Shown: piece after piece, positions 1-64,000 of the stretch
Position numbering within the stretch: position 1 is the first letter of the stretch
Layout: every line of letters begins with the position of its first letter
NCBI GenBank assembly: GCA_027486725.1
Contig: JAIXOP010000015.1
Coordinates: 1 to 64,000 of the forward strand
DNA from: Burkholderiales bacterium
GTDB taxonomy: Bacteria; Pseudomonadota; Gammaproteobacteria; Burkholderiales; Burkholderiaceae_A
Direction of reading: 5' to 3'
Length of the DNA: 64,000 nt
Notes under the pieces: generated by a model
Databases searched by the model: none
The model's input: only the letters and a program-made list of their open reading frames with translations
What the model was told of the DNA's origin: nothing
Made by a program: the position numbers and the translations under genes

Positions 1-234
1 GAACAGCCGGATCAAGCTGGTCGGCTCCGGGGATCATCTGGATCGCATCCGTCAGAACAGCCGGATCAAGCTGGTCTGCTCCGGGGATCATCTGAATCGC
101 ATCCGTCAGAACAGCGGGATCAAGCTGGTCGGCTCCGGGGATCATCTGAATCGCATCCGTCAGAACAGCCGGATCAAGCTGGTCGGCTCCGGGGATCATC
201 TGGATCGCATCCGTCAGAACAGCGGGATCGAGAG
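1..234 (-). repeat. 54-bp in-frame tandem repeat (four full copies plus a partial)
   Basis: Copies start at 1, 55, 109 and 163 and differ by only a few bases; a partial copy begins at 217. The period of 54 bases equals 18 codons, so changes in copy number keep the frame of the lipoprotein gene. There are no variable spacers. The array may continue beyond the left edge. Confidence 0.95.
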
Positions 235-700
235 GTACGCCCGACTGCTCCCCCGCAAGCGCACCAGCAAGTGCAGTGAGGCCCGAATTGAGAGCGGGAA
301 CCAGTCCCGGGTCTTGCTCGAGGAGTGTGCCCGTTACATCGGCGACCCTCCCACTCACTGCGTCTTGAACCGCGACAACACCGTCGAGAGGGATACCCGT
401 AAGTTGCTGAAGACCTTCAACAGAGACTGCGGCAGGAGCCCCGTCGGCACCATTGGTGCCGTCGGTGCCATCGGTGCCATCGGTGCCGTTTGTACCATTG
501 GTGCCGTTCGTGCCGTTTGTACCATTCGTACCGTTCATTCCAGCAGTACCGTCAGCGCCTTTCGTCCCATCTAGACCGTTCATCCCAGTCATACCGACAG
601 GCCCAGTAGGGCCTTGAGGACCGGTTGCGCCATCAAATGCGCAAGCCGACACCATAGTAGCGATTGCAAAACCCACAACAGGTTTTTTGATTGAAATCAT
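1..700 (-). CDS. Collagen-like, tandem-repeat lipoprotein (partial, 3' end beyond window)
   Basis: The frame starts with ATG at 700-698 behind a GAGGAG ribosome site and stays open to base 1, giving 233 visible codons. Residues 1-20 form a lipoprotein signal ending in the lipobox VSAC, so Cys20 should be lipidated and the protein exported. Residues 24-89 are a collagen-like run with Gly at every third position (first GPQGPTGPVG, then repeated TNG and TDG triplets). A short unique stretch (about 90-157) follows, then four copies of an 18-residue unit, DPAVLTDAIQMIPGADQL, running off the edge. Function is unknown. Bacterial collagen-like proteins are often surface filaments or adhesins, but that is inference here. 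Neither the number of repeats nor the C-terminal domain can be seen. Confidence 0.8.
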   Translation of the reverse strand, partial: MISIKKPVVGFAIATMVSACAFDGATGPQGPTGPVGMTGMNGLDGTKGADGTAGMNGTNGTNGTNGTNGTNGTDGTDGTDGTNGADGAPAAVSVEGLQQLTGIPLDGVVAVQDAVSGRVADVTGTLLEQDPGLVPALNSGLTALAGALAGEQSGVPLDPAVLTDAIQMIPGADQLDPAVLTDAIQMIPGADQLDPAVLTDAIQMIPGADQLDPAVLTDAIQMIPGADQLDPAV

Positions 701-735
701 CAGAACTCCTCGTAGCGCAGATGTGAAGGACACGC

Positions 736-757
736 GTTCGCAAACGAACACGTTCGT
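736..757. promoter_or_regulatory. Overlapping GTTCG/CGAAC inverted repeats upstream of the lipoprotein gene
   Basis: GTTCG (736-740), CGAAC (745-749) and GTTCG (752-756) form two overlapping dyads, the better being ACGAAC-AC-GTTCGT at 744-757. They lie about 40 bases upstream of the lipoprotein start and may be an operator or an mRNA hairpin. No convincing -35/-10 pair was found beside them, so the role is a guess. Confidence 0.3.
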
Positions 758-821
758 GCAACGCAGTTTAAGTTCAGAAGCCAGCGATGCTCCCCGTTAC
801 CCAAAGCCTTCTAGTATTGGA

Positions 822-1793
822 TTACCCAGGGTTTACATGTAATTTTTTTCGGCTCTTTAATTGCTTTACCCACCCGCAGCTACCGTCTGGAAACCACAAT
901 CCAACCCGTTGCAGAGCCGCATCGGCCTCGGGCACCCAGCCGGCGAAGACCTGAAATACATGGCCCACATCGGCAGTGATCTGCAGATCGCAGGAGACAC
1001 CCGCAGCGCGAAGCCGCTCGGCCATGCGCTGGGCATCGCTCAGGAGCATCTCCTGATCGCCCACCTGAATAAGCACTGGCGGCAGTGTGCGCAGACGCTC
1101 CTCCGATGCAAACAAGGGCGAGCAGCCCTGGGCGCTGCGCCCTGTGGCAGAGCCCCCGGCGTAGGCCTGCGCACAGAACTCGACCCAAGGGAGCGAGAGC
1201 ATGGCGTCGGCGCCCGCGAGCGAACGAATCGACTCGCCGGACAGGGTGAGATCGACCCAGGGCGACAAGAGCACCAGACCCGCGACTTCGGGCGTGCCCT
1301 GGTTGGGGAGTGCCATGGCTGTGGCCAGCGCGAGCCCACCGCCGGCGGAGTCGCCCGCGATCACGATGGGCGCAGCCGACTGGGCGGCCAGGGCTCTGGC
1401 CGCAGCAACCGCATCATCGACCGCAGCCGGATGGGGATGCTCGGGCGCAAGCCGATAGTCGAGCAGCCAGACCTCGGCCCCGGTGTGCGCCGAGAGTTGG
1501 CTGCAGAGCTTGCGGTGGCTGGCAAAGCCGCCCACAACATAGCCGCCGCCATGCAGGTACAGGATGCGCGGGGTGGGGTTGGGGCTGGGGTTGGGGTTGG
1601 GGCTACTCCCCTTCGGCCGCAGGCGCAGGGCTGGGCGACCGCCCAGGGCCGTGCTCTCGATGGCGATGCCCCGTGCGCGGCGCAGCGGCAAGGTGGCCGC
1701 ACCAATCGCAAAGCGCTGGACTGCGAGGGGAAGTGAGGGAACGAGGAGGGGCTTGAGCCCGAATCGCAGGGCCATCGTGAGGAGGGTTTTCAT
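822..1793 (-). CDS. Alpha/beta hydrolase, hormone-sensitive-lipase-type esterase
   Basis: This 323-residue protein has the hallmarks of HSL-family carboxylesterases: the oxyanion-hole motif HGGG at 81-84, the nucleophile elbow GDSAGG with Ser149, and a C-terminal DVGHVF carrying the likely catalytic His. It should hydrolyse short-chain esters, but the substrate cannot be told. No signal peptide is obvious. An Asn-Pro/Ser-Pro repeat (about residues 66-75), encoded by a GC-rich hexanucleotide array, sits just before the first core strand where relatives have a short loop. The gene begins 15 bases after tRNA-Glu with no terminator between, so it may be expressed from the tRNA transcript. The ATG at 1793 lacks a strong ribosome site; an ATG at 1774 is an alternative. 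Confidence 0.88.
   Translation of the reverse strand: MKTLLTMALRFGLKPLLVPSLPLAVQRFAIGAATLPLRRARGIAIESTALGGRPALRLRPKGSSPNPNPSPNPTPRILYLHGGGYVVGGFASHRKLCSQLSAHTGAEVWLLDYRLAPEHPHPAAVDDAVAAARALAAQSAAPIVIAGDSAGGGLALATAMALPNQGTPEVAGLVLLSPWVDLTLSGESIRSLAGADAMLSLPWVEFCAQAYAGGSATGRSAQGCSPLFASEERLRTLPPVLIQVGDQEMLLSDAQRMAERLRAAGVSCDLQITADVGHVFQVFAGWVPEADAALQRVGLWFPDGSCGWVKQLKSRKKLHVNPG
1570..1602 (+). repeat. G-rich hexanucleotide repeat with G-quadruplex potential
   Basis: The plus strand carries six runs of four G separated by T, TT or CT, matching the usual G-quadruplex pattern (four or more G-runs with 1-2 base loops). It lies inside the esterase gene and encodes its Asn-Pro/Ser-Pro repeat on the other strand. 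Confidence 0.8.
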
Positions 1794-1807
1794 CCCCAGA
1801 TTCTAAT

Positions 1808-1883
1808 TGGCGTCCCCTAGGGGATTCGAACCCCTGTACTCACCGTGAAAGGGTGATGTCCTAGGCCTCTAGACGAAGGGGAC
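1808..1883 (-). tRNA. tRNA-Glu (anticodon TTC)
   Basis: Read on the minus strand, the 76-base gene folds as a cloverleaf with acceptor arms GTCCCCT and AGGGGAC, anticodon loop CTTTCAC (anticodon TTC), a GTTCGAATC T-arm, and an encoded CCA end at 1810-1808. It follows tRNA-Ala on the same strand and probably shares its promoter. Confidence 0.96.
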
Positions 1884-1967
1884 GCGAGCCCTTCAACTGC
1901 TGCAAACTTACGATGCCTTTTGGTTCCAAAGCTTAGATCTGCATCTTAGATTTGCTTCTTAAGTTTT

Positions 1968-2043
<76 letters not shown>

Positions 2044-2062
2044 GTGAAAACCTAAGCCCTGC

Positions 2063-2092
2063 ATTCTAGCGAGGCGAAAAACGTTTGTCCAA
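2063..2092 (-). promoter_or_regulatory. Sigma-70 promoter for tRNA-Ala/tRNA-Glu
   Basis: The minus strand shows TTGGAC (2092-2087), an 18-base spacer and TAGAAT (2068-2063), followed by a GC-rich stretch before the tRNA 5' end at 2043. Such GC-rich discriminators are typical of stable-RNA promoters under stringent control. Confidence 0.7.
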
Positions 2093-2109
2093 TTTGGTAG
2101 AGTTTTCCC

Positions 2110-2973
2110 ATGCCCGCCCAACGACTCGACGGGGCCGCTCTGGCCCAGACCATCCGCGCCCAAATCGCCACTGAAGCCCTCGACGTGGCCAAACGCCTGG
2201 GCCGACCGCCGGGGCTTGCTGTTGTGCTGGTGGGCGAGAACCCGGCCAGCCAGGTGTATGTGCGCAATAAGGTGAAGGCCTGTGGCCAGTCCAACATTCA
2301 TTCCGAACTCATTCCCCTGCCGGCCAACACCCAAGAGGCCGAGCTGCTCGCGGTGGTCGCAGAGCTCAATGCCCGCGCCGACATCGACGGCATTCTGGTG
2401 CAGCTCCCCCTGCCCGAGCACATCGACAGCCACCGGGTGATTGAGGCCATCGCCCCCGAGAAGGACGTGGATGGATTTCATCTCTCGAATGCGGGCGCCC
2501 TCATGGTCGGCCGTCCACTCTTTCAGCCCTGCACACCCTTTGGCGTGATGCGCCTTCTGGAGCATGCCGGCACCACACTGCGGGGTGCCGAAGCCGTGGT
2601 GGTGGGCGCCAGCAATATTGTGGGCAAGCCCATGGCGCTCATGCTGCAAGCGGCCGGAGCTACGGTGACCATCTGCAACAGCAAGACGCGCGATCTCTCG
2701 GCCCACACCCGGCGCGCGGATGTGTTGGTGGTGGCCGTGGGCCGCCCGCACTTCATTCAGGCCGATCAAATCAAGCCCGGCGCCGTGGTGATTGATGTGG
2801 GCATCAATCGACTGCCCAGTGGCGAGCTGGTGGGCGATGTCGACACCACGGCCGCAATGTCGGTGGCCTCGGCCATTACGCCCGTGCCCGGTGGGGTTGG
2901 CCCCATGACGATTGCAATGCTGCTCGAAAATACGATGACGGCGGCCCGCCGCAAAACCGGAGTTCCTGCATGA
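2110..2973 (+). CDS. folD: Bifunctional methylenetetrahydrofolate dehydrogenase / methenyltetrahydrofolate cyclohydrolase
   Basis: FolD interconverts 5,10-methylene-, 5,10-methenyl- and 10-formyl-tetrahydrofolate in the cytoplasm, supplying one-carbon units for purines and formyl-Met. The 287-residue length is normal. Conserved residues are in place: Tyr50 and Lys54 in YVRNK, Gln98 in ILVQLP, Asp121 in EKDVDGFH, the NADP-binding segment GASNIVGKP and the C-terminal [10 protein letters not shown]. Its stop overlaps the prlC start by 4 bases (ATGA), so it heads a translationally coupled folD-prlC-queC-xthA cluster. It runs divergently from the tRNA pair. Confidence 0.97.
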
Positions 2974-5069
2974 ACGTCAAAGACCTGCTCTCTGCCCACG
3001 ACCTGCCGCGCTACAACGAACTCAAGCCCGAGGCCTGCGCGCCCACCATCGATGCTCTGATCGCTCAGGCCCAGGCAGCACTGGCCGACGTCACGCGGCC
3101 CGAGACGCCCGCGACCTGGGACACCGTGATGGTTCCGCTCACCAGCGCCACCGAGCAGCTCTCGCGCCTGTGGTCGGCGGTGCACCACATGGGCGCCGTG
3201 ATGGACTCGCCCGAGTGGCGCGAGGCCACCAACAGCCGACTCGAGGCCGTGACCCAATTCTGGCTCGGCGTGGCACAGAACCTGGCCCTCTTCGAAAAAT
3301 TCAAGGCCCTGGCCCACGACCCCTCCGTCACTCAGCATCCCGCCCGCGCCCGCGCGCTGGAGAACTCCCTGCGCGATTTCCGCATGGGCGGTGCCGAGCT
3401 GGCCCCCGAGGCCCAGGCCGAGTTCTCCAAACTCGCCACACAGTCGGCCCAGGCCGGACAGAAATTCTCCGAGCAGCTGCTCGACAGCACCAACGCCAGC
3501 ACCCACTGGATCGACCCCAGCGAGACCTCCCGTCTGGCAGGCCTTCCCGATCACGCCGTGGCCGCTGCGGCCGAAGCGGCCGAGGCCGCTGGCAAGCCGG
3601 GCTATCTCTTTACCCTCAAGCAGCCCAGCCTCATCCCCGTGCTGCAGTTTGCCGAGGACCGCAGCCTGCGCGAGACGATGTACAAGCTCAACGCCCGACG
3701 GGCCAGCGAGATCGCCGAGGAAGGCCCACAACACGACAACACCCCGGTGATGGGCGAAATCCTGGTTCTTCGCCAGGCGCAGGCCAAGCTCCTGGGCTTT
3801 GGCTCGGCCGCCGAAATGCTGCTCGAAAGCAAGATGGCCGACTCGCCCGAGGCCGTCGTGAAGTTTCTGCGCGAGCTGGCCGCCAAGGCCCGCCCCAGTG
3901 CCTTGAGCGACCTGGCCGACCTGCGCAGCTTTGCGGCCACGGAGCTGGGGCTCTCGGACCTTCAGCCTTGGGACATCTCCTTTGCCTCGGAGAAGCTCCG
4001 CCAGGCCCGCTACGACTACAGCGAAAACACGCTGCGCGAGTACTTCCCCCTGCCGCGGGTGCTGAACGGCCTCTTTGGCTGCATCCGAACGCTCTTTGGT
4101 GTCTCGCTCGTGCCAGCCACCCAAGCGCCCCAGAGCCAGCCGCCGATCTGGCACCCCGATGTGCAGGTCTTCGACGTCGTGCGCCAGCCGCAGGGCAGCC
4201 GCGAGGCCGAGGTCGTGGGCCATGTCTTTCTCGACCTCTACGCCCGGGCGACCAAGCGGGGCGGCGCCTGGATGGACGATGCCCGTGGCCGACGCCACGA
4301 GGCGGCTGTGGGCCTCGATCAAAAGCCCATCGCCCTGCTCACCTGCAACTTTGCCCCGCCCACCGGCGAGGCCCCGACGACCCTCACCCACGACGACGTC
4401 ATCACCCTATTCCACGAGTTTGGGCATGGGCTGCACCACCTGCTGACTCGCGTGAATGAGATTGAGGTCTCGGGCATCAATGGCGTCGAGTGGGATGCGG
4501 TCGAGCTGCCCAGCCAATTCATGGAGAACTTTGCCTGGGAGTGGGAGACCCTGCAGGCCATGACGGCCCACACCAGCACCCAGGCCCCGCTGCCCCAAGA
4601 CCTCTACGACAAGATCATCGCCGCCAAAAACTTCCAAAGCGGCCTGGCCACCCTGCGTCAGATCGAGTTCGCCCTCTTTGACCTGCGCATTCACCACGAG
4701 CTGCGGGACATTCACGATGCCGCTGAGGCGGGTGCCGCCATTCAGCGGGTGCTCCAAGAGGTACGCGACGAGGTCGCTGTGCTCATGCCCCCGGCCATCA
4801 ACCGCTTTGCCCAGTCCTTCAGCCACATCTTCGCTGGCGGTTATGCCGCGGGCTACTACAGCTACAAGTGGGCCGAAGTCCTCTCGGCCGATGCCTACGC
4901 CGCCTTCGAGGAAGCAGGCGATGCAGGGCGAGCCGCTGTGGGCGAACGCTTCTTGGCCGAGATTCTGTCGCAGGGCGGATCGCGTCCGGCCATGGAATCG
5001 TTCAAGGCCTTCCGCGGCCGAGAGCCCTCGATCGAGCCCCTGCTGCGGCATACAGGCCTGGCCGCTTGA
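2970..5069 (+). CDS. prlC: Oligopeptidase A, M3 family zinc metallopeptidase
   Basis: This 699-residue cytoplasmic peptidase degrades short peptides, including cleaved signal peptides. The zinc-binding HEFGH motif sits at residues 482-486, and the flanking sequence [13 protein letters not shown] is typical of the thimet oligopeptidase/OpdA family. Length matches the family (about 680 residues). The start ATG overlaps the folD stop, and the stop TGA overlaps the proposed TTG start of queC, so expression is probably coupled. No signal peptide is visible. Confidence 0.95.
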
Positions 5070-5749
5070 GGACAGCAGACTCGAGCACGGCCGTTGTGCT
5101 CCTGAGTGGGGGGCTCGACTCCTCCACCTGCCTGGCCATCGCCCGCGAGCAGGGACACCGTCTGCACGCGCTCTCCTTCAACTACGGACAGCGCCAGCAG
5201 GCCGAACTCGCTGCCGCCCAGGCGATTGCCGCCTGGGCAGGCGTGGAGAGCCACCGAATCATTCAGATGGACCTGCGCGCCATTGGCGGATCGGCGCTGA
5301 CGAGCGACCTGGCAGTGCCCAAGCACCGCAGCCTCAAAGACATCGGCGAGGGCATCCCCATCACCTACGTGCCTGCCCGCAACACCCTCTTTCTGTCCTA
5401 CGGCATGGCGCTGGCCGAAGTGCTGGGCGCCGAGCATCTCTACATCGGCGTCAATGCCCTCGACTACTCCGGCTACCCCGACTGCAGGCCGGAGTTCGTG
5501 CAGGCCTTTCAGGCCATGGCCAACCTCGCCACTCGGGCAGGCGTCGAGGCGGCAGCGCAAGGCAAGGTGGGGCTGAAGATCCACACCCCACTGCTGCACC
5601 TGGGCAAGGCCGAGATTGTTCGCGAGGCGCGGCGCCTTGGGCTGCCCATCGACCAGACCCTCTCTTGCTACGACCCCAGTCCCGAGGGGCATCCCTGCAG
5701 TGCCTGCGACGCCTGCCTGCTGCGGGCCAAAGGAATTGCTGAAGCATGA
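5066..5749 (+). CDS. queC: 7-cyano-7-deazaguanine (preQ0) synthase
   Basis: QueC converts 7-carboxy-7-deazaguanine to preQ0 using ATP and ammonia, the last step before QueF in queuosine synthesis. The PP-loop SGGLDSS lies at residues 14-20, followed by FNYGQRQ; four zinc-binding Cys (201, 211, 214, 217) close the protein in [17 protein letters not shown]. No ATG precedes the first strand AVVLLSGG. I therefore choose TTG at 5066, which overlaps the prlC stop (TTGA) and gives 227 residues, normal for the family. A GTG at 5096 would cut the first strand. The partner genes queE and queD lie 54 kb away at the other end of the window. Confidence 0.92.
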
Positions 5750-6552
5750 TTCTCTCGACCTGGAATGTGAACTCCCTGCGTGTGCGCCTGCCCCACCTGC
5801 TGGCCTGGCTCGAGGAGACCCAGCCCGCGCTGCTGGGGCTGCAGGAGACCAAGCTCGTCGATGAGAAATTCCCCCGGTCTGAGGTGGAAGCGGCCGGCTA
5901 CGAGGTGGTCTTTGCCGGGCAGCCCACCTACAACGGCGTTGCGATCCTCTCGCGGCGTGGGCTGCTGGGCTCGCCCGAGGACCTCACCATTCAAGACCCC
6001 CGCCTGCCCGACGACCAAAAGCGCCTGATCGCCGCCACCTATCCGGTGCTCGCCGGCCCACTGGCTGGACAGAGGCTGCGATTCCTCTGCGCCTACGTGC
6101 CCAACGGCAGCGAGGTGGGCAGCGAGAAATACGCCTACAAGCTCTCCTGGCTCGAGGCGCTCCAGTCGCGCATGGCCGAGGAGCTCCAGGCCCACCCGCA
6201 CTGCGCTCTGGTGGGCGACTTCAACATCGCACCGGCCGATGCCGATGTGCACGACCCTGCGGCCTGGCATGAAAAGATTCTCTGCAGCACGCCCGAGCGC
6301 AGCGCCTTTCAGGGCCTTCTGGGGCTGGGCCTGACCGACATCCTTCGTCACCATGCGCCCCAGGCCGAGGGGCTCTTCACCTGGTGGGATTACCGCGCGG
6401 CGGGCTTTCGACGCAATCTGGGCCTGCGCATCGACCACCTTCTGCTCAGCCCCGCGCTGGCGGCGAATGCCACCCGGAGCGAGGTCGACCGAGGTCCGCG
6501 CAAAAAAGAGCAGCCCAGCGACCATGCCCCCGTCTGGGTGGCCCTGGGCTAG
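5746..6552 (+). CDS. xthA: Exodeoxyribonuclease III / AP endonuclease
   Basis: This 268-residue enzyme cuts DNA at abasic sites and trims 3' ends in base-excision repair. Conserved elements are WNVNSLRVR at the N-terminus, metal-binding Glu34 in LQETK, GDFNIAP in the middle, RIDHLLLS, and the catalytic SDHAP with Asp259 and His260. Its ATG overlaps the queC stop by 4 bases. The stop TAG shares the palindromic CTAG with the stop of ntrC on the opposite strand, so the two convergent genes end in the same four bases. Confidence 0.96.
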
Positions 6553-8009
6553 TCGATCCCCAGATCCTGAATCTTGCGGGTCACGGTGTTGCGCCCCACG
6601 CCCAGGAGCTGCGCGACCTCCTGACGCCGGCCCCGGCACTGCTGCAGGGCCTCACCAAACACCGTGCGCTCGAACTCGTGCATGAGCTGGGCGTGGAGCC
6701 CCTCGGGGCCATGGGCCTCGGCCGGCTCCTGCATGGCGCGACGCACGGCCTCGGCCAAGGCGCCCTGCCAATTCTGTGGCGATGCCGGCGCGGACTGCGC
6801 GTGCACCGCCGGCGCCTGGGCGAGCGTGCCCATCGGGCTGCTCGGCGCCGAGGCGATGTCGGAGAGGATCTCGGGCGGCAGATCGCCCTCCTCCACCCGC
6901 ACGCTCGGTGACATGACGGTGATCCAGTGGCAGACGTTCTCGAGCTGCCGCACATTGCCAGGAAAGGGATGACGCACGAGGCGAGCCATGGCGCCGGCCG
7001 AGAGCTGGCGAGCATCCACACCGAGCTGCGAAGCCGAGCGCGCCAGAAAGTGCTTGACCAGCTCGGGGATGTCCTCGGGCCGCTCGCGCAGCGGCGGCAG
7101 CCGAAGGCGAATCACGTGCAGACGATGAAAGAGGTCTTCGCGAAACAGCCCCTCGCGCACGCGCTGCTCGAGGTCTTGGTGGGTGGCGGCAATCACCCGC
7201 ACATTAGCCTTCAGCGGGGAGTGTCCGCCCACGCGATAGAAGTGCCCGTCGGAGAGCACCCGAAGGAGGCGGGTCTGCAGCGCTGCGGGCATATCGCCGA
7301 TCTCATCCAAAAACAGGGTGCCGCCTTCGGCCTGCTCAAAGCGGCCCTTGCGCTGCGTCTGCGCGCCGGTGAAGGCGCCCCGCTCGTGGCCAAAGAGCTC
7401 ACTCTCCAACAGATCCTGCGGGATGGCTGCCGTGTTCAGCGCCACAAAGGGCTTGCTGGCGCGGGCACTGTGGCGGTGCAGTGCCTGGGCCACAAGCTCC
7501 TTGCCGGTGCCAGACTCGCCCGTGATGAGCACATTGACCGCCGACTGCGACAGCCGACCAATCGCACGAAACACATCCTGCATGGCGGGCGCCTGGCCCA
7601 GCATTTCGACCGGCCGAATCTGCTCGCTGGGCTCGGCCGACTTCACAGCAGGGTCCTCGGCAGCCCGGCGGATCAGGGCCGTGGCCTCATCGACATCGAA
7701 GGGCTTGGGCAGGTACTCAAAGGCCCCGCCCTGAAAGGCGGTGACCGCCGAGTCGAGGTCGGAGTATCCCGTCATGATGATGACGGGGAGCTCGGGCAGC
7801 CGTGCCTTGACGGTCTCCAACAGTTCCAGCCCCGAGGTGCCCGACATGCGAATGTCGGAGACCAGCACCTGTGGGGTCTCCTGCTGCAGGGCACGCATCA
7901 CCTGCGAGGCATTTTCAAAAAGCCTGCAGGGCATGCTGGCTCGGGCCAGGGCCTTCTCCAGCACCCAGCGGATCGACGCATCGTCATCCACGATCCAGAC
8001 CGACTTCAT
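6549..8009 (-). CDS. ntrC: Nitrogen regulation response regulator, sigma-54 activator
   Basis: NtrC is phosphorylated by NtrB under nitrogen limitation and activates sigma-54 promoters such as glnA. The 486-residue protein has a receiver domain with phospho-acceptor Asp52 (VSDIRMSG), a central AAA+ domain with Walker A GESGTGKE and the sigma-54 contact loop GAFTGA, and a C-terminal Fis-type helix-turn-helix (EVAQLLGVGRNTVTRKIQDL). The start overlaps the ntrB stop (ATGA), and glnA lies upstream on the same strand, giving the classic glnA-ntrB-ntrC order. Confidence 0.97.
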   Translation of the reverse strand: MKSVWIVDDDASIRWVLEKALARASMPCRLFENASQVMRALQQETPQVLVSDIRMSGTSGLELLETVKARLPELPVIIMTGYSDLDSAVTAFQGGAFEYLPKPFDVDEATALIRRAAEDPAVKSAEPSEQIRPVEMLGQAPAMQDVFRAIGRLSQSAVNVLITGESGTGKELVAQALHRHSARASKPFVALNTAAIPQDLLESELFGHERGAFTGAQTQRKGRFEQAEGGTLFLDEIGDMPAALQTRLLRVLSDGHFYRVGGHSPLKANVRVIAATHQDLEQRVREGLFREDLFHRLHVIRLRLPPLRERPEDIPELVKHFLARSASQLGVDARQLSAGAMARLVRHPFPGNVRQLENVCHWITVMSPSVRVEEGDLPPEILSDIASAPSSPMGTLAQAPAVHAQSAPASPQNWQGALAEAVRRAMQEPAEAHGPEGLHAQLMHEFERTVFGEALQQCRGRRQEVAQLLGVGRNTVTRKIQDLGID

Positions 8010-9094
8010 CGCAATTCTCCAGGACTCAAAGGTAGGGTGATCTGAAACTCACAGCCAGCGGGACTCGAGACGCACTCAATGAGGCCACCGTGCTGGTTCA
8101 CAATCGTCTGAGCAATCGTCAGGCCAAGTCCCGTGCCTTTGGGATTGCCCGAGACCAGGGGAAAGAAAATCTCCTTGCGCAGCGGCTCGGGAATCCCAGG
8201 GCCGTTGTCGAGGATGCGCAATTGCAGTGCAAGACGGTGTCGACGTCGGTGCAGGGTGACCTGCCGAACCGCCCGCGTCTGAAACGTGATGGTGCACGGG
8301 GCGTGGGCATGCACCGGGTTGGGCCCGTACTCGCTCAAGGCCTGGGCAGCATTGCGGGTCACATTGAGAACCACCTGGATGAGCTGCTCAGTGTCGCCGA
8401 GGATCTCGGGCAGCGACGTGTCGTAGTCGCGGCGAATGCCAATGCCCTGGGGAAACTCCAGCAGCACGAGCTGCCGCACGCGCTCCAAGACCTCATGGAT
8501 GTTGACGGGCTGGCGCTCGACGGCCTGACGGACGGGCGCGAGCATCTGATCGACCAGGGACTGCAGCCGGTCGCTCTCTTTGATGATGACCTGGGTGTAT
8601 TCGCGCAGCGCGGCAGTCGGCAGCTCGGCATCGAGCAGCTGGGCTGCGCCCCGGATCCCGCCCAAGGGATTCTTCACCTCGTGGCCCAGATTGCGCAGCA
8701 ATGACTGATTCATCTGCAGCAGAGCGCCCTGACGCTCCTCACGGTCGATGCGCAGGGCAATGTCTTGTTCGCGCAGCTCAATCGAGACCCAGACCTCGCC
8801 CTCATTGACCAGCCGGACCACAGTGTCGAGGTCGGTGGGAGGGCGGCCGGGGGGCCACCAGGTGACCTGCAGGCGACGGCTGCGGTACTCATGCTGTTCG
8901 GCATCCACCAGCAGATCGCCAATGCGGCCAGGCTCGGCAAGCAGGCGTGCCAAGGGGGTGCCACGCAAGACAACGGCCGAGGATCCAAACAGATCCTCGG
9001 CCGCCAGATTGACTTCCATGACCTCCCGCCGGTGATTCACCAGCAGGAGACCCGAGCTCAGCAGGTCAAAGGGGGTGGGCACACGACTCGACAT
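8006..9094 (-). CDS. ntrB: Nitrogen regulation sensor histidine kinase
   Basis: NtrB senses nitrogen status through PII proteins and phosphorylates or dephosphorylates NtrC. The 362-residue cytoplasmic protein has an N-terminal PAS domain (about 10-110), the dimerisation box NLGHEVKNPLGG with phospho-accepting His138, and an ATPase domain with DNGPGIP and GTGLGLTIAQ. No transmembrane segment is present, as expected. It begins 25 bases after glnA, so it is probably also transcribed from the glnA promoter. Confidence 0.96.
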   Translation of the reverse strand: MSSRVPTPFDLLSSGLLLVNHRREVMEVNLAAEDLFGSSAVVLRGTPLARLLAEPGRIGDLLVDAEQHEYRSRRLQVTWWPPGRPPTDLDTVVRLVNEGEVWVSIELREQDIALRIDREERQGALLQMNQSLLRNLGHEVKNPLGGIRGAAQLLDAELPTAALREYTQVIIKESDRLQSLVDQMLAPVRQAVERQPVNIHEVLERVRQLVLLEFPQGIGIRRDYDTSLPEILGDTEQLIQVVLNVTRNAAQALSEYGPNPVHAHAPCTITFQTRAVRQVTLHRRRHRLALQLRILDNGPGIPEPLRKEIFFPLVSGNPKGTGLGLTIAQTIVNQHGGLIECVSSPAGCEFQITLPLSPGELR

Positions 9095-9119
9095 TTGCCG
9101 CCCCTTCGGCCCCGCAGGC

Positions 9120-10532
9120 TTAGATCGAGTAGTACATATCGAACTCGACGGGGTGCGTGGTCATGCGGAAGCGGGTGACTTCCTGCATCTTCAGATCGAT
9201 GTAGGCATCGATCATGGCGTTGCTGAACACGCCGCCCTGGGTGAGGAACGCGCGATCCTTGTCGAGGTGCTCCAGCGCCATGTCGAGCGACGAGCAGACG
9301 GTCGGGATCTTTGCATCCTCTTCGGGGGGAAGGTCGTAGAGGTTCTTGTCCGAAGGCTCACCCGGGTGGATCTTGTTGGCCACGCCATCGAGGCCGGCCA
9401 TGAGCATGGCGGCAAAGGCGAGGTAGGGGTTGGCCGTGGGGTCCGGGAAGCGGGCCTCAATGCGGCGGCCCTTGGGGCTGGCCACGTGCGGGATGCGGAT
9501 CGAGGCCGAGCGGTTGCGGGCCGAGTAGGCCAGCTTCACCGGGGCTTCAAAGCCGGGCACCAGACGCTTGTAGGAGTTGGTGCCGGGGTTGGTGATCGCA
9601 TTGAGTGCGCGGGCGTGCTTGATGATGCCGCCGATGTAGTAGAGAGCGAACTCGGACAGGCCAGCGTAGCCGTTGCCTGCGAAGAGGTTCTGGCCGTCTT
9701 TCCAGACCGACTGGTGGCAGTGCATGCCAGAGCCGTTGTCGCCCACCAGGGGCTTGGGCATGAAGGTGGCGGTCTTGCCGTAGCTGTGGGCCACGTTGAA
9801 GACCACATACTTCAGGATCTGGGTCCAGTCGGCGCGCTGCACCAGGGTGCTGAAGCGGGTGCCGATTTCGCACTGGCCGGCGCCAGCCACCTCATGGTGG
9901 TGCACCTCGACGGGCACGCCCATCTGCTCGAGGATCAGGCACATCTCGGAGCGCATGTCCTGGAAGGAGTCGACCGGGGGCACGGGGAAGTAGCCGCCCT
10001 TGACTGCGGGGCGGTGGCCCAGATTGCCGCCCTCGTAGTCGATGCCGGTCGACCAGCTGGCTTCTTCCGACTTGATCTTGACTGAGGAGCCCGACATGTC
10101 GCAGGTCCAGGTCACGCCATCAAAAATGAAGAACTCGGGCTCGGGACCGAAGTAGGCGGTGTCGCCCATGCCGCTGGCCTTCAGGAAGGCCTCGGCGCGC
10201 TTGGCGATCGAGCGGGGGTCGAGGTCGTAGCCCTTGCCGTCGGCGGGCTCGATCACGTCGCAGGTGATGTTGAGGGTGGCCTCGTCGCGGAACGGGTCCA
10301 TGACGGCGGTGCCAGCATCGGGCATCAGCAGCATGTCGGAGGCCTCAATGCCCTTCCAGCCGGCGATCGAGGAGCCGTCGAAGGCGTGGCCCTGCTCAAA
10401 TTTGTCCTCGTCCACGGTGTGGGCGGGAACCGAAACATGCTGCTCCTTGCCGCGGGTGTCGGTGAAGCGGAAGTCCACGAACTTGACGTCGTGGTCCTTG
10501 ATCATCTTGAGGACATCTTGGGGGCGGGACAT
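9120..10532 (-). CDS. glnA: Glutamine synthetase, type I
   Basis: GlnA forms glutamine from glutamate, ammonia and ATP in a cytoplasmic dodecamer. The 470-residue length and signature motifs fit GSI-beta enzymes: the ATP-binding segment [30 protein letters not shown], the [10 protein letters not shown] region, and the adenylylation Tyr in [10 protein letters not shown], which predicts control by GlnE. The ATG is preceded by TAGGAGAG. Upstream lie a sigma-54 promoter and two NtrC-type sites (separate entries), so nitrogen control is visible in the DNA. Confidence 0.98.
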
Positions 10533-10613
10533 GTGCTGACTCTCCTAGTGGATTGAAAAAATCACTTCGAAACGGCCTGACTCGAATCCAGGCAACGGCT
10601 GCAGGCGGTAGTG

Positions 10614-10630
10614 TGCAGAAATCGTGCCAA
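10614..10630 (-). promoter_or_regulatory. Sigma-54 (-24/-12) promoter of glnA
   Basis: The minus strand reads TTGGCACGATTTCTGCA, with GG and GC separated by exactly 10 bases as sigma-54 requires. Only the first base of the -12 box (C for T) departs from TTGCA. The predicted transcript start is about 70 bases upstream of the glnA ATG. Confidence 0.85.
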
Positions 10631-10709
10631 CTTCGCTTGCTGGGCCTGGCCCCAAATCCAGCATCGGCGTGGACTCTGGGGGTATTGGCCCACCCCTTGG
10701 ACAAGGAAA

Positions 10710-10726
10710 TGCACCAAGTTGAAGCA
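10710..10726. promoter_or_regulatory. NtrC-binding-like site, promoter-proximal
   Basis: TGCACC-N5-GAAGCA matches one half of the NtrC dyad (TGCACC-N5-GGTGCA) perfectly and the other in part. It is centred near -114 from the predicted sigma-54 start, close to the -108 enhancer of enterobacterial glnA. Confidence 0.65.
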
Positions 10727-10749
10727 TACCGCACAAGCCTCGATCGCCG

Positions 10750-10766
10750 CGCACCAAGATTGGGCG
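10750..10766. promoter_or_regulatory. NtrC-binding-like site, distal
   Basis: CGCACC-N5-TGGGCG is a second degenerate NtrC dyad whose centre is 40 bases from the first, about four helical turns, so two dimers could bind the same DNA face. It lies between the hemW stop and the glnA promoter. Confidence 0.55.
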
Positions 10767-10781
10767 AGGCCAGCCACCCCC

Positions 10782-11981
10782 TCAGTCGCTGAGGAACTCG
10801 GCCTGCACCGCATTGAGGTGGTCCATGCCCAGGGCCGTGGCACGAAAGCCACCCGCCCGCGCCTCCACCAGACCGCGCGCCTGCAAATGGCCCAGGGTTG
10901 GGAGCACCACCTCCAGACCCAGCCCCGTGCGCTGGCGAAACTGTTCGGCCGTGAACCCATCGATGAGGCGCAGGGCATTGAGCATGAACTCGAAGGGGCG
11001 CTCGGCCTGGCTCACCCAGCGGGTCTGGCGGGGGCTGGCTCCGCCATCGAGGGCCGCCATGTAGTCCTCGGGACGTCGAATGGCGTGCGTGCGCAGGATG
11101 CCCTCGCCCGGCAGCGTGATCTTGCCGTGGGCACCGGCCCCGATGCCCAGATAGTCGCCGAACTGCCAGTAGTTGATGTTGTGCTGGCACTCGTGGCCGG
11201 GGCGCGCCAGGGCCGAGACCTCCACGCGCCCGTAGCCCGCCTGCGCAAGTCGACCGAGAAGGGCCTCTTGCATGTCGATGCAGACGTCTTCGTCGGGGAG
11301 TGTGGGGGGACGGCTGGCAAAGCGCGTGTTGGGCTCGAGGGTGAGCTGATAGAGCGAGATGTGCCCCGGATCGATCTCTAGGGCCAGCTCCAGGTCGCGC
11401 AGTGCTGAGTCCATCGACTGCGGGGCGTCGCCCCCGGGCAGCCCATACATGAGGTCGAGGTTGAGCCGGCCAAAGACCGACTTCGCGGCGCGTGCGGCAC
11501 TGAGGGCATCGCTGGCCGAATGCACTCGGCCCAGCGCCCGCAGCGCATCGGGGTCAAAGGACTGCACGCCCAGCGAGAGGCGGCCGATGCCCGCCGCAGC
11601 AAGTTGCTCAAACTGCGACTCCTCGACCGCACCGGGGTTGGCCTCCATGGTCACCTCGGTCCCCGGCTTGATCGGCAGACGTGCCCTCAGGCCCGACATC
11701 AGGCGTGCGATGGCCTCGGGGGAAAAGAGATTCGGCGTGCCGCCCCCCAGAAAGACCGAGACGATCTTGCGGCCCCAGACCCATGGAAGCTGCTGCTCCA
11801 GATCGCGCAGCAGCGCATCAATGTAAGCCTCTTCGGGCAGCGCCTGCCGGGCACGCTCATGGGAGTTGAAATCGCAGTAGGGGCACTTTTTGATGCACCA
11901 GGGCAGGTGCACGTAGAGCGCGAGCGGGATGTCGGCCACCCCCTCGGCGAATTCGGCAACCCTCGAGGCCTTGGGCAGCAT
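10782..11981 (-). CDS. hemW: Radical SAM heme chaperone HemW
   Basis: HemW-family proteins resemble oxygen-independent coproporphyrinogen oxidase but act as heme chaperones. The 399-residue protein carries the radical-SAM cluster motif CIKKCPYC (Cys29, Cys33, Cys36) within YVHLPWC, followed by FLGGGTPN and a C-terminal winged-helix-like HemN region. The N-terminus is short before the cluster, as in HemW rather than HemN, which has a longer leader. It starts 7 bases after rdgB and ends at the glnA regulatory region; rdgB, rph and hemW are probably one operon. Confidence 0.92.
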   Translation of the reverse strand: MLPKASRVAEFAEGVADIPLALYVHLPWCIKKCPYCDFNSHERARQALPEEAYIDALLRDLEQQLPWVWGRKIVSVFLGGGTPNLFSPEAIARLMSGLRARLPIKPGTEVTMEANPGAVEESQFEQLAAAGIGRLSLGVQSFDPDALRALGRVHSASDALSAARAAKSVFGRLNLDLMYGLPGGDAPQSMDSALRDLELALEIDPGHISLYQLTLEPNTRFASRPPTLPDEDVCIDMQEALLGRLAQAGYGRVEVSALARPGHECQHNINYWQFGDYLGIGAGAHGKITLPGEGILRTHAIRRPEDYMAALDGGASPRQTRWVSQAERPFEFMLNALRLIDGFTAEQFRQRTGLGLEVVLPTLGHLQARGLVEARAGGFRATALGMDHLNAVQAEFLSD

Positions 11982-11988
11982 CGCAGGC

Positions 11989-12573
11989 TCAGGCGGCCAG
12001 CAGGGCGGCCAGCGCGGCAGCGGCCTGGGCCCGATGGCTCCGGCGGTTCTTGGCTTCGGCGCTCAGCTCGGCCGCCGTGAGGCCAAGGCTCGGAATCCAA
12101 AACACCGGGTCGTAGCCAAAGCCTTGCTCGCCCTGGGGTTCGGCCGCAATCTCGCCGCGCCAGAGGCCGCGCGCAATGAGGGGGTCGGGATCGTGGGCGT
12201 GCCGCACCGCCACCAGCAGGCAGACAAAATGGGCGGCCGGCTGGCGCAGGCCATGCTCCCGCAGCGCAGCCAGGAGGGCACGGACGTTGGCCGCATCGGT
12301 TCCCTCGGGGCTAAAGCGCGCCGAGCGCACGCCGGGATCCCCACCCAAGGCCGGAACCACCAGACCCGAGTCGTCGGCAATGGCCGGCATCCCCGTGCAC
12401 TGTGCGGCGTGCCGTGCCTTGGCGAGTGCGTTTTCCACAAAGGTGCCGTGGGGCTCGGGGCAGGCCGGCACCCCATGCGCCGACTGCAATTCGAGCGACA
12501 GCATGGGCAGCAGTGCCTGCAGCTCGCGGCACTTGCCCGCGTTGCCGCTGGCCAGAATCCAAGGCTGCACCAT
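11989..12573 (-). CDS. rdgB: Inosine/xanthosine triphosphate pyrophosphatase
   Basis: RdgB (HAM1 family) removes deaminated purine nucleotides (ITP, dITP, XTP) from the pool. The chosen ATG at 12573 gives 194 residues beginning MVQPWILASGNAGK, matching the family's SxNxxK start. Other family motifs are TFVENALAKAR, ADDSGL, SARFSPEG, and the C-terminal GFGYDPVFW. The frame is open further upstream into rph, but that extension is not conserved. It sits between rph (11 bases upstream) and hemW (7 bases downstream). Confidence 0.95.
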   Translation of the reverse strand: MVQPWILASGNAGKCRELQALLPMLSLELQSAHGVPACPEPHGTFVENALAKARHAAQCTGMPAIADDSGLVVPALGGDPGVRSARFSPEGTDAANVRALLAALREHGLRQPAAHFVCLLVAVRHAHDPDPLIARGLWRGEIAAEPQGEQGFGYDPVFWIPSLGLTAAELSAEAKNRRSHRAQAAAALAALLAA

Positions 12574-12584
12574 CTCGGCTCGCC

Positions 12585-13361
12585 CTAGGCGCCCAGGCCC
12601 ACGCTCAGAAGGCTGGGGTCGTTGGCGAGCTGGCGCTGCAGATCCATGAGCTGCCGCAGCCCAGCGCCACCCGCCTCCAGCATGGCCTGCAGCTGAGTCG
12701 GGGTGAAGGGCCGCCCTTCGGCGGTGCCCTGAATCTCGATGAAGCCGCCCTCGCCGGTCATGGCCAGATTGAGGTCCGTCTCGCACCCCGAATCCTCGAT
12801 GTAGTTGAGGTCAAGCAAGACCGCCTCGCCCACCACACCGACCGAGACTGCCGCCACCTGGTCCTTGAGCGCCCGGCCAAGGCCTGCATGGGCCAAGGCA
12901 TCGTGCAGGGCAAGCCACGCGCCCGTGACGCTGGCCGTGCGCGTTCCTCCATCGGCCTGCAGCACATCGCAATCGAGCGTGATGGTGTGCTCGCCCAGCG
13001 CCGGCAGGTCCACCACCGCGCGCAGGCAGCGGCCAATCAGGCGCTGGATCTCTTGGGTCCGGCCGGATTGCTTGCCACGGGCAGCCTCGCGGTCGGATCG
13101 GGTGTGGGTGCTGCGCGGAAGCATGCCGTACTCGGCCGTGACCCAGCCTTCCCCACTGCCTTTCTTAAAGCCCGGCACCTTGGCCTCGAGCGAGGCCGTG
13201 CACAGCACCTGGGTCTGGCCAAAGGCCACCAGCACCGACCCTTCCGCGTGGCAGGTGAAGCGCCGCGTCAGTTGAACCGGACGGAGTTGGTGGGCGTGGC
13301 GGCCATCGGGCCGAGGGGCGGTGGCAACGGTCGTGCCGTTCTGGGGGGCGTTTGAGTTCAT
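12585..13361 (-). CDS. rph: Ribonuclease PH
   Basis: RNase PH trims tRNA 3' ends phosphorolytically as a hexamer. After a 17-residue N-terminal extension comes the family's RPDGR...LRPV start, then [30 protein letters not shown], the phosphate-binding [16 protein letters not shown], and [12 protein letters not shown]. Length is 258 residues against about 240 usually, the excess being the extension. It is divergent from yicC with only 26 bases between start codons. The same divergent rph-yicC pair occurs in Escherichia coli. Confidence 0.96.
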
Positions 13362-13387
13362 GGCGCGATTGTGCCCATACTTTGCGG

Positions 13388-14290
13388 ATGCACATCCAAA
13401 GCATGACGGGCTTTGGCCAATCTCAGGCCGCCAACTCCGCCGGCAGCGTCTCTGCGGAGCTGCGCTCGGTCAACAACCGCTTCCTCGACCTGAGTCTGCG
13501 CATTCCCGAGGACCTGCGACATCTTGAAACCTCCATCCGCGACCGGGTGGCCCGCCGCATTCCGCGCGGCAAGATCGAGCTGCGCATGTCCATCCAGCGC
13601 GACCATGGTCCCCGCGGGGCACCCAACATCGACCACGGGCTGGTGGCTGAGCTGCTGCGCATCCAACAGACCATTGCCCAAGAGCACCCTGGACAGGTCG
13701 CGCCCTGGTCCGCCGCCGAACTTTTACGCTGGCCGGGCGTGCTGGCCGACGATGGGCTTGCCGAAGAGGCCTGGGATGCTCTGGCCATGCAGGCCATCGA
13801 TGCCGCCCTCACCGACTTCGAGGCAGCACGCACCCGAGAGGGCGCGCGGCTGGCTGAGGTGATGCTCGCGCGCCTCGCAGACATGGAGGGCCAGCTGCGT
13901 CTGGCAGCCGAGCACCTGCCACGCATCCATCGGGCGGTCTGCGACAAGGTGGCCGAGCGCCTGCGCGAGGCCCTCTCGGGCATTCACGGCGCTGAGGCCG
14001 ATGCGGCGCTGGCCGATCGCATCCGGGCCGAGGCCCAGGCCGCGGCTCTGCGCGCCGATGTGGGCGAGGAAATGGACCGCCTGCAGAGCCACATCGCCGA
14101 GATGCGGCGCATCCTTCAGTCGCCCACCGAGGCCTCGGTGGGCAAGCGGCTCGACTTCCTTGCCCAGGAGCTTCACCGCGAGGCCAACACCTTTGGCAGC
14201 AAATCGGCCAGCATCGTCAGCACCCAGATGGCCATCGAGTTGAAGCTCGCCGTGGAGCAAATTCGCGAGCAGGTGCAAAACATCCAATAG
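13388..14290 (+). CDS. yicC: YicC family endoribonuclease
   Basis: The 300-residue protein begins [12 protein letters not shown], the expected YicC start, and has the family segments [23 protein letters not shown] and the C-terminal [22 protein letters not shown]. YicC proteins have been described as RNases that act in RNA decay; the substrate in this organism is unknown. ATG 13388 is chosen because an upstream in-frame start would overlap rph. It is followed by gmk after 13 bases, a common proteobacterial arrangement. Confidence 0.94.
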
Positions 14291-14303
14291 AGCCCAAGCG
14301 CCC

Positions 14304-14882
14304 ATGTTGATCATCGTCTCTGCCCCCTCGGGCGCCGGAAAAACCAGCCTCGTGCGCGAGCTGCTGCAGTCCCCGCCGCCCGGCATTCCCCTGAGTCTCT
14401 CGGTGAGCTGCACCACGCGCAGCCCGCGCCCTGGCGAAATCGATGGGGTCCACTACCACTTCCTCGACCGCCCAGCCTTTGAGGCCCAGCGACAGCGGGG
14501 CGAGTTCCTCGAGTGGGCCGAGGTCCACGGCAACCTCTATGGCACATCCGCCGTGCGGCTGCGCGAGGCCCTGAATGCGGGCAAGGTGGTGATTCTGGAG
14601 ATCGACTGGCAGGGGGCCGAGCAGGTCCGGCGCCTGGTGCCCGCAGCCGAACGCACCTCGATCTTCATCCTGCCGCCATCGATGGCCGAGCTCGAACGTC
14701 GCCTGCGGGGCCGTGGCCAGGACACCGACGACGTCATCGCCGCGCGCCTCGCTGCCGCGCAGGCCGAGATGTCGCATGCCGGGGAGTTCGATGTGCAACT
14801 CGTCAACGATGACTTTGCCGCCACCCTGGCCGCCCTTCGGGATTGGGTTGGGCGGCATGCGAAGAGCGCCCAGCAGCGGTAA
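14304..14882 (+). CDS. gmk: Guanylate kinase
   Basis: Gmk phosphorylates GMP to GDP and is essential for GTP supply. The 192-residue protein has a P-loop SAPSGAGKTS (6-15), TTRSPRPGEIDGVHYHF, the GMP-binding EFLEWAEVHGNLYGTS and DIDWQGAEQVR-like Walker B (EIDWQGAEQ). It lies between yicC and rpoZ. The cluster gmk-rpoZ-spoT places guanine nucleotide synthesis beside (p)ppGpp metabolism. Confidence 0.96.
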   Translation: MLIIVSAPSGAGKTSLVRELLQSPPPGIPLSLSVSCTTRSPRPGEIDGVHYHFLDRPAFEAQRQRGEFLEWAEVHGNLYGTSAVRLREALNAGKVVILEIDWQGAEQVRRLVPAAERTSIFILPPSMAELERRLRGRGQDTDDVIAARLAAAQAEMSHAGEFDVQLVNDDFAATLAALRDWVGRHAKSAQQR

Positions 14883-14932
14883 AATAGCGGCTCACCCATT
14901 GATTGACTGAAGTTTTTTGCGAAGGCAGGACC

Positions 14933-15136
14933 ATGGCCCGAATCACCGTCGAAGATTGTCTGCAACACATCCCCAACCGGTTTGAGCTTGCGCTGGTGGC
15001 CACCTACCGCGCCCGGCAACTCTCGCAGAAGGCCAACGGCCAGACAGTCGGCAAAGACAAGCCCACCGTGGCAGCGCTGCGCGAGGTCGCCGAGGGCACC
15101 GTCGGCCGCGAGATGCTGCGCAAAGTCCCCCTCTAA
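14933..15136 (+). CDS. rpoZ: RNA polymerase omega subunit
   Basis: The 67-residue protein starts [19 protein letters not shown] and continues [10 protein letters not shown], the core fold of omega, which helps assemble RNA polymerase and forms part of a ppGpp-binding site in E. coli. The ATG at 14933 is preferred over an in-frame TTG 30 bases upstream because family members begin with MARITVED, and GGCAGGACC precedes it. It ends 23 bases before the proposed spoT initiation codon. Confidence 0.95.
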
Positions 15137-15159
15137 ATCCACGCTCTTCGGAGACGGCC

Positions 15160-17370
15160 ATCGGCGCGCAGAGTCCCCTGCAATCCCTGCTCGAGGCCGC
15201 CCACCACCTCGGGCCGGAGGACATCGCGCGGCTCGAAGAGGCCTACCGATTCGCCGAAGCCGCCCACGAGGGACAGAGCCGGCAATCCGGCGAGCCCTAC
15301 ATCACTCACCCCGTCGCGGTGGCCGTGGCCTGCTGCCAGTGGCACCTCGATGCCGAGGCCCTCTGCGCCGCCCTGCTGCACGACACCATCGAAGACTGTG
15401 GCGTCTGCAGCGATCAGATCTCCCAGCTCTTTGGCCCTGCCGTTGCCCGTCTGGTCGATGGCCTCACCAAGCTCGATCAGATCGCCTTTCGCAACCGCGA
15501 AGAGGCCCAGGCCGAGAGTTTTCGCAAAATGCTTCTGGCGATGGCCGACGATGTTCGCGTCATTCTCATCAAGCTCGCCGATCGCCTGCACAACATGCGC
15601 ACCCTGGGCGTGGTCTCGCCCGCCAAGCGCCGGCGCATCGCCCAGGAGACCCTCGAGATCTATGCCCCCATTGCCCACCGCCTTGGGCTCAACGAGGTCT
15701 TTCGCGAGTTTGAAGACCTCTGCTTTGCGGGCCTCTACCCCAACCGCCATCTGGTCCTGAGCAAGGCGCTCAAGGCCTCCCGGGGCAACCGAAAAGAGAT
15801 CGTCACCAAGCTGCTTGCCGCCGTGCGCGAGCAGCTTCCCCGCTTCGATCTGGTGGCCGAGGTCTCGGGCCGAGAAAAAAGCATCTACTCCGTCTACACC
15901 AAGATGCGCGAGAAGGGGCTGTCGTTTGCTGAGGTCCTCGACATCTACGGATTTCGGGTGCTGGTCGACAGCGTGAGCGACTGCTATGTGGCCATGGGTG
16001 CCATCCATGCCCTCTTTAGCCCATCGCCCGGCCGGTTCAAAGACTACATCGCACTGCCCAAGAGCAATGGCTATCAATCCCTGCACACCGTGGTGATTGG
16101 CCCCCAGGGCACGCCACTGGAGTTTCAGATCCGCACCCACGAGATGCACCAGCTCGCGGAGGCCGGTGTGGCGGCCCACTGGCTCTACAAAGAGGCCGAC
16201 GAGAATGTCACGCCCCTGCAGCGCAAGGCCCACGAGTGGATGCAGACCCTCATCTCCACCCAGACCCAGGACCCCAGCGAGTTCTTCGAGCACGTCAAGA
16301 TCGAGCTCTTTCCCGATGTGGTCTATGTGCTGACCCCCAAGGGCGAAATCAAAGAACTGCCGCGGGGCTCCACCCCCGTCGACTTTGCCTACTCCGTGCA
16401 CTCCGATGTGGGCAACCGAATGGTCGGCGCACTCATCAATGGCGAGGCCCGGCCCCTCGACACCGAGCTGCACAGCGGCGACACCGTGCGCATCGAGACC
16501 CGCCCCCATGCCACCCCCCACCCGGGCTGGCTGGGCTTTGTGCGCACGGCGCGCGCCCGCTCCGAGATCCGCCACACCCTCAAGAGCGGCACGCGCGAGC
16601 GCAGCATCGGATTTGGTCAGCGCCTGCTCGAACATGCGGTGCGCGCTTTGGGCGCCGAGGGGCTGCACGATCCTGGCCTGCAGTGGTCGCAGCTCTTCCA
16701 CGAAAATGCGGCAGACAGCCCCGAGGCTCTCTATGAGTCCATCGGCCTGGGCCACACCCTGGCCCACGTGGCCGCACGCCGGCTGGTGCCCCTGGTTTCG
16801 ATGGGCCACGAGCGGCCGCTGTCGGATGCTGCCAAGGCAGCACTCGCGCTCTCCGTGGCGCACCTCACCACCCCCGAGTCCAGCCTCACCATCCATGGCA
16901 ATGAGGGGCCCGCGGTGCAATATGCCCCGTGCTGCTACCCGATCGGGGGCGACAAGGCCGTGGGGAATATGCGGGGCGGCTCCGGGCTCATGATCCATCG
17001 GGCGAGCTGCCCAACTGCGCGCCGCCAGCGCTCCAAAGACGCTGCACGGTGGACCGACATTGCCTGGTCCGACAACCTCATGCGCAGCTTCGAGACACGG
17101 CTGGTGATCGAGGTGGCCGACGGTGCGGGCGTGCTGGCCAAAGTCGCTTCGGCCATCAGCTCGGCCGATGCCAACATCGTCGACCTCACCATTCAGCCCC
17201 GCGGGACCGGCTTTGCGTTCCTTCAGGTGGCGGTGGAGGTCCGAGACCGCAAGCACCTGGCCGACGTGCTTCGGCAAGTGCGGGCCAGCGCGGTGGTGAG
17301 CAAGGCCGTGCGCCTTACTCGCTCGACTGTCCCCCCACCGTCATCGAGCCAACCAAGACCGAGCCTGTAG
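15160..17370 (+). CDS. spoT: Bifunctional (p)ppGpp synthase/hydrolase, with a likely non-canonical start
   Basis: The product makes and degrades (p)ppGpp. From the proposed ATC start (736 residues) it has an HD hydrolase domain with metal-binding His50 (GEPYITHP), His74-Asp75 (LLHDTIED) and LADRLHNMRTL, a synthetase domain (SIYSVYTKMREKG, DIYGFRV, FKDYIALPKSNGYQSLH, LEFQIRT), a TGS domain and a C-terminal ACT domain. No ATG, GTG or TTG occurs between the in-frame stop at 14983 and GTG 15319, and that GTG would delete His50. GGAG at 15150-15153 followed six bases later by ATC (15160) is the best candidate start; a CTG at 15178 or a -1 shift from rpoZ are alternatives. Its 3' end overlaps pmbA by 56 bases on opposite strands. 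Confidence 0.9.
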   Translation: MGAQSPLQSLLEAAHHLGPEDIARLEEAYRFAEAAHEGQSRQSGEPYITHPVAVAVACCQWHLDAEALCAALLHDTIEDCGVCSDQISQLFGPAVARLVDGLTKLDQIAFRNREEAQAESFRKMLLAMADDVRVILIKLADRLHNMRTLGVVSPAKRRRIAQETLEIYAPIAHRLGLNEVFREFEDLCFAGLYPNRHLVLSKALKASRGNRKEIVTKLLAAVREQLPRFDLVAEVSGREKSIYSVYTKMREKGLSFAEVLDIYGFRVLVDSVSDCYVAMGAIHALFSPSPGRFKDYIALPKSNGYQSLHTVVIGPQGTPLEFQIRTHEMHQLAEAGVAAHWLYKEADENVTPLQRKAHEWMQTLISTQTQDPSEFFEHVKIELFPDVVYVLTPKGEIKELPRGSTPVDFAYSVHSDVGNRMVGALINGEARPLDTELHSGDTVRIETRPHATPHPGWLGFVRTARARSEIRHTLKSGTRERSIGFGQRLLEHAVRALGAEGLHDPGLQWSQLFHENAADSPEALYESIGLGHTLAHVAARRLVPLVSMGHERPLSDAAKAALALSVAHLTTPESSLTIHGNEGPAVQYAPCCYPIGGDKAVGNMRGGSGLMIHRASCPTARRQRSKDAARWTDIAWSDNLMRSFETRLVIEVADGAGVLAKVASAISSADANIVDLTIQPRGTGFAFLQVAVEVRDRKHLADVLRQVRASAVVSKAVRLTRSTVPPPSSSQPRPSL

Positions 17371-18673
17371 TCTTGGTGCCGCGGGTGATGGTGTCTGCAC
17401 CCACGGCCACGATGTCGCGCAGCATGTCTTTCAGGTTGCCCGCGATGGTGATTTCTTCGACCGGGTATTGGATCTCTCCGCCCTCGACCCAGTAGCCAAA
17501 GGCACCGCGCGAGTAGTCGCCCGTCAGGCCATTGACGCCCTGCCCCATCAACTCCGTCACAAAGAGACCACGGTCGAGCTTGCGCAGCATCGCCTCGAGG
17601 CTGTCGCCCGGCCGGGTCTGGCGACTCACCAGGCGCAGATTGTGGGCGCCGCCCGAATTGCCCGTCGAGGCCATGCCAAGCTTGCGCGCGGTGTAGGTCG
17701 AGAGGAAATAGCCGCGGACCACGCCGGCCTCGACCACCGTGCGCGCCCGCACCCTCACCCCCTCATCATCGAAGGGCGCGGTGCCCAGGCCCAACGGCTC
17801 AAAAGGATCCTCAAAGATGCTGATGTGCTCGGGCAGCACCTGGGTGCCCAGGCTGTCGTTGAGAAAGCTCGCCTTGCGGTAAAGCGCTGAGCCCGAGATC
17901 GCCTGCACCAGACCACCCACCAGGCCCACGGCCAGTGGCGCCTCAAAGAGCACGGGGCAGGTCTGGGTGGGCAGGCTGCGGGCCCCCAGGCGCGAGAGCG
18001 CCCGCTGGGCCGCATAGCGGCCGATGGCCTCGGGGCTGGCGAGCTGGGCAGGGTCGCGGTGGCTGCTGGCCCAGTAGTCGCGCTGCATGAGTTCGCCGAG
18101 CTGGGCAATGGGCGAGACGCCCAGCCCATGGCGGCTGTAGGCGTAGCCCCCCGAGAAGCCGCGGGTGTGCGCCGAATGGAACTGCCCGTGGCTCACACTC
18201 ACACTCGCGCCCTCGGAGTTGCGGATGGCGCGGTCGGTGGCGAGCGCCGCCTTCTCGCAGCGCAGGGCCAGGGCGGTGGCCGCCTTGGCATCGATCTCCC
18301 AGGGCCGATAGACATCGACCACCCTGGGCGAGGTCTCCACATCGGCCGCGTCGGGAAGGCCGGCAAAGGGATCCTCGCCGGTGAAGCGGGCGATGTCGTA
18401 GGCGCGCTGCACGGCAGCCTTCAAGGACGCCGGCGCAAAGTCGCTGGTGGTGGCATGACCGCGGCGAGTGCCGATGTAGACGGTGACGGATGCCCCCTTG
18501 TCGCGGTGGTGTTCCAGAGTTTCCAGCTCACCCATGCGCACCGAGACCGAGAGGCCAGACCCCTCGGAGACTTCGGCCGAAGCATCGGTGGCGCCCAGAT
18601 CGTGGGCCATCGAAAGAAGGGTGTCGGTGAGCCCGCGCAGGGCCTCGGGGCTGTGATGGAAGATTTGGCTCAT
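17315..18673 (-). CDS. pmbA: TldE/PmbA family metallopeptidase component
   Basis: PmbA (TldE) pairs with TldD in a peptidase complex that degrades peptides and processes microcin B17 in E. coli. The 452-residue protein shows the family N-terminus (SAEVSEGSGLSVSVRMGELE), central GHATTSDFAP, and the C-terminal region GVNGLTGDYSRGAFGYWVEGG. TldD, which carries the metal site, is not in this window. ATG 18673 is chosen because MSQIFHHSPEALR resembles family starts; an ATG at 18706 is possible but would overlap mog. Its stop lies inside the spoT 3' end. Confidence 0.93.
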   Translation of the reverse strand: MSQIFHHSPEALRGLTDTLLSMAHDLGATDASAEVSEGSGLSVSVRMGELETLEHHRDKGASVTVYIGTRRGHATTSDFAPASLKAAVQRAYDIARFTGEDPFAGLPDAADVETSPRVVDVYRPWEIDAKAATALALRCEKAALATDRAIRNSEGASVSVSHGQFHSAHTRGFSGGYAYSRHGLGVSPIAQLGELMQRDYWASSHRDPAQLASPEAIGRYAAQRALSRLGARSLPTQTCPVLFEAPLAVGLVGGLVQAISGSALYRKASFLNDSLGTQVLPEHISIFEDPFEPLGLGTAPFDDEGVRVRARTVVEAGVVRGYFLSTYTARKLGMASTGNSGGAHNLRLVSRQTRPGDSLEAMLRKLDRGLFVTELMGQGVNGLTGDYSRGAFGYWVEGGEIQYPVEEITIAGNLKDMLRDIVAVGADTITRGTKTTGSVLVGSMTVGGQSSE

Positions 18674-18689
18674 GGGGCAGAATGTTGCC

Positions 18690-19295
18690 ATGAGCACACC
18701 ATCCATCGCCCGAATAGGGCTTGTTTCTGTCAGTGATCGGGCCAGTGCGGGGGTCTACCCCGATGAGGGGCTGCCCAGCCTGCGCGCCTGGCTGGAGCGC
18801 GCCATCTCCAGCCCCATCGAGTTCGTCGAGCGGCTCATCCCCGACGAGCAGCCCCAGATCGAGGCCTGCCTTCGGGCGCTGGTCGATGACGAGGGCTGCT
18901 GCCTGGTGCTGACCACCGGGGGCACGGGCCCCGCCCTGCGCGATGTCACCCCCGAGGCCACCGTGGCGGTGGGGCACAAGGAAATGCCAGGCTTTGGCGA
19001 ACAGATGCGGCAGATCTCGCTGCACTTCGTGCCCACGGCCATCCTCAGCCGTCAGACCGCCGTCATTCGCGGCCAGGCCCTGATCATCAATCTTCCCGGC
19101 CGCCCCAAGAGCATTGCCCAGACCCTCGAGGGACTGAAGGATTCCGACGGCAAGGTCATCGTCTCGGGCATTTTTGCCGCCGTGCCCTACTGCGTGGACT
19201 TGATCGGTGGGCCCTTCATCGTGACCCGGCCCGAGGTCTGCGCGGCATTTCGTCCCCCGGGGGCCCAGGCCGCGTCGACCACCCGTTCCGGGTAG
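18690..19295 (+). CDS. mog: Molybdopterin adenylyltransferase
   Basis: MogA adenylylates molybdopterin before molybdate insertion, making the cofactor that formate dehydrogenase at the right end of the window needs. The 201-residue protein has IGLVSVSDRASAGVY, the nucleotide-binding LTTGGTGPALRDVTPEA, and the C-terminal INLPGRPKSI. Start ATG 18690 (MSTPSIARIG) is 16 bases from the divergent pmbA start; an in-frame ATG at 18672 overlapping it is the alternative. The last 109 bases overlap the 3' end of relA on the opposite strand. Confidence 0.94.
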   Translation: MSTPSIARIGLVSVSDRASAGVYPDEGLPSLRAWLERAISSPIEFVERLIPDEQPQIEACLRALVDDEGCCLVLTTGGTGPALRDVTPEATVAVGHKEMPGFGEQMRQISLHFVPTAILSRQTAVIRGQALIINLPGRPKSIAQTLEGLKDSDGKVIVSGIFAAVPYCVDLIGGPFIVTRPEVCAAFRPPGAQAASTTRSG

Positions 19296-20929
19296 CGGGC
19301 CACGAGGCGGGCGTATTCCGGGCAGCCCAGCCGATGGATCGAGACCCCACGACTGCGGGTCACAAACCCACCAATGGAGTCCTCGGCCGAAGGGCCACAG
19401 CAGGCCGCAAACACGGTGAGCATTCGATCGAGGCCCACCACCAGCACCGGCCGACGCTCGGCCGAGCCGATGGATCCAGTAGATCCTGTAGATCCGGTGG
19501 ATCCGGTGGATCTTGCTGCCGGAGCTGGCTCGGCTGCTCGCGCTGCATCGGCGGGCGGAGCCGGGTGGCCAGCCTCGGCAGGCTGCGCTGCTGCGCTGGC
19601 CTCGGCGGCCTGATCCTGGGCATTGAACCAGGCCCGCACCTTGGCGCGCGCCCGAGCCGTGGCGAGCATGCCAGAGCCCGCAGAGAGCCAATCGCGGCTG
19701 GGGCCACCGGCCTTCACCGACAAGACCTCCACCGTCTGGCCCGAACGCAAGGGCCGGTTCAGGGGCCAGATCTGGCCATCGACCTTGGCCCCTCGACAGC
19801 GGTGGCCCAGGTCGGTGTGCACGCGGTAGGCGAAATCGAGCGGTGTGGCCCCGGTGGGCAGTTCGATGATTTTGGCCTGCGGGGTAAGAATGTAGATCAG
19901 CGAGCCGGACGTGACGCTGCGGGCTGTGCTGCCCCCGGACTCCTTGTATTTCCAATGCGCTGCCACGCCGAACTCAGCCTGAAGGTGCATGGCCTGCGTG
20001 CGGATCTGCACCTCGAAGGGCCGCGCCTCGGGGCCCAGCAGCACCATGTGCAGGGACTGATATCCATTGGGCTTGGGCCGAGCGATGTAGTCGTCGAACT
20101 CGCCGGCCACCGGCTCGAAGTGCGCGCGCAGCTCGGCCAGCACCCGATAGCAGGCATCGACATCGGCCACGATCACACGAAAGGCGCGCAGGTCCATCAG
20201 CCGATCGAAGGCCAGGCCCTTCTGGCGCATCTTGTTGTAGATGCTGTAGAGGTGCTTGGGCCGTCCGTAGACCTCGAGCGCTAGGCCCGTGGGCAGCAGC
20301 AGTTCTTGCAGCCGTCGCTGCATGGCCTCGATAAAGCCCTCGCGCTCGCTGCGCGTCTCATCAAGCCAATGGGCCACCTGCTTGTAGAGGGCGGGCTCGC
20401 AGAGCCGGAAGGCCAGATCCTCGAGGGGCCACTTCATCTGCCAGACCCCAAGCCGGGCCGCCAAGGGGCCATGCACCTGAAAGGCCAGCCGGCCCAGCCA
20501 GGCAAAGTCGGAGGAATCGGCCAGCCCCTGGCGAATGCATTCCACCGCCGCCTGCTGGCGCGCCTGATGCATGGCCAGAGCCATCAGGACCACGCGCAGG
20601 TCCTCCGAGAGGGCGACGATCATGCGACGCAGCGCCTCGTGCTGGCCCGCATCGCTGGGGGCACGGCGCATATAAGGCTCGAGCCGCAGCAGCAGGCTCA
20701 TGAGCCGTGCCTGCGGCGCTCCCCAACGCTGGGCAAGAGACTCTTGCGCGGGCGGCGCCAGCGCTACGCCCATCGCGTCGGCCGCCGCATGCAGGCGGAT
20801 GACCTCGGTCAGGGCCGCCGTGCAGACCGGCTCCAGACCCATGACCCCCAGCCAGTGCTGGGCGTCGCGGATCAGGTCCTCTGCCGGGAAATCAGGCAGC
20901 GTCTTCGCGGGCTGCGCGCTTTCGCTCAT
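19187..20929 (-). CDS. relA: GTP pyrophosphokinase RelA, C-terminally shortened
   Basis: RelA makes (p)ppGpp on stalled ribosomes. In this 580-residue protein the hydrolase-like domain has lost the HDxxED residues, as in monofunctional RelA. The synthetase retains Asp246 (LMDLRAFRV), [18 protein letters not shown] and Glu306 (FEVQIRT). TGS spans about 342-405. In place of a full helical domain there is an Ala/Pro-rich stretch and a (Ser-Thr-Gly)n repeat (474-487). The zinc-finger domain remains ([10 protein letters not shown], Cys510-Cys511, His532, Cys536), but the RRM/ACT domain is absent. E. coli RelA has 744 residues. The tail overlaps mog; the start overlaps typA by 38 bases. Confidence 0.93.
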
Positions 20930-22712
20930 GCTCCACCAGATAACGCTTGCGCAGGCGGATGCTCTTGGGCGTGATCTCCACCAGCTCGTCGTCGGCAATG
21001 AATTCCACGGCCTTCTCCAGGGTGAGCTGGATCGGCGGGGTCAGGTCGATGTGCTCATCCTTGCCCGATGCGCGGACGTTGGTGAGTTTCTTCTCCTTGA
21101 CCGGGTTGACCACGAGGTCGTTGTCGCGGCTGTGGATGCCAATGATCATGCCCTCGTAGAGCACATCGCCCGGCGAGACAAACATGCGGCCGCGCTCCTG
21201 AAGCTTCCAGAGCGCATAGGCCACGGCCTGTCCATCGTCCTGCGAGATCAGCACCCCATTTCGGCGCTCAGCCAGCTCGCCCTTGTAGGGGCCATAGGCG
21301 TCGAACACATGGCTCATGAGGCCCGTGCCGCGGGTGAGGGTCAGGAACTCGCCCTGAAAGCCGATCAGGCCCCGGGCAGGAATGCGGTACTCCAGGCGGA
21401 CCCGGCCATTCTCATCGGGAACCATGTCGAGCAGATCGCCCTTGCGCAGCCCGAGGTTCTCCATCACGGGGCCCTGGTGCTCCTGCTCCACATCCACCGT
21501 GAGCATCTCGTAGGGCTCGGTGCGCTCACCCGCCTCGTCGCGCTTGAAGACCACGCGGGGGCGGGACACAGCCAGCTCGTAGCCCTCGCGGCGCATGTTC
21601 TCGAGCAGGATGGTCAGGTGCAGCTCCCCGCGTCCATTGACGATGAAGGTGTCGGTGTCGTCGCCAAACTCCACGCGCAGCGCCACATTGCTCTTCAACT
21701 CGCGCTCCAGCCGCTCGCGGATCTGGCGCGAGGTCACAAACTTGCCCTCACGGCCAGCCAGGGGCGAGTTGTTGACAATGAAGTTCATCGAGAGCGTCGG
21801 CTCATCGACGGTGAGCATTTCGAAGGGCTCCACGGCTGCAGGATCGCAGACGGTGGTGCCGATGTTGAGCTCTTCGATGCCATTGATCAGCACAATGTCG
21901 CCCGCCTCGGCCTCGGCAACGATCTCGCGCTCAAGGCCCTTGAACTTGAGCACCTGATTGATCTTGGCGCGCTTGGGGCTGCCGCTGGGGCCATCCTGAA
22001 TCACGACATCCATATTGGGCTTCAGGCGGCCCTGGGCCACACGGCCAATGCCGATCTTGCCCACATAGCTGGAGTAGTCGAGCGAGCAGATCTGCAGCCG
22101 CAGGGGCGCATCGGGATCGTCGTTGCGCACCGGCACATACTTCAGGATGGCATCAAAGAGCGGCCGCATGTTCTCGCTCGCCTCGCTTGGGTTGAGCGTG
22201 GCAAAGCCCTGCAGGGCCGAGGCATAGACCACCGGGAAATCGAGCTGCTCCTCGGTGGCACCCAGCTTGTCGAAGAGATCGAAGGTCTGGTTGATGACCC
22301 AGTCGGGACGAGCACCCGGGCGGTCGATCTTGTTGACCACAACGATCGGCTTGAGGCCCTGGGCGAGCGCCTTGCGCGTCACGAATCGGGTCTGGGGCAT
22401 GGGGCCTTCCACAGCATCGACCAGCAGCAGCACGCTGTCGACCATCGAGAGCACACGCTCGACCTCGCCACCAAAGTCGGCGTGGCCCGGGGTGTCGACG
22501 ATATTGATGTGGGTGCCCTCGTACTCCACTGCGCAGTTCTTGGCAAGGATGGTGATGCCGCGCTCTTTCTCCAGGTCGTTGGAGTCCATGACGCGCTCGG
22601 CCACAGCCTGGTTGGAGCGGAAGGTGCCGGCCTGCTGGAGCAGCTTGTCGACGAGGGTGGTCTTGCCGTGGTCAACGTGGGCAATGATGGCGATGTTGCG
22701 CAGTTGGCGCAT
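20892..22712 (-). CDS. typA: Translational GTPase TypA/BipA
   Basis: TypA is a ribosome-associated GTPase involved in ribosome assembly and stress adaptation. The 606-residue protein starts [20 protein letters not shown] (P-loop at 11-18), with [16 protein letters not shown] (G3), [10 protein letters not shown] (G4), EF-G-like domains and the TypA C-terminus with [15 protein letters not shown]. The frame is open upstream into truB, but family members begin at the chosen ATG. Its start lies within the truB 3' end (41 bases) and its end within relA, suggesting coupling. Confidence 0.97.
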
Positions 22713-23646
22713 GGGACGTCTCCGTGTTGATAAGTCGATGGGGTGTGAGTCTGAACTGCTGGTGTTGCGCGATTCCGAGAAACTCATGGCTCGGACCGAA
22801 AATTCGAACGAGGGCGTCCTCGGGAAGCCGCTCCGACGACGGCGGCAGATCCACCGCTGCGCCGTGTTGCAGCCGCTGGGCGGCCTCCGCAGCCAGCGTG
22901 CACGAGGGCCAATGGGCCACCAGAGCGTCGACCGGGGCAAGCAAGGCAGCCAGGGCCTCGGGCCCCTCCTGGGCACAGCGCTCCATGGTCTCGAGCGGCA
23001 CGGCATGCTCCAGGGCAAGGTCTGCCACCGAGGTGCGGCGAAGCCCAGAGAGATGCGCGCCACATCCCAGGCGCTCACCCAGGGTCTGCGCGAGGCTGCG
23101 GATGTAGGTGCCCTTGGAGCAGGAGATCCAGACGGTGGCCTGTTGCTGGGAGAGGTCGCAGGACTCCAGGCGCGCTGCATAAACCGTGATTCGTCGCGCC
23201 TTGCGCTCCAGGGTCACGCCCTCGCGGGCATAGGCATAGAGCGGCCTGCCCTCGACCTTCAGGGCCGAGTGCATGGGCGGGATCTGATCTTGTTCGCCCA
23301 CGAGTCCAGCCACCGCCGCAGCGACCTCGGCCTCGGTGCAGCGCACGGGCTGCTGCGAGAGCACCTGGCCCTCCGCGTCGCCCGAGTCGGTGGTGACACC
23401 CAGGCGGATCTGCGCTCGATACGACTTGTCGGCATCGAGCCCCATCTGGGCAAACTTGGTGGCCTCGCCAAAGAGAATGGGCAGCACCCCACTGGCCATG
23501 GGATCGAGCGTGCCGCCGTGCCCGGCCTTCTCTGCCTGAAAGAGAAACTTCACGCGGCCCAGGAACTGGGTGCTCGAGGGACCGACAGGCTTGTCGGCAA
23601 CGAGCACACCGTGCACCGGCCGACGAGACTGTCGGGGTCGGCTCAT
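22672..23646 (-). CDS. truB: tRNA pseudouridine-55 synthase
   Basis: TruB makes the universally conserved pseudouridine 55 in the tRNA T-loop. The 324-residue protein has catalytic Asp48 in [23 protein letters not shown], the [10 protein letters not shown] strand and [14 protein letters not shown]. The C-terminus extends past the usual domain into the typA start, ending in a His-rich tail that is probably not conserved. It overlaps rbfA by 4 bases (ATGA) and belongs to the nusA-infB-rbfA-truB cluster. Confidence 0.96.
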
Positions 23647-24092
23647 GTCCTGGGGTCTTCTTCCGGCCGGGGTGGGGTTGGGTCTTCGGCACTGCGCACG
23701 GCTAGTGCCTGCTCGATGAGCTGGCTCATGGCAGCACCCTGCGCCACAGACCGGTCGTAGTGAAAGTGTAGCGCCGGGGTCTGGTGAATGCCCAGGCGTC
23801 GGCCGAGCTGGCCGCGCAGAAACCCCGCACAGGCCTGCAGGCCTGCCTGACAGCGGGCGATGTCTTCCGGGCTGTCTGGAAATCGGGTGTAGAAGACCTT
23901 GGCGTGGGCGTAGTCGGGCGTGACCTCGACCTCGGTGATGGTCATGAGCCCGATGCGCGGGTCCTTAACCTCCGAGCGCAGCAGGTCCGACAGATCGCGC
24001 TGGATCTGGTCGGCCACCCGAAAGCCTCGGTCGAGGCCCCGGGGGCTGCCCTTAGAGGCTGCGGGCGATTTCCTGGATCTCGAAGACTTCAA
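23643..24092 (-). CDS. rbfA: 30S ribosome-binding factor A
   Basis: RbfA assists late 16S rRNA processing and cold adaptation. The 149-residue protein has [38 protein letters not shown] and the KH-like fold segment [15 protein letters not shown]. No ATG is available. TTG at 24092 is the only start codon ahead of the conserved RVADQ segment, and it puts the first 41 bases inside the infB 3' end. A Pro/Glu-rich tail of about 15 residues is present. Order infB-rbfA-truB is conserved across bacteria. Confidence 0.93.
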
Positions 24093-26988
24093 GCTGATCG
24101 CCTTCCTGGATATCGTCGTAGCCCTTGAGTGTCAGGCCGCACTCGAAGCCCTCTTTGACTTCTTTGGCATCGTCCTTGAAGCGCTTGAGCGAATCGAGTT
24201 CGCCCGTCCAGACCACCACGTTGTCGCGCAGCAGGCGCACGCGCGATCCGCGCTTGACGATGCCCTCGAGGACCATACAGCCCGCGATGTTGCCGAGCTT
24301 GGAGACCTTGAAGACCTGGCGAATTTCGACGATGCCCAGCGTGTTCTCGCGCTTCTCTGGCGCCAGCATGCCCGTCATGGCGTTGCGCACCTCATCGACG
24401 GCGTCGTAGATGATGTTGTAGTAGCGCAGGTCGACGGCATTGCCCTCGGCCAGCTTGCGCGCTGCCTGATCGGCCCGGACATTGAAGCCAATCACCACGG
24501 CCTTGGAAGCAATCGCCAGGTTCACATCGCTCTCGGTGATGGCACCCACGGCGGCATGAACCACATTGACGCGCACCTCGTCGGTGGAGAGCTTCTGCAG
24601 GGCGGCAGACAGCGCCTCCTGAGAGCCCTGCACATCGGCCTTGATGATGAGCGGCAGGGACTGCGCGCCCTCGCCCATGTTCTCGAACATGTTCTCGAGT
24701 TTGGCGGCCTGCTGCTTGGCAAGGCGCACATCGCGGAACTTGCCCTGGCGAAAGAGTGCAATCTCGCGGGCCTTGCGCTCGTCGCCGAGAACAAGGATCT
24801 CGTCGCCGGCCGAAGGCACCTCCTGGAGGCCGAGGATCTCGGCCGGGATGGAGGGTCCTGCGGCATCGATCTGCCGGCCGGTCTCATCGAGCATGGCGCG
24901 CACGCGGCCAAACACACTGCCGGCCAGAACGATGTCGCCCTTTTTGAGGGTGCCCGACTGCACGAGCACCGTGGCCACGGGGCCACGGCCCTTGTCGATG
25001 CGCGCTTCGACCACCAGACCTTTGGCGGGCGCCTGCACGGCTGCCTTGAGCTCGAGCACCTCGGCCTGAAGCAGCAGATTCTCGAGCAGGTCATCAATGC
25101 CCTGGCCGGTCTTGGCCGACACAGGGACGAAGGGCGAGTCGCCGCCAAACTCTTCGGGCACCACCTCCTCGGTCACCAGCTCGGTGCGCACACGATCCGG
25201 GTTGGCCTCGGGCTTGTCGATCTTGTTCAGGGCCACCACGATGGGCACGCCCGCCGCCTTGGCATGGTGGATGGCCTCGCGGGTCTGGGGCATGACCCCG
25301 TCGTCTGCAGCGACCACCAGAATGACGATGTCGGTCGCGTTGGCACCACGAGCACGCATGGCGGTGAACGCCTCGTGGCCCGGGGTGTCGAGGAAGGTGA
25401 CCGTTCCGCGGGGCGTGTCGACGTGATACGCACCGATGTGCTGGGTGATGCCTCCGGCCTCGCCTGCAGCAACCTTGGTCCGACGGATGTAGTCGAGCAG
25501 GGAGGTCTTGCCGTGGTCGACGTGGCCCATGATTGTGACGACCGGCGGACGGGGCAGCAGTTCGGCCTCGACCTGGGTGGTGTCGGTCAACTCGAGGAAT
25601 GCCTCGGGGTCATCGAGCTTGGCGGCCATGGCCTTGTGGCCCATCTCCTCGACCACAATCATGGCGGTCTCCTGATCGAGCACCTGATTGATGGTGACCA
25701 TCTGGCCCATCTTCATCAGGGTCTTGACGACCTCGGCACCCTTGACGGCCATCTTGTGGGCCAGGTCGGCCACCGAGATGGTCTCGGGCACGGCGACCTC
25801 GCGCACCACGGGCTCGGTCGGAGCCACGAAGTTGCTCTCTTGGCTGCCGCGGTCGCGGCTCTTGCCCTTGGGGCCTCCGCGCCAGCCGCCGGCTCCGCCC
25901 GAGGCATCGCCACGGGTTTTGAGTGCGCGACGCTTGGCTGCATCGTCTTGCCAGGTCGAGGAGAGCTTCGCCGACTTGACCGACTTCTCGTTCTTTTTGG
26001 CAGCAGGCTTGTCGTCGTCTTTCTTGACCGCAGCCTTGTCTTTGTTCAGCGTGAGGGTGGACTCGGCGGGCTTGGCCGCTGCCGGGGGCGTGGGAGCCAC
26101 GGCGGTGGCGGCGAGCTTGCCGGAGCGCGCAGCATTCATGAGCTGATTGATGCGGGCCACCTCATCTTCCACCGCGCGGCGGGCCTGAGTGGCCGACTGA
26201 CTCGCAGCCTCGGCCGTGACCTTGCGCACTTTGGATTTCTTGGCCTCGGCCTCGGCGGCGGCACCCTCGGTGGGCGCTGCGGCATCGGCAGTCTCGGGGG
26301 CAGCGATGGCATCGGCCGACGAGACGCTGGCATCGGTGCCCGCATCAGCATCTGCCGCAGCATCCTCGGCCTCGGTGCCCTCGGTGCCCTTGGCGCCCTT
26401 GGCGGCTTTGGTCGCTTTGGTGGCCTTGGTGGACTTGGTGCCTTTGGCCTCATCGGAGGCGGCCTCAGCAGCGGCAGCGGCCTCGGCAGCCTCCAGGGCC
26501 TCGGCCTCGGCGACGGCCTTGGCCAGCTTGGCCTGGCGCTCCTTGATCTCTGCCTCTTGGCGGGCCAGCAGCTCCTGCTGCCGGCGCTTCTCGGCATCCC
26601 GGCGCTCCAGCTCCTCAGCGGAAATGACGGGCTCGGCCGGGGCAGCCGACGGCGCCGGCTCGGCCACCGGGGTGGCCTCGGGCTCATCGCGCTTCACAAA
26701 GGTGCGCTTCTTGCGAACCTCCACCTGGATGGTGCGGGACTTGCCCGAGCCATCGGCCTGCTTGATTTCGGAGGTCTGACGCTTGGTGATGGTGATCTTC
26801 TTGCGCGGAGCCTCATCGCCGCCCCCGTGGGCACGGCGCAGGGCGTCGAGCAGCTTCTCTTTGTCGGCCTCGCTGATGCTGTCCTCGCCCGAGGTCTTCT
26901 TCACCCCAGCCGACTTCAACTGCTCCAGCAAGGTCTCGACCGAGACCTTCAGCTCTGTGGCAAAACCTGAAACATTGTCTGCGGCCAT
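24052..26988 (-). CDS. infB: Translation initiation factor IF-2
   Basis: IF-2 delivers fMet-tRNA to the ribosome. From ATG 26988 the protein has 978 residues. The N-terminus ([21 protein letters not shown]) is the IF2N domain. A long Lys/Ala/Glu linker follows, including a run of Kx[13 protein letters not shown] triplets around residues 180-200. The GTPase begins near residue 485 with GHVDHGKTS, then [16 protein letters not shown] and [10 protein letters not shown], followed by domains II-IV. The start lies 1 base after the nusA stop. A longer frame upstream overlaps nusA and is not expected. Confidence 0.97.
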
Positions 26989-26989
26989 A

Positions 26990-28498
26990 TTACTGAGCCC
27001 CTCCCTGGGCTTCGTTCGAAGCCTCGTCTTCAAACCAGTGGGCACGGGCCTTCATGATGAGCTCGCGGGCGTTTGCTTCGTCCATGCCCGTCATTTCGAC
27101 GAGCTCATCGACGGCCAACTCCGCGAGGTCATCGCGGCGAAAGACTTGGTGATCGGCCAGCTGGGCGGCGAGGTCGTGGTTCATGCCCTCGAGCTCCAGC
27201 AGATCGGCGGCCGTCGTCTCGAGCTTCTCCTCGACGGCGATGGCCTGGGTGAGCAGGGCATTGCGCGCACGGGTGCGCAGCTCATTGACGGTGTCCTCAT
27301 CGAACCCCTCGATCTCGAGCATCTCGGCCAGAGGCACGTAGGCAATCTCTTCCAGGCTCGAGAAGCCTTCCTCGATCAGAAGTTCGGCCACTTCGGCATC
27401 GACATCCAGACGGTCCATGAAGGTCTGGCGCAGGCTGGCCTGCTCCTGCTCGGCGCGCTGCTGCGACTCCTCGGAGGTCATGATGTTGATCTGCCAGCCC
27501 GTGAGCTCGGCGGCCAGACGAACGTTCTGTCCGCCGCGGCCAATGGCGATGGCGAGCTGATCTTCTTCGGCCACCACGTCCATGGCGTGCTTTTCCTCGT
27601 CCACGACAATCGAGGAGATGTTGGCGGGCGCCAGGGCACCGATCACAAACTGGGCGGGATCGTCGGACCAGAGAACGATGTCGACGCGCTCGCCATTGAG
27701 TTCGTGGGTAACGGCCTGCACGCGGCTGCCACGCACGCCCACGCAGGTGCCGATGGGATCGATGCGGCGGTCGGTGGTGTGCACAGCGATCTTGGCGCGC
27801 ACGCCGGGATCGCGGGCGGCCGACTTGATCTGCATGAGGCCCTGCTCGATCTCGGGAACCTCCAGCTCGAAGAGCTTGATGATGAACTCCGGGGCGGTGC
27901 GAGAAAGAATGATCTGGGGACCGCGCGGGGTGCGGTCAACACGAAGCATGTAGGCGCGGACGCGGTCGTTGGGTCGCAGGTTCTCCTTGGGGATCATCTG
28001 GTCGCGGGGCAGGCGCGCCTCCAGACGGCCAGCCTCGACGATGAGATCTCCGCGGTCGATGCGCTTGACGGTGCCATTGACGATCATCTCGCCGCGGTCG
28101 AGGAAGTCCTTGAGGATCTGCTCGCGCTCGGCCTCGCGAATGCGCTGAAGGATGACCTGTTTGGCGGCCTGGGCACCGATGCGGCCGAAGGGAATGGGCT
28201 CGAGGTCCTCCTCGATGTAATCGCCAATCTCGATGTCGTCGATCTGCTTGCGGGCCTCGGTCAGGATGACCTGAAGATCGTGGTCCTCGAGCTCGCCATC
28301 GGGCACCACCAGGAAGCGGCGGAACGACTCATAGTCGCCGGTCTCGCGGTCGATGGAAACGCGCACATCCACCTCATCGGAGAACTGCTTGCGGGTGGCG
28401 CTGGCCAGTGCCGTCTCTAGGGCCTGGAACACAATCTCGCGCTCCACGTTTTTCTCGCGTGCCAGTGCATCTGCCAACAGCAAAATCTCGCGGCTCAT
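26990..28498 (-). CDS. nusA: Transcription termination/antitermination factor NusA
   Basis: NusA binds RNA polymerase and modulates pausing, termination and antitermination. The 502-residue protein starts [17 protein letters not shown], has an S1 domain ([19 protein letters not shown]), KH domains with [10 protein letters not shown] and [18 protein letters not shown], and two acidic C-terminal repeats typical of proteobacteria. It overlaps rimP by 4 bases (ATGA) and almost touches infB, forming the conserved rimP-nusA-infB operon. Confidence 0.98.
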
Positions 28499-29106
28499 CG
28501 CCTCTTCTCCTTCAGGGGAAACTCCGGCACCAGCCGGGCCAATTCAACATCCTCAGCCCGAAAGCTCAGGCTCAGCTCTATGCCGCCCGCGCCCTCAAAG
28601 GCCACCGTAAATTCATCTTCGCCCTGCGCCAGGCCCAAAGGGCCCTCGAAGTTCCTGCGCCCATCGACCGGCATGCGTGTTCGAAGCTTGATTCGATCGC
28701 CCACAAACCGACGAAAGTGCGCCGACGTGCACAGCCGACGATCCATGCCGGGCGAGGAGACCTCGAGCCGCTCGAAGTCCACGCCCTCCACGGGCAGTTG
28801 GTACATGAGCTGCCGTGTGAGCAGCTCGCAGTGGTCGATGGTGATCAGGCGCTCTCCCCGGGGGCCCAGCTCCACAGCGTCATCGGACTCCTCGGCAGCG
28901 CTCTCGGCCTGCGGCGGGGTGGGATCGATGTGGTCAATGAAGATGCGAAGCAGGCCGCCTTGGGCCTGCTCAAAATCAATCACTTCGAAGCCGAGGTCGG
29001 CGGCAATGGCGGAGATGGTGTCTCGGGGGGTAGTCAACGGTGCAATCTGGCCCACAAAGGAGCCCAAAAAGGAATCCAGAAAAGAGTCGAAAAAAGAATC
29101 AAACAT
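28495..29106 (-). CDS. rimP: Ribosome maturation factor RimP
   Basis: RimP aids 30S subunit assembly and often leads the nusA operon. The 203-residue protein has the expected [33 protein letters not shown] and the C-terminal SH3-like region. Family proteins usually begin close to the [16 protein letters not shown] segment. Here about 24 extra residues form a repetitive leader, [19 protein letters not shown], rich in Phe and Asp. ATG 29106 is taken as the start; a GTG at 29121 is also in frame. An acidic insert after IDHIDP is another local feature. Confidence 0.9.
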
Positions 29107-29150
29107 CGGGCCCAGACTCACTCACGGGCCCAAACTTGAATGAAAAGTAG

Positions 29151-29182
29151 AAATAAAAAATGGGCTCGGTTGGAGCCCATTT
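29151..29182 (-). terminator. Hairpin with U-tract between rluB and rimP (terminator or attenuator)
   Basis: AAATGGGCTC (29158-29167) pairs perfectly with GAGCCCATTT (29173-29182) around a 5-base loop, and on the minus strand a T-rich tract follows (29157-29151). This is a standard intrinsic terminator for rluB. Because a promoter lies just upstream, it would also be the first structure in the rimP-nusA leader. Confidence 0.85.
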
Positions 29183-29198
29183 CTTCTTTGTTGGCCGG

Positions 29199-29227
29199 AT
29201 TATAAGGGTTTCGCCCCGAAGGCTCAA
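29199..29227 (-). promoter_or_regulatory. Candidate sigma-70 promoter for the rimP-nusA-infB operon
   Basis: On the minus strand TTGAGC (29227-29222) and a perfect TATAAT (29204-29199) are 17 bases apart. The -35 box overlaps the rluB stop codon. The predicted start near 29192 lies before the hairpin, so transcripts would cross it before reaching rimP. Confidence 0.65.
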
Positions 29228-30714
29228 GCCGCCGGCTTGGGCGGGCGACGGCGGGGCCGCCGCTTTCCACCACCGGCGCCACCGGGCCCGCCGGGACCAC
29301 CGGAGCCACCACCGCCTCCACCGGCTCCGGGACCACCGGGACCACCCGAACCACCGGGACCTCGGCCGCCAGCCCGACGGGGCTTGGGTTTGGGCTTGGC
29401 CCCGGGCATCGACTGCGGCAGGCTAAGCCCGCCGCCATCGGCAGACGGGGCCGCACCGAAGGCCGGCCGTCCCGGCTTGCCACCGCCCTTGCCACCGCGG
29501 CGCTTCTTGCCAGCACCCTCGCCCGCCTGACGCTGCGGGGCCGATAGCGCTGCCGCCGCCTTGGCCGTGCCCCAGGTGGTCTGCATCGGATTGATCTTCT
29601 TGCTGCGCTGGCCCTTTTTTGGGGGACCTGCCAGGTGCGACAGGTGCGCATCGGGCGCGGGCGGCTGCCATTCGTCGTCGTCGAGGTTGACGTTGGGCAG
29701 ATCGGCATCCTCATCAAAGCTGGGGTCTTCGCTGCGGCGATCGACGAGCCCGCCTGTCAGCAGGTGGGTGGGCAGGCCCACGGCCTGACGCTGAGCCCTG
29801 CGCCCCTTGATGGGCTTTGCCCCTTTGGCCGATGCCTTGCGCAGGCCCACCGAGGCGAGGAGCTCGTGCACGGCATCTTCGGCGAGGTCGACCGACTGGC
29901 CGCGGCGCAGCGTGGGCGGAAGGGCGATCTGGCCGTAACGAATTCGAATAAGGCGACTAACGGTCAGGCCCACGGCCTCGAACATGCGGCGCACCTCGCG
30001 GTTGCGGCCCTCTTTGAGAGTGACGCGGAACCACTGGTTGGCGCCCTCCCCGCCCGCGGGCGAGATGGCATCGAACTTGGCAGGACCGTCGTCGAGATTG
30101 ACGCCCGTGCGCAGCTGCTCGAGGTGGCTCTCCTCGACCTGACCGAAGACCCGCACGGCGTACTCGCGCTCGATCTGCGAGCGCGGATGCATCAGGCGGT
30201 TGGCGAGTTCGCCCGAGGTGGTGAACAGCAGCAGGCCCTCGGTGGCGACGTCGAGCCTGCCCACCGTGATCCAACGGCCAAACTTGACCGCGGGCAGCCG
30301 CTCAAACACGGTGATGCGCTGCTGGGGATCGCTCTTGGTCACGATCTCGCCGGCAGGCTTGTGGTAGGCCAGCACCCGGATGGGGGGCGGCTCGATCTGG
30401 ACCCGGATGGGCTTGCCATTGACCTTGATGATGTCCTTATGGCCCACCCGCTGGCCGATGTGGGCGGGCTCGCCGTTGACCGAAACTCGGCCCGACATGA
30501 TGAGCTCTTCCATCTCGCGGCGCGAGCCAATGCCCGCGTCGGCCAGGAGCTTGTGCAGCTTGGGGGGATCGTATTCGCGCTCGGCCGCCTCCGGATCGAG
30601 CAGGTCCACCGACTCCTCGGCGCCATCGGCAAGAAATGGGATCGGCTCGCCGGGCTCAAGATCCGCGGAGGTCTCTTCGTCCGACGGTTCTTGGTCGGGA
30701 TCGTATTCAGACAT
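29224..30714 (-). CDS. rluB: 23S rRNA pseudouridine-2605 synthase RluB
   Basis: RluB makes pseudouridine 2605 in 23S rRNA. The 496-residue protein has an acidic leader (1-45), an S4 RNA-binding domain ([21 protein letters not shown]), and the RsuA-type catalytic motif [14 protein letters not shown] with Asp155. After about residue 330 comes a long low-complexity tail: Ala/Lys-rich, then Gly-Pro-Gly repeats ending in [12 protein letters not shown]. Basic or Gly-rich tails are common in Burkholderiales RluB, though length varies. The start overlaps the scpB stop by 8 bases. Confidence 0.94.
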
Positions 30715-31318
30715 GGGGTTCCTCGGGCGGGGGGGTGTTGGGGGTGGATTCCGTGGGGACTTCGGCTTCGGGGACAGCGAGTGCCAGGCCATCGGCCGCG
30801 TCGCCCCAGTCGCCATCGAGTGGGGGCAGCTCCTCGAGGGAGCGCAGGCCCAGGTCATCGAGGAACTGGCGTGTGGTGCCGAGCAGTGCCGGCCGCCCAG
30901 GCGCCTCGCGGTGGCCCAAGATCTCGACCCAGCCGCGGTCCTCCAGGGCCTTGATGACGGGGGTCGCAACCGACACGCCGCGGATTTCTTCGATGTCGCC
31001 GCGCGTGACGGGCTGACGGTAGGCAATGATGGCCAGCGTCTCCAGCACCGCGCGGGAATACTTGGGGGGACGCTCTGAGCGAAGTCGGTCCAGATATGGC
31101 CGCATCTCAGGCCGGGTCTGAAAGCGCCAGCCGCTCGCCAGCGGCAGCAGCTCGATGCCCCGCGAGGCCCAATCGCGACGCAGGTCTTCCAGCAAGAGGC
31201 GGATGGTCTCCTCATCGAACTCATCGTTGAAGAGTCGGCGCAGGCTGTTGGGTGATAGAGGCTCGGCGCTGGTGAGCAGCGCGGCCTCCAGGATGTGTTT
31301 GGCTTCGGCCGTGTTCAT
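30707..31318 (-). CDS. scpB: Segregation and condensation protein B
   Basis: ScpB is the winged-helix partner of ScpA in the SMC condensin complex. The 203-residue protein shows [14 protein letters not shown], the helix [44 protein letters not shown] and [18 protein letters not shown], all family hallmarks, plus a Pro/Glu-rich tail. ATG 31318 is chosen; a longer in-frame version would run into tRNA-Ser. scpA and smc are not in the window. The scpB-rluB pair is conserved in betaproteobacteria. Confidence 0.95.
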
Positions 31319-31346
31319 AAGGCTCGGTTGGGATCCATCGTCGGGA

Positions 31347-31437
31347 TGGCGGAGAGGGGGGGATTCGAACCCCCGATAGGCTATGAACCTATACACGCTT
31401 TCCAGGCGTGCGACTTAAACCACTCATCCACCTCTCC
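31347..31437 (-). tRNA. tRNA-Ser (anticodon GGA)
   Basis: The 91-base minus-strand gene has acceptor arms GGAGAGG and CCTCTCC, anticodon loop CTGGAAA (GGA), the long variable arm of type II tRNAs, GTTCGAATC in the T-arm, and encoded CCA at 31349-31347. It lies 28 bases upstream of scpB. Confidence 0.96.
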
Positions 31438-31516
31438 GCGGGGATGTCACAGGCGGGAAGTTCCTCGCCCGGGGTTCAAGGCCGTCACTCGGCCGAGAAG
31501 TCGCGAAGTCTACCAG

Positions 31517-31543
31517 CCCCGAGGGGTTTTTGTCCCCCCGGGG
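31517..31543 (-). terminator. GC hairpin downstream of acs
   Basis: A 10-base-pair stem (one G-U pair) closes a 7-base loop 11 bases beyond the acs stop. No U-tract follows on the minus strand, so it may stabilise the 3' end or act only weakly as a terminator. Confidence 0.45.
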
Positions 31544-31553
31544 AAGGCAGGCC

Positions 31554-33539
31554 TCAGATGCTCTGCTTGAGCTGCTCGAGGATGGCCGGGTTCTCGAGGG
31601 TGGAGACGTCTTGGGTGATTTCCTCGCCCTTGGCCAGCGTGCGCAGCAGGCGCCGCATGATCTTGCCGGAGCGGGTCTTGGGCAGGTTGTCGCCAAAACG
31701 GATCTCTTTGGGCTTGGCAATCGGACCGATCTCCTGACCGACCCAATTGCGCAGCTCAAGGGCCAGGGCCTTGGCAGCGTCGCCCGTGGGGCGCGCAGCC
31801 TTCAAGACCACAAAGGCCACGATGGCCTCGCCCGTGACGTCGTCGGGACGCCCCACCACCGCCGCCTCGGCCACCATGGGATTGGCCACCAGGGCTGACT
31901 CGATCTCCATGGTGCCCATCCGATGGCCCGACACATTCAGCACGTCATCGATGCGGCCCATGATGGTGAAGTAGCCGGTGTCTTTGTCGCGGATGGCACC
32001 GTCGCCGGCGAGGTAGAGCTTGCCGCCGAGCTCACTGGGGAAGTAGGCCTTCTTGAAGCGCTCGGGGTCGCCCCAGATGGTTCGAATCATCGAGGGCCAG
32101 GGCCGCTGAATGACGAGAATACCGCCCTGGCCATTGGGCAGAGGATGGCCCACCTCATCGACCACGCCAATCTGCACGCCCGGGAACGGCAGGGTGCAGG
32201 AGCCGGGAACCAAAGGGGTTGCGCCGGGCATCGGGGTAATCACATGACCGCCGGTTTCGGTCTGCCAGAAGGTGTCGACGATCGGGCAACGGCCACCGCC
32301 CACCTCGGTGTGGTACCACATCCAGGCCTCGGGGTTGATGGGCTCACCCACCGAGCCCAGCAGGCGCAGGCTCGAGAGCTTGTAGTTGCGTGGGTGTGTC
32401 TCGGGACTGGTCTCGCCCGCTTTGATCAGCGACCGAATGGCGGTGGGCGCGGTGTAGAAGATCGAGACGCGGTGCTTCTCGATCATCTTCCAGAAGCGGC
32501 CTGCATCGGGGTAGGTGGGCACGCCCTCGAACACGATCTGCGTTGCACCGCAGGCCAGGGGTCCATATGCCACATACGTGTGGCCGGTGATCCAGCCGAT
32601 GTCGGCCGTGCACCAATAGACATCGTCTGCGCGCACATCGAAGGTGTACTGCATGGTCAGCACCGCGTGCAGGAGGTAGCCGCCAGTGCTGTGCTGAACA
32701 CCCTTGGGCTTGCCGGTCGAGCCGGAGGTGTAGAGGATGAACAGCGGGTGCTCGGCCTCGACGGGCACAGCGGGGCAGACATCGGACTGACCCGCGGTGA
32801 GCTCGGCCAGGGTGATGTCGCGGCCCGCCACCATGGGAACATCCCCTCCGGTGCGCTGGAACACGACCACATGGCGCACACCCTCGCAGCCCCCCAGGGC
32901 AAAGGCTTCATCGACGGCCGGCTTGAGCGGGATCTTCTTTCCGCCACGGCACTGCTCGTCGGCGGTGATGATGAGCGTCGCACCGGCGTCGACCACCCGC
33001 TCTTGCAGGCTCTTGGCAGAGAAGCCGCCGAAGACCACCGAGTGGATGATGCCCAGGCGTGCGCAGGCATGCATCGCAGCCACGCCCTCAACCGACATGG
33101 GCATATAAATCAGGGCGCGGTCGCCTTTTTTGTAGCCGCGGGACTTCAGGCCGTTGGCCATGCGGCTGACCTGGGCCAGGAGCTGCTTGTAGGTCACGTT
33201 GACGGCCGTGCCATCGTCGGCCTCGAAAATGATCGCGGTCTTGTCGCCCAGACCACGCTCGATCTGGAGCTCCAGGCAGTTGTAGGAGGCGTTGAGCTCG
33301 CCATCGGCAAACCAACGGTAGAAGGGGGCGTTGGACTCGTCGAGCGTCTGAGTGAAGGGCTTGTGCCAATGCAGCACCTGACGTGCGCGGGTCGCCCAGA
33401 AACCAGCGTAGTCGGACTCGGCCTCGGCACACAGCGCGCGGTACTGGTCCATCGACCCGATGGCGGCTTTGGCTGCGAACTCGGCCGGCGGGTTGAATAC
33501 CCGCGTCTCGTGCATGACAGATGCAATTCCAGTCGACAT
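31554..33539 (-). CDS. acs: Acetyl-CoA synthetase (AMP-forming)
   Basis: Acs activates acetate to acetyl-CoA through acetyl-AMP. The 661-residue protein has the adenylate-forming motifs [39 protein letters not shown], and the C-terminal [11 protein letters not shown], whose Lys is acetylated in regulated homologues. The ATG at 33539 has a strong ribosome site (TAGGAGGAG), supporting it over the in-frame TTG just upstream. It is divergent from the yqhA-like gene, with a 12-base palindrome between them. Confidence 0.97.
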
Positions 33540-33579
33540 CAAGAACTCCTCCTAGGTAATAATTCGTCGCGTCGAAGCC

Positions 33580-33591
33580 AAACGATCGTTT
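33580..33591. promoter_or_regulatory. Perfect 12-bp palindrome AAACGATCGTTT upstream of acs
   Basis: This palindrome lies 40 bases upstream of the acs start in the 227-base divergent spacer. The half-site recurs imperfectly at CAGACGATTG just beside it. It may be an operator for acs, but I cannot name a regulator, and no good -35/-10 pair is visible. Confidence 0.35.
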
Positions 33592-33766
33592 CAGACGATT
33601 GAATGACTGTTTGACGCTGAAAGCCTTGTCCCAGAGCCACCTTCGCGCAGCAACCTCGGCTTTTGTTTGACCGGGACTGTACGATATTTTGTTCTCGCTG
33701 GTGGGCCTGAAACGCCCCTTCCCCCTCGCCGTTTTCCCTAGTCTTCCACCCCTCACAAACCCGACC

Positions 33767-34303
33767 ATGTCCCCCATCTCTCGCGTGATTTTTGCCAGCC
33801 GCTGGCTGCAGCTTCCCCTCTACCTTGGCCTCATCGTGGCGCAGGCCGTCTATGCCTACCACTTCTGGATTGAGCTGAGCCATCTCGTGAGCGGCATCGT
33901 GCACAGCGGCGAGGGCTCGCATCCGGTGATGACGGAGACCGCAATCATGCTGATCGTGCTGGGGCTCATCGATGTGGTCATGATTTCGAACCTGCTCATC
34001 ATGGTGATTGTGGGCGGCTACGAGACCTTCGTCTCTCGCCTGGGGCTCGATGGCCACCCCGACCAGCCCGAGTGGCTCTCGCACGTCAATGCCTCGGTGC
34101 TCAAGGTCAAGCTGGCCACCGCCATCATCGGCATCTCGAGCATTCATCTGCTGAAGACCTTCATCAATGCATCTCAATACGACGAGAAAACGCTGGTGGC
34201 CCAGACCGTCATCCACATCGCCTTTCTCTTCTCTGCCCTGGCGATTGCTGCCTGCGACTGGCTGATGGCCAAGAGCATCCAGGCTGCGGCAAAGGCCCAC
34301 TAA
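33767..34303 (+). CDS. YqhA/UPF0114 family inner-membrane protein
   Basis: The 178-residue protein has about four hydrophobic segments: near 15-35, 58-80, 108-130 and 145-165. It matches the UPF0114 (TIGR00645) family, with [13 protein letters not shown] and [17 protein letters not shown]. The function of the family is not established. ATG 33767 is chosen because [15 protein letters not shown] resembles relatives. The fumarase gene follows after 26 bases and could be co-transcribed. Confidence 0.88.
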
Positions 34304-34329
34304 ACATCCCTCAAGCATTGGAGAACCCC

Positions 34330-35868
34330 ATGTCGCAGATCCGCCAAGAAGACCTCATCCAGAGCATTGCCGACGCCTTCCAATACATCAGCACCTACCA
34401 CCCCATCGATTACATCCAGGCCCTGGGCCGCGCCTACGAGCGCGAGCAGAGCCCTGCCGCACGCGATGCCATCGCCCAGATCCTGACCAACAGCCGCATG
34501 AGCGCCGAAGGCCGCAGGCCCATCTGCCAAGACACCGGCATCGCCACGGTCTTCTTGAAGGTGGGCATGCAGGTGCAGTGGGCCGATGCCACCTTGAGCC
34601 TTGCCGAGATGGTCAACGAGGGCGTGCGCCGGGCCTATATGGATCCGGAGAATCCCCTGCGTGCCTCGGTGCTGGCCGATCCGGCCGGCAGCCGCAAGAA
34701 CACCAAAGACAACACCCCGGCCGTGATCCACACCGAGATCGTGGCGGGCGACGGCATTGAGGTGATCTGTGCTGCCAAGGGAGGCGGCTCGGAGGCCAAG
34801 GCCAAGCTGGGCATGCTCAACCCGAGCGACTCCATCGTGGACTGGATCGTGAAGACGATTCCCACCATGGGGGCAGGCTGGTGCCCGCCCGGCATTCTGG
34901 GCATCGGCATCGGCGGCACGCCCGAAAAGGCGATGCTGCTGGCCAAGGAGTCATTGATGGAGCCCGTGGATATGGCCGAGCTTCTGGCTCGCGGACCGCA
35001 GACGACCGTCGAGAAGCTGCGGGTGGAGATCTATGACAAGGTGAATCAGCTTGGAATTGGCGCTCAGGGCCTGGGCGGCATGACCACCGTGGTCGATGTG
35101 AAGATCCTCGACTACCCGACGCACGCGGCCAACCTGCCCGTGGCGCTCATCCCCAACTGTGCCGCCACCCGCCACATCCACTTCCACCTCGATGGCAGCG
35201 GCCCAGCGACCTTCGTGCCGCCCAAGCTCGAGGACTGGCCCGATGTGGCCTGGACGCCCGACACCAAGACCTCGCAGCGGGTCGACCTCAACACCCTGAC
35301 GCCCGAGATCGTGGCCGGATGGAAGCCGGGTCAGACCTTGCTGCTCTCGGGCAAGCTGCTCACTGGCCGCGATGCTGCCCACAAGCGCATCGCCGACTAC
35401 CTCGCTGCAGGCAAGGCACTGCCCGTGGACTTCACCAACCGCGTGATTTATTACGTGGGGCCTGTGGATCCGGTGGGCGATGAGGTGGTGGGACCTGCGG
35501 GGCCAACCACCGCCACGCGCATGGATAAGTTCACCGAGATGATGCTGGCCAAGACCGGGCTGATCTCGATGATTGGCAAGGCCGAGCGCGGGCCCGCGGC
35601 CATCGAGGCCATCCGCAACCACAAGTCGGCCTATCTGATGGCCGTCGGTGGTGCGGCCTACCTTGTGAGCAAGGCCATCCGCAGCGCTCGCGTGGTGGGC
35701 TTTGAAGACCTGGGCATGGAGGCGATCTATGAGTTTGAAGTGCAAGACATGCCCGTGACGGTCGCAGTCGACTCCGCGGGCACTTCCGTGCACGAGACGG
35801 GGCCGGCGAGCTGGAAGGTCCGAATTGCGGACCTTCGCAGCCATGGCTCGGCCATGTCGGTGGCCTAA
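34330..35868 (+). CDS. fumA: Class I fumarate hydratase, iron-sulfur type
   Basis: This 512-residue enzyme hydrates fumarate to malate in the TCA cycle with an oxygen-sensitive [4Fe-4S] cluster. The three expected ligands are Cys66 (RRPICQDTG), Cys185 (GAGWCPPG) and Cys277 (IPNCAATRH). Other family segments are GIGIGGTPEKA and the C-terminal beta-type domain (TTATRMDKFTEMML, FEDLGMEAIYEFEVQDMPV). Its cluster links it functionally to the isc operon of the window. ATG 34330 follows a GGAG ribosome site. Confidence 0.95.
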   Translation: MSQIRQEDLIQSIADAFQYISTYHPIDYIQALGRAYEREQSPAARDAIAQILTNSRMSAEGRRPICQDTGIATVFLKVGMQVQWADATLSLAEMVNEGVRRAYMDPENPLRASVLADPAGSRKNTKDNTPAVIHTEIVAGDGIEVICAAKGGGSEAKAKLGMLNPSDSIVDWIVKTIPTMGAGWCPPGILGIGIGGTPEKAMLLAKESLMEPVDMAELLARGPQTTVEKLRVEIYDKVNQLGIGAQGLGGMTTVVDVKILDYPTHAANLPVALIPNCAATRHIHFHLDGSGPATFVPPKLEDWPDVAWTPDTKTSQRVDLNTLTPEIVAGWKPGQTLLLSGKLLTGRDAAHKRIADYLAAGKALPVDFTNRVIYYVGPVDPVGDEVVGPAGPTTATRMDKFTEMMLAKTGLISMIGKAERGPAAIEAIRNHKSAYLMAVGGAAYLVSKAIRSARVVGFEDLGMEAIYEFEVQDMPVTVAVDSAGTSVHETGPASWKVRIADLRSHGSAMSVA

Positions 35869-35890
35869 ACCCACCGCCGAGATTGTTGGA

Positions 35891-36295
35891 TCAGCCCAGG
35901 GCGGCGATGCCGGCCCGGGCGATCTGGGCGTCCTCGTTGGACTTCACGCCAGAGACACCCACGGCGCCCACACACTGGCCGTCCACCAAGATGGGCACAC
36001 CGCCCTCGAGCATGCCCTGCAGTTCGGGGGCCGAAAGAAACGACATCCGCCCGCCGTTGATCACGTCCTCGTAGACCTTCGACTCCCGGCGGCCTAAGGC
36101 CGAGGTTCTCGCTTTCTGGGGCGCGATGTAGGCCGAAATGGCCGGGGCGCCGTCGAGGCGCTCGAGTCCCAGCAGATGGCCGCCCTCGTCGGCCACCGCG
36201 ATGGTCACAGCCCATTGGTTGGCCAGCGCCTCGGCGCGGGCTGCAGCGATGATGGTCTGAACGTCGGCGAGTTCGAGAATGGCGCGATGCTTCAT
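35891..36295 (-). CDS. GlcG/HbpS family protein
   Basis: The 134-residue protein matches the DUF336 family (GlcG, HbpS), some members of which bind heme or corrinoids. Visible motifs are ALANQWAVTIAVADEGGHLLGLERLDGA, the helix SALGRRESKVYEDV, and the C-terminal GGVPILVDGQCVGAVGVSGV. ATG 36295 is chosen for its GAGGA ribosome site; an upstream in-frame extension is a low-complexity stretch unlikely to be coding. It is divergent from an iron-type solute-binding protein whose promoter carries a Fur-like site, which would fit a heme or iron role, but this is inference. Confidence 0.85.
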   Translation of the reverse strand: MKHRAILELADVQTIIAAARAEALANQWAVTIAVADEGGHLLGLERLDGAPAISAYIAPQKARTSALGRRESKVYEDVINGGRMSFLSAPELQGMLEGGVPILVDGQCVGAVGVSGVKSNEDAQIARAGIAALG

Positions 36296-36431
36296 GGGAT
36301 TCCTCAGCGAATGGTTGGGTGGGCACAGCTCAATGGATCGATCGGCATGGTGCCATGGCAAGGGCCATGGGCGATGGATCAAGGGCCAGGGGCCGAGGGT
36401 CACGGATCCCAGGCCATCCATCAAATCGCTA

Positions 36432-36461
36432 TTGCGAACTATTATCATTAGCGTATATACT
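36432..36461 (+). promoter_or_regulatory. Promoter with Fur-like operator for the iron-binding protein gene
   Basis: TTGCGA (36432-36437) and TATACT (36456-36461) are spaced by 18 bases. Between and over them lies GCGAACTATTATCATTAGC (36434-36452), which matches 13 of 19 positions of the Fur consensus GATAATGATAATCATTATC. Fur binding here would block the promoter when iron is plentiful. Confidence 0.65.
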
Positions 36462-36528
36462 CACCCCATTCGCCGCCATCGCCGTCCCCACCAACCTCCT
36501 GTCACCAACCATCAAGGACCACCCACCC

Positions 36529-37602
36529 ATGAACTGCCCCATCTCCCGCCGTGCCCTCGGCTGGGCCACCCTCGGCGCCACCGCCCTTCTTCTGGTCCTC
36601 GCACCCGGCCTCATGCCCTCGGCCCAGGCGCAGACCAAGGCCCAGGCCCCGAGTGCCATCACCGTCTACACCTCGCGCCACTACGCCAGCGACGAGGCCC
36701 TATTTCAGAAGTTCACCCAGCAGACGGGGGTGGCGGTCAATCTCGTGAAGTCGAGCGATGAGCCGCTGCTCGAGCGTCTGCGCAGCGAGGGCACTGCCAG
36801 TCCTGCGGATGTGCTGCTGCTGGCCGACGCCGCCCGCCTCTGGAAGGCCGAGCACGAGGGCATGTTTCAGGCAACGCAGTCCGCATTGCTGAAGAAAACC
36901 ATTCCTGCCAGTCAGCAAAACAGCGACCTCTGGTACGGCCTCACCAGCCGAGCCCGCGTGATTGTCGTTGACCCCACCAAGGTCCGGCCCGGGCAGATCA
37001 AGACCTACGCAGATCTGGCCCGCCCGGAATTCAAGGGCATGGTCTGCACCCGCAGCTCGGCGCACCCCTACATGCTCTCGTTGATCGGCAGTCAGATGGA
37101 GGCCATGGGGCCGGCTGCTGCCAAGGCCTGGGCCCAGGGCGTCGTGAACAACCTCGCGCGGGCCCCCAAGGGCGGCGACACCGATCAGATCAAGGCCATC
37201 GCCAGCGGCGAGTGCGCCATTGCCTTGTCCAACAGCTACTACTACGTGCGTCTCATGCGCAGCGAAAAGGCCGACGAGCGGGCGCTGGCAGCCAAGACCC
37301 AGCTCATCTGGCCCAACCAAGAGGGTGCAGGCACGCACATGAATGTCTCGGGCGGCGGCATTCTCAAGTCCTCAAAGAATGTGGCCAATGCCCGGCGCTT
37401 TCTGGAGTTCTTGGCATCTCCCACCAGCCAGCAGGAGTTCGCCACCGGCAACAACGAATGGCCGGTGGTCGCTGGCATTGCGCTCAACAATCCCGAGCTT
37501 GAGTCCCTGGGCAGCTTCAAGCGCGACCCGATGCCTGTGGCCCGCTTCGCGGCCAGGCAGCGCGAGGCTGCGGCCCTCGCCGATCAGGTCGGCTGGCGGT
37601 AG
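36529..37602 (+). CDS. Fe(3+) ABC transporter periplasmic binding protein (FbpA/FutA type)
   Basis: The 357-residue protein has a signal peptide (SRRALGWATLGATALLLVLAP...AQAQ) and the ferric-binding-protein fold: ITVYTSRHYASDEALFQKF, DVLLLADAARLWKAEHEG, a GLTSRARVIVV strand, and the iron-ligand Tyr pair region SNSYYYVRLM. It should capture ferric iron in the periplasm. No permease or ATPase gene adjoins it, so it must work with a transporter elsewhere. A Fur-like operator overlaps its promoter. Its stop overlaps the convergent hydrolase gene by 19 bases. Confidence 0.9.
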   Translation: MNCPISRRALGWATLGATALLLVLAPGLMPSAQAQTKAQAPSAITVYTSRHYASDEALFQKFTQQTGVAVNLVKSSDEPLLERLRSEGTASPADVLLLADAARLWKAEHEGMFQATQSALLKKTIPASQQNSDLWYGLTSRARVIVVDPTKVRPGQIKTYADLARPEFKGMVCTRSSAHPYMLSLIGSQMEAMGPAAAKAWAQGVVNNLARAPKGGDTDQIKAIASGECAIALSNSYYYVRLMRSEKADERALAAKTQLIWPNQEGAGTHMNVSGGGILKSSKNVANARRFLEFLASPTSQQEFATGNNEWPVVAGIALNNPELESLGSFKRDPMPVARFAARQREAAALADQVGWR

Positions 37603-38519
37603 ATAAAGTCCACCACGGCGGCGACCTGGTCTTCAGGGAGGAGACTCGGGGCGTGGCCGATGTTGGGGAACTGGACCAGCGTGGCCTTCGGGCCACGCTG
37701 GGTCATTTCCAGGGCGACCGAGGCACTCAGGAGATCGCTCTGCTCGCCACGAATGAGAAGCGTGGGGCAGCGAATCTGTTCATAAATTGGCCATAGGTCG
37801 ATGGGGGGTGGGATTCCATCGGGGGCCGATGCCAGACTCGCCACAAAGATGTCGGCAATCCTGGGGTCGTAGCGAAACCGGATCTCGCCCGTATTGGGAT
37901 CCTCCTTAACCACCGCATGCATCAGGATGTCCCAGTGGTCCTCGGAGTGCTCGCCAAACGCCGCAAAGCGCCGTCGGATGTTGATGCGGGCCTCGGCCCA
38001 GGAGCGCATCACCGTGGGGAGCTGCACATACTGACCAATGCGCGCCAGGGCAGCCCCCTCGACCACAGCACCCACGTCGTTCAACACCAGCGATGCCAGA
38101 CGCGGCACGGGAAGCCCCAGGCCCTCGAGCACCGACGCCGGCGTGCCTGCCAAAGCCATGGCAATGAGTCCACCCATCGAGGTGCCGACCCAGTGAACGC
38201 GCCGCTCAGAGAGGCCAAGCTGCTTCCAAAGGCGGGCCATGTCGAGGGCGTATTGGCCGATGTGGTAGTCGGCAGGATTGGGCAACGGATCCGACTCGCC
38301 CCGGCCGGCGACATCGACCGCAATCACCCAGTGGGTCTGGGCCAAGCGCTCACCCAGCACCACGAAGTCATCGGCCGACCGTGTCAGGCCATGCACGCAG
38401 ACCACCACCGATTCACGGTGTGGGTCGCCCAGAGAGACCGCCCGCAGGGTGTGGGAGCCAGACGAGGTCTGGCATTGGACTTCGATGGTTCTCGGCAGAG
38501 GAAGGGATCGTGTCGTCAT
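37584..38519 (-). CDS. Alpha/beta-fold hydrolase
   Basis: The 311-residue protein has the hydrolase core VVVCVHGLTRSADDF (oxyanion region), DVAGRGESDPLP, the nucleophile elbow GTSMGGLIAMAL, and NIGHAP with the likely catalytic His. The substrate is unknown. It resembles esterase/haloperoxidase-like enzymes, but no specific family can be fixed. The start ATG lies 107 bases inside the 3' end of comEC on the same strand, an unusually long overlap. It is nonetheless needed to include the first strand of the fold. Confidence 0.88.
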   Translation of the reverse strand: MTTRSLPLPRTIEVQCQTSSGSHTLRAVSLGDPHRESVVVCVHGLTRSADDFVVLGERLAQTHWVIAVDVAGRGESDPLPNPADYHIGQYALDMARLWKQLGLSERRVHWVGTSMGGLIAMALAGTPASVLEGLGLPVPRLASLVLNDVGAVVEGAALARIGQYVQLPTVMRSWAEARINIRRRFAAFGEHSEDHWDILMHAVVKEDPNTGEIRFRYDPRIADIFVASLASAPDGIPPPIDLWPIYEQIRCPTLLIRGEQSDLLSASVALEMTQRGPKATLVQFPNIGHAPSLLPEDQVAAVVDFIYRQPT

Positions 38520-41022
38520 GCGGCGCAGTGTACGGTGCGGACCGCGGGCGGTGCCAGAAGCGCCGCGCATCGGTGAAGGTCTCCATCCATTGCACACCCC
38601 GCCCGCCGACCGCCAACACCAGGCCTCCCAGGAGGTCGGTGCGCAGCACCTGCGCACCCGAGGCGGCTGCGCGGCCGACCACTCCGGGGTCGGGATGGCG
38701 GAATCGGCCCTGATGCGCCGACTGGCTGACCCAGACGCTGGGGCGAATGGCCCTCAGCAGGGCCTCGCTGTTGGAGCTCTTGGATCCGTGGTGCACCGCC
38801 ATCAGGATGGCCTGGGTGCCTGCAGCGGGCTGGATCGCAAGGCGATGGATAAGGTCCCACTCGACCAGACTCGGCATATCCCCCAGCGTCCAGAAGGAGT
38901 GTCCAGCCTGCGATGTCACGCGCAGGCTGCACGAGTCGGCATTGGTGCCCCAGGCTCGCGGTGCCGCGTCCTCGGCCGGCCCCAGAATCTCAAACCTCAC
39001 CCCGTCCCAGATCCAGCCCTGTCCGGCGCGGCAGCGCTCCATCGCCTGCGCCTCGGGATGGTTGGGGCGCAGATTGCCCAGGCGCCACGTCGGCTGCAGA
39101 TGCTTCAGAACCACCCCCAGGCCTCCCACATGGTCTTCATCCCCGTGGCTGAGCAGCAGGCCATCGAGCCGCCCCACGCCGCGCTGGCGAAGGGCTGGAA
39201 CAATCACCTGCTCGGCCACACTGCGGCCCGAGCTGGCAGGCCCCACATCGACCAGGAGCTGGTGGCCCTGGGTGAGCACCGCCAGTGCACTGCCCTGCCC
39301 CACATCCCAGACATCGACGTGAAACTCCCCCCAGGCAGGGCGGGCCAGAGGCGACGACGGTCCTGGCGACAGCGAGGGCAGGAGTGGGGGCAGAAATGAG
39401 GGCAAGAGCGGCAGCAGGAACATGGGCAAGAGCGCTATCCAACCCAGATGCCGCCAGCGCGGCAGGCGCCGGTGCAGAGCAATCATGGGACCCACCAGTG
39501 CCGGCACGGACATCCAGGGCGATGGCAGCACGACAATCGCCTGAGCCCACGACAGGTTGCCCGCCCAGGCGACCCCGGCATGCACCCAGTCCCAGGCCGC
39601 ATGCACCCAGACCAGAGGGTCTGCCCAGCCAACCAGCATGAGCATGGCCATGCCCAGCAAGGCCAGCGGCGTAATTAGCAGACCCACCGCGGGGATGGCC
39701 AACGCATTGACGGCCGGCCCCACCAGCGAGACCTGAGAAAAGAACACGATCGTCCAGGCGGCAAGCCCCAGCGTGACCGTGGCCTGCGCATCGACTGACG
39801 CCCGCAGCCAGCCTGCCCTGCTGCCTGCCCTGCCTGTCCCACCTTCCCCCTCCGTGGCCCGGCCAAAGAGCAGCGCCACCGCGACAAACGACAGCCAAAA
39901 CCCCGGCGACAAGACCGCGCTGGGCTGCACCAGCAGCATCGAGAGTGCCGCCGCGGCAAGGCCGCCCCAGGCGTTGGAGCGCCAGCCCAGGGCTCCCGCG
40001 AGGGAAACCGCCATCACCATGGCTGCGGTGCGCTGCGCCGGCAGGCCAAAGCCCGCAAAAAGTGCGTAGGCCCAGGCGGCGCTGCAGCCCACCACCGCCG
40101 ACACCACCGGCGTGGGCAGCCAGAGTGCCCAGGGGCTGCCCAGCCGGGCGGCCATCCCCCAGAGCAGTGCAATGGCCGTCTGTGCAAGCCAGGCAAAGAC
40201 CGTGATGTGTGAGCCGCTGATGCTCACGAGGTGGGAGATGCCGGTGGCGGAGAACAGCGCCCAGTCCTCGGCCGAGATCGCCGCCTGATCGCCCAGCGTG
40301 AGGCCAAGCATTACCCCCCGGTGGGGCTGCCCCTCCAGCGCCGCCGACATCGTGCGGCGCGCGGCGGAACGGGCTCGATCGATGCGCTCGCGCAGCCCCA
40401 GACCCCCGGCCGGCTCTTGCACATGGACCGCCTTGAAGCTCACCCGGGCAATCAGCCCCTTCTCGAAGGCCCAGGTCTCGAAGTCAAAGCCCACGGCATT
40501 GCGCAGGCCATGGATCGCGCGGATCTGCCCCAGGCCACGCACGGTCTGCCCCGCGAGGGGCTCGGGCAGATGGCCCGGCACCACAGCCCAGACCCGGCCC
40601 TCGGGGGCCGATGCCTGAGCCAATGCCTGAGCGTGCTCGGCCGCTGCCGCCAGCGCCGAGGCAGCTCGCACCGAAACGATCTCCGCCTCGAAGCGCCACC
40701 CCGGAGGATCCAGCCGCGTGGCAAGGCCCACCACGCGCAGCTCGACCTCGGCGGGCACAGCGCCATGGCCAGGGATCTTGCCGACTTCGGCCAGGTGCAG
40801 GGCTGCCGACCCGCTGGCCCAGAGCGCCATGGCAGCCCCCGCCCCCACCCAGAGGAGGAACCGCGCCAATGGCCAGACCCGAGCGGGTGCGCGCAAGCGC
40901 AGCAGCAGCCCCAGGATCAGGGCCAGCAGGCATGCCGCCAACAGCGCCTCGGGCGCAGGCAGCGCAGCCTGACGGTGAACCCAGAGCGCCGCGAGCAGGC
41001 CCGCGAGCGCCAGGCCGATCAA
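38413..41022 (-). CDS. comEC: DNA internalisation competence protein ComEC/Rec2
   Basis: ComEC forms the inner-membrane channel for single-stranded DNA during natural transformation. The 869-residue protein has N-terminal hydrophobic segments, the DUF4131 and competence domains (GVMLGLTLGDQAAIS, GISHLVSISGSHITVFAWL, GFGLPAQRTAAMV), many membrane helices, and a C-terminal metallo-beta-lactamase domain (LLVDVGPASSG, LLLSHGDEDHVGG, VHHGSKSSNSEALL). A Leu/Pro-rich repeat (LLPLLPSFLPPLLPS) precedes that domain. The last 35 residues overlap the next gene and are probably not conserved. It overlaps tatD by 4 bases (ATGA). Confidence 0.93.
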   Translation of the reverse strand: MIGLALAGLLAALWVHRQAALPAPEALLAACLLALILGLLLRLRAPARVWPLARFLLWVGAGAAMALWASGSAALHLAEVGKIPGHGAVPAEVELRVVGLATRLDPPGWRFEAEIVSVRAASALAAAAEHAQALAQASAPEGRVWAVVPGHLPEPLAGQTVRGLGQIRAIHGLRNAVGFDFETWAFEKGLIARVSFKAVHVQEPAGGLGLRERIDRARSAARRTMSAALEGQPHRGVMLGLTLGDQAAISAEDWALFSATGISHLVSISGSHITVFAWLAQTAIALLWGMAARLGSPWALWLPTPVVSAVVGCSAAWAYALFAGFGLPAQRTAAMVMAVSLAGALGWRSNAWGGLAAAALSMLLVQPSAVLSPGFWLSFVAVALLFGRATEGEGGTGRAGSRAGWLRASVDAQATVTLGLAAWTIVFFSQVSLVGPAVNALAIPAVGLLITPLALLGMAMLMLVGWADPLVWVHAAWDWVHAGVAWAGNLSWAQAIVVLPSPWMSVPALVGPMIALHRRLPRWRHLGWIALLPMFLLPLLPSFLPPLLPSLSPGPSSPLARPAWGEFHVDVWDVGQGSALAVLTQGHQLLVDVGPASSGRSVAEQVIVPALRQRGVGRLDGLLLSHGDEDHVGGLGVVLKHLQPTWRLGNLRPNHPEAQAMERCRAGQGWIWDGVRFEILGPAEDAAPRAWGTNADSCSLRVTSQAGHSFWTLGDMPSLVEWDLIHRLAIQPAAGTQAILMAVHHGSKSSNSEALLRAIRPSVWVSQSAHQGRFRHPDPGVVGRAAASGAQVLRTDLLGGLVLAVGGRGVQWMETFTDARRFWHRPRSAPYTAPHDDTIPSSAENHRSPMPDLVWLPHPAGGLSGRPTP

Positions 41023-41807
41023 TGGTCCTGGCTCGAGCCCAGCGCGGGAAGTGCCCGCACGACCGCGGCCTCGGTGGTGTCCATCAGATGCTCCACCGAC
41101 ACCCCGCGAATCTGCGCCAGATGCCCTCCGATGGCGGGCAGCTCGGAGGGGCCATTGGCACTGCCGCTGGGCAGCCAGGCCGGGGGAATGTCTGGGGCAT
41201 CCGTCTCCATCACCAGGTGATCGTCGGGCACCTGGGCCAGCAGGCGGTGCAGGTTGTGCGCACGCGCGAAGGTGGCTGCACCCCCGAAGCCCAGAGCCAG
41301 GCCCTGACGCACATAGGCCTGCATCTGCTGTGGGCTGCCATTGAAGGCATGGGCGATGCCGCGGCGAATGCCCAATCGACGCAGGGCGCCCAGCACGGAG
41401 TCTTGGGCCTTGCGGACGTGGAGAATGACGGGAAGGTCGTAGTCTCGGGCCAGCCGCAGCTGGGCTTCGAAGAATGCTTGCATGGCGTGCCTTGGCAGGT
41501 GGGGAAGGAAGTGGTCGAGTCCGATCTCGCCCACCGCCACCAGCCTTGGGTGATGCCGGTGGGCCCGAAGGGCATCCTCCAACAGACCCAGCGCGGTGTC
41601 ATTCAGTCCTTCGACCGAACACGGGTGAATGCCCAGTGCGAAGTGCACTCCAGGACTGGACTCGGCCAAGGCGACCACCCGCTCGTAGTGCTCGGGCACC
41701 ACCGCCGGAATCACAAGACGCCCCACCCCCGCGCGCTGCGCTGACTGCCAGGCCGCAGGCGGGTCTGCGCAGTAGTCCAGGTGGCAGTGGCTGTCGGTCC
41801 AAGGCAT
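41019..41807 (-). CDS. tatD: TatD family metal-dependent hydrolase
   Basis: TatD-family enzymes are metal-dependent deoxyribonucleases. The 262-residue protein has metal ligands His7 and His9 in DSHCHLD, GEIGLDHF, LHVRKAQD, HAFNGS and ETDAPDIPP. Several paralogues occur in bacteria, and I cannot separate TatD from YcfH or YjjV by eye. It precedes comEC with an ATGA overlap, hinting at a DNA uptake or nucleotide-salvage context. It is divergent from the DUF2062 gene. Confidence 0.9.
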   Translation of the reverse strand: MPWTDSHCHLDYCADPPAAWQSAQRAGVGRLVIPAVVPEHYERVVALAESSPGVHFALGIHPCSVEGLNDTALGLLEDALRAHRHHPRLVAVGEIGLDHFLPHLPRHAMQAFFEAQLRLARDYDLPVILHVRKAQDSVLGALRRLGIRRGIAHAFNGSPQQMQAYVRQGLALGFGGAATFARAHNLHRLLAQVPDDHLVMETDAPDIPPAWLPSGSANGPSELPAIGGHLAQIRGVSVEHLMDTTEAAVVRALPALGSSQDH

Positions 41808-41831
41808 GGCCTACGACTCTACAATGCTCGA

Positions 41832-42431
41832 GTGCGAAATTACCTCAAGCGCCAGATGGCAGACCGCGAGAAGCTGGAGCGCAGCCCCGTGCTGCGCCCG
41901 CTGGCGCCCTGGCTGCTGCACCCCGGACTCTGGTCACTCAACCGCCGCTCGGTGGCTGGTGGCATTGCGGTCGGCCTGTTCTGCGGCCTGCTGCCCAGCC
42001 CGTTCCAAATCTTTGTGGCTGCCATCGTCTCGATCGCGGTCCACGTCAACCTTCCCGCCGCGGCGCTGGCCACCTTCTACACCAACCCCGTCACCGTCAT
42101 CCCGGTATACCTGGTGGGCCTGCGGCTTGGCATCTGGATCTATGAGGCCTTGGGCTACGCCCCCACGGCGATCGCCGACGATGGCACGGTGGCGGCTGGA
42201 TTTCCCCCGCCACCCGAATTCCTCTGGTCGTCGTTTCTGCAGAGCACCTGGGACATCGTGGTCTGGATGGCCGGGCTCGGCGGGCCTCTTCTGGTGGGCC
42301 TTCTGGCCCTGGGAACCCTACTGGCCGTCGGCGGCTACGCGGTGGTCTGGATGGTCTGGGGACTCACGGTCTCCCGCAGCCGTCAGCGCCGACTCTCCCG
42401 GCGCAGCGTGACGACCCGGTCGCAGCGCTGA
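41832..42431 (+). CDS. DUF2062 domain membrane protein
   Basis: The 199-residue protein begins at GTG 41832 (MRNYLKRQMADREKLER) and contains the DUF2062 signature LNRRSVAGGIAVGLFCGLLPSPFQ, followed by the helix VNLPAAALATFYTNPVTVIPVYLVGLRLG and a C-terminal pair of hydrophobic segments. Function is unknown. An upstream in-frame ATG at 41781 would overlap tatD on the other strand. The last 49 bases overlap the 3' end of lolD. Confidence 0.85.
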   Translation: MRNYLKRQMADREKLERSPVLRPLAPWLLHPGLWSLNRRSVAGGIAVGLFCGLLPSPFQIFVAAIVSIAVHVNLPAAALATFYTNPVTVIPVYLVGLRLGIWIYEALGYAPTAIADDGTVAAGFPPPPEFLWSSFLQSTWDIVVWMAGLGGPLLVGLLALGTLLAVGGYAVVWMVWGLTVSRSRQRRLSRRSVTTRSQR

Positions 42432-43072
42432 GCCAGCAGTGGGTCGTGGGTCACCACCACCAGCGCCGACTGCGCAGCCTTCACCCGCTCCACCAACAGT
42501 CCAAACACCAGCTCTGCAGTCTCGCGATCCAAATTGCCCGTGGGCTCATCGGCCAGCACCAGGGCAGGCCGAGTCACCAGCGCACGGGCAATCGCCACCC
42601 GCTGACGCTCGCCGCCCGAGAGTTGGCTGGGCAGATGGTCCAGGCGCTCGGAGAGGCCCACCGCGGCCAGCATCGCGCGGGCCTGCTCCCGCGCGGCAGT
42701 CTTGCTCTGGCGGGCGATGCGCAGGGGCATGGCCACATTGTCCAGGGCAGTGAACTCGGGCAGCAGGTGATGAAACTGGTACACAAAGCCGATGGATCGG
42801 TTGCGCAGGGCCGTGCGCTCGTCATCGGCAATGTCGTGGATGGGCCTGCCCTGCAGGTGCAGCGTGCCCGAGGTCGGGACATCCACCCCACCCAAGAGCT
42901 GCAGCAGGGTGGTCTTGCCCGAGCCCGAGGGGCCGACCACCGCGATGGTCTCGCCCAGGTGCACGGAAAAGTCGAGGCCATCGATGGGGCAGATCTCGCG
43001 GCCCGCATCTTGGTAGACCCGACGCAGGCCACGGGCCTCGAGGATCGGCGACAGTGCAGAGGAATCAGTCAT
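42383..43072 (-). CDS. lolD: Lipoprotein-releasing system ATP-binding protein
   Basis: LolD powers extraction of lipoproteins from the inner membrane for transfer to LolA. The 229-residue ATPase has Walker A GPSGSGKTT (47-55), the LolD-type loop YQFHHLLPEFTALDNVAMPL, signature LSGGERQRVAIARAL, and Walker B LVLADEPTGNLD. ATG 43072 overlaps the lolC stop by 8 bases. The 3' end overlaps the convergent DUF2062 gene. The collagen-like lipoprotein at the left edge is a possible client. Confidence 0.95.
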   Translation of the reverse strand: MTDSSALSPILEARGLRRVYQDAGREICPIDGLDFSVHLGETIAVVGPSGSGKTTLLQLLGGVDVPTSGTLHLQGRPIHDIADDERTALRNRSIGFVYQFHHLLPEFTALDNVAMPLRIARQSKTAAREQARAMLAAVGLSERLDHLPSQLSGGERQRVAIARALVTRPALVLADEPTGNLDRETAELVFGLLVERVKAAQSALVVVTHDPLLAQRCDRVVTLRRESRR

Positions 43073-44303
43073 AGCGCAGGGCCTCGGCCGGGTGGGTCTG
43101 GGCCGCCTGCCAGGCGGGGTAGATGGTGGCGAGCAGCGCCAGCACCATGGCGGTGCCGGCAATCTGAATCACATCCGAGAGACGCAGATCGCTTGGGAGC
43201 TGGTCGATGAGATACACGCCCTTGGGCAGCAGCTGGGTCTGGAACAAAGACTCAATGCCCGAGACCAGGGCATCGACCTGCCAGGCCCCCAAGACGCCGA
43301 GGACCACGCCCAGGAGGACTCCACCGACACCCAGCACGGCGCCCTGAACGATGAAGATGGTCAGGATGGAGCGCCGGGTTGCGCCCAGGGTGCGCAGGAT
43401 CGCGATGTCCGAGCGTTTGTCCATCACCGTCATCACCAGCATCGAGACAAGATTGAAGGCGGCCACGGCAATGATGAGGGTGAGGATGACAAACATCATG
43501 CGCTTTTCGAGCTGCACGGCCGCAAACCAGGTGCGGTTCTCGCTGGTCCAGTCGCGCGGAACGAGGCCGGCGGGGGCCTGGGCCCGGAGATCTTCGGTGA
43601 TGAATGGGGCACGATCCACATCGGCCAGGCGGGCACGCACACCGCGCAGGGATTGGGCACGAAAGAGGGTGAGTGCATCCTGAGCGTGGACCAGAACCAG
43701 GTTGCTGTCGTAGTCGAAGTGGCCCGTATCGAAGATGCCTCGCACCTCGAAGGACTTGAGTCGAGGCACCACCCCCGCCGGGCCGCTGGCCGCATCGGCC
43801 GTGACGAGCAACAGCCGATCGCCGACCCCCACATTGCGCTGGCTCGCGAACTCACGGCCCACGATGATGCCGAACTTGCCGGGCTGCAGATCGCTCAGCC
43901 TGCCCTGCGCAAGGGTCTGCAGGGCCGCAGAGACATCGGCCTCGCGGCTTGGATCAATGCCGCGCACCAGCAGGGCCTTGAGCTGATTGCCCTGGGCCAC
44001 CATGGCCTGGCCAAGCACAAAGGGGGAGGTGGCCACCACACCGGGCTGCGCCTGAAGGAGGGCCTGCGCCTTGTCCCAGTCAACATCGTCGTAGGCGCCG
44101 GCCACGAGCTCGACATGAGAGAGCACGCCCAGCATGCGGTCGCGCACCTCTTTCTGGAACCCATTCATCACCGACAGCACGATGATGAGGGCGGCCACCC
44201 CAAGCCCAATGCCCAGTGTCGCCATGGCAGAAATAAAATTCACAAACCGACTGCTTCGGCCAGAGCGTGTGTAGCGAAGGCCGATCTCGTATTCATAGCG
44301 CAT
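43065..44303 (-). CDS. lolC: Lipoprotein-releasing system permease LolC/LolE type
   Basis: The 412-residue protein starts MRYEYEIGLRYTR and has the MacB/FtsX-type layout: one N-terminal membrane segment (ATLGIGLGVAALIIVLSVMNGF), a large periplasmic domain, and three C-terminal helices with VMDKRSDIAILRTLGATRRSI. Only one permease gene is present beside lolD, as in bacteria that use a single LolF/LolC-type subunit. A longer upstream frame lacks homology. It is divergent from the RpfE-like gene, 26 bases away. Confidence 0.93.
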   Translation of the reverse strand: MRYEYEIGLRYTRSGRSSRFVNFISAMATLGIGLGVAALIIVLSVMNGFQKEVRDRMLGVLSHVELVAGAYDDVDWDKAQALLQAQPGVVATSPFVLGQAMVAQGNQLKALLVRGIDPSREADVSAALQTLAQGRLSDLQPGKFGIIVGREFASQRNVGVGDRLLLVTADAASGPAGVVPRLKSFEVRGIFDTGHFDYDSNLVLVHAQDALTLFRAQSLRGVRARLADVDRAPFITEDLRAQAPAGLVPRDWTSENRTWFAAVQLEKRMMFVILTLIIAVAAFNLVSMLVMTVMDKRSDIAILRTLGATRRSILTIFIVQGAVLGVGGVLLGVVLGVLGAWQVDALVSGIESLFQTQLLPKGVYLIDQLPSDLRLSDVIQIAGTAMVLALLATIYPAWQAAQTHPAEALRYD

Positions 44304-44329
44304 CGTTTGAGTTTGCCATACTGACCCGC

Positions 44330-45493
44330 ATGCCCCCGACGCCCAAGACACCACCGACCCTCGAGACACCATCGACCCCCGAGACCCTGCCCTCCGCAGG
44401 CCCAATTTCCCGGGCACCGCTCGAGGGGCTTGAATTCCCGAGCTCGCAGCCCTGGGCAGTCGCCGACGGACTCCTGCTGGGCGAAGGCGAGGCCGAGGCA
44501 CTGCGCGCAGCACTTGCCGAGCACCACCATCCTGCTGCCCAGGTGGCATCGGATCTGCATCGGGCCGCAGACCACATCGCGGGGCTGGATGTCCGGGTCG
44601 AGGCGCAGGTGGAAGGCCCGGGTCCGCTGGAGGCGATGCTGGAGGCCATGGCTGCGCCAGATCCCGCGCGATGGGTCGGAGAGATCTGGGCCCGTGCCGA
44701 GGCCCTGCCCCGCCCAGTCGGCGGCATGGCTGCTTCCGCCTCCTACCTCGTGCCCCTGTCGATGGCCGAGCTCCACATCACGCCCAATCGCGTGAGCCTG
44801 GCACCGGTGCAAGCCCCCTGGAACCGCGATCCCCTGCCCAACCGCGCCATGGAGCTGCTGCGCGAGGCTGCCGCACAGTGTCTGGATGCGCAGGTGGCCC
44901 AGGCCCCGTCGGGCCGGCTCTTCCTGGTGCGCAGCACGCCACTGCAGCTTTCTGCGGTGGCCCCCGACCTCCTGCTCGACCACCACCTTCCAGACTTCGA
45001 GCCCGCGGGGGCCGATGCCCGAGCATGGCGGCGCTTTCAGAACAGTGTGCAAATGGCATGGACGGCCGAGGCCTCCGACCTGCGACTGCCCGGCCTGCTC
45101 TGGCCCAGCCCCCCCGCGCGGCTGGCCTCCAGGCAAGCACCCGCCTGGTTCGATGCGCTGGGCGTCATGGGCTTGGGCTCGAGGGACTCGCTGCGCTGGC
45201 TGGCGACGGGCGCCATGGCCCCAGAGCTGCCCGCCGTCGACTGGGTGCTGCGCTGGACCCAGGTCTTGACGCTCGCCCAGACATCGCCCGGTGGGAAGGT
45301 CTGCCTGCTGGCCTCCATCGATGGTGGTGTGTCCTGCCTGCGGCTGTCGGTTCGGGCTGCTCGAGCACGCGGTCTGCGGCGCCTGCTGGGGGCAGCCGCC
45401 CGACCGAGCGGGCCCGAGGCCACCCTCGGCCGATGGGTCAAGGATGTGGCGGAGTTCTCGCAGCCGAGGTCGAGCACTGGAGGCGCGGCATGA
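44330..45493 (+). CDS. Conserved hypothetical protein, RpfE-type
   Basis: The 387-residue product resembles the RpfE-type regulatory protein family found upstream of recJ in betaproteobacteria and xanthomonads. The clearest marker is WRRFQNSVQMAWTAEASDLRLPGLLWP, corresponding to the family's conserved W..fqNeiQM...G.lp...WpsP segment. Some relatives have been called phosphoglycerate mutase-like, but no catalytic motif is seen here. The N-terminus (2-23) is a Thr-Pro-rich repeat (PPTPKTPPTLETPSTPETLP). The stop overlaps recJ (ATGA), so the two are probably co-translated. Confidence 0.7.
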   Translation: MPPTPKTPPTLETPSTPETLPSAGPISRAPLEGLEFPSSQPWAVADGLLLGEGEAEALRAALAEHHHPAAQVASDLHRAADHIAGLDVRVEAQVEGPGPLEAMLEAMAAPDPARWVGEIWARAEALPRPVGGMAASASYLVPLSMAELHITPNRVSLAPVQAPWNRDPLPNRAMELLREAAAQCLDAQVAQAPSGRLFLVRSTPLQLSAVAPDLLLDHHLPDFEPAGADARAWRRFQNSVQMAWTAEASDLRLPGLLWPSPPARLASRQAPAWFDALGVMGLGSRDSLRWLATGAMAPELPAVDWVLRWTQVLTLAQTSPGGKVCLLASIDGGVSCLRLSVRAARARGLRRLLGAAARPSGPEATLGRWVKDVAEFSQPRSSTGGAA

Positions 45494-47319
45494 GCTCAGA
45501 CGCAAGCCCTGGCGCAGACTCAGGCACGACGCCAGCCATGACCCCAACCACGGTGGCGACGCCTCAATGGCGCGAGCGCCCCCGCAACCCCAGCCTTGAA
45601 GAAGACCTGCGCAGCCAGGGCATCTCGGAGGTGCTCGCTGCGGTGCTGGCCCGCCGGGGTGTGGCCAGCGCTGAGAGCCTCGACACCCGGCTGCAGTCGC
45701 TGCTGCCACCCCGACTGCTGCACAACATGCCCGAGGCCGCCGAGGCGGTGGCACAGGCCCTGCACGATGGTCAGTTTCTGCTGATCGTGGGCGACTACGA
45801 CGCTGATGGGGCCACCGCGACCGCAGTTCTGCTGCGCGGCCTGGGGCGGCTGGCCGCCGACTTCGGCGCCCGCGTTGCCTTCCATGTGCCCGACCGACAG
45901 CGCATGGGCTATGGCCTCTCGCCCGCCCTGCTGGAGGAGGCCCTGGCGACCCACGGACAGCCCGACTGGATCATCACGGTCGACAACGGCATCTCGGCCC
46001 ATGCGGGCGTCCGTGCGGCACGCGAGCGGGGAATTCGGGTTCTGGTCACCGACCACCACCTGCCCGGCGATGTGCTGCCCGAGGCCCTCATCGTCAATCC
46101 CCACCAGCCGGGCTGCGGCTTTCCCAGCAAGGCCCTGGCCGGGGTCGGCGTGGCGTTTTATTTGGTGGTGGCCGTGCGCGCCGAGATGGCTCGCCGCGGC
46201 TGGATGGCCGAGCCCATGCCGCGCATCGATGACCTCCTGCCCCTGGTGGCCCTGGGCACTGTGGCCGATCTGGTGCCCCTGGACGACAACAACCGCCGCC
46301 TGGTTGCTCAGGGCCTGGCGCGCATCCGCAGCGGCAAGGCCCCTGCCGGCATCCTTGCCCTCTTTCAGGCCGCGGGCCGCGATCCTGCCCAGGCCAATGT
46401 GGGCGACCTGGGCTTTGCGCTGGGGCCACGGCTCAATGCGGCAGGACGACTTGACGACATCTCGGTCGGCATCCGCTGCCTGGTGAGCGACGATCCCGCG
46501 GCTGCGGCCAATCTGGCCCAGACCCTGCAGGCCCTCAACGAGGCGCGCCGCGATCTGCAGGAGCAGCAGGCGCAAGAAGCCCAGGCACTGGCCAGCACCC
46601 TGCAGGCCGACCGCCCCGGAACCCTCGGCCTGGTGGTGGCCCACGAGCAATTCCATGTGGGGGTGGTGGGGCTGCTGGCCAGTCGGCTGAAGGATCAGTT
46701 CTGGAAGCCCACCCTGGTCATGGCGCCCGACCTGGAGGGCGGCCTGTGGAAGGCCTCGGGCCGCTCGATTCCGGGCGTGCACCTGCGCGATGTTCTGGCA
46801 CGGGTGGACAGCCAATGCCCAGGCCTCATGGTGAGCTATGGAGGCCATGCCATGGCAGCCGGCCTCTCCCTGGCGCGCGAGTCTCTGGCGACCTTCGAGC
46901 AGGCCTTTGAGGCGGCCCTGCAGGAGCTCGCCGGTCGCATGCCCGAAGCCCTGCAGGGGCCGGTGCTCTGGCACGACGGCAGCCTCCTCGAGCGCTCCTT
47001 GGGTCTGCCGCTGGGCTTGGAGCTGCAGGCCGAGTTGGCCCAGCACGTCTGGGGCCAGGCCTTTCCTGAGCCCCGCTTTCGCGACCGCTTCCGGGTCGAC
47101 AAGGCCCAGTGGCTGAAGGAAAAGCATCTGCGCCTGAGCCTGCGTCCTGCGACCATGGGCGCTGGCCCAAGGCCCGCGGTGGAGGCGATCTGGTTCTCGG
47201 CCGCCGAGGCCATGCCCAACGGTCCGCCCGACGAGATCGATGCCATTTATTCGCTGGAGGCCAACCACTGGAACGGGCAGACCCGACTCCAACTTCGCCT
47301 CCACGCCGCACGGCCGTAA
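45490..47319 (+). CDS. recJ: Single-stranded-DNA-specific exonuclease RecJ
   Basis: RecJ is the 5'-3' ssDNA exonuclease used in recombination and mismatch repair. The 609-residue protein has the DHH-family metal motifs DYDADG (102-107), [13 protein letters not shown] (187-190) and GTVADLVPL, followed by the DHHA1 domain with [15 protein letters not shown] 45490 overlaps the RpfE-like stop. The recJ-prfB-lysS order is conserved in many proteobacteria. Confidence 0.96.
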
Positions 47320-47329
47320 AATGCGCGCC

Positions 47330-49982
<2,653 letters not shown>

Positions 49983-49995
49983 AGCGCCTGCGCGG

Positions 49996-50334
49996 TCAGT
50001 GGTTCTCGCGGGCGTGGTTGATGGTGTAGCGGGGCAGCTCGACCTCGAGGTCTTGGCTGCCGACCTGCACCTGGCAGGATAGCCGCGACGTCGGGGTCAA
50101 TCCCCAGGCGCGATCGAGCAGGTCCTCTTCGTCTTCCTCAGCGGGCTCGAGGCTCTGGAATCCGGAGCGCAGCACCACGTGGCAGGTGGTGCAGGCCTTG
50201 GACATCTCGCAGGCGTGCTCGATCTCCACCCCATGGGCCAGCAGGGATCGGCAGAGGTTGTCGCCCGAGGCGACATCAAAGCTGGTGCCCTCGGGACAGA
50301 GGTCTGGATGGGGGCGGATGGTGATCTTGGGCAT
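49996..50334 (-). CDS. fdx: ISC-type [2Fe-2S] ferredoxin
   Basis: The 112-residue ferredoxin supplies electrons for Fe-S cluster assembly. The four cluster ligands Cys42, Cys48, Cys51 (HACEMSKACTTC) and Cys87 (RLSCQ) follow the C-x5-C-x2-C...C pattern of adrenodoxin-type ferredoxins. It is the last gene of the isc cluster, 21 bases after hscA. No iscX follows; lysS comes next in the opposite direction. Confidence 0.95.
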   Translation of the reverse strand: MPKITIRPHPDLCPEGTSFDVASGDNLCRSLLAHGVEIEHACEMSKACTTCHVVLRSGFQSLEPAEEDEEDLLDRAWGLTPTSRLSCQVQVGSQDLEVELPRYTINHARENH

Positions 50335-50355
50335 GGGAAAAATCTCCGGGGGAAT

Positions 50356-52254
50356 CTAGATCGCGTCGATCGACTGGCCGCGCAGGGCCTGGGCAACGGC
50401 CCGGTCCATGCGCAGGGCGGCAAAAGGTTCGCTCGCCTGGGCGAGCTGTTCGGTGGCCTCGCGCAGGGGATCGGCGGTGGCGCTCGACGCAGCCAGGGCC
50501 TCGAGGGCCTCGATGCGGGCGTGCAGATCTTGGGAGGTCTCGGCATCGAGAAGGTCGCTGTCGGCCCGAAGGGCCGAGCGCAGGGCCTCGATCAGCCGCT
50601 GGGCCTCGACGGCCGCCTCGCGCAGGCTGCGGGCCTCCATATCCTGGGCTGCCAGCCGATGGGCCGAGGCCAGCATGTCGGTGATCTCGGCGTCGGACAG
50701 GCCATACGAGGGCTTGACCGACACATCGGCCTGCACCCCCGAGCTCAGCTCCTGGGCCGAGACCGAGAGCAGGCCATCGGCGTCGACCTGAAAGGTGACG
50801 CGGATCTTGGCGGCACCGGCGGCCATGGCTGGAAAGCCTCGCAGCTCAAAGCGAGCCAGGGATCGACAGTCGCTCGCCAGCTCGCGCTCGCCCTGCACCA
50901 CATGAATCGCCATGGCCGTCTGGCCCTCTTTGAAGGTGGTGAACTCCTGGGCCCGGGCCGTGGGGATGGGCGTGTTGCGCGGGATGATCTTCTCCGCAAG
51001 GCCGCCCATGATCTCCATGCCCAGACTCAAGGGGAGCACATCGAGCAGCAGCCAGTCGTCGGCCTCGGAGGCGGGCATATTGCCCGCGAGCCGGTGGGCC
51101 TGAAGGGCGGCGCCCAGGGCCACGACCTCATCGGGATTGAGCTCGTCGTGGGGCTTGCTGCCAAAGTGCTGCTGCACAGCCGCCTTGACCAGGGGCATGC
51201 GGGTGGAGCCCCCCACCAGCACCACCCCCTGGAGCTGCGAGGTCGATACCCCAGCGTCGGCCAGCGCCGCATCGCAGATCGACAGGCTGCGCCCAATAAG
51301 GCCCGACACTGCGGCCTGGAGCTGCGCCGAATCCACGGCCACCGAGGGGCCCGAGGCGGGACACTGAAAGGCGACGGCATGGCCGGCGGGCAGATCGGAG
51401 AGTGCCTGCTTCACCCGGCGCGCCTCGGAGACCCAGGCCTGCCAGAGTGCGGCATCGGCCTGCACGGCCGCGAGACTTTCCCCCTGCCCCTGCAGCACCT
51501 GGCTGGCCAGCGCACGGTCCATGTCGTCACCGCCCAGGGCGGTGTCGCCCGCCGTGGCCACCACCTCAAAGAGCCCCTTGGAGAGCCTCAGCAGCGAGAA
51601 ATCGAAGGTGCCACCGCCGAGGTCATAGACGGCATACAGGCCCTCGCTGCCTGTCTCGAGGCCATAGGCAAGCGCGGCCGCTGTCGGCTCATTGAGCAGA
51701 CGCAACACATGCAGCCCCGCCAGCGCGGCGGCATCTTTGGTGGCCTGGCGCTGAGCGTCGTCGAAGTAGGCCGGGACCGTGATCACCGCGCCCACAAGAG
51801 CGCCACCCAGCGATTCCTCGGCCTGGAACCGAAGGCGGGCAAGCAGCTCGCTGGCGACCTCCACGGGAGAGATGGGGCCCGCCACGGTGGCCACGCGGAC
51901 CATGCCCAGCGACATATCCGAGGGGGATGCCTCAGCGATGCGCAGGCCCAGTGCTGCGGCGTCGATGTCGGCTGCGCTGCGGCCCATCAGCCGTTTCATG
52001 GAGGCCAGGGTGTTGGCCGGGTCGGAGTGCGACAGGGCCATGGCCTCGTAGCCCATGGCATCGGGGCCGTCGGGCCCATAGTGGACCACCGAGGGCAGCA
52101 GTCGCCGGCCCTGCGCATCGGCCAGGACCTCGGGGATGGCCGAGCGCACGGCGGCCACGAGGGAATGGGTGGTGCCGAGATCAATGCCCACGGCAAGGCG
52201 GTGCTGGTGCGGGGCGGTCGATTGGCCCGGCTCGGCGATCTGCAGAAGTGCCAT
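50356..52254 (-). CDS. hscA: Fe-S assembly Hsp70 chaperone HscA
   Basis: HscA uses ATP to help release clusters from IscU with its co-chaperone HscB. The 632-residue protein has Hsp70 motifs [48 protein letters not shown] and [12 protein letters not shown], and a peptide-binding domain. It lies 2 bases after hscB and its expected target motif is visible in IscU. Confidence 0.97.
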
Positions 52255-52256
52255 GG

Positions 52257-52781
52257 CTAGGCGTGCTCTTTGAGGAATTGGGTGATGAATTGAAGCACAG
52301 CGAGTTGGGCTGCCGCCTCGTGAAGTTCGGCATCTGCTGGGCGCTCGGGGGGCGGCCGAGAAAAGATCTCGGCCAGGCGCGCCTCGCAGGGCGCCGCCAG
52401 AGCCTCGGCCTGGCTGCGCAGGGCCTCGGGCAACAGCCTGCCCTCCTCCACCGCCTCGCGCAGGGCCATCTGCTCTTCGAGAAATTCCAGCGGGAGCCTG
52501 GCCGGCCGCGATGTGTCGACCGGGGCCCCATGCAGGGCAAGAAGGGCCTGGGTGCGCTGCACGGGGCAGCGCAAGACGGCCAAGGCGTCGTTGACGCGGG
52601 TTGTCATCGCCATGGCAGCGCGACGCTCGGCATCGGTGCCCTGGGCAAAACGATCGGGGTGAACGCGCAGCAGCAACGCACGGGCTGCTGACTCGGCCGA
52701 GGCCACAGAAACCGAAAACACCGCGGGCTGACCCAGCAAGGAAAACGGATCCGCCGCGGCGGAGCGCTGGGGCTGAGACAT
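52257..52781 (-). CDS. hscB: Fe-S assembly J-domain co-chaperone HscB
   Basis: HscB stimulates the HscA ATPase and brings IscU to it. The 174-residue protein has a J-domain with HPD at 41-43 (RVHPDRF) and the C-terminal helical bundle ([15 protein letters not shown]) that binds IscU. A short Ala-rich leader precedes DPFSLLG. It lies 4 bases after iscA and 2 bases before hscA. Confidence 0.95.
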
Positions 52782-52785
52782 GGGC

Positions 52786-53109
52786 TTAGACCGTGAAGGA
52801 CTCGCCGCAGCCGCACTCCGCCTTGACGTTGGGGTTCTGGAACTTGAAGCCCTCGTTGAGGCCCTCTTTCACAAAGTCCAGCTCGGTGCCATCGATGTAG
52901 GGAAGACTCTTGGGGTCGACGAACACCTGAAGGCCGTGGCTTTCGAAGGCAAGGTCATCGGCCACCGCGGCGTCCACAAACTCGAGCTTGTAGGCCAGGC
53001 CCGAGCAGCCGGTGGTGCGCACACCAATCCGAATGCCCACGCCCTTGCCGCGTCGAACCAGACTGCGTCGGACGTGCTGGGCGGCCCGCTCGGTAAGGCT
53101 AATTGCCAT
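52786..53109 (-). CDS. iscA: A-type Fe-S carrier protein IscA
   Basis: IscA carries clusters or iron to targets. The 107-residue protein holds the three conserved ligands Cys35 (TTGCSGLAY), Cys99 and Cys101 (ECGCGESF). The start overlaps the 3' end of iscU by 11 bases, supporting co-translation in the isc operon. Confidence 0.96.
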
Positions 53110-53482
53110 GCTTCTTCCGATAATCCTCGACCGCGGCCTTGATGGCGTCTTCGGCCAGGATGGAGCAATGGATCTTGACGGGCGGCAGGGCCAGCTCTTC
53201 GGCGATCTGGGTGTTCTTCAGGCCCATGGCCTCATCGAGGGTCTTGCCCTTGACCCACTCGGTGACCAAGGACGAGGAGGCGATGGCCGATCCGCAGCCG
53301 TAGGTCTTGAAGCGCGCGTCTTCGATGATGCCCTGCTCGTTGACCTTGATCTGCAGCTTCATCACGTCGCCGCAGGCGGGGGCTCCCACCATGCCGGTGC
53401 CCACATCGGGGCTCTCTTTGTCGAGGGAGCCGACATTGCGTGGGTTCTCGTAGTGGTCGATGACTTTGTCGCTGTAGGCCAT
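53099..53482 (-). CDS. iscU: Fe-S cluster scaffold protein IscU
   Basis: IscU is the scaffold on which clusters form. The 127-residue protein has ligands Cys37 (GAPACGDV, with Asp39), Cys63 (YGCGSAI) and Cys106 ([10 protein letters not shown]), and the LPPVK motif (99-103) recognised by HscA. It lies 15 bases after iscS. Confidence 0.97.
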
Positions 53483-53497
53483 GGAATTCTCCTGAGG

Positions 53498-54715
53498 TTA
53501 GTGGGCAGCCCACTGAATGGAATTGAGGTCGATGCCGTCTTGCACCATCTCCCAGAGCGGAGACATCTCGCGCAGCTTGGCGACCTTTTCTTTCATCAGG
53601 GCAACCGTGAAATCGACGTCGGCCTCGGTGGTGAAGCGGCCGATGGAGAAGCGGATGGACGAGTGGGCGAGCTCGTCGCTGCGGCCCAGGGCGCGCAACA
53701 CATACGAGGGCTCCAGACTCGCGCTGGTGCAGGCAGAACCCGAGGACACCGCGATGTCCTTGACCGCCATCAGCAGCGACTCCCCTTCCACGTAGTTGAA
53801 GGAGACATTGAGGTTGTGGGGCACGCGCGACTCCAGGTCGCCGTTGATGTAGACGGCATCCATGCTGGAGAGCCCAGCCCAGAGCCGATCGCGCAGCACC
53901 CGAATGCGCTCGGACTCGGTGCCCATCTCTTCTTTGGCGATGCGAAAGGCCTCGCCCATGCCCACAATTTGGTGGGTGGGCAGGGTGCCCGAGCGCAGGC
54001 CGCGCTCATGGCCACCGCCATGGATCAGGGGCTCCAGCCGGACTCGGGGGCGACGACGAACGAACAGCGCCCCGATGCCCTTGGGCCCGTAGGTCTTGTG
54101 GGCCGAGAAGGACATGAGGTCCACGGGCAGATCAGCGAGGTTGATCTCGACCTTGCCAGTGGCCTGGGCGGCATCGACGTGAAAAATGATTCCACGATCG
54201 CGGCAGAGCTTGCCGATGGCCTGGATGTCTTGGATCACACCGATCTCGTTGTTCACCATCATCACCGACACCACCGAGGTGTCCGGGCGCAGCGCCGCCT
54301 CCAGCGCCGCGAGGTCGATGAGGCCATCGTCGTTCACGCCGAGGTAGGTGGCCGTGTAGCCCTCGCGCTCCAGCTCTCGAACGGTGTCGAGGGTGGCCTT
54401 GTGCTCGGTCTTGATGGTGACGATGTGCTGGCCCTTGTCTTTGTAGAAGTGGGCAGCACCCTTGATGGCGAGATTGATCGACTCGGTCGCACCCGAGGTC
54501 CAGACGATCTCCTTCGGGTCGCAGCCCACAAGCTCAGCCACCTGGGACCGCGCCCGCTCCACAGCCTCTTCCGCGGTCCAGCCGTAGGCATGGCTGCGGG
54601 ATGCTGGGTTGCCGAAATCCTCGCGCAGAAACGGAAGCATGGCGTCCACCACCCGCGGATCGATCGGCGTGGTGGCGGAGTAGTCGAGGTAGATCGGACG
54701 GCGGGCTTGGGTCAT
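53498..54715 (-). CDS. iscS: Cysteine desulfurase IscS
   Basis: IscS removes sulfur from cysteine for Fe-S clusters and tRNA thiolation. The 405-residue PLP enzyme has the cofactor Lys207 ([12 protein letters not shown]) and the catalytic loop Cys329 in [13 protein letters not shown]. Length and motifs match the group I desulfurases of isc operons. It follows iscR after 54 bases. Confidence 0.97.
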
Positions 54716-54769
54716 GGCTGGCTCGGTTGGACTCGGAGAAGGTGGTTCGGCGGGACGATCGGTGCGGAC

Positions 54770-55285
54770 CTATCGGGCGGCCAGCGCCGTGGCAAGCGGA
54801 TCGGGCCGGGCCGTGCGCGACTCTCGCTCGTCGTGAAAGACCACATGGCGCGTGACGGGCTGCTCGACCATGGAGGCCTTCTGACGCTGCTCGGTGACCA
54901 GATCGGCCAAAGAGATGGAGTCGAGGAAGTCGACCATGTGGCGGTTGAGACTGGCCCAGAGCTCGTGGGTCATGCAGACACGTTCATCGTCGCAGTTTTG
55001 CTTGCCGCCACACTGGGTCGCATCGAGCGGCTCATCGACGGCGTAGATGATGTCGGCCACGGTGATGTCGCGGGCCGAACGGGCGAGGCGATATCCACCG
55101 CCGGGGCCACGCATGGACTCCACGAGTTCGTGACGGCGCAGGCGGCCAAAGAGCTGCTCCAAATACGACAAGGAAATCTTTTGCCTCTGGCTGATGGCCG
55201 AGAGAGTGACGGGACCTTTGTCATTGCGCAGACCGAGATCGATCATGGCAGTGACGGCGAAACGACCTTTGGTTGTAAGACGCAT
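54770..55285 (-). CDS. iscR: Fe-S cluster assembly transcriptional regulator IscR
   Basis: IscR is a [2Fe-2S] Rrf2-family repressor that senses cluster demand. From ATG 55285 the protein has 171 residues: winged helix MRLTTKGRFAVTAMIDL...SYLEQLFGRLR and cluster ligands Cys92, Cys98, Cys104 and His107, matching E. coli positions. The frame extends upstream but that part precedes the family start and overlaps the leader. A type-1-like IscR site overlaps its own promoter, so autoregulation is predicted. Confidence 0.96.
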   Translation of the reverse strand: MRLTTKGRFAVTAMIDLGLRNDKGPVTLSAISQRQKISLSYLEQLFGRLRRHELVESMRGPGGGYRLARSARDITVADIIYAVDEPLDATQCGGKQNCDDERVCMTHELWASLNRHMVDFLDSISLADLVTEQRQKASMVEQPVTRHVVFHDERESRTARPDPLATALAAR

Positions 55286-55422
55286 GGTAGACCTCCAGTG
55301 GCTTGTGGCCGTTCCTGTTTTTCTCTGAGACCTCGGGGCTTGCCTGCAGTGCAGGGGGTAGGACCGGGGACTGCTTGGAACAGGATTCTTAGAACTCCCT
55401 GAAGACGCTCTACACAACTGGG

Positions 55423-55455
55423 ATCTTACAGAACCCGAGTGTTTTACTCAAGATT
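55423..55455 (-). promoter_or_regulatory. isc operon promoter with IscR type-1-like site
   Basis: On the minus strand TTGAGT (55451-55446) and TAAGAT (55428-55423) are 17 bases apart. The dyad at 55455-55431 fits about 19 of 25 positions of the type 1 IscR consensus, with TTGAGT and ACTCGGGT as the clearest parts. Holo-IscR binding would occlude the promoter. The predicted leader is about 130 bases. Confidence 0.7.
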
Positions 55456-55457
55456 TG

Positions 55458-55488
55458 CCCCCACCCAAAGTGTGGATACGGGTGGGGG
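55458..55488 (-). terminator. Strong hairpin between the phosphatase gene and the isc promoter
   Basis: CCCCCACCC (55458-55466) pairs with GGGTGGGGG (55480-55488) in a perfect 9-base-pair stem with a 13-base loop. Only a weak T-containing tract follows on the minus strand. It probably ends the uvrB-phosphatase transcript before the isc promoter. Confidence 0.55.
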
Positions 55489-55507
55489 AATTGCGGGGCA
55501 ACGCGAC

Positions 55508-56053
55508 CTAGGCAGCCGCCACCATGCTGGCGCGGCGGCGGACCACCTCCATCAGACCTGTGCAGGCGTCTTCGATGTAGTCGAGTGCGGTCTCAAAGCC
55601 CTGCTGGCCCCCGTGGTAGGGGTCGGTCACCGTGGCTGCCTCGTATTCCGACGCAAAGCGCATCAGCAGCTGGAGCTTGTGGTGCTGCGAGCGCGGTGCC
55701 TGGCGCTGAAGCAGCGCGAGGTTGTCCCAGTCCATGGCGAGGATGTAGTCGTAGTCATTGAAATCCTCGTTGGTGATCAGGCGGGCCTGATGTCCAGCGA
55801 GATCGTAGCCACGGCGACCGGCGGTGTTGACCGCGCGGGCATCGGCAGGCTCGCCTGCATGGAATGCATGGGTTCCAGCCGAGCTCACCTCGACGACCTG
55901 AGAAAGGCCCGCAGACCGGATCATGTTCTCAAACACTGCCTTGGCCATGGGCGAGCGGCAGATGTTGCCCATGCAAACAAACAACACACGGGTGCGGTTG
56001 CCATGGGATGCGGCGGCCGAGGAATGGTCGGTTTTTTTGTTCTGGCGGGTCAT
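55508..56053 (-). CDS. Low-molecular-weight protein tyrosine phosphatase
   Basis: The 181-residue protein has the active-site loop CMGNICRS (Cys27, Arg33, Ser34) and the general-acid motif VTDPYHGG. Family members dephosphorylate tyrosines, often in exopolysaccharide or stress regulation; the target here is unknown. An extra 20-residue polar N-terminus precedes the first strand. It overlaps uvrB by 4 bases (ATGA) and is followed by the isc operon, an order found in other betaproteobacteria. Confidence 0.92.
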
Positions 56054-58164
56054 GCGGCTGCTTCCTTCAGTGCGGTGGATTCTTGGGACGAAACGGATGG
56101 GGGAATCTGGTCCTGCTGGGCCCCGGCGCCAAAGGCCTGGGCCTTGAGGCGGGTGAGCTGGTCGCGGGCCTGGGCGGCCTTCTCGAACTCCAGGTTTCGG
56201 GCGTGCTCCAGCATGGCTTTTTCGAGGCGATGGATCTCCTTGGCCAGCTGCTTCTCGTCCATGGCCTCGGTGAGGCTGGCCAGAGGCAGCGCGGCCACGG
56301 CGTCGTCGGATGGCTTGACCATGACGCCATCGATGAGCTCACGCACCTCCTTGCGAACGCCCTGGGGGGTGATGCCGTGGGCCTCGTTGAAGGCGATCTG
56401 CTTGGCGCGACGCCGCTCGGTCTCGCCGATGGCCTTGCGCATCGACTCGGTGATCTGATCGGCATACAGGATCGCGCGCCCTTCGAGGTTCCGGGCGGCA
56501 CGGCCGATGGTCTGGATCAGGCTGCGCTCGCTGCGCAAAAAGCCCTCTTTGTCGGCATCGAGAATCGCGACGAGCGAGACCTCCGGGAGGTCCAGGCCCT
56601 CGCGTAACAGGTTGATGCCCACCAGCACATCGAAGACACCCAGACGCAGGTCGCGCAGGATTTCCACGCGCTCGACCGTGTCGATGTCGGAGTGCAGATA
56701 GCGCACGCGCACGCCATTTTCGGTGAGGTAGTCGGTGAGGTCCTCGGACATGCGCTTGGTGAGGGTCGTGACCAAGACGCGGGCACCGGTCTTGACCGTG
56801 TTGCCAATTTCAGAGAGCAGATCGTCGACCTGGGTCTTGGCCGGCCGGACCTCGATGATGGGATCGACCAGGCCCGTGGGCCGCACCACCTGCTCGACCA
56901 CGGCACCCTCGGTGCGCGACATTTCATAGTCGGCCGGGGTGGCCGAGACAAACACCACCTGGCGCAGCTTGGGCTCGAGCTCGTCCATCCGCAGGGGCCG
57001 ATTGTCGAGGGCCGACGGCAGGCGAAAGCCATACTCGACCAGGGTCTCCTTGCGCGCACGGTCGCCGCGATACATGCCACCAAGCTGACCCACCATGACA
57101 TGGCTCTCATCTAAGAAGATCAGTGCATCGGGCGGCAGGTAATCGAGCAGGGTCGGAGGCGGATCTCCGGGCGCTGCCCCCGAGAGGTGGCGGGAGTAGT
57201 TCTCAATGCCCTTGCAAAAGCCCAGCTCTCCCAGCATTTCGAGATCAAAGCGGGTGCGCTGCTCAATGCGCTGGGCCTCGAGCAGCTTGCCCTGGGAAAC
57301 AAAAAAGGCAGCACGCTCGCGCAGCTCCTCTTTGATGGTCTCCATTGCGCGCAGCACCGTCTCGCGGGGCGTGACGTAGTGGGAGGAGGGATAGACCACA
57401 AACCGCGGGATCTTCTGCCGCACCCGCCCGGTGAGTGGGTCAAAGAGCTGCAGGGATTCGATCTCATCGTCGAAGAGCTCGACCCGCACCCCGAGCTCGG
57501 CATGCTCGGCCGGGAAAATGTCGATGGTGTCGCCGCGGACACGGAAGTGCCCCCGAGTGAACTCGGCATCGTTGCGCTTGTATTGCATGCGCACGAGCTG
57601 GGCAATGAGGTCTCGCTGCCCCAGCCGATCGCCCACGCGAAGCGCCAGAACCATCGCGTGGTAGGCCGCGGGGTTGCCGATGCCGTAGATGCAAGAGACG
57701 GTGGCCACGATGATGGTGTCGCGCCGCTCCAGAAGGGACTTGGTCGCCGACAGGCGCATCTGCTCGATGTGCTCGTTGATCGCCGAGTCCTTCTCGATGA
57801 AGAGATCGCGCTGCGGCACGTAGGCCTCGGGCTGGTAATAGTCGTAGTACGAGACGAAGTACTCGACCGCATTGCGCGGGAAGAACTCGCGCATCTCGCT
57901 GTAGAGCTGGGCCGCCAGCGTTTTGTTGGGCGCCAGGATCAGTGCTGGCCGGCGGCACTGGGCAATCACATTGGCCATCGTGAAGGTCTTGCCCGAGCCC
58001 GTGACCCCCAGCAGCGTTTGAAACGCCAATCCATCCTGGATGCCATCCACCAGGGCAGCGATCGCCGACGGCTGGTCGCCTGCAGGCGCGTAGGGCGCCT
58101 CCAGCGCGAACGCCGCGGCGCTGCGGGCAGCGATCGGGGTAGAATCGAAGGCGGTGGTTGTCAC
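56050..58164 (-). CDS. uvrB: Excinuclease ABC subunit B
   Basis: UvrB verifies DNA damage and recruits UvrC. The 704-residue protein has Walker A GVTGSGKT (53-60), the beta-hairpin region [18 protein letters not shown]-like [10 protein letters not shown], helicase motifs ([38 protein letters not shown]), and a C-terminal UVR domain ([21 protein letters not shown]). No ATG suits the start; GTG 58164 ([15 protein letters not shown]) is taken, though an ATG 69 bases upstream is in frame. I saw no clear LexA box. Confidence 0.95.
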
Positions 58165-58223
58165 GAGACTGTCACGATTTGGGTAATCCCGTATTCTGAG
58201 TCCGAGGCCCCGCTTTTTCCATA

Positions 58224-58248
58224 GTTTTCCCACCCTGCGTTGGAAAAC
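58224..58248. promoter_or_regulatory. Inverted repeat in the uvrB-tyrB divergent spacer
   Basis: GTTTTCC (58224-58230) and GGAAAAC (58242-58248) form a dyad with an 11-base spacer in the 169-base region between uvrB and tyrB. It might be an operator for one of the two genes. No regulator can be named. Confidence 0.3.
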
Positions 58249-58333
58249 CGAGGGAAATTCCCCGACCGCTCCACGACCGATTCACGTCCGATTCGCCTGC
58301 CAACGCGCCTTCGCGCCACTTTTTCCGATCCCT

Positions 58334-59545
58334 ATGCCCGCTTTCCACCCCTTTGCCAAGGCCGAACTTGCGCCAAAAGACCCCATTCTCGGTTTAAATG
58401 AATCTTTCTCCGCCGATCCTCGCTCAACCAAAGTCAATCTCGGTGTGGGTGTCTACACCGACGCGCAGGGCAAGCTGCCGCTGCTGGCTGCAGTGAAGTC
58501 GGCCGAGGCCAAGCGCCTGGCGGCCAGCCCGGCCCGCGGCTACCAGCCCATCGACGGGCCGGCAGCCTACAACCAGGCCGTTCAGGGCCAGCTCTTTGGT
58601 GCCCAGAGCGCCGTCATCGCCGAGGGGCGCGCCATCACGGTGGAGGCTCTGGGAGGCACCGGAGCCCTGCGCATCGGTGCTGACACGCTGCGTCGGCTGC
58701 TGCCCCAGTCGAAGGTGGTGATCAGCCGCCCGAGTTGGGAGAACCACCGCGCCATCTTTGAAACGGCGGGCTTTGAGGTGGGCGAGTACACCTACTACGA
58801 GCCCAGCACCAAGGGCCTGAACTTCGCCGGCATGTGCGCCGACCTGCGTGCCCTGCCCGCCCAATCCATCGTGCTGCTGCATGCCTGCTGCCACAACCCC
58901 ACCGGCGTTGACCTCACGGCCCAGCAGTGGGCTGAGGTCGTCTCCATCCTCCAGGCGGGAAGCCTCGTGCCCTTCGTCGACATGGCCTATCAGGGCTTTG
59001 GGGATGGCCTGCACGACGATGCGGCCCTGCTTCGCCTCTTGGCCGACTCTGGCCTGGATTTCCTGGTGGCCAACTCGTTTTCGAAGTCGTTCTCACTCTA
59101 CGGCGAGCGCGTGGGCGCGCTCACCCTGGTGGCGGCCAACGCCGACGAGGCCAAGCGCCTGCTGAGCCAGGTCAAGCGGGTGATTCGGGCGAACTACTCC
59201 AACCCCCCCACCCATGGTGCAGCCCTGGTCACTGCCGTGCTGGGCGACGCCGAGCTGCGCGGTCAGTGGGAGTCCGAGCTCGCCGAGATGCGCGACCGAA
59301 TCAAACAGATGCGCCAGGGCCTTCGTGCAGGCCTCGAGGCCGCAGGCGTCTCGGGCGACCTGAGCTACATCACCAGCCAGCGCGGCATGTTCAGCTACAC
59401 CGGCCTGAGCGCCGCACAGGTCGACCGCCTGCGCGACGAGCACGGCATCTATGCCGTGTCGTCCGGCCGGGTGTGCATGGCGGCACTCAACGATCAGAAC
59501 CTGCCCGCGGTCATCCGAGGCATTGCCCAGGTGATGGCGGGCTAG
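58334..59545 (+). CDS. tyrB: Aromatic amino acid aminotransferase
   Basis: The 403-residue class I aminotransferase uses PLP (Lys251 in NSFSKSFSLYGERVG) to transaminate aromatic amino acids and aspartate. Other family segments are LGVGVYTDAQGKLPLL, LGGTGALRIGADTL, HACCHNPTGVD (Asn188 region), and the C-terminal SGRVCMAALN. Aspartate aminotransferase AspC is very similar, so substrate range is inferred. It is divergent from uvrB and precedes queE by 3 bases. Confidence 0.92.
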   Translation: MPAFHPFAKAELAPKDPILGLNESFSADPRSTKVNLGVGVYTDAQGKLPLLAAVKSAEAKRLAASPARGYQPIDGPAAYNQAVQGQLFGAQSAVIAEGRAITVEALGGTGALRIGADTLRRLLPQSKVVISRPSWENHRAIFETAGFEVGEYTYYEPSTKGLNFAGMCADLRALPAQSIVLLHACCHNPTGVDLTAQQWAEVVSILQAGSLVPFVDMAYQGFGDGLHDDAALLRLLADSGLDFLVANSFSKSFSLYGERVGALTLVAANADEAKRLLSQVKRVIRANYSNPPTHGAALVTAVLGDAELRGQWESELAEMRDRIKQMRQGLRAGLEAAGVSGDLSYITSQRGMFSYTGLSAAQVDRLRDEHGIYAVSSGRVCMAALNDQNLPAVIRGIAQVMAG

Positions 59546-59548
59546 GCG

Positions 59549-60232
59549 GTGGCCTACGCCCTGAAAGAGAGTTTTCTCACCCTGCAGGGCGAGGGGGCGC
59601 AGGCGGGCCGCCTGGCGGTATTCCTAAGATTCTCGGGCTGCAACAACTGGAGCGGCCGAGCCGAGGATCGGGCCCAGGGCCTCGGCGACTGCGCCCGCTG
59701 GTGCGACACCGAGTTTGTCGGCACCGATGGCGATGGCGGTGGTCGCTTCGAACTTTCTGCACTGCTGGATCGCGTGCGCGCGCTCTGGCCTGCGTCCATC
59801 GATTCCCTCGTCCATGGCCCTTACGTGGTGCTCACCGGGGGCGAGCCCGCCCTGCAGGTCGACCAGGCCCTCATCGACGGGCTGCACGCCATGGGGGCTC
59901 GGGTGGCCATCGAGACCAACGGCAGTCTGCCGCTGCCCGAGGGCATCGACTGGATTTGCGTGAGTCCCAAACGGCTCATGGGGGGGCAGCCCCAGCCCCT
60001 GGCCGTGCGGCATGGGCAGGAGCTCAAGCTCGTCTGGCCTCAGCCGGGATTGGATGCGGCCGCGCTCGAGCAGCTCGAGGGACTCGATTTCGAACACCAC
60101 TTTCTGCAGCCGATGGACAGTGGCAATCCCGAGCTCAACGAGCGCCACCGCGCCTCGTGCATGGAGATGGTGCGACTTCGGCCAAAATGGAGGTTCAGCC
60201 TTCAACAACACAAGCTTCTGGGAATTCGCTAG
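59549..60232 (+). CDS. queE: 7-carboxy-7-deazaguanine synthase
   Basis: QueE is a radical SAM enzyme that contracts 6-carboxytetrahydropterin to carboxy-deazaguanine. The 227-residue protein (GTG start at 59549) has LTLQGEGAQAGR, FVGTDGDGGG, the TGGEPALQ motif and ETNGSLPLP. The cluster Cys are Cys31, Cys48 and Cys52, a C-x16-C-x3-C spacing rather than the C-x14-C-x2-C known for Burkholderia QueE. It is followed by queD after 1 base. Confidence 0.93.
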   Translation: MAYALKESFLTLQGEGAQAGRLAVFLRFSGCNNWSGRAEDRAQGLGDCARWCDTEFVGTDGDGGGRFELSALLDRVRALWPASIDSLVHGPYVVLTGGEPALQVDQALIDGLHAMGARVAIETNGSLPLPEGIDWICVSPKRLMGGQPQPLAVRHGQELKLVWPQPGLDAAALEQLEGLDFEHHFLQPMDSGNPELNERHRASCMEMVRLRPKWRFSLQQHKLLGIR

Positions 60233-60233
60233 C

Positions 60234-60575
60234 GTGCTTCTTCACACCACTTTCACCTTCGAGGCATCGCACAGCCTGGTGGCAGGCATCGGCCAGGAGC
60301 AGGTGCACGGACACAGCTACTGGGCCCGCGTCTGGGTCTTGAGCAGTCCAGAGCGAATCACTCCCCTGCCCTCGCTCGAGGCCCATGCGCGGACACTGCA
60401 GCAGCAGCTCGACCATCGCCACCTCAACGACCTCATGGAGGGTCCGCCCACCATGGAGGCCCTGGTGCAGCACATTCGGCAGCACTGGACTGGGCCTGCC
60501 CTGGCCCGTGTGGCGGTCTGGCGCGAGAGCCTGGGCTGCGGCGTGGAGTGGGATGCGGCGAGAGACAGCGACTGA
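60234..60575 (+). CDS. queD: QueD-like 6-carboxytetrahydropterin synthase, lacking the usual active-site Cys
   Basis: The 113-residue protein (GTG 60234) has the zinc ligands His13 (FEASHSL), His25 and His27 (VHGHSYW), LDHRHLND (Asp60, His61) and Glu98 (VWRES), as in the pterin synthase family. Where E. coli QueD has catalytic Cys27 four residues before HGH, this protein has Gln21. I recall similar cysteine-less proteins in other Burkholderiales, so activity may still be retained. Position directly after queE supports a queuosine role. Confidence 0.8.
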   Translation: MLLHTTFTFEASHSLVAGIGQEQVHGHSYWARVWVLSSPERITPLPSLEAHARTLQQQLDHRHLNDLMEGPPTMEALVQHIRQHWTGPALARVAVWRESLGCGVEWDAARDSD

Positions 60576-60581
60576 CTTTTT

Positions 60582-60589
60582 GCTATACT
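60582..60589 (+). promoter_or_regulatory. Extended -10 promoter of tRNA-Asn
   Basis: GCTATACT includes TATACT (60584-60589) preceded by TGC, an extended -10 element, with a GC-rich discriminator before the tRNA at 60602. No good -35 box is present at 17 bases. The element overlaps nothing coding except the end of queD's spacer. Confidence 0.6.
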
Positions 60590-60601
60590 GCGCGCCTACG
60601 T

Positions 60602-60677
60602 TCCTCGATAGCTCAGTCGGTAGAGCGCCGGACTGTTAATCCGTAGGTCCCTGGTTCGAGCCCAGGTCGGGGAGCCA
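60602..60677 (+). tRNA. tRNA-Asn (anticodon GTT)
   Basis: The 76-base plus-strand gene has acceptor arms TCCTCGA and TCGGGGA, anticodon loop CTGTTAA (GTT), GTTCGAGCC in the T-arm, discriminator G and encoded CCA. A strong intrinsic terminator follows within 10 bases. GTT anticodons carry queuosine, which the nearby que genes help make. Confidence 0.97.
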
Positions 60678-60686
60678 AAATACCAG

Positions 60687-60714
60687 CGGCCCACAGCGAT
60701 GTGGGCCGTTTTTC
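60687..60714 (+). terminator. Intrinsic terminator after tRNA-Asn
   Basis: CGGCCCACA (60687-60695) and TGTGGGCCG (60700-60708) form a perfect 9-base-pair stem with a GCGA tetraloop, followed by TTTTTCTT. It is a textbook rho-independent terminator. Confidence 0.93.
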
Positions 60715-60754
60715 TTGGTAGATTCAGCGCTGAGGGTCAACCCATATATCGTCC

Positions 60755-60955
60755 ATGCCCCGGCGCAACTCCCCCCAACAAATCCAGAGTGCCGACGACC
60801 TCCAGCAATTGGGCAGCATCGTCGTGGACAAGCGCCAAGGCAAACGCGCGCATGCCAAGCGCAGCCGACGCAACCGACATTACGAAAAACTCTTCATGCG
60901 CCACGCCATCGCCCACGGGGTGCTGGCCACCGACATCACCGACGACCCAACATGA
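60755..60955 (+). CDS. Small basic hypothetical protein coupled to apt
   Basis: This 66-residue ORF begins at ATG 60755, starting MPRRNSPQQIQSADDLQQLG. Its middle (about 27-46) is strongly basic (KRQGKRAHAKRSRRNR), suggesting nucleic-acid contact, and the end is acidic. I do not recognise a family. Its TGA overlaps the apt ATG as ATGA, the same coupling seen for several real genes here, which supports its being translated. No strong ribosome site precedes its start. Function is unknown. Confidence 0.6.
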   Translation: MPRRNSPQQIQSADDLQQLGSIVVDKRQGKRAHAKRSRRNRHYEKLFMRHAIAHGVLATDITDDPT

Positions 60956-61491
60956 CCCCCGACCGACTGCTTCAACACATCCCCACCGTTGCGGACTTCC
61001 CCAGCCCGGGCATCGCCTTTCGGGACATCGTGCCGCTGCTGGCGCACCCCGAGGCTCGCCAGGCTGCCCTCTTGGGCCTGGTGGGATTGGTGGAGGCCGT
61101 GGCCACCGAGGAAAGCATCGCAGGGCTTTGCGCCATCGAATCGCGCGGCTTTGTCTTTGCGGCTCCTCTGGCAGATCGGCTGGGCCTGCCCCTGATGCTG
61201 CTGCGCAAGCCCGGCAAGCTTCCGCCCCCGGTGGCCCAGATTGCCTACGACCTGGAATACGGCAGCGACGCTCTGGAGTGCCGCCCCGATCTTCTTCCCA
61301 CGGGCAGCCGCGTGGTGGTGGTCGACGATGTCTTGGCCACGGGCGGAACGCTCTGTGCCGCCTCAGACCTGCTCCGACGCACCGGTCTTCATGTGGCGGG
61401 CGCCATCACTCTGCTGGAGATTGAGGCTCTGAACGGGGCAGCCCGCCTGGCCACCGCCGGTGTTGCCCACCGAACCCTGCTGCGCACTTAG
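60952..61491 (+). CDS. apt: Adenine phosphoribosyltransferase
   Basis: Apt salvages adenine to AMP using PRPP. The 179-residue protein begins MTPDRLLQHIPTVADFPSPGIAFRDIVPLL, then has IESRGFVFAAPLADRLGLPLMLLRKPGKLP and the PRPP-binding VVVVDDVLATGGTLCAA. A Leu at the start of the loop and the length fit Apt rather than xanthine PRTase. It follows the 66-residue ORF with an ATGA overlap and is convergent with fdhD, 7 bases away. Confidence 0.95.
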   Translation: MTPDRLLQHIPTVADFPSPGIAFRDIVPLLAHPEARQAALLGLVGLVEAVATEESIAGLCAIESRGFVFAAPLADRLGLPLMLLRKPGKLPPPVAQIAYDLEYGSDALECRPDLLPTGSRVVVVDDVLATGGTLCAASDLLRRTGLHVAGAITLLEIEALNGAARLATAGVAHRTLLRT

Positions 61492-61498
61492 AGCTGCG

Positions 61499-62320
61499 TC
61501 AGCTGCGATAGACGAAGCGCTCCTCGCCGCTGTACATGAGGAAGTGCTCGCCCGAGCAGCGGCCAAACAGGGTGATGCCCACGCGCCGGGCCATGTCCAG
61601 CCCCATCTGTGTGGCACCAGAGCGCGAGAGCAAAAAGGGGATGCCCATCTGTGCGCCCTTGATGACCATCTCGGAGGTCAGCCGGCCCGTGGTGTAGAAC
61701 ACCAGGTCCTTGCCAGACATGCCTTCCAGCCACATCTTCCCCGCGATGGCATCGACGGCATTGTGGCGCCCCACATCCTCCACAAACATCAAGAGCTCAG
61801 TGCCGCGGAACACGGCGCAGCCATGGACCGAGCCTGCCTGCTTGTAGATCGACTGCTGGGCACGCATCTGCGCCACGATCGAGACCATGGTGTCCTGGTG
61901 CAGCCGAGCATCGGGATCGAGCTGAATTGATGAAAGATCGCTCAGGATGTCGCCAAAGATGGTTCCCTGGCCACAGCCGGTGGTCACCGTGCGCTTCTCC
62001 TGACGCTCTTTCAATGCATGAATCCCGTCCCGGGTCTTCACTGCGGCCGCACCCACCTCCCAATCGACGTGGATGGAGATCAATTCATCCAGGGCATGAA
62101 CAAAGCGCTGGTTCTTCAGATACCCAAGCACCAGGGCTTCGGGAGCTCCACCCAGCGTCATGAGCGTGACCAGCTCCTGCTTGTCGACATACACCGTCAG
62201 GGGGCGCTCGCCTGGGATGAAGATGTCTTTGCGGCGACCGGCCTCATCGAGGACCGACACACCCGCGACCAGGGGCACGGCGGCATCGGAGAGTTGGGGC
62301 AGATGGGAGCTCTCAGGCAT
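61499..62320 (-). CDS. fdhD: Formate dehydrogenase accessory sulfurtransferase
   Basis: FdhD transfers sulfur from IscS to the molybdenum cofactor to activate formate dehydrogenase. The 273-residue protein has DERPLTVYVD-like ERPLTVYVDKQEL, the TTGCGQGT motif with Cys116 (in place of the E. coli CGVCG pair), SVHGCAVF, EDVGRHNAVDAIAGK and SRSGATQMGLDMAR. ATG 62320 is chosen because the upstream in-frame stretch overlaps a terminator. It follows the formate dehydrogenase operon and is transcribed the same way. Confidence 0.93.
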   Translation of the reverse strand: MPESSHLPQLSDAAVPLVAGVSVLDEAGRRKDIFIPGERPLTVYVDKQELVTLMTLGGAPEALVLGYLKNQRFVHALDELISIHVDWEVGAAAVKTRDGIHALKERQEKRTVTTGCGQGTIFGDILSDLSSIQLDPDARLHQDTMVSIVAQMRAQQSIYKQAGSVHGCAVFRGTELLMFVEDVGRHNAVDAIAGKMWLEGMSGKDLVFYTTGRLTSEMVIKGAQMGIPFLLSRSGATQMGLDMARRVGITLFGRCSGEHFLMYSGEERFVYRS

Positions 62321-62336
62321 GGGCAAATTTTGAACG

Positions 62337-62362
62337 AAAAAAAGGCAGGCGGTGCGCCTGCC
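62337..62362 (-). terminator. Intrinsic terminator of the formate dehydrogenase operon
   Basis: On the minus strand GGCAGGC (62362-62356) pairs with GCCTGCC (62350-62344) around a 5-base loop, followed by seven T. It separates the gamma-subunit gene from fdhD, which begins 17 bases beyond. Confidence 0.9.
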
Positions 62363-62413
62363 CGGGTCTGCGGGAAGACCACCGCCGAGGCAGTGGTCCA
62401 CCATGCGAACCGA

Positions 62414-63499
62414 CTAGCTGTTGGATGCCGACGAGGGGGCGCCCGAAACCCGAGGGGCAGTTTCTTCAAACCGACCGCGGTGATCGGCACCGCGCTTCAC
62501 ATCCTCGAGCCAGAGCGAGTGGTGCTCCTTGCCCCAGTTCTCGTCCACATACCCCGTGCGCATGCCATCGATCGCGCCCTCGGTGCCGATGGAGCCGATG
62601 TAGATGTGGCCCATCGCCATCACAATGAACAGCGTCGCGGCAATGCCGTGGATGATGTTGGCGATCTGCATGGTGCCGCGAGTGAAGTACTCCACACCCG
62701 GTACGATGCCATCCAGAATCCAGCCACTCACCGATACGATCAGGCCAAGGAAGGTGACACCCGCCCAGAACCAGAGCTTTTCGCCGCCGTTGAAGCGATG
62801 CGCAGGACCGTGACCACCGGCCTTGAACCACTCCAAATCGCCTTTGTTCGGGATGTTGTCCCGCACATAGAGAACGAAGAACACGATCACCGCCACCGTA
62901 AAGAACGGACCCACGATGTTGTGAATGTTCTTGAGCGCGAAGGTCAGTGCGCCGAAGGCCGTGCCACCAATGATCGGGAGCAGTACATCGCGGCCCCACA
63001 TGATGACCATGCCAGAGATCGCCAAAGTCACAAAGCTGTAGGCCATGGCCCAGTGCGACCAGCGCTCGATGTCGGTGAACCGGAGCACTTCGTTGCCCGA
63101 GCGACCCGCCTTCAGCTTGATCTCACCCTTGATCTTGTAAACCAAGAAGACGCCCACGGTGGCCAGCACAATCAGCCATCCGCCGAACACGGAGATGACT
63201 CCGTTGCGGATCAGGCTCCATTGATTGCCCGACGATTGGATGAGCACGTTGGCCTCGGGTGTCGTGATGGTGCTGACGTGACCGATGGGCTTGTTCACCT
63301 CGCGCCAGACCGGGGCATTGTTCTGCGGCTGGTTGGCGTCTTGGCGCACCTGCGACTCTGCTGAGGGCGAGAGGTTGAAGACGTTCTGGTTTTGGACGGC
63401 CGGTGCTGCCCCACCCGACTGCGCCACCGAGGGCGAGGGCAGAATCACCAGAGACAATGCCATGGCCCCAATGGCGGCCGCATATTTAAGCGCCTTCAT
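62414..63499 (-). CDS. fdnI: Formate dehydrogenase gamma subunit, membrane cytochrome b
   Basis: This subunit anchors formate dehydrogenase in the inner membrane and passes electrons to quinone through hemes b. The 361-residue protein has a signal peptide (1-26), a periplasmic-like stretch to about 90, and four membrane helices with heme-ligand candidates (RFTDIERWSHWAMAYSF, NIHNIVGPFF, GPAHRFNGGEKLWFW, IIHGIAATLFIVMAMGHIYIG). The extended N-terminus is longer than the E. coli 217-residue FdnI, as in FdhC-type subunits. It overlaps the small lipoprotein gene by 4 bases (ATGA). Confidence 0.9.
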   Translation of the reverse strand: MKALKYAAAIGAMALSLVILPSPSVAQSGGAAPAVQNQNVFNLSPSAESQVRQDANQPQNNAPVWREVNKPIGHVSTITTPEANVLIQSSGNQWSLIRNGVISVFGGWLIVLATVGVFLVYKIKGEIKLKAGRSGNEVLRFTDIERWSHWAMAYSFVTLAISGMVIMWGRDVLLPIIGGTAFGALTFALKNIHNIVGPFFTVAVIVFFVLYVRDNIPNKGDLEWFKAGGHGPAHRFNGGEKLWFWAGVTFLGLIVSVSGWILDGIVPGVEYFTRGTMQIANIIHGIAATLFIVMAMGHIYIGSIGTEGAIDGMRTGYVDENWGKEHHSLWLEDVKRGADHRGRFEETAPRVSGAPSSASNS

Positions 63500-63726
63500 A
63501 GCGGCCTCGCCCGGACATAATCGTTCTGGCCCTTGGCCCGCTCATCGAGGGCGCGTTTCCAGTCCTTTGCGTCGCCCGACTTGAAGCTCTCGATGCGGTA
63601 CTTGTTGTCGGCCGCCTCGGAGGCCTTGTCGTCGGACTTGGCGCTGGTGTTGGGGTCGCCGCAGGCCGTCAGAACCAGGGCTGCCGATCCGACCACCAAC
63701 AGGGTTTTGATGGATTTCGAGATCAT
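63496..63726 (-). CDS. Small lipoprotein in the formate dehydrogenase operon
   Basis: The 76-residue protein has a lipoprotein signal ending in LTAC (Cys22) and a short polar body with YRIESFKSGDAKDWKRAL. It lies between the iron-sulfur subunit and the gamma subunit: its AAGGAG ribosome site overlaps the beta-subunit stop region and its stop overlaps the gamma-subunit start (ATGA). The tight fit argues that it is a real member of the operon. I do not recognise a family; a role in assembly or stability of the complex is only a guess. Confidence 0.8.
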   Translation of the reverse strand: MISKSIKTLLVVGSAALVLTACGDPNTSAKSDDKASEAADNKYRIESFKSGDAKDWKRALDERAKGQNDYVRARPL

Positions 63727-63735
63727 GGTCGCTCC

Positions 63736-64000
63736 TTAGCTGCGGTTGCCGGGTTTGCCGTAGGCGGTGCCCCAGCCGAAGAGGTCTGCACCCGCGGCCT
63801 TGCCGTTGGACTGGCGCATGGTCACGCGGCCACGGAAGATGTCGGCGATGGTGTCGCCGTCGCCGGCGAGCAGTGCCTTGGTCGAGCACATCTCGGCGCA
63901 GGCCGGCAGCTTGCCTTCGGACAGGCGGTTGCGGCCGTACTTCTCGTACTCCTCCTTCGAACCATTTTCCTCGGGGCCGCCGGCACAGAAGGTGCACTTG
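63736..64000 (-). CDS. Formate dehydrogenase iron-sulfur (beta) subunit, partial
   Basis: Only the C-terminal 87 residues are visible; the rest lies beyond the right edge. They contain KCTFC, then KYGRNRLSEGKLPACAEMCSTKALLAGDGD, the last part of a four-cluster ferredoxin-like subunit (FdxH/FdnH type) that carries electrons from the molybdenum site to the membrane subunit. The C-terminal membrane anchor of E. coli FdnH is absent, as in FdhB of related bacteria. It leads into the lipoprotein gene after 9 bases. Confidence 0.88.
   Translation of the reverse strand, partial: KCTFCAGGPEENGSKEEYEKYGRNRLSEGKLPACAEMCSTKALLAGDGDTIADIFRGRVTMRQSNGKAAGADLFGWGTAYGKPGNRS

Follow-up and report, generated by a model that had tools for sequence, protein, structure and literature searches.

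The infC gene, which encodes IF3, starts at AUU or AUC and is autoregulated by IF3, and E. coli pcnB has an AUU start. AUC start codons are expected to be inefficient, and AUA is a still rarer start codon. Excerpts of PMC5472188 state that very few bacterial non-NTG starts have been characterised by experiment and that start prediction assumes ATG, GTG and TTG; they give ATT as the infC start in E. coli and ATC in Streptomyces, and describe a GTC start, repressed by IF3, in Streptomyces sigR. The spoT gene of E. coli has an annotated TTG start, a codon also named in an excerpt of PMC7593582.

The spoT gene described here lies in a 64 kb window at the start of contig C11, part of an 18-contig genome of 1.66 Mb (83.7% complete) from an uncultured bacterium. 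Comparison of the window ORFs with the loci of relatives shows the usual arrangement gmk (14304–14882), rpoZ, spoT. Like infC, this spoT has an AUH codon instead of NTG at the homologous start, together with a Shine-Dalgarno (SD) match; the near-cognate start is genus-wide in infC, whereas in spoT it occurs in one genome only. The AUH start is also shared with pcnB, an unrelated gene. E. coli spoT is the same gene in the same rpoZ–spoT order, and its start, 18 nt beyond the end of rpoZ, is weak; its UUG is nonetheless a standard start, and AUC is not. Streptomyces sigR likewise encodes a stress regulator whose abundance is important and combines a non-NTG start with a Shine-Dalgarno sequence, but it uses GTC rather than ATC, and its start is conserved across Streptomyces and experimentally shown (PMC5472188, in excerpt). 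The features of the locus are as follows.

14933–15136, + strand: rpoZ (RNA polymerase omega), ATG to TAA; tblastn with rpoZ matched 107 of 109 spoT loci.
15116–15318, + strand: stretch free of ATG, GTG and TTG in all frames, the longest such gap in the window.
15127–15131, + strand: CCCCC run at the rpoZ end, seen in the sequence; candidate slip site for a frameshift fusion.
15150–15153, + strand: GGAG, Shine-Dalgarno-like, six bases 5′ of ATC 15160; −6.6 kcal/mol with a canonical anti-SD assumed.
15160–15162, + strand: ATC, the most likely spoT start codon, from its position in relatives, its SD match and helix 1 of a predicted model.
15160–17370, + strand: spoT, 736 aa when read from the ATC, with HD hydrolase, RelA_SpoT synthetase, TGS and ACT domains (Pfam, NCBIfam).
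15289–15312, + strand: GEPYITHP, putative hydrolase-site segment, with its His codon at 15307–15309 (alignments; PMC9974481, in excerpt).
15319–15321, + strand: GTG, first standard start in the spoT frame, without an SD match (+1.2 kcal/mol).
19187–20998, − strand: relA-type synthetase with a partial HD region (ORF list, profile matches).

After a TGA at 14983–14985, spoT has an open frame of 795 codons including the stop (14986–17370), in which the first ATG, GTG or TTG is GTG 15319, residue 112. The earlier note had reported just this, an open frame from 14986 with no standard start before GTG 15319, and its description of a GGAG followed six bases later by ATC is equally accurate (15150–15153, 15160–15162). 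The missing standard start of spoT is real in the sequence of this assembly. None of ATG, GTG and TTG occurs on the + strand, whatever the frame, from ATG 15113 (in the rpoZ frame and inside rpoZ) to GTG 15319, and neither strand of the window has a longer gap of this kind than these 206 nt. In-frame absence of NTG alone is unremarkable, because a run of 61 codons without one has a chance of ∼1.4% at spoT's own NTG frequency (46 of 683) and a 70-codon NTG-free run occurs further along the gene. The gap is remarkable by its place: among 112 distinct spoT loci, the one in the window is alone in lacking a standard start 5′ of the metal-ligand His, and the other 111 have one.

GTG 15319 lies within the conserved part of the protein. 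The domains HD, RelA_SpoT, TGS and ACT follow in order (PF13328, PF04607, PF02824 and PF13291/PF01842, all above cut-offs); TIGR00691 matches with 704.4 bits against a cut-off of 499.2, and the best NCBIfam model is the E. coli-type NF008303, at 755.9 under its cut-off of 947. The HD_4 match starts at 15241, 5′ of GTG 15319, and, in open-frame numbering, the three best NCBIfam RelA/SpoT models begin at 72, 81 and 86, ahead of residue 112. In ten aligned sequences the G, P, Y, H and P of GEPYITHP are invariant, as are the hydrolase residues Y47, H50, H74, D75, E78 and D79; the Y and H of GEPYITHP lie 5′ of GTG 15319, and the HD and ED lie 3′ of it. Excerpts of a structural study of Acinetobacter SpoT indicate that Y51 is required for hydrolysis and that an H54A/H78A enzyme is unable to bind Mn2+ (PMC9974481); by motif and spacing, we read Y51 and H54 as the probable counterparts of the Y and H of GEPYITHP. 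A start at GTG 15319 would, as the earlier note pointed out, remove GEPYITHP; alignments and structure together support the view that this loss would kill the SpoT hydrolase. No standard start in the frame can yield the conserved protein.

An HD_4 search of the 83.7% complete genome gave a full-length match in SpoT only; RelA, 2 kb away on the opposite strand, has a partial one. The relA-type gene also contains a 9-base tandem repeat (4.4 copies, 19473–19512), with Ser-Thr-Gly repeats after the TGS domain. With a relA-type synthetase present, a working SpoT hydrolase would, by analogy with E. coli, be necessary: an excerpt of PMC4154780 states that loss of spoT with active relA is generally considered lethal in E. 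coli, yet is suppressible. It is highly improbable that full-length SpoT is not made, either through a hydrolase-dead product starting at GTG 15319 or through ongoing loss of spoT. GTG 15319 is indeed the first standard start, but it lacks an SD match, protein-level conservation extends over much of the region 5′ of it, the entire frame is intact, relA is present, and the search of this 83.7% complete genome gave no full-length HD_4 domain besides that of SpoT.

We compared starts in 118 spoT loci, drawn from family genomes (24 of 26 matched), from genome contigs (nine) and otherwise from the order, in which 153 of 160 genomes matched and 90 were read at the start (five already counted as own or family, plus 25 and 60). 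The final pattern missed six loci, three of them cut before the start (L013, L020, L026) and three located earlier with standard starts (L063, L070, L074); removal of three duplicates left 112 distinct spoT loci read to the start. Within the genus, nine of the ten other genomes have a standard start (ATG in seven, GTG in one, TTG in one) and the tenth is cut off at the start. In the comparison of this start among close relatives, which the earlier note had proposed, none of the nine readable genus mates shares the ATC, and the near-cognate codon is not kept in close relatives.

Weak starts are a recurrent feature of spoT. If the start is taken, by a crude rule, as the standard codon that comes first after the stop of rpoZ, it is ATG in 70, GTG in 22 and TTG in 14 of 106 relatives. 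The adjacent rpoZ begins with ATG in 103 of 107 loci, so that weak starts are frequent in spoT and rare in rpoZ. Among 20 family relatives, spoT has a GTG or TTG start in 12, and the start falls 0–23 nt after the rpoZ stop in 16 of 20, the ATC of the window standing at 23 nt. Such weak, close-spaced starts would suit translational coupling to rpoZ with low yield. The gmk gene, matched at 91 loci, was set aside as a second comparison of start codons because extrapolation hardly allowed its start to be placed (48 loci assigned, 45 of these as 'other'). Tightly spaced, mostly weak spoT starts characterise two sister genera as well: in one (L014–L017) GTG directly follows the rpoZ TAA in all four readable genes, and in another (L018–L025) seven of seven spoT genes (TTG 5, GTG 1, ATG 1) start eight bases after the assigned rpoZ stop. 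A plasmid search matched only distant spoT copies, which gave no start information, and no report of a non-NTG spoT start stood among the top-listed matches of open-access literature searches, read by title and abstract opening.

We consider that spoT is probably translated from AUC at 15160, the start favoured in the earlier note. This codon lies 23 nt after the rpoZ stop and 49 codons before the metal-ligand His; the standard codon of other loci is most often 47 codons before that His (35 of 109 loci), as is the annotated TTG of E. coli. Its SD energy is −6.6 kcal/mol, compared with a median of −3.6 for the first starts of 106 relatives and −2.1 for random positions. These energies were computed against a canonical anti-SD, assumed because a search of the assembly found no 16S. 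A predicted model of residues 1–368 counted from ATC (mean pLDDT 80.6) places helix 1 at residues 6–13 and helix 2 at 19–35, with residues 1–3 below 50. In this model, starts 3′ of ATC 15160 are disfavoured because they would cut into helix 1, whereas ATC would leave a short tail. The gene thus has a near-cognate codon at the homologous position with an SD match, and the SD energy, the position, the helix from residue 6 and the near-cognate infC (see below) all support ATC 15160 as the best start.

Several observations weigh against this reading. The codon is not conserved in the genus, where the nearest relative has only 70% residue identity, and it comes from a single metagenome-type assembly, 83.7% complete. 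SpoT is probably needed, whereas AUC initiation is expected to be inefficient. Stronger SD-like matches also lie downstream: in a scan of 61 in-frame positions, 15223–15232 score −8.9 to −9.5 kcal/mol, better than the group that includes ATC 15160. A different near-cognate start at CTG 15178, CTG 15187 or ATC 15223 is nevertheless rather improbable. All three are in frame and would retain GEPYITHP, and ATC 15223 has a GGAGG just 5′ (−8.9 kcal/mol), but the spacing there is two bases only and, on the predicted model, this start would take away all of helix 1 and the first part of helix 2. The two CTG codons have weak SD matches (−2.4 each) and their distances to the His are 43 and 40 codons. 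In none of 106 relatives does the first start that follows rpoZ come nearer to the His than 45 codons, on a count of codons at a distance of 35 or more.

Ribosomes would reach AUC 15160 either on completing rpoZ, whose stop is 23 nt upstream, or through recruitment to the GGAG at 15150–15153. The initiator tRNA (anticodon CAU) would be placed on the AUC with a third-position mismatch, and the product would be a 736-residue SpoT with formyl-Met first. Initiation at this codon should be weak and IF3-sensitive, like that of infC.

The infC genes of the same organism and of its genus are, by analogy, a precedent for near-cognate initiation in this organism. The gene was located in 10 of 11 genomes. 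In the window's own genome (L041; G000 contig C12, 16056–16559, − strand) the open frame has no standard start ahead of IATDKGHRVNGEI, and the homologous start position reads ATA, with GGAGG eight bases 5′ of it. The other infC genes of the genus have ATC at this codon in nine of nine, in contrast to the ATA of the window's genome; in eight of the nine there is no standard start in the open frame and ATA lies just 5′ of the ATC, so that either codon could serve as the start, and the ninth (L038) has TTG two codons before ATC. The infC precedent cited in the earlier note extends to the window's genome (ATA) and to the genus (ATC in nine of nine).

Two candidate changes in the initiation machinery were rejected. 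An altered initiator tRNA was one: among the 30 of 37 tRNA matches covered as loci, three have a CAT anticodon, and one of these, L154, with three G-C pairs in the anticodon stem, is an ordinary initiator-type tRNA. An altered IF3 was the other: five of its residues depart from a residue common to all nine relatives compared, and all five changes are mild. Judged by sequence, the initiator-type tRNA and IF3 look ordinary.

The earlier note had also raised a −1 ribosomal slip at the C-run ending rpoZ (CCCCC, 15127–15131), which would give an omega–SpoT fusion. The spoT frame is in the −1 frame of rpoZ and open across the junction, and −1 is the commonest relation of the two genes (44 of 107 loci). 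The relation varies, however, among these 107 loci, the window's included (−1 in 44, +1 in 34, 0 in 29), which argues against the fusion, and the sequence GTC CCC CTC TAA has a run of only five C and no X-XXY-YYZ heptamer. In the family, a standard start follows rpoZ in each of the 20 readable relatives, and shuffled sequences fold as well as the junction (z 0.19 and 1.06). The fusion is not supported, and we regard it as very unlikely.

The main rival to AUC 15160 is a wrong consensus base or a minority strain variant, the true gene having ATG, GTG or TTG at or near 15160, because the codon occurs in no relative that was read and the species is represented by a single sequence. An incomplete, multi-contig assembly leaves room for such an error; standard starts in 111 of 112 distinct loci, including the nine readable genus mates, speak for it, and a single substitution would turn ATC, with its good SD and fitting position, into a standard start. 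Against it, no ATG, GTG or TTG occurs in any frame from the last ATG of rpoZ to GTG 15319, so that a frame-shifting indel there would not bring an existing start into frame. A random substitution landing on a start codon is a priori rare, and contig C11 is long, with matches up to base 485365. We also scanned 30 other ORFs of the window with NCBIfam, from 49 long ORFs listed including spoT, as a control on sequence quality. Twenty-two of the 30 had a match, and in all 22 the best family begins at or after the first standard start, so the anomaly of spoT is absent from each of them; in an ntrC-like ORF one lower-ranked family starts one residue before the first standard start. The eight ORFs without an NCBIfam match also lacked a Pfam match, and of two further window ORFs one matched. 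Taken together, we judge an error or variant unlikely, though it deserves more weight than the other alternatives to AUC 15160.

Elsewhere in the window, 47580–49505 and 49509–49946 on the − strand are two long open stretches in one frame with a single stop between them, and in the upstream stretch the first standard start comes only at residue 143 of 146. Neither has a Pfam or NCBIfam match, and both may be non-coding.

For spoT itself, we infer AUC use, coupling to rpoZ, low output and dependence on IF3. That SpoT is kept low or tied to IF3 is plausible by analogy with sigR (PMC5472188, in excerpt); IF3 control of spoT is a reasoned guess. We advance more tentatively, and as a conjecture that is on balance doubtful, that the SpoT hydrolase is wired to IF3: through the AUC start, its synthesis would go up as IF3 activity falls and down as it rises, so that (p)ppGpp turnover would follow the state of translation initiation, alongside the AUA-start infC.

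The gene of the enzyme that destroys the alarm signal ppGpp most likely begins at AUC, much as infC does. If this is true, spoT joins infC, pcnB and sigR, in a genome whose infC also has a near-cognate start, and a connection of ppGpp turnover with IF3 can be put to a direct test.
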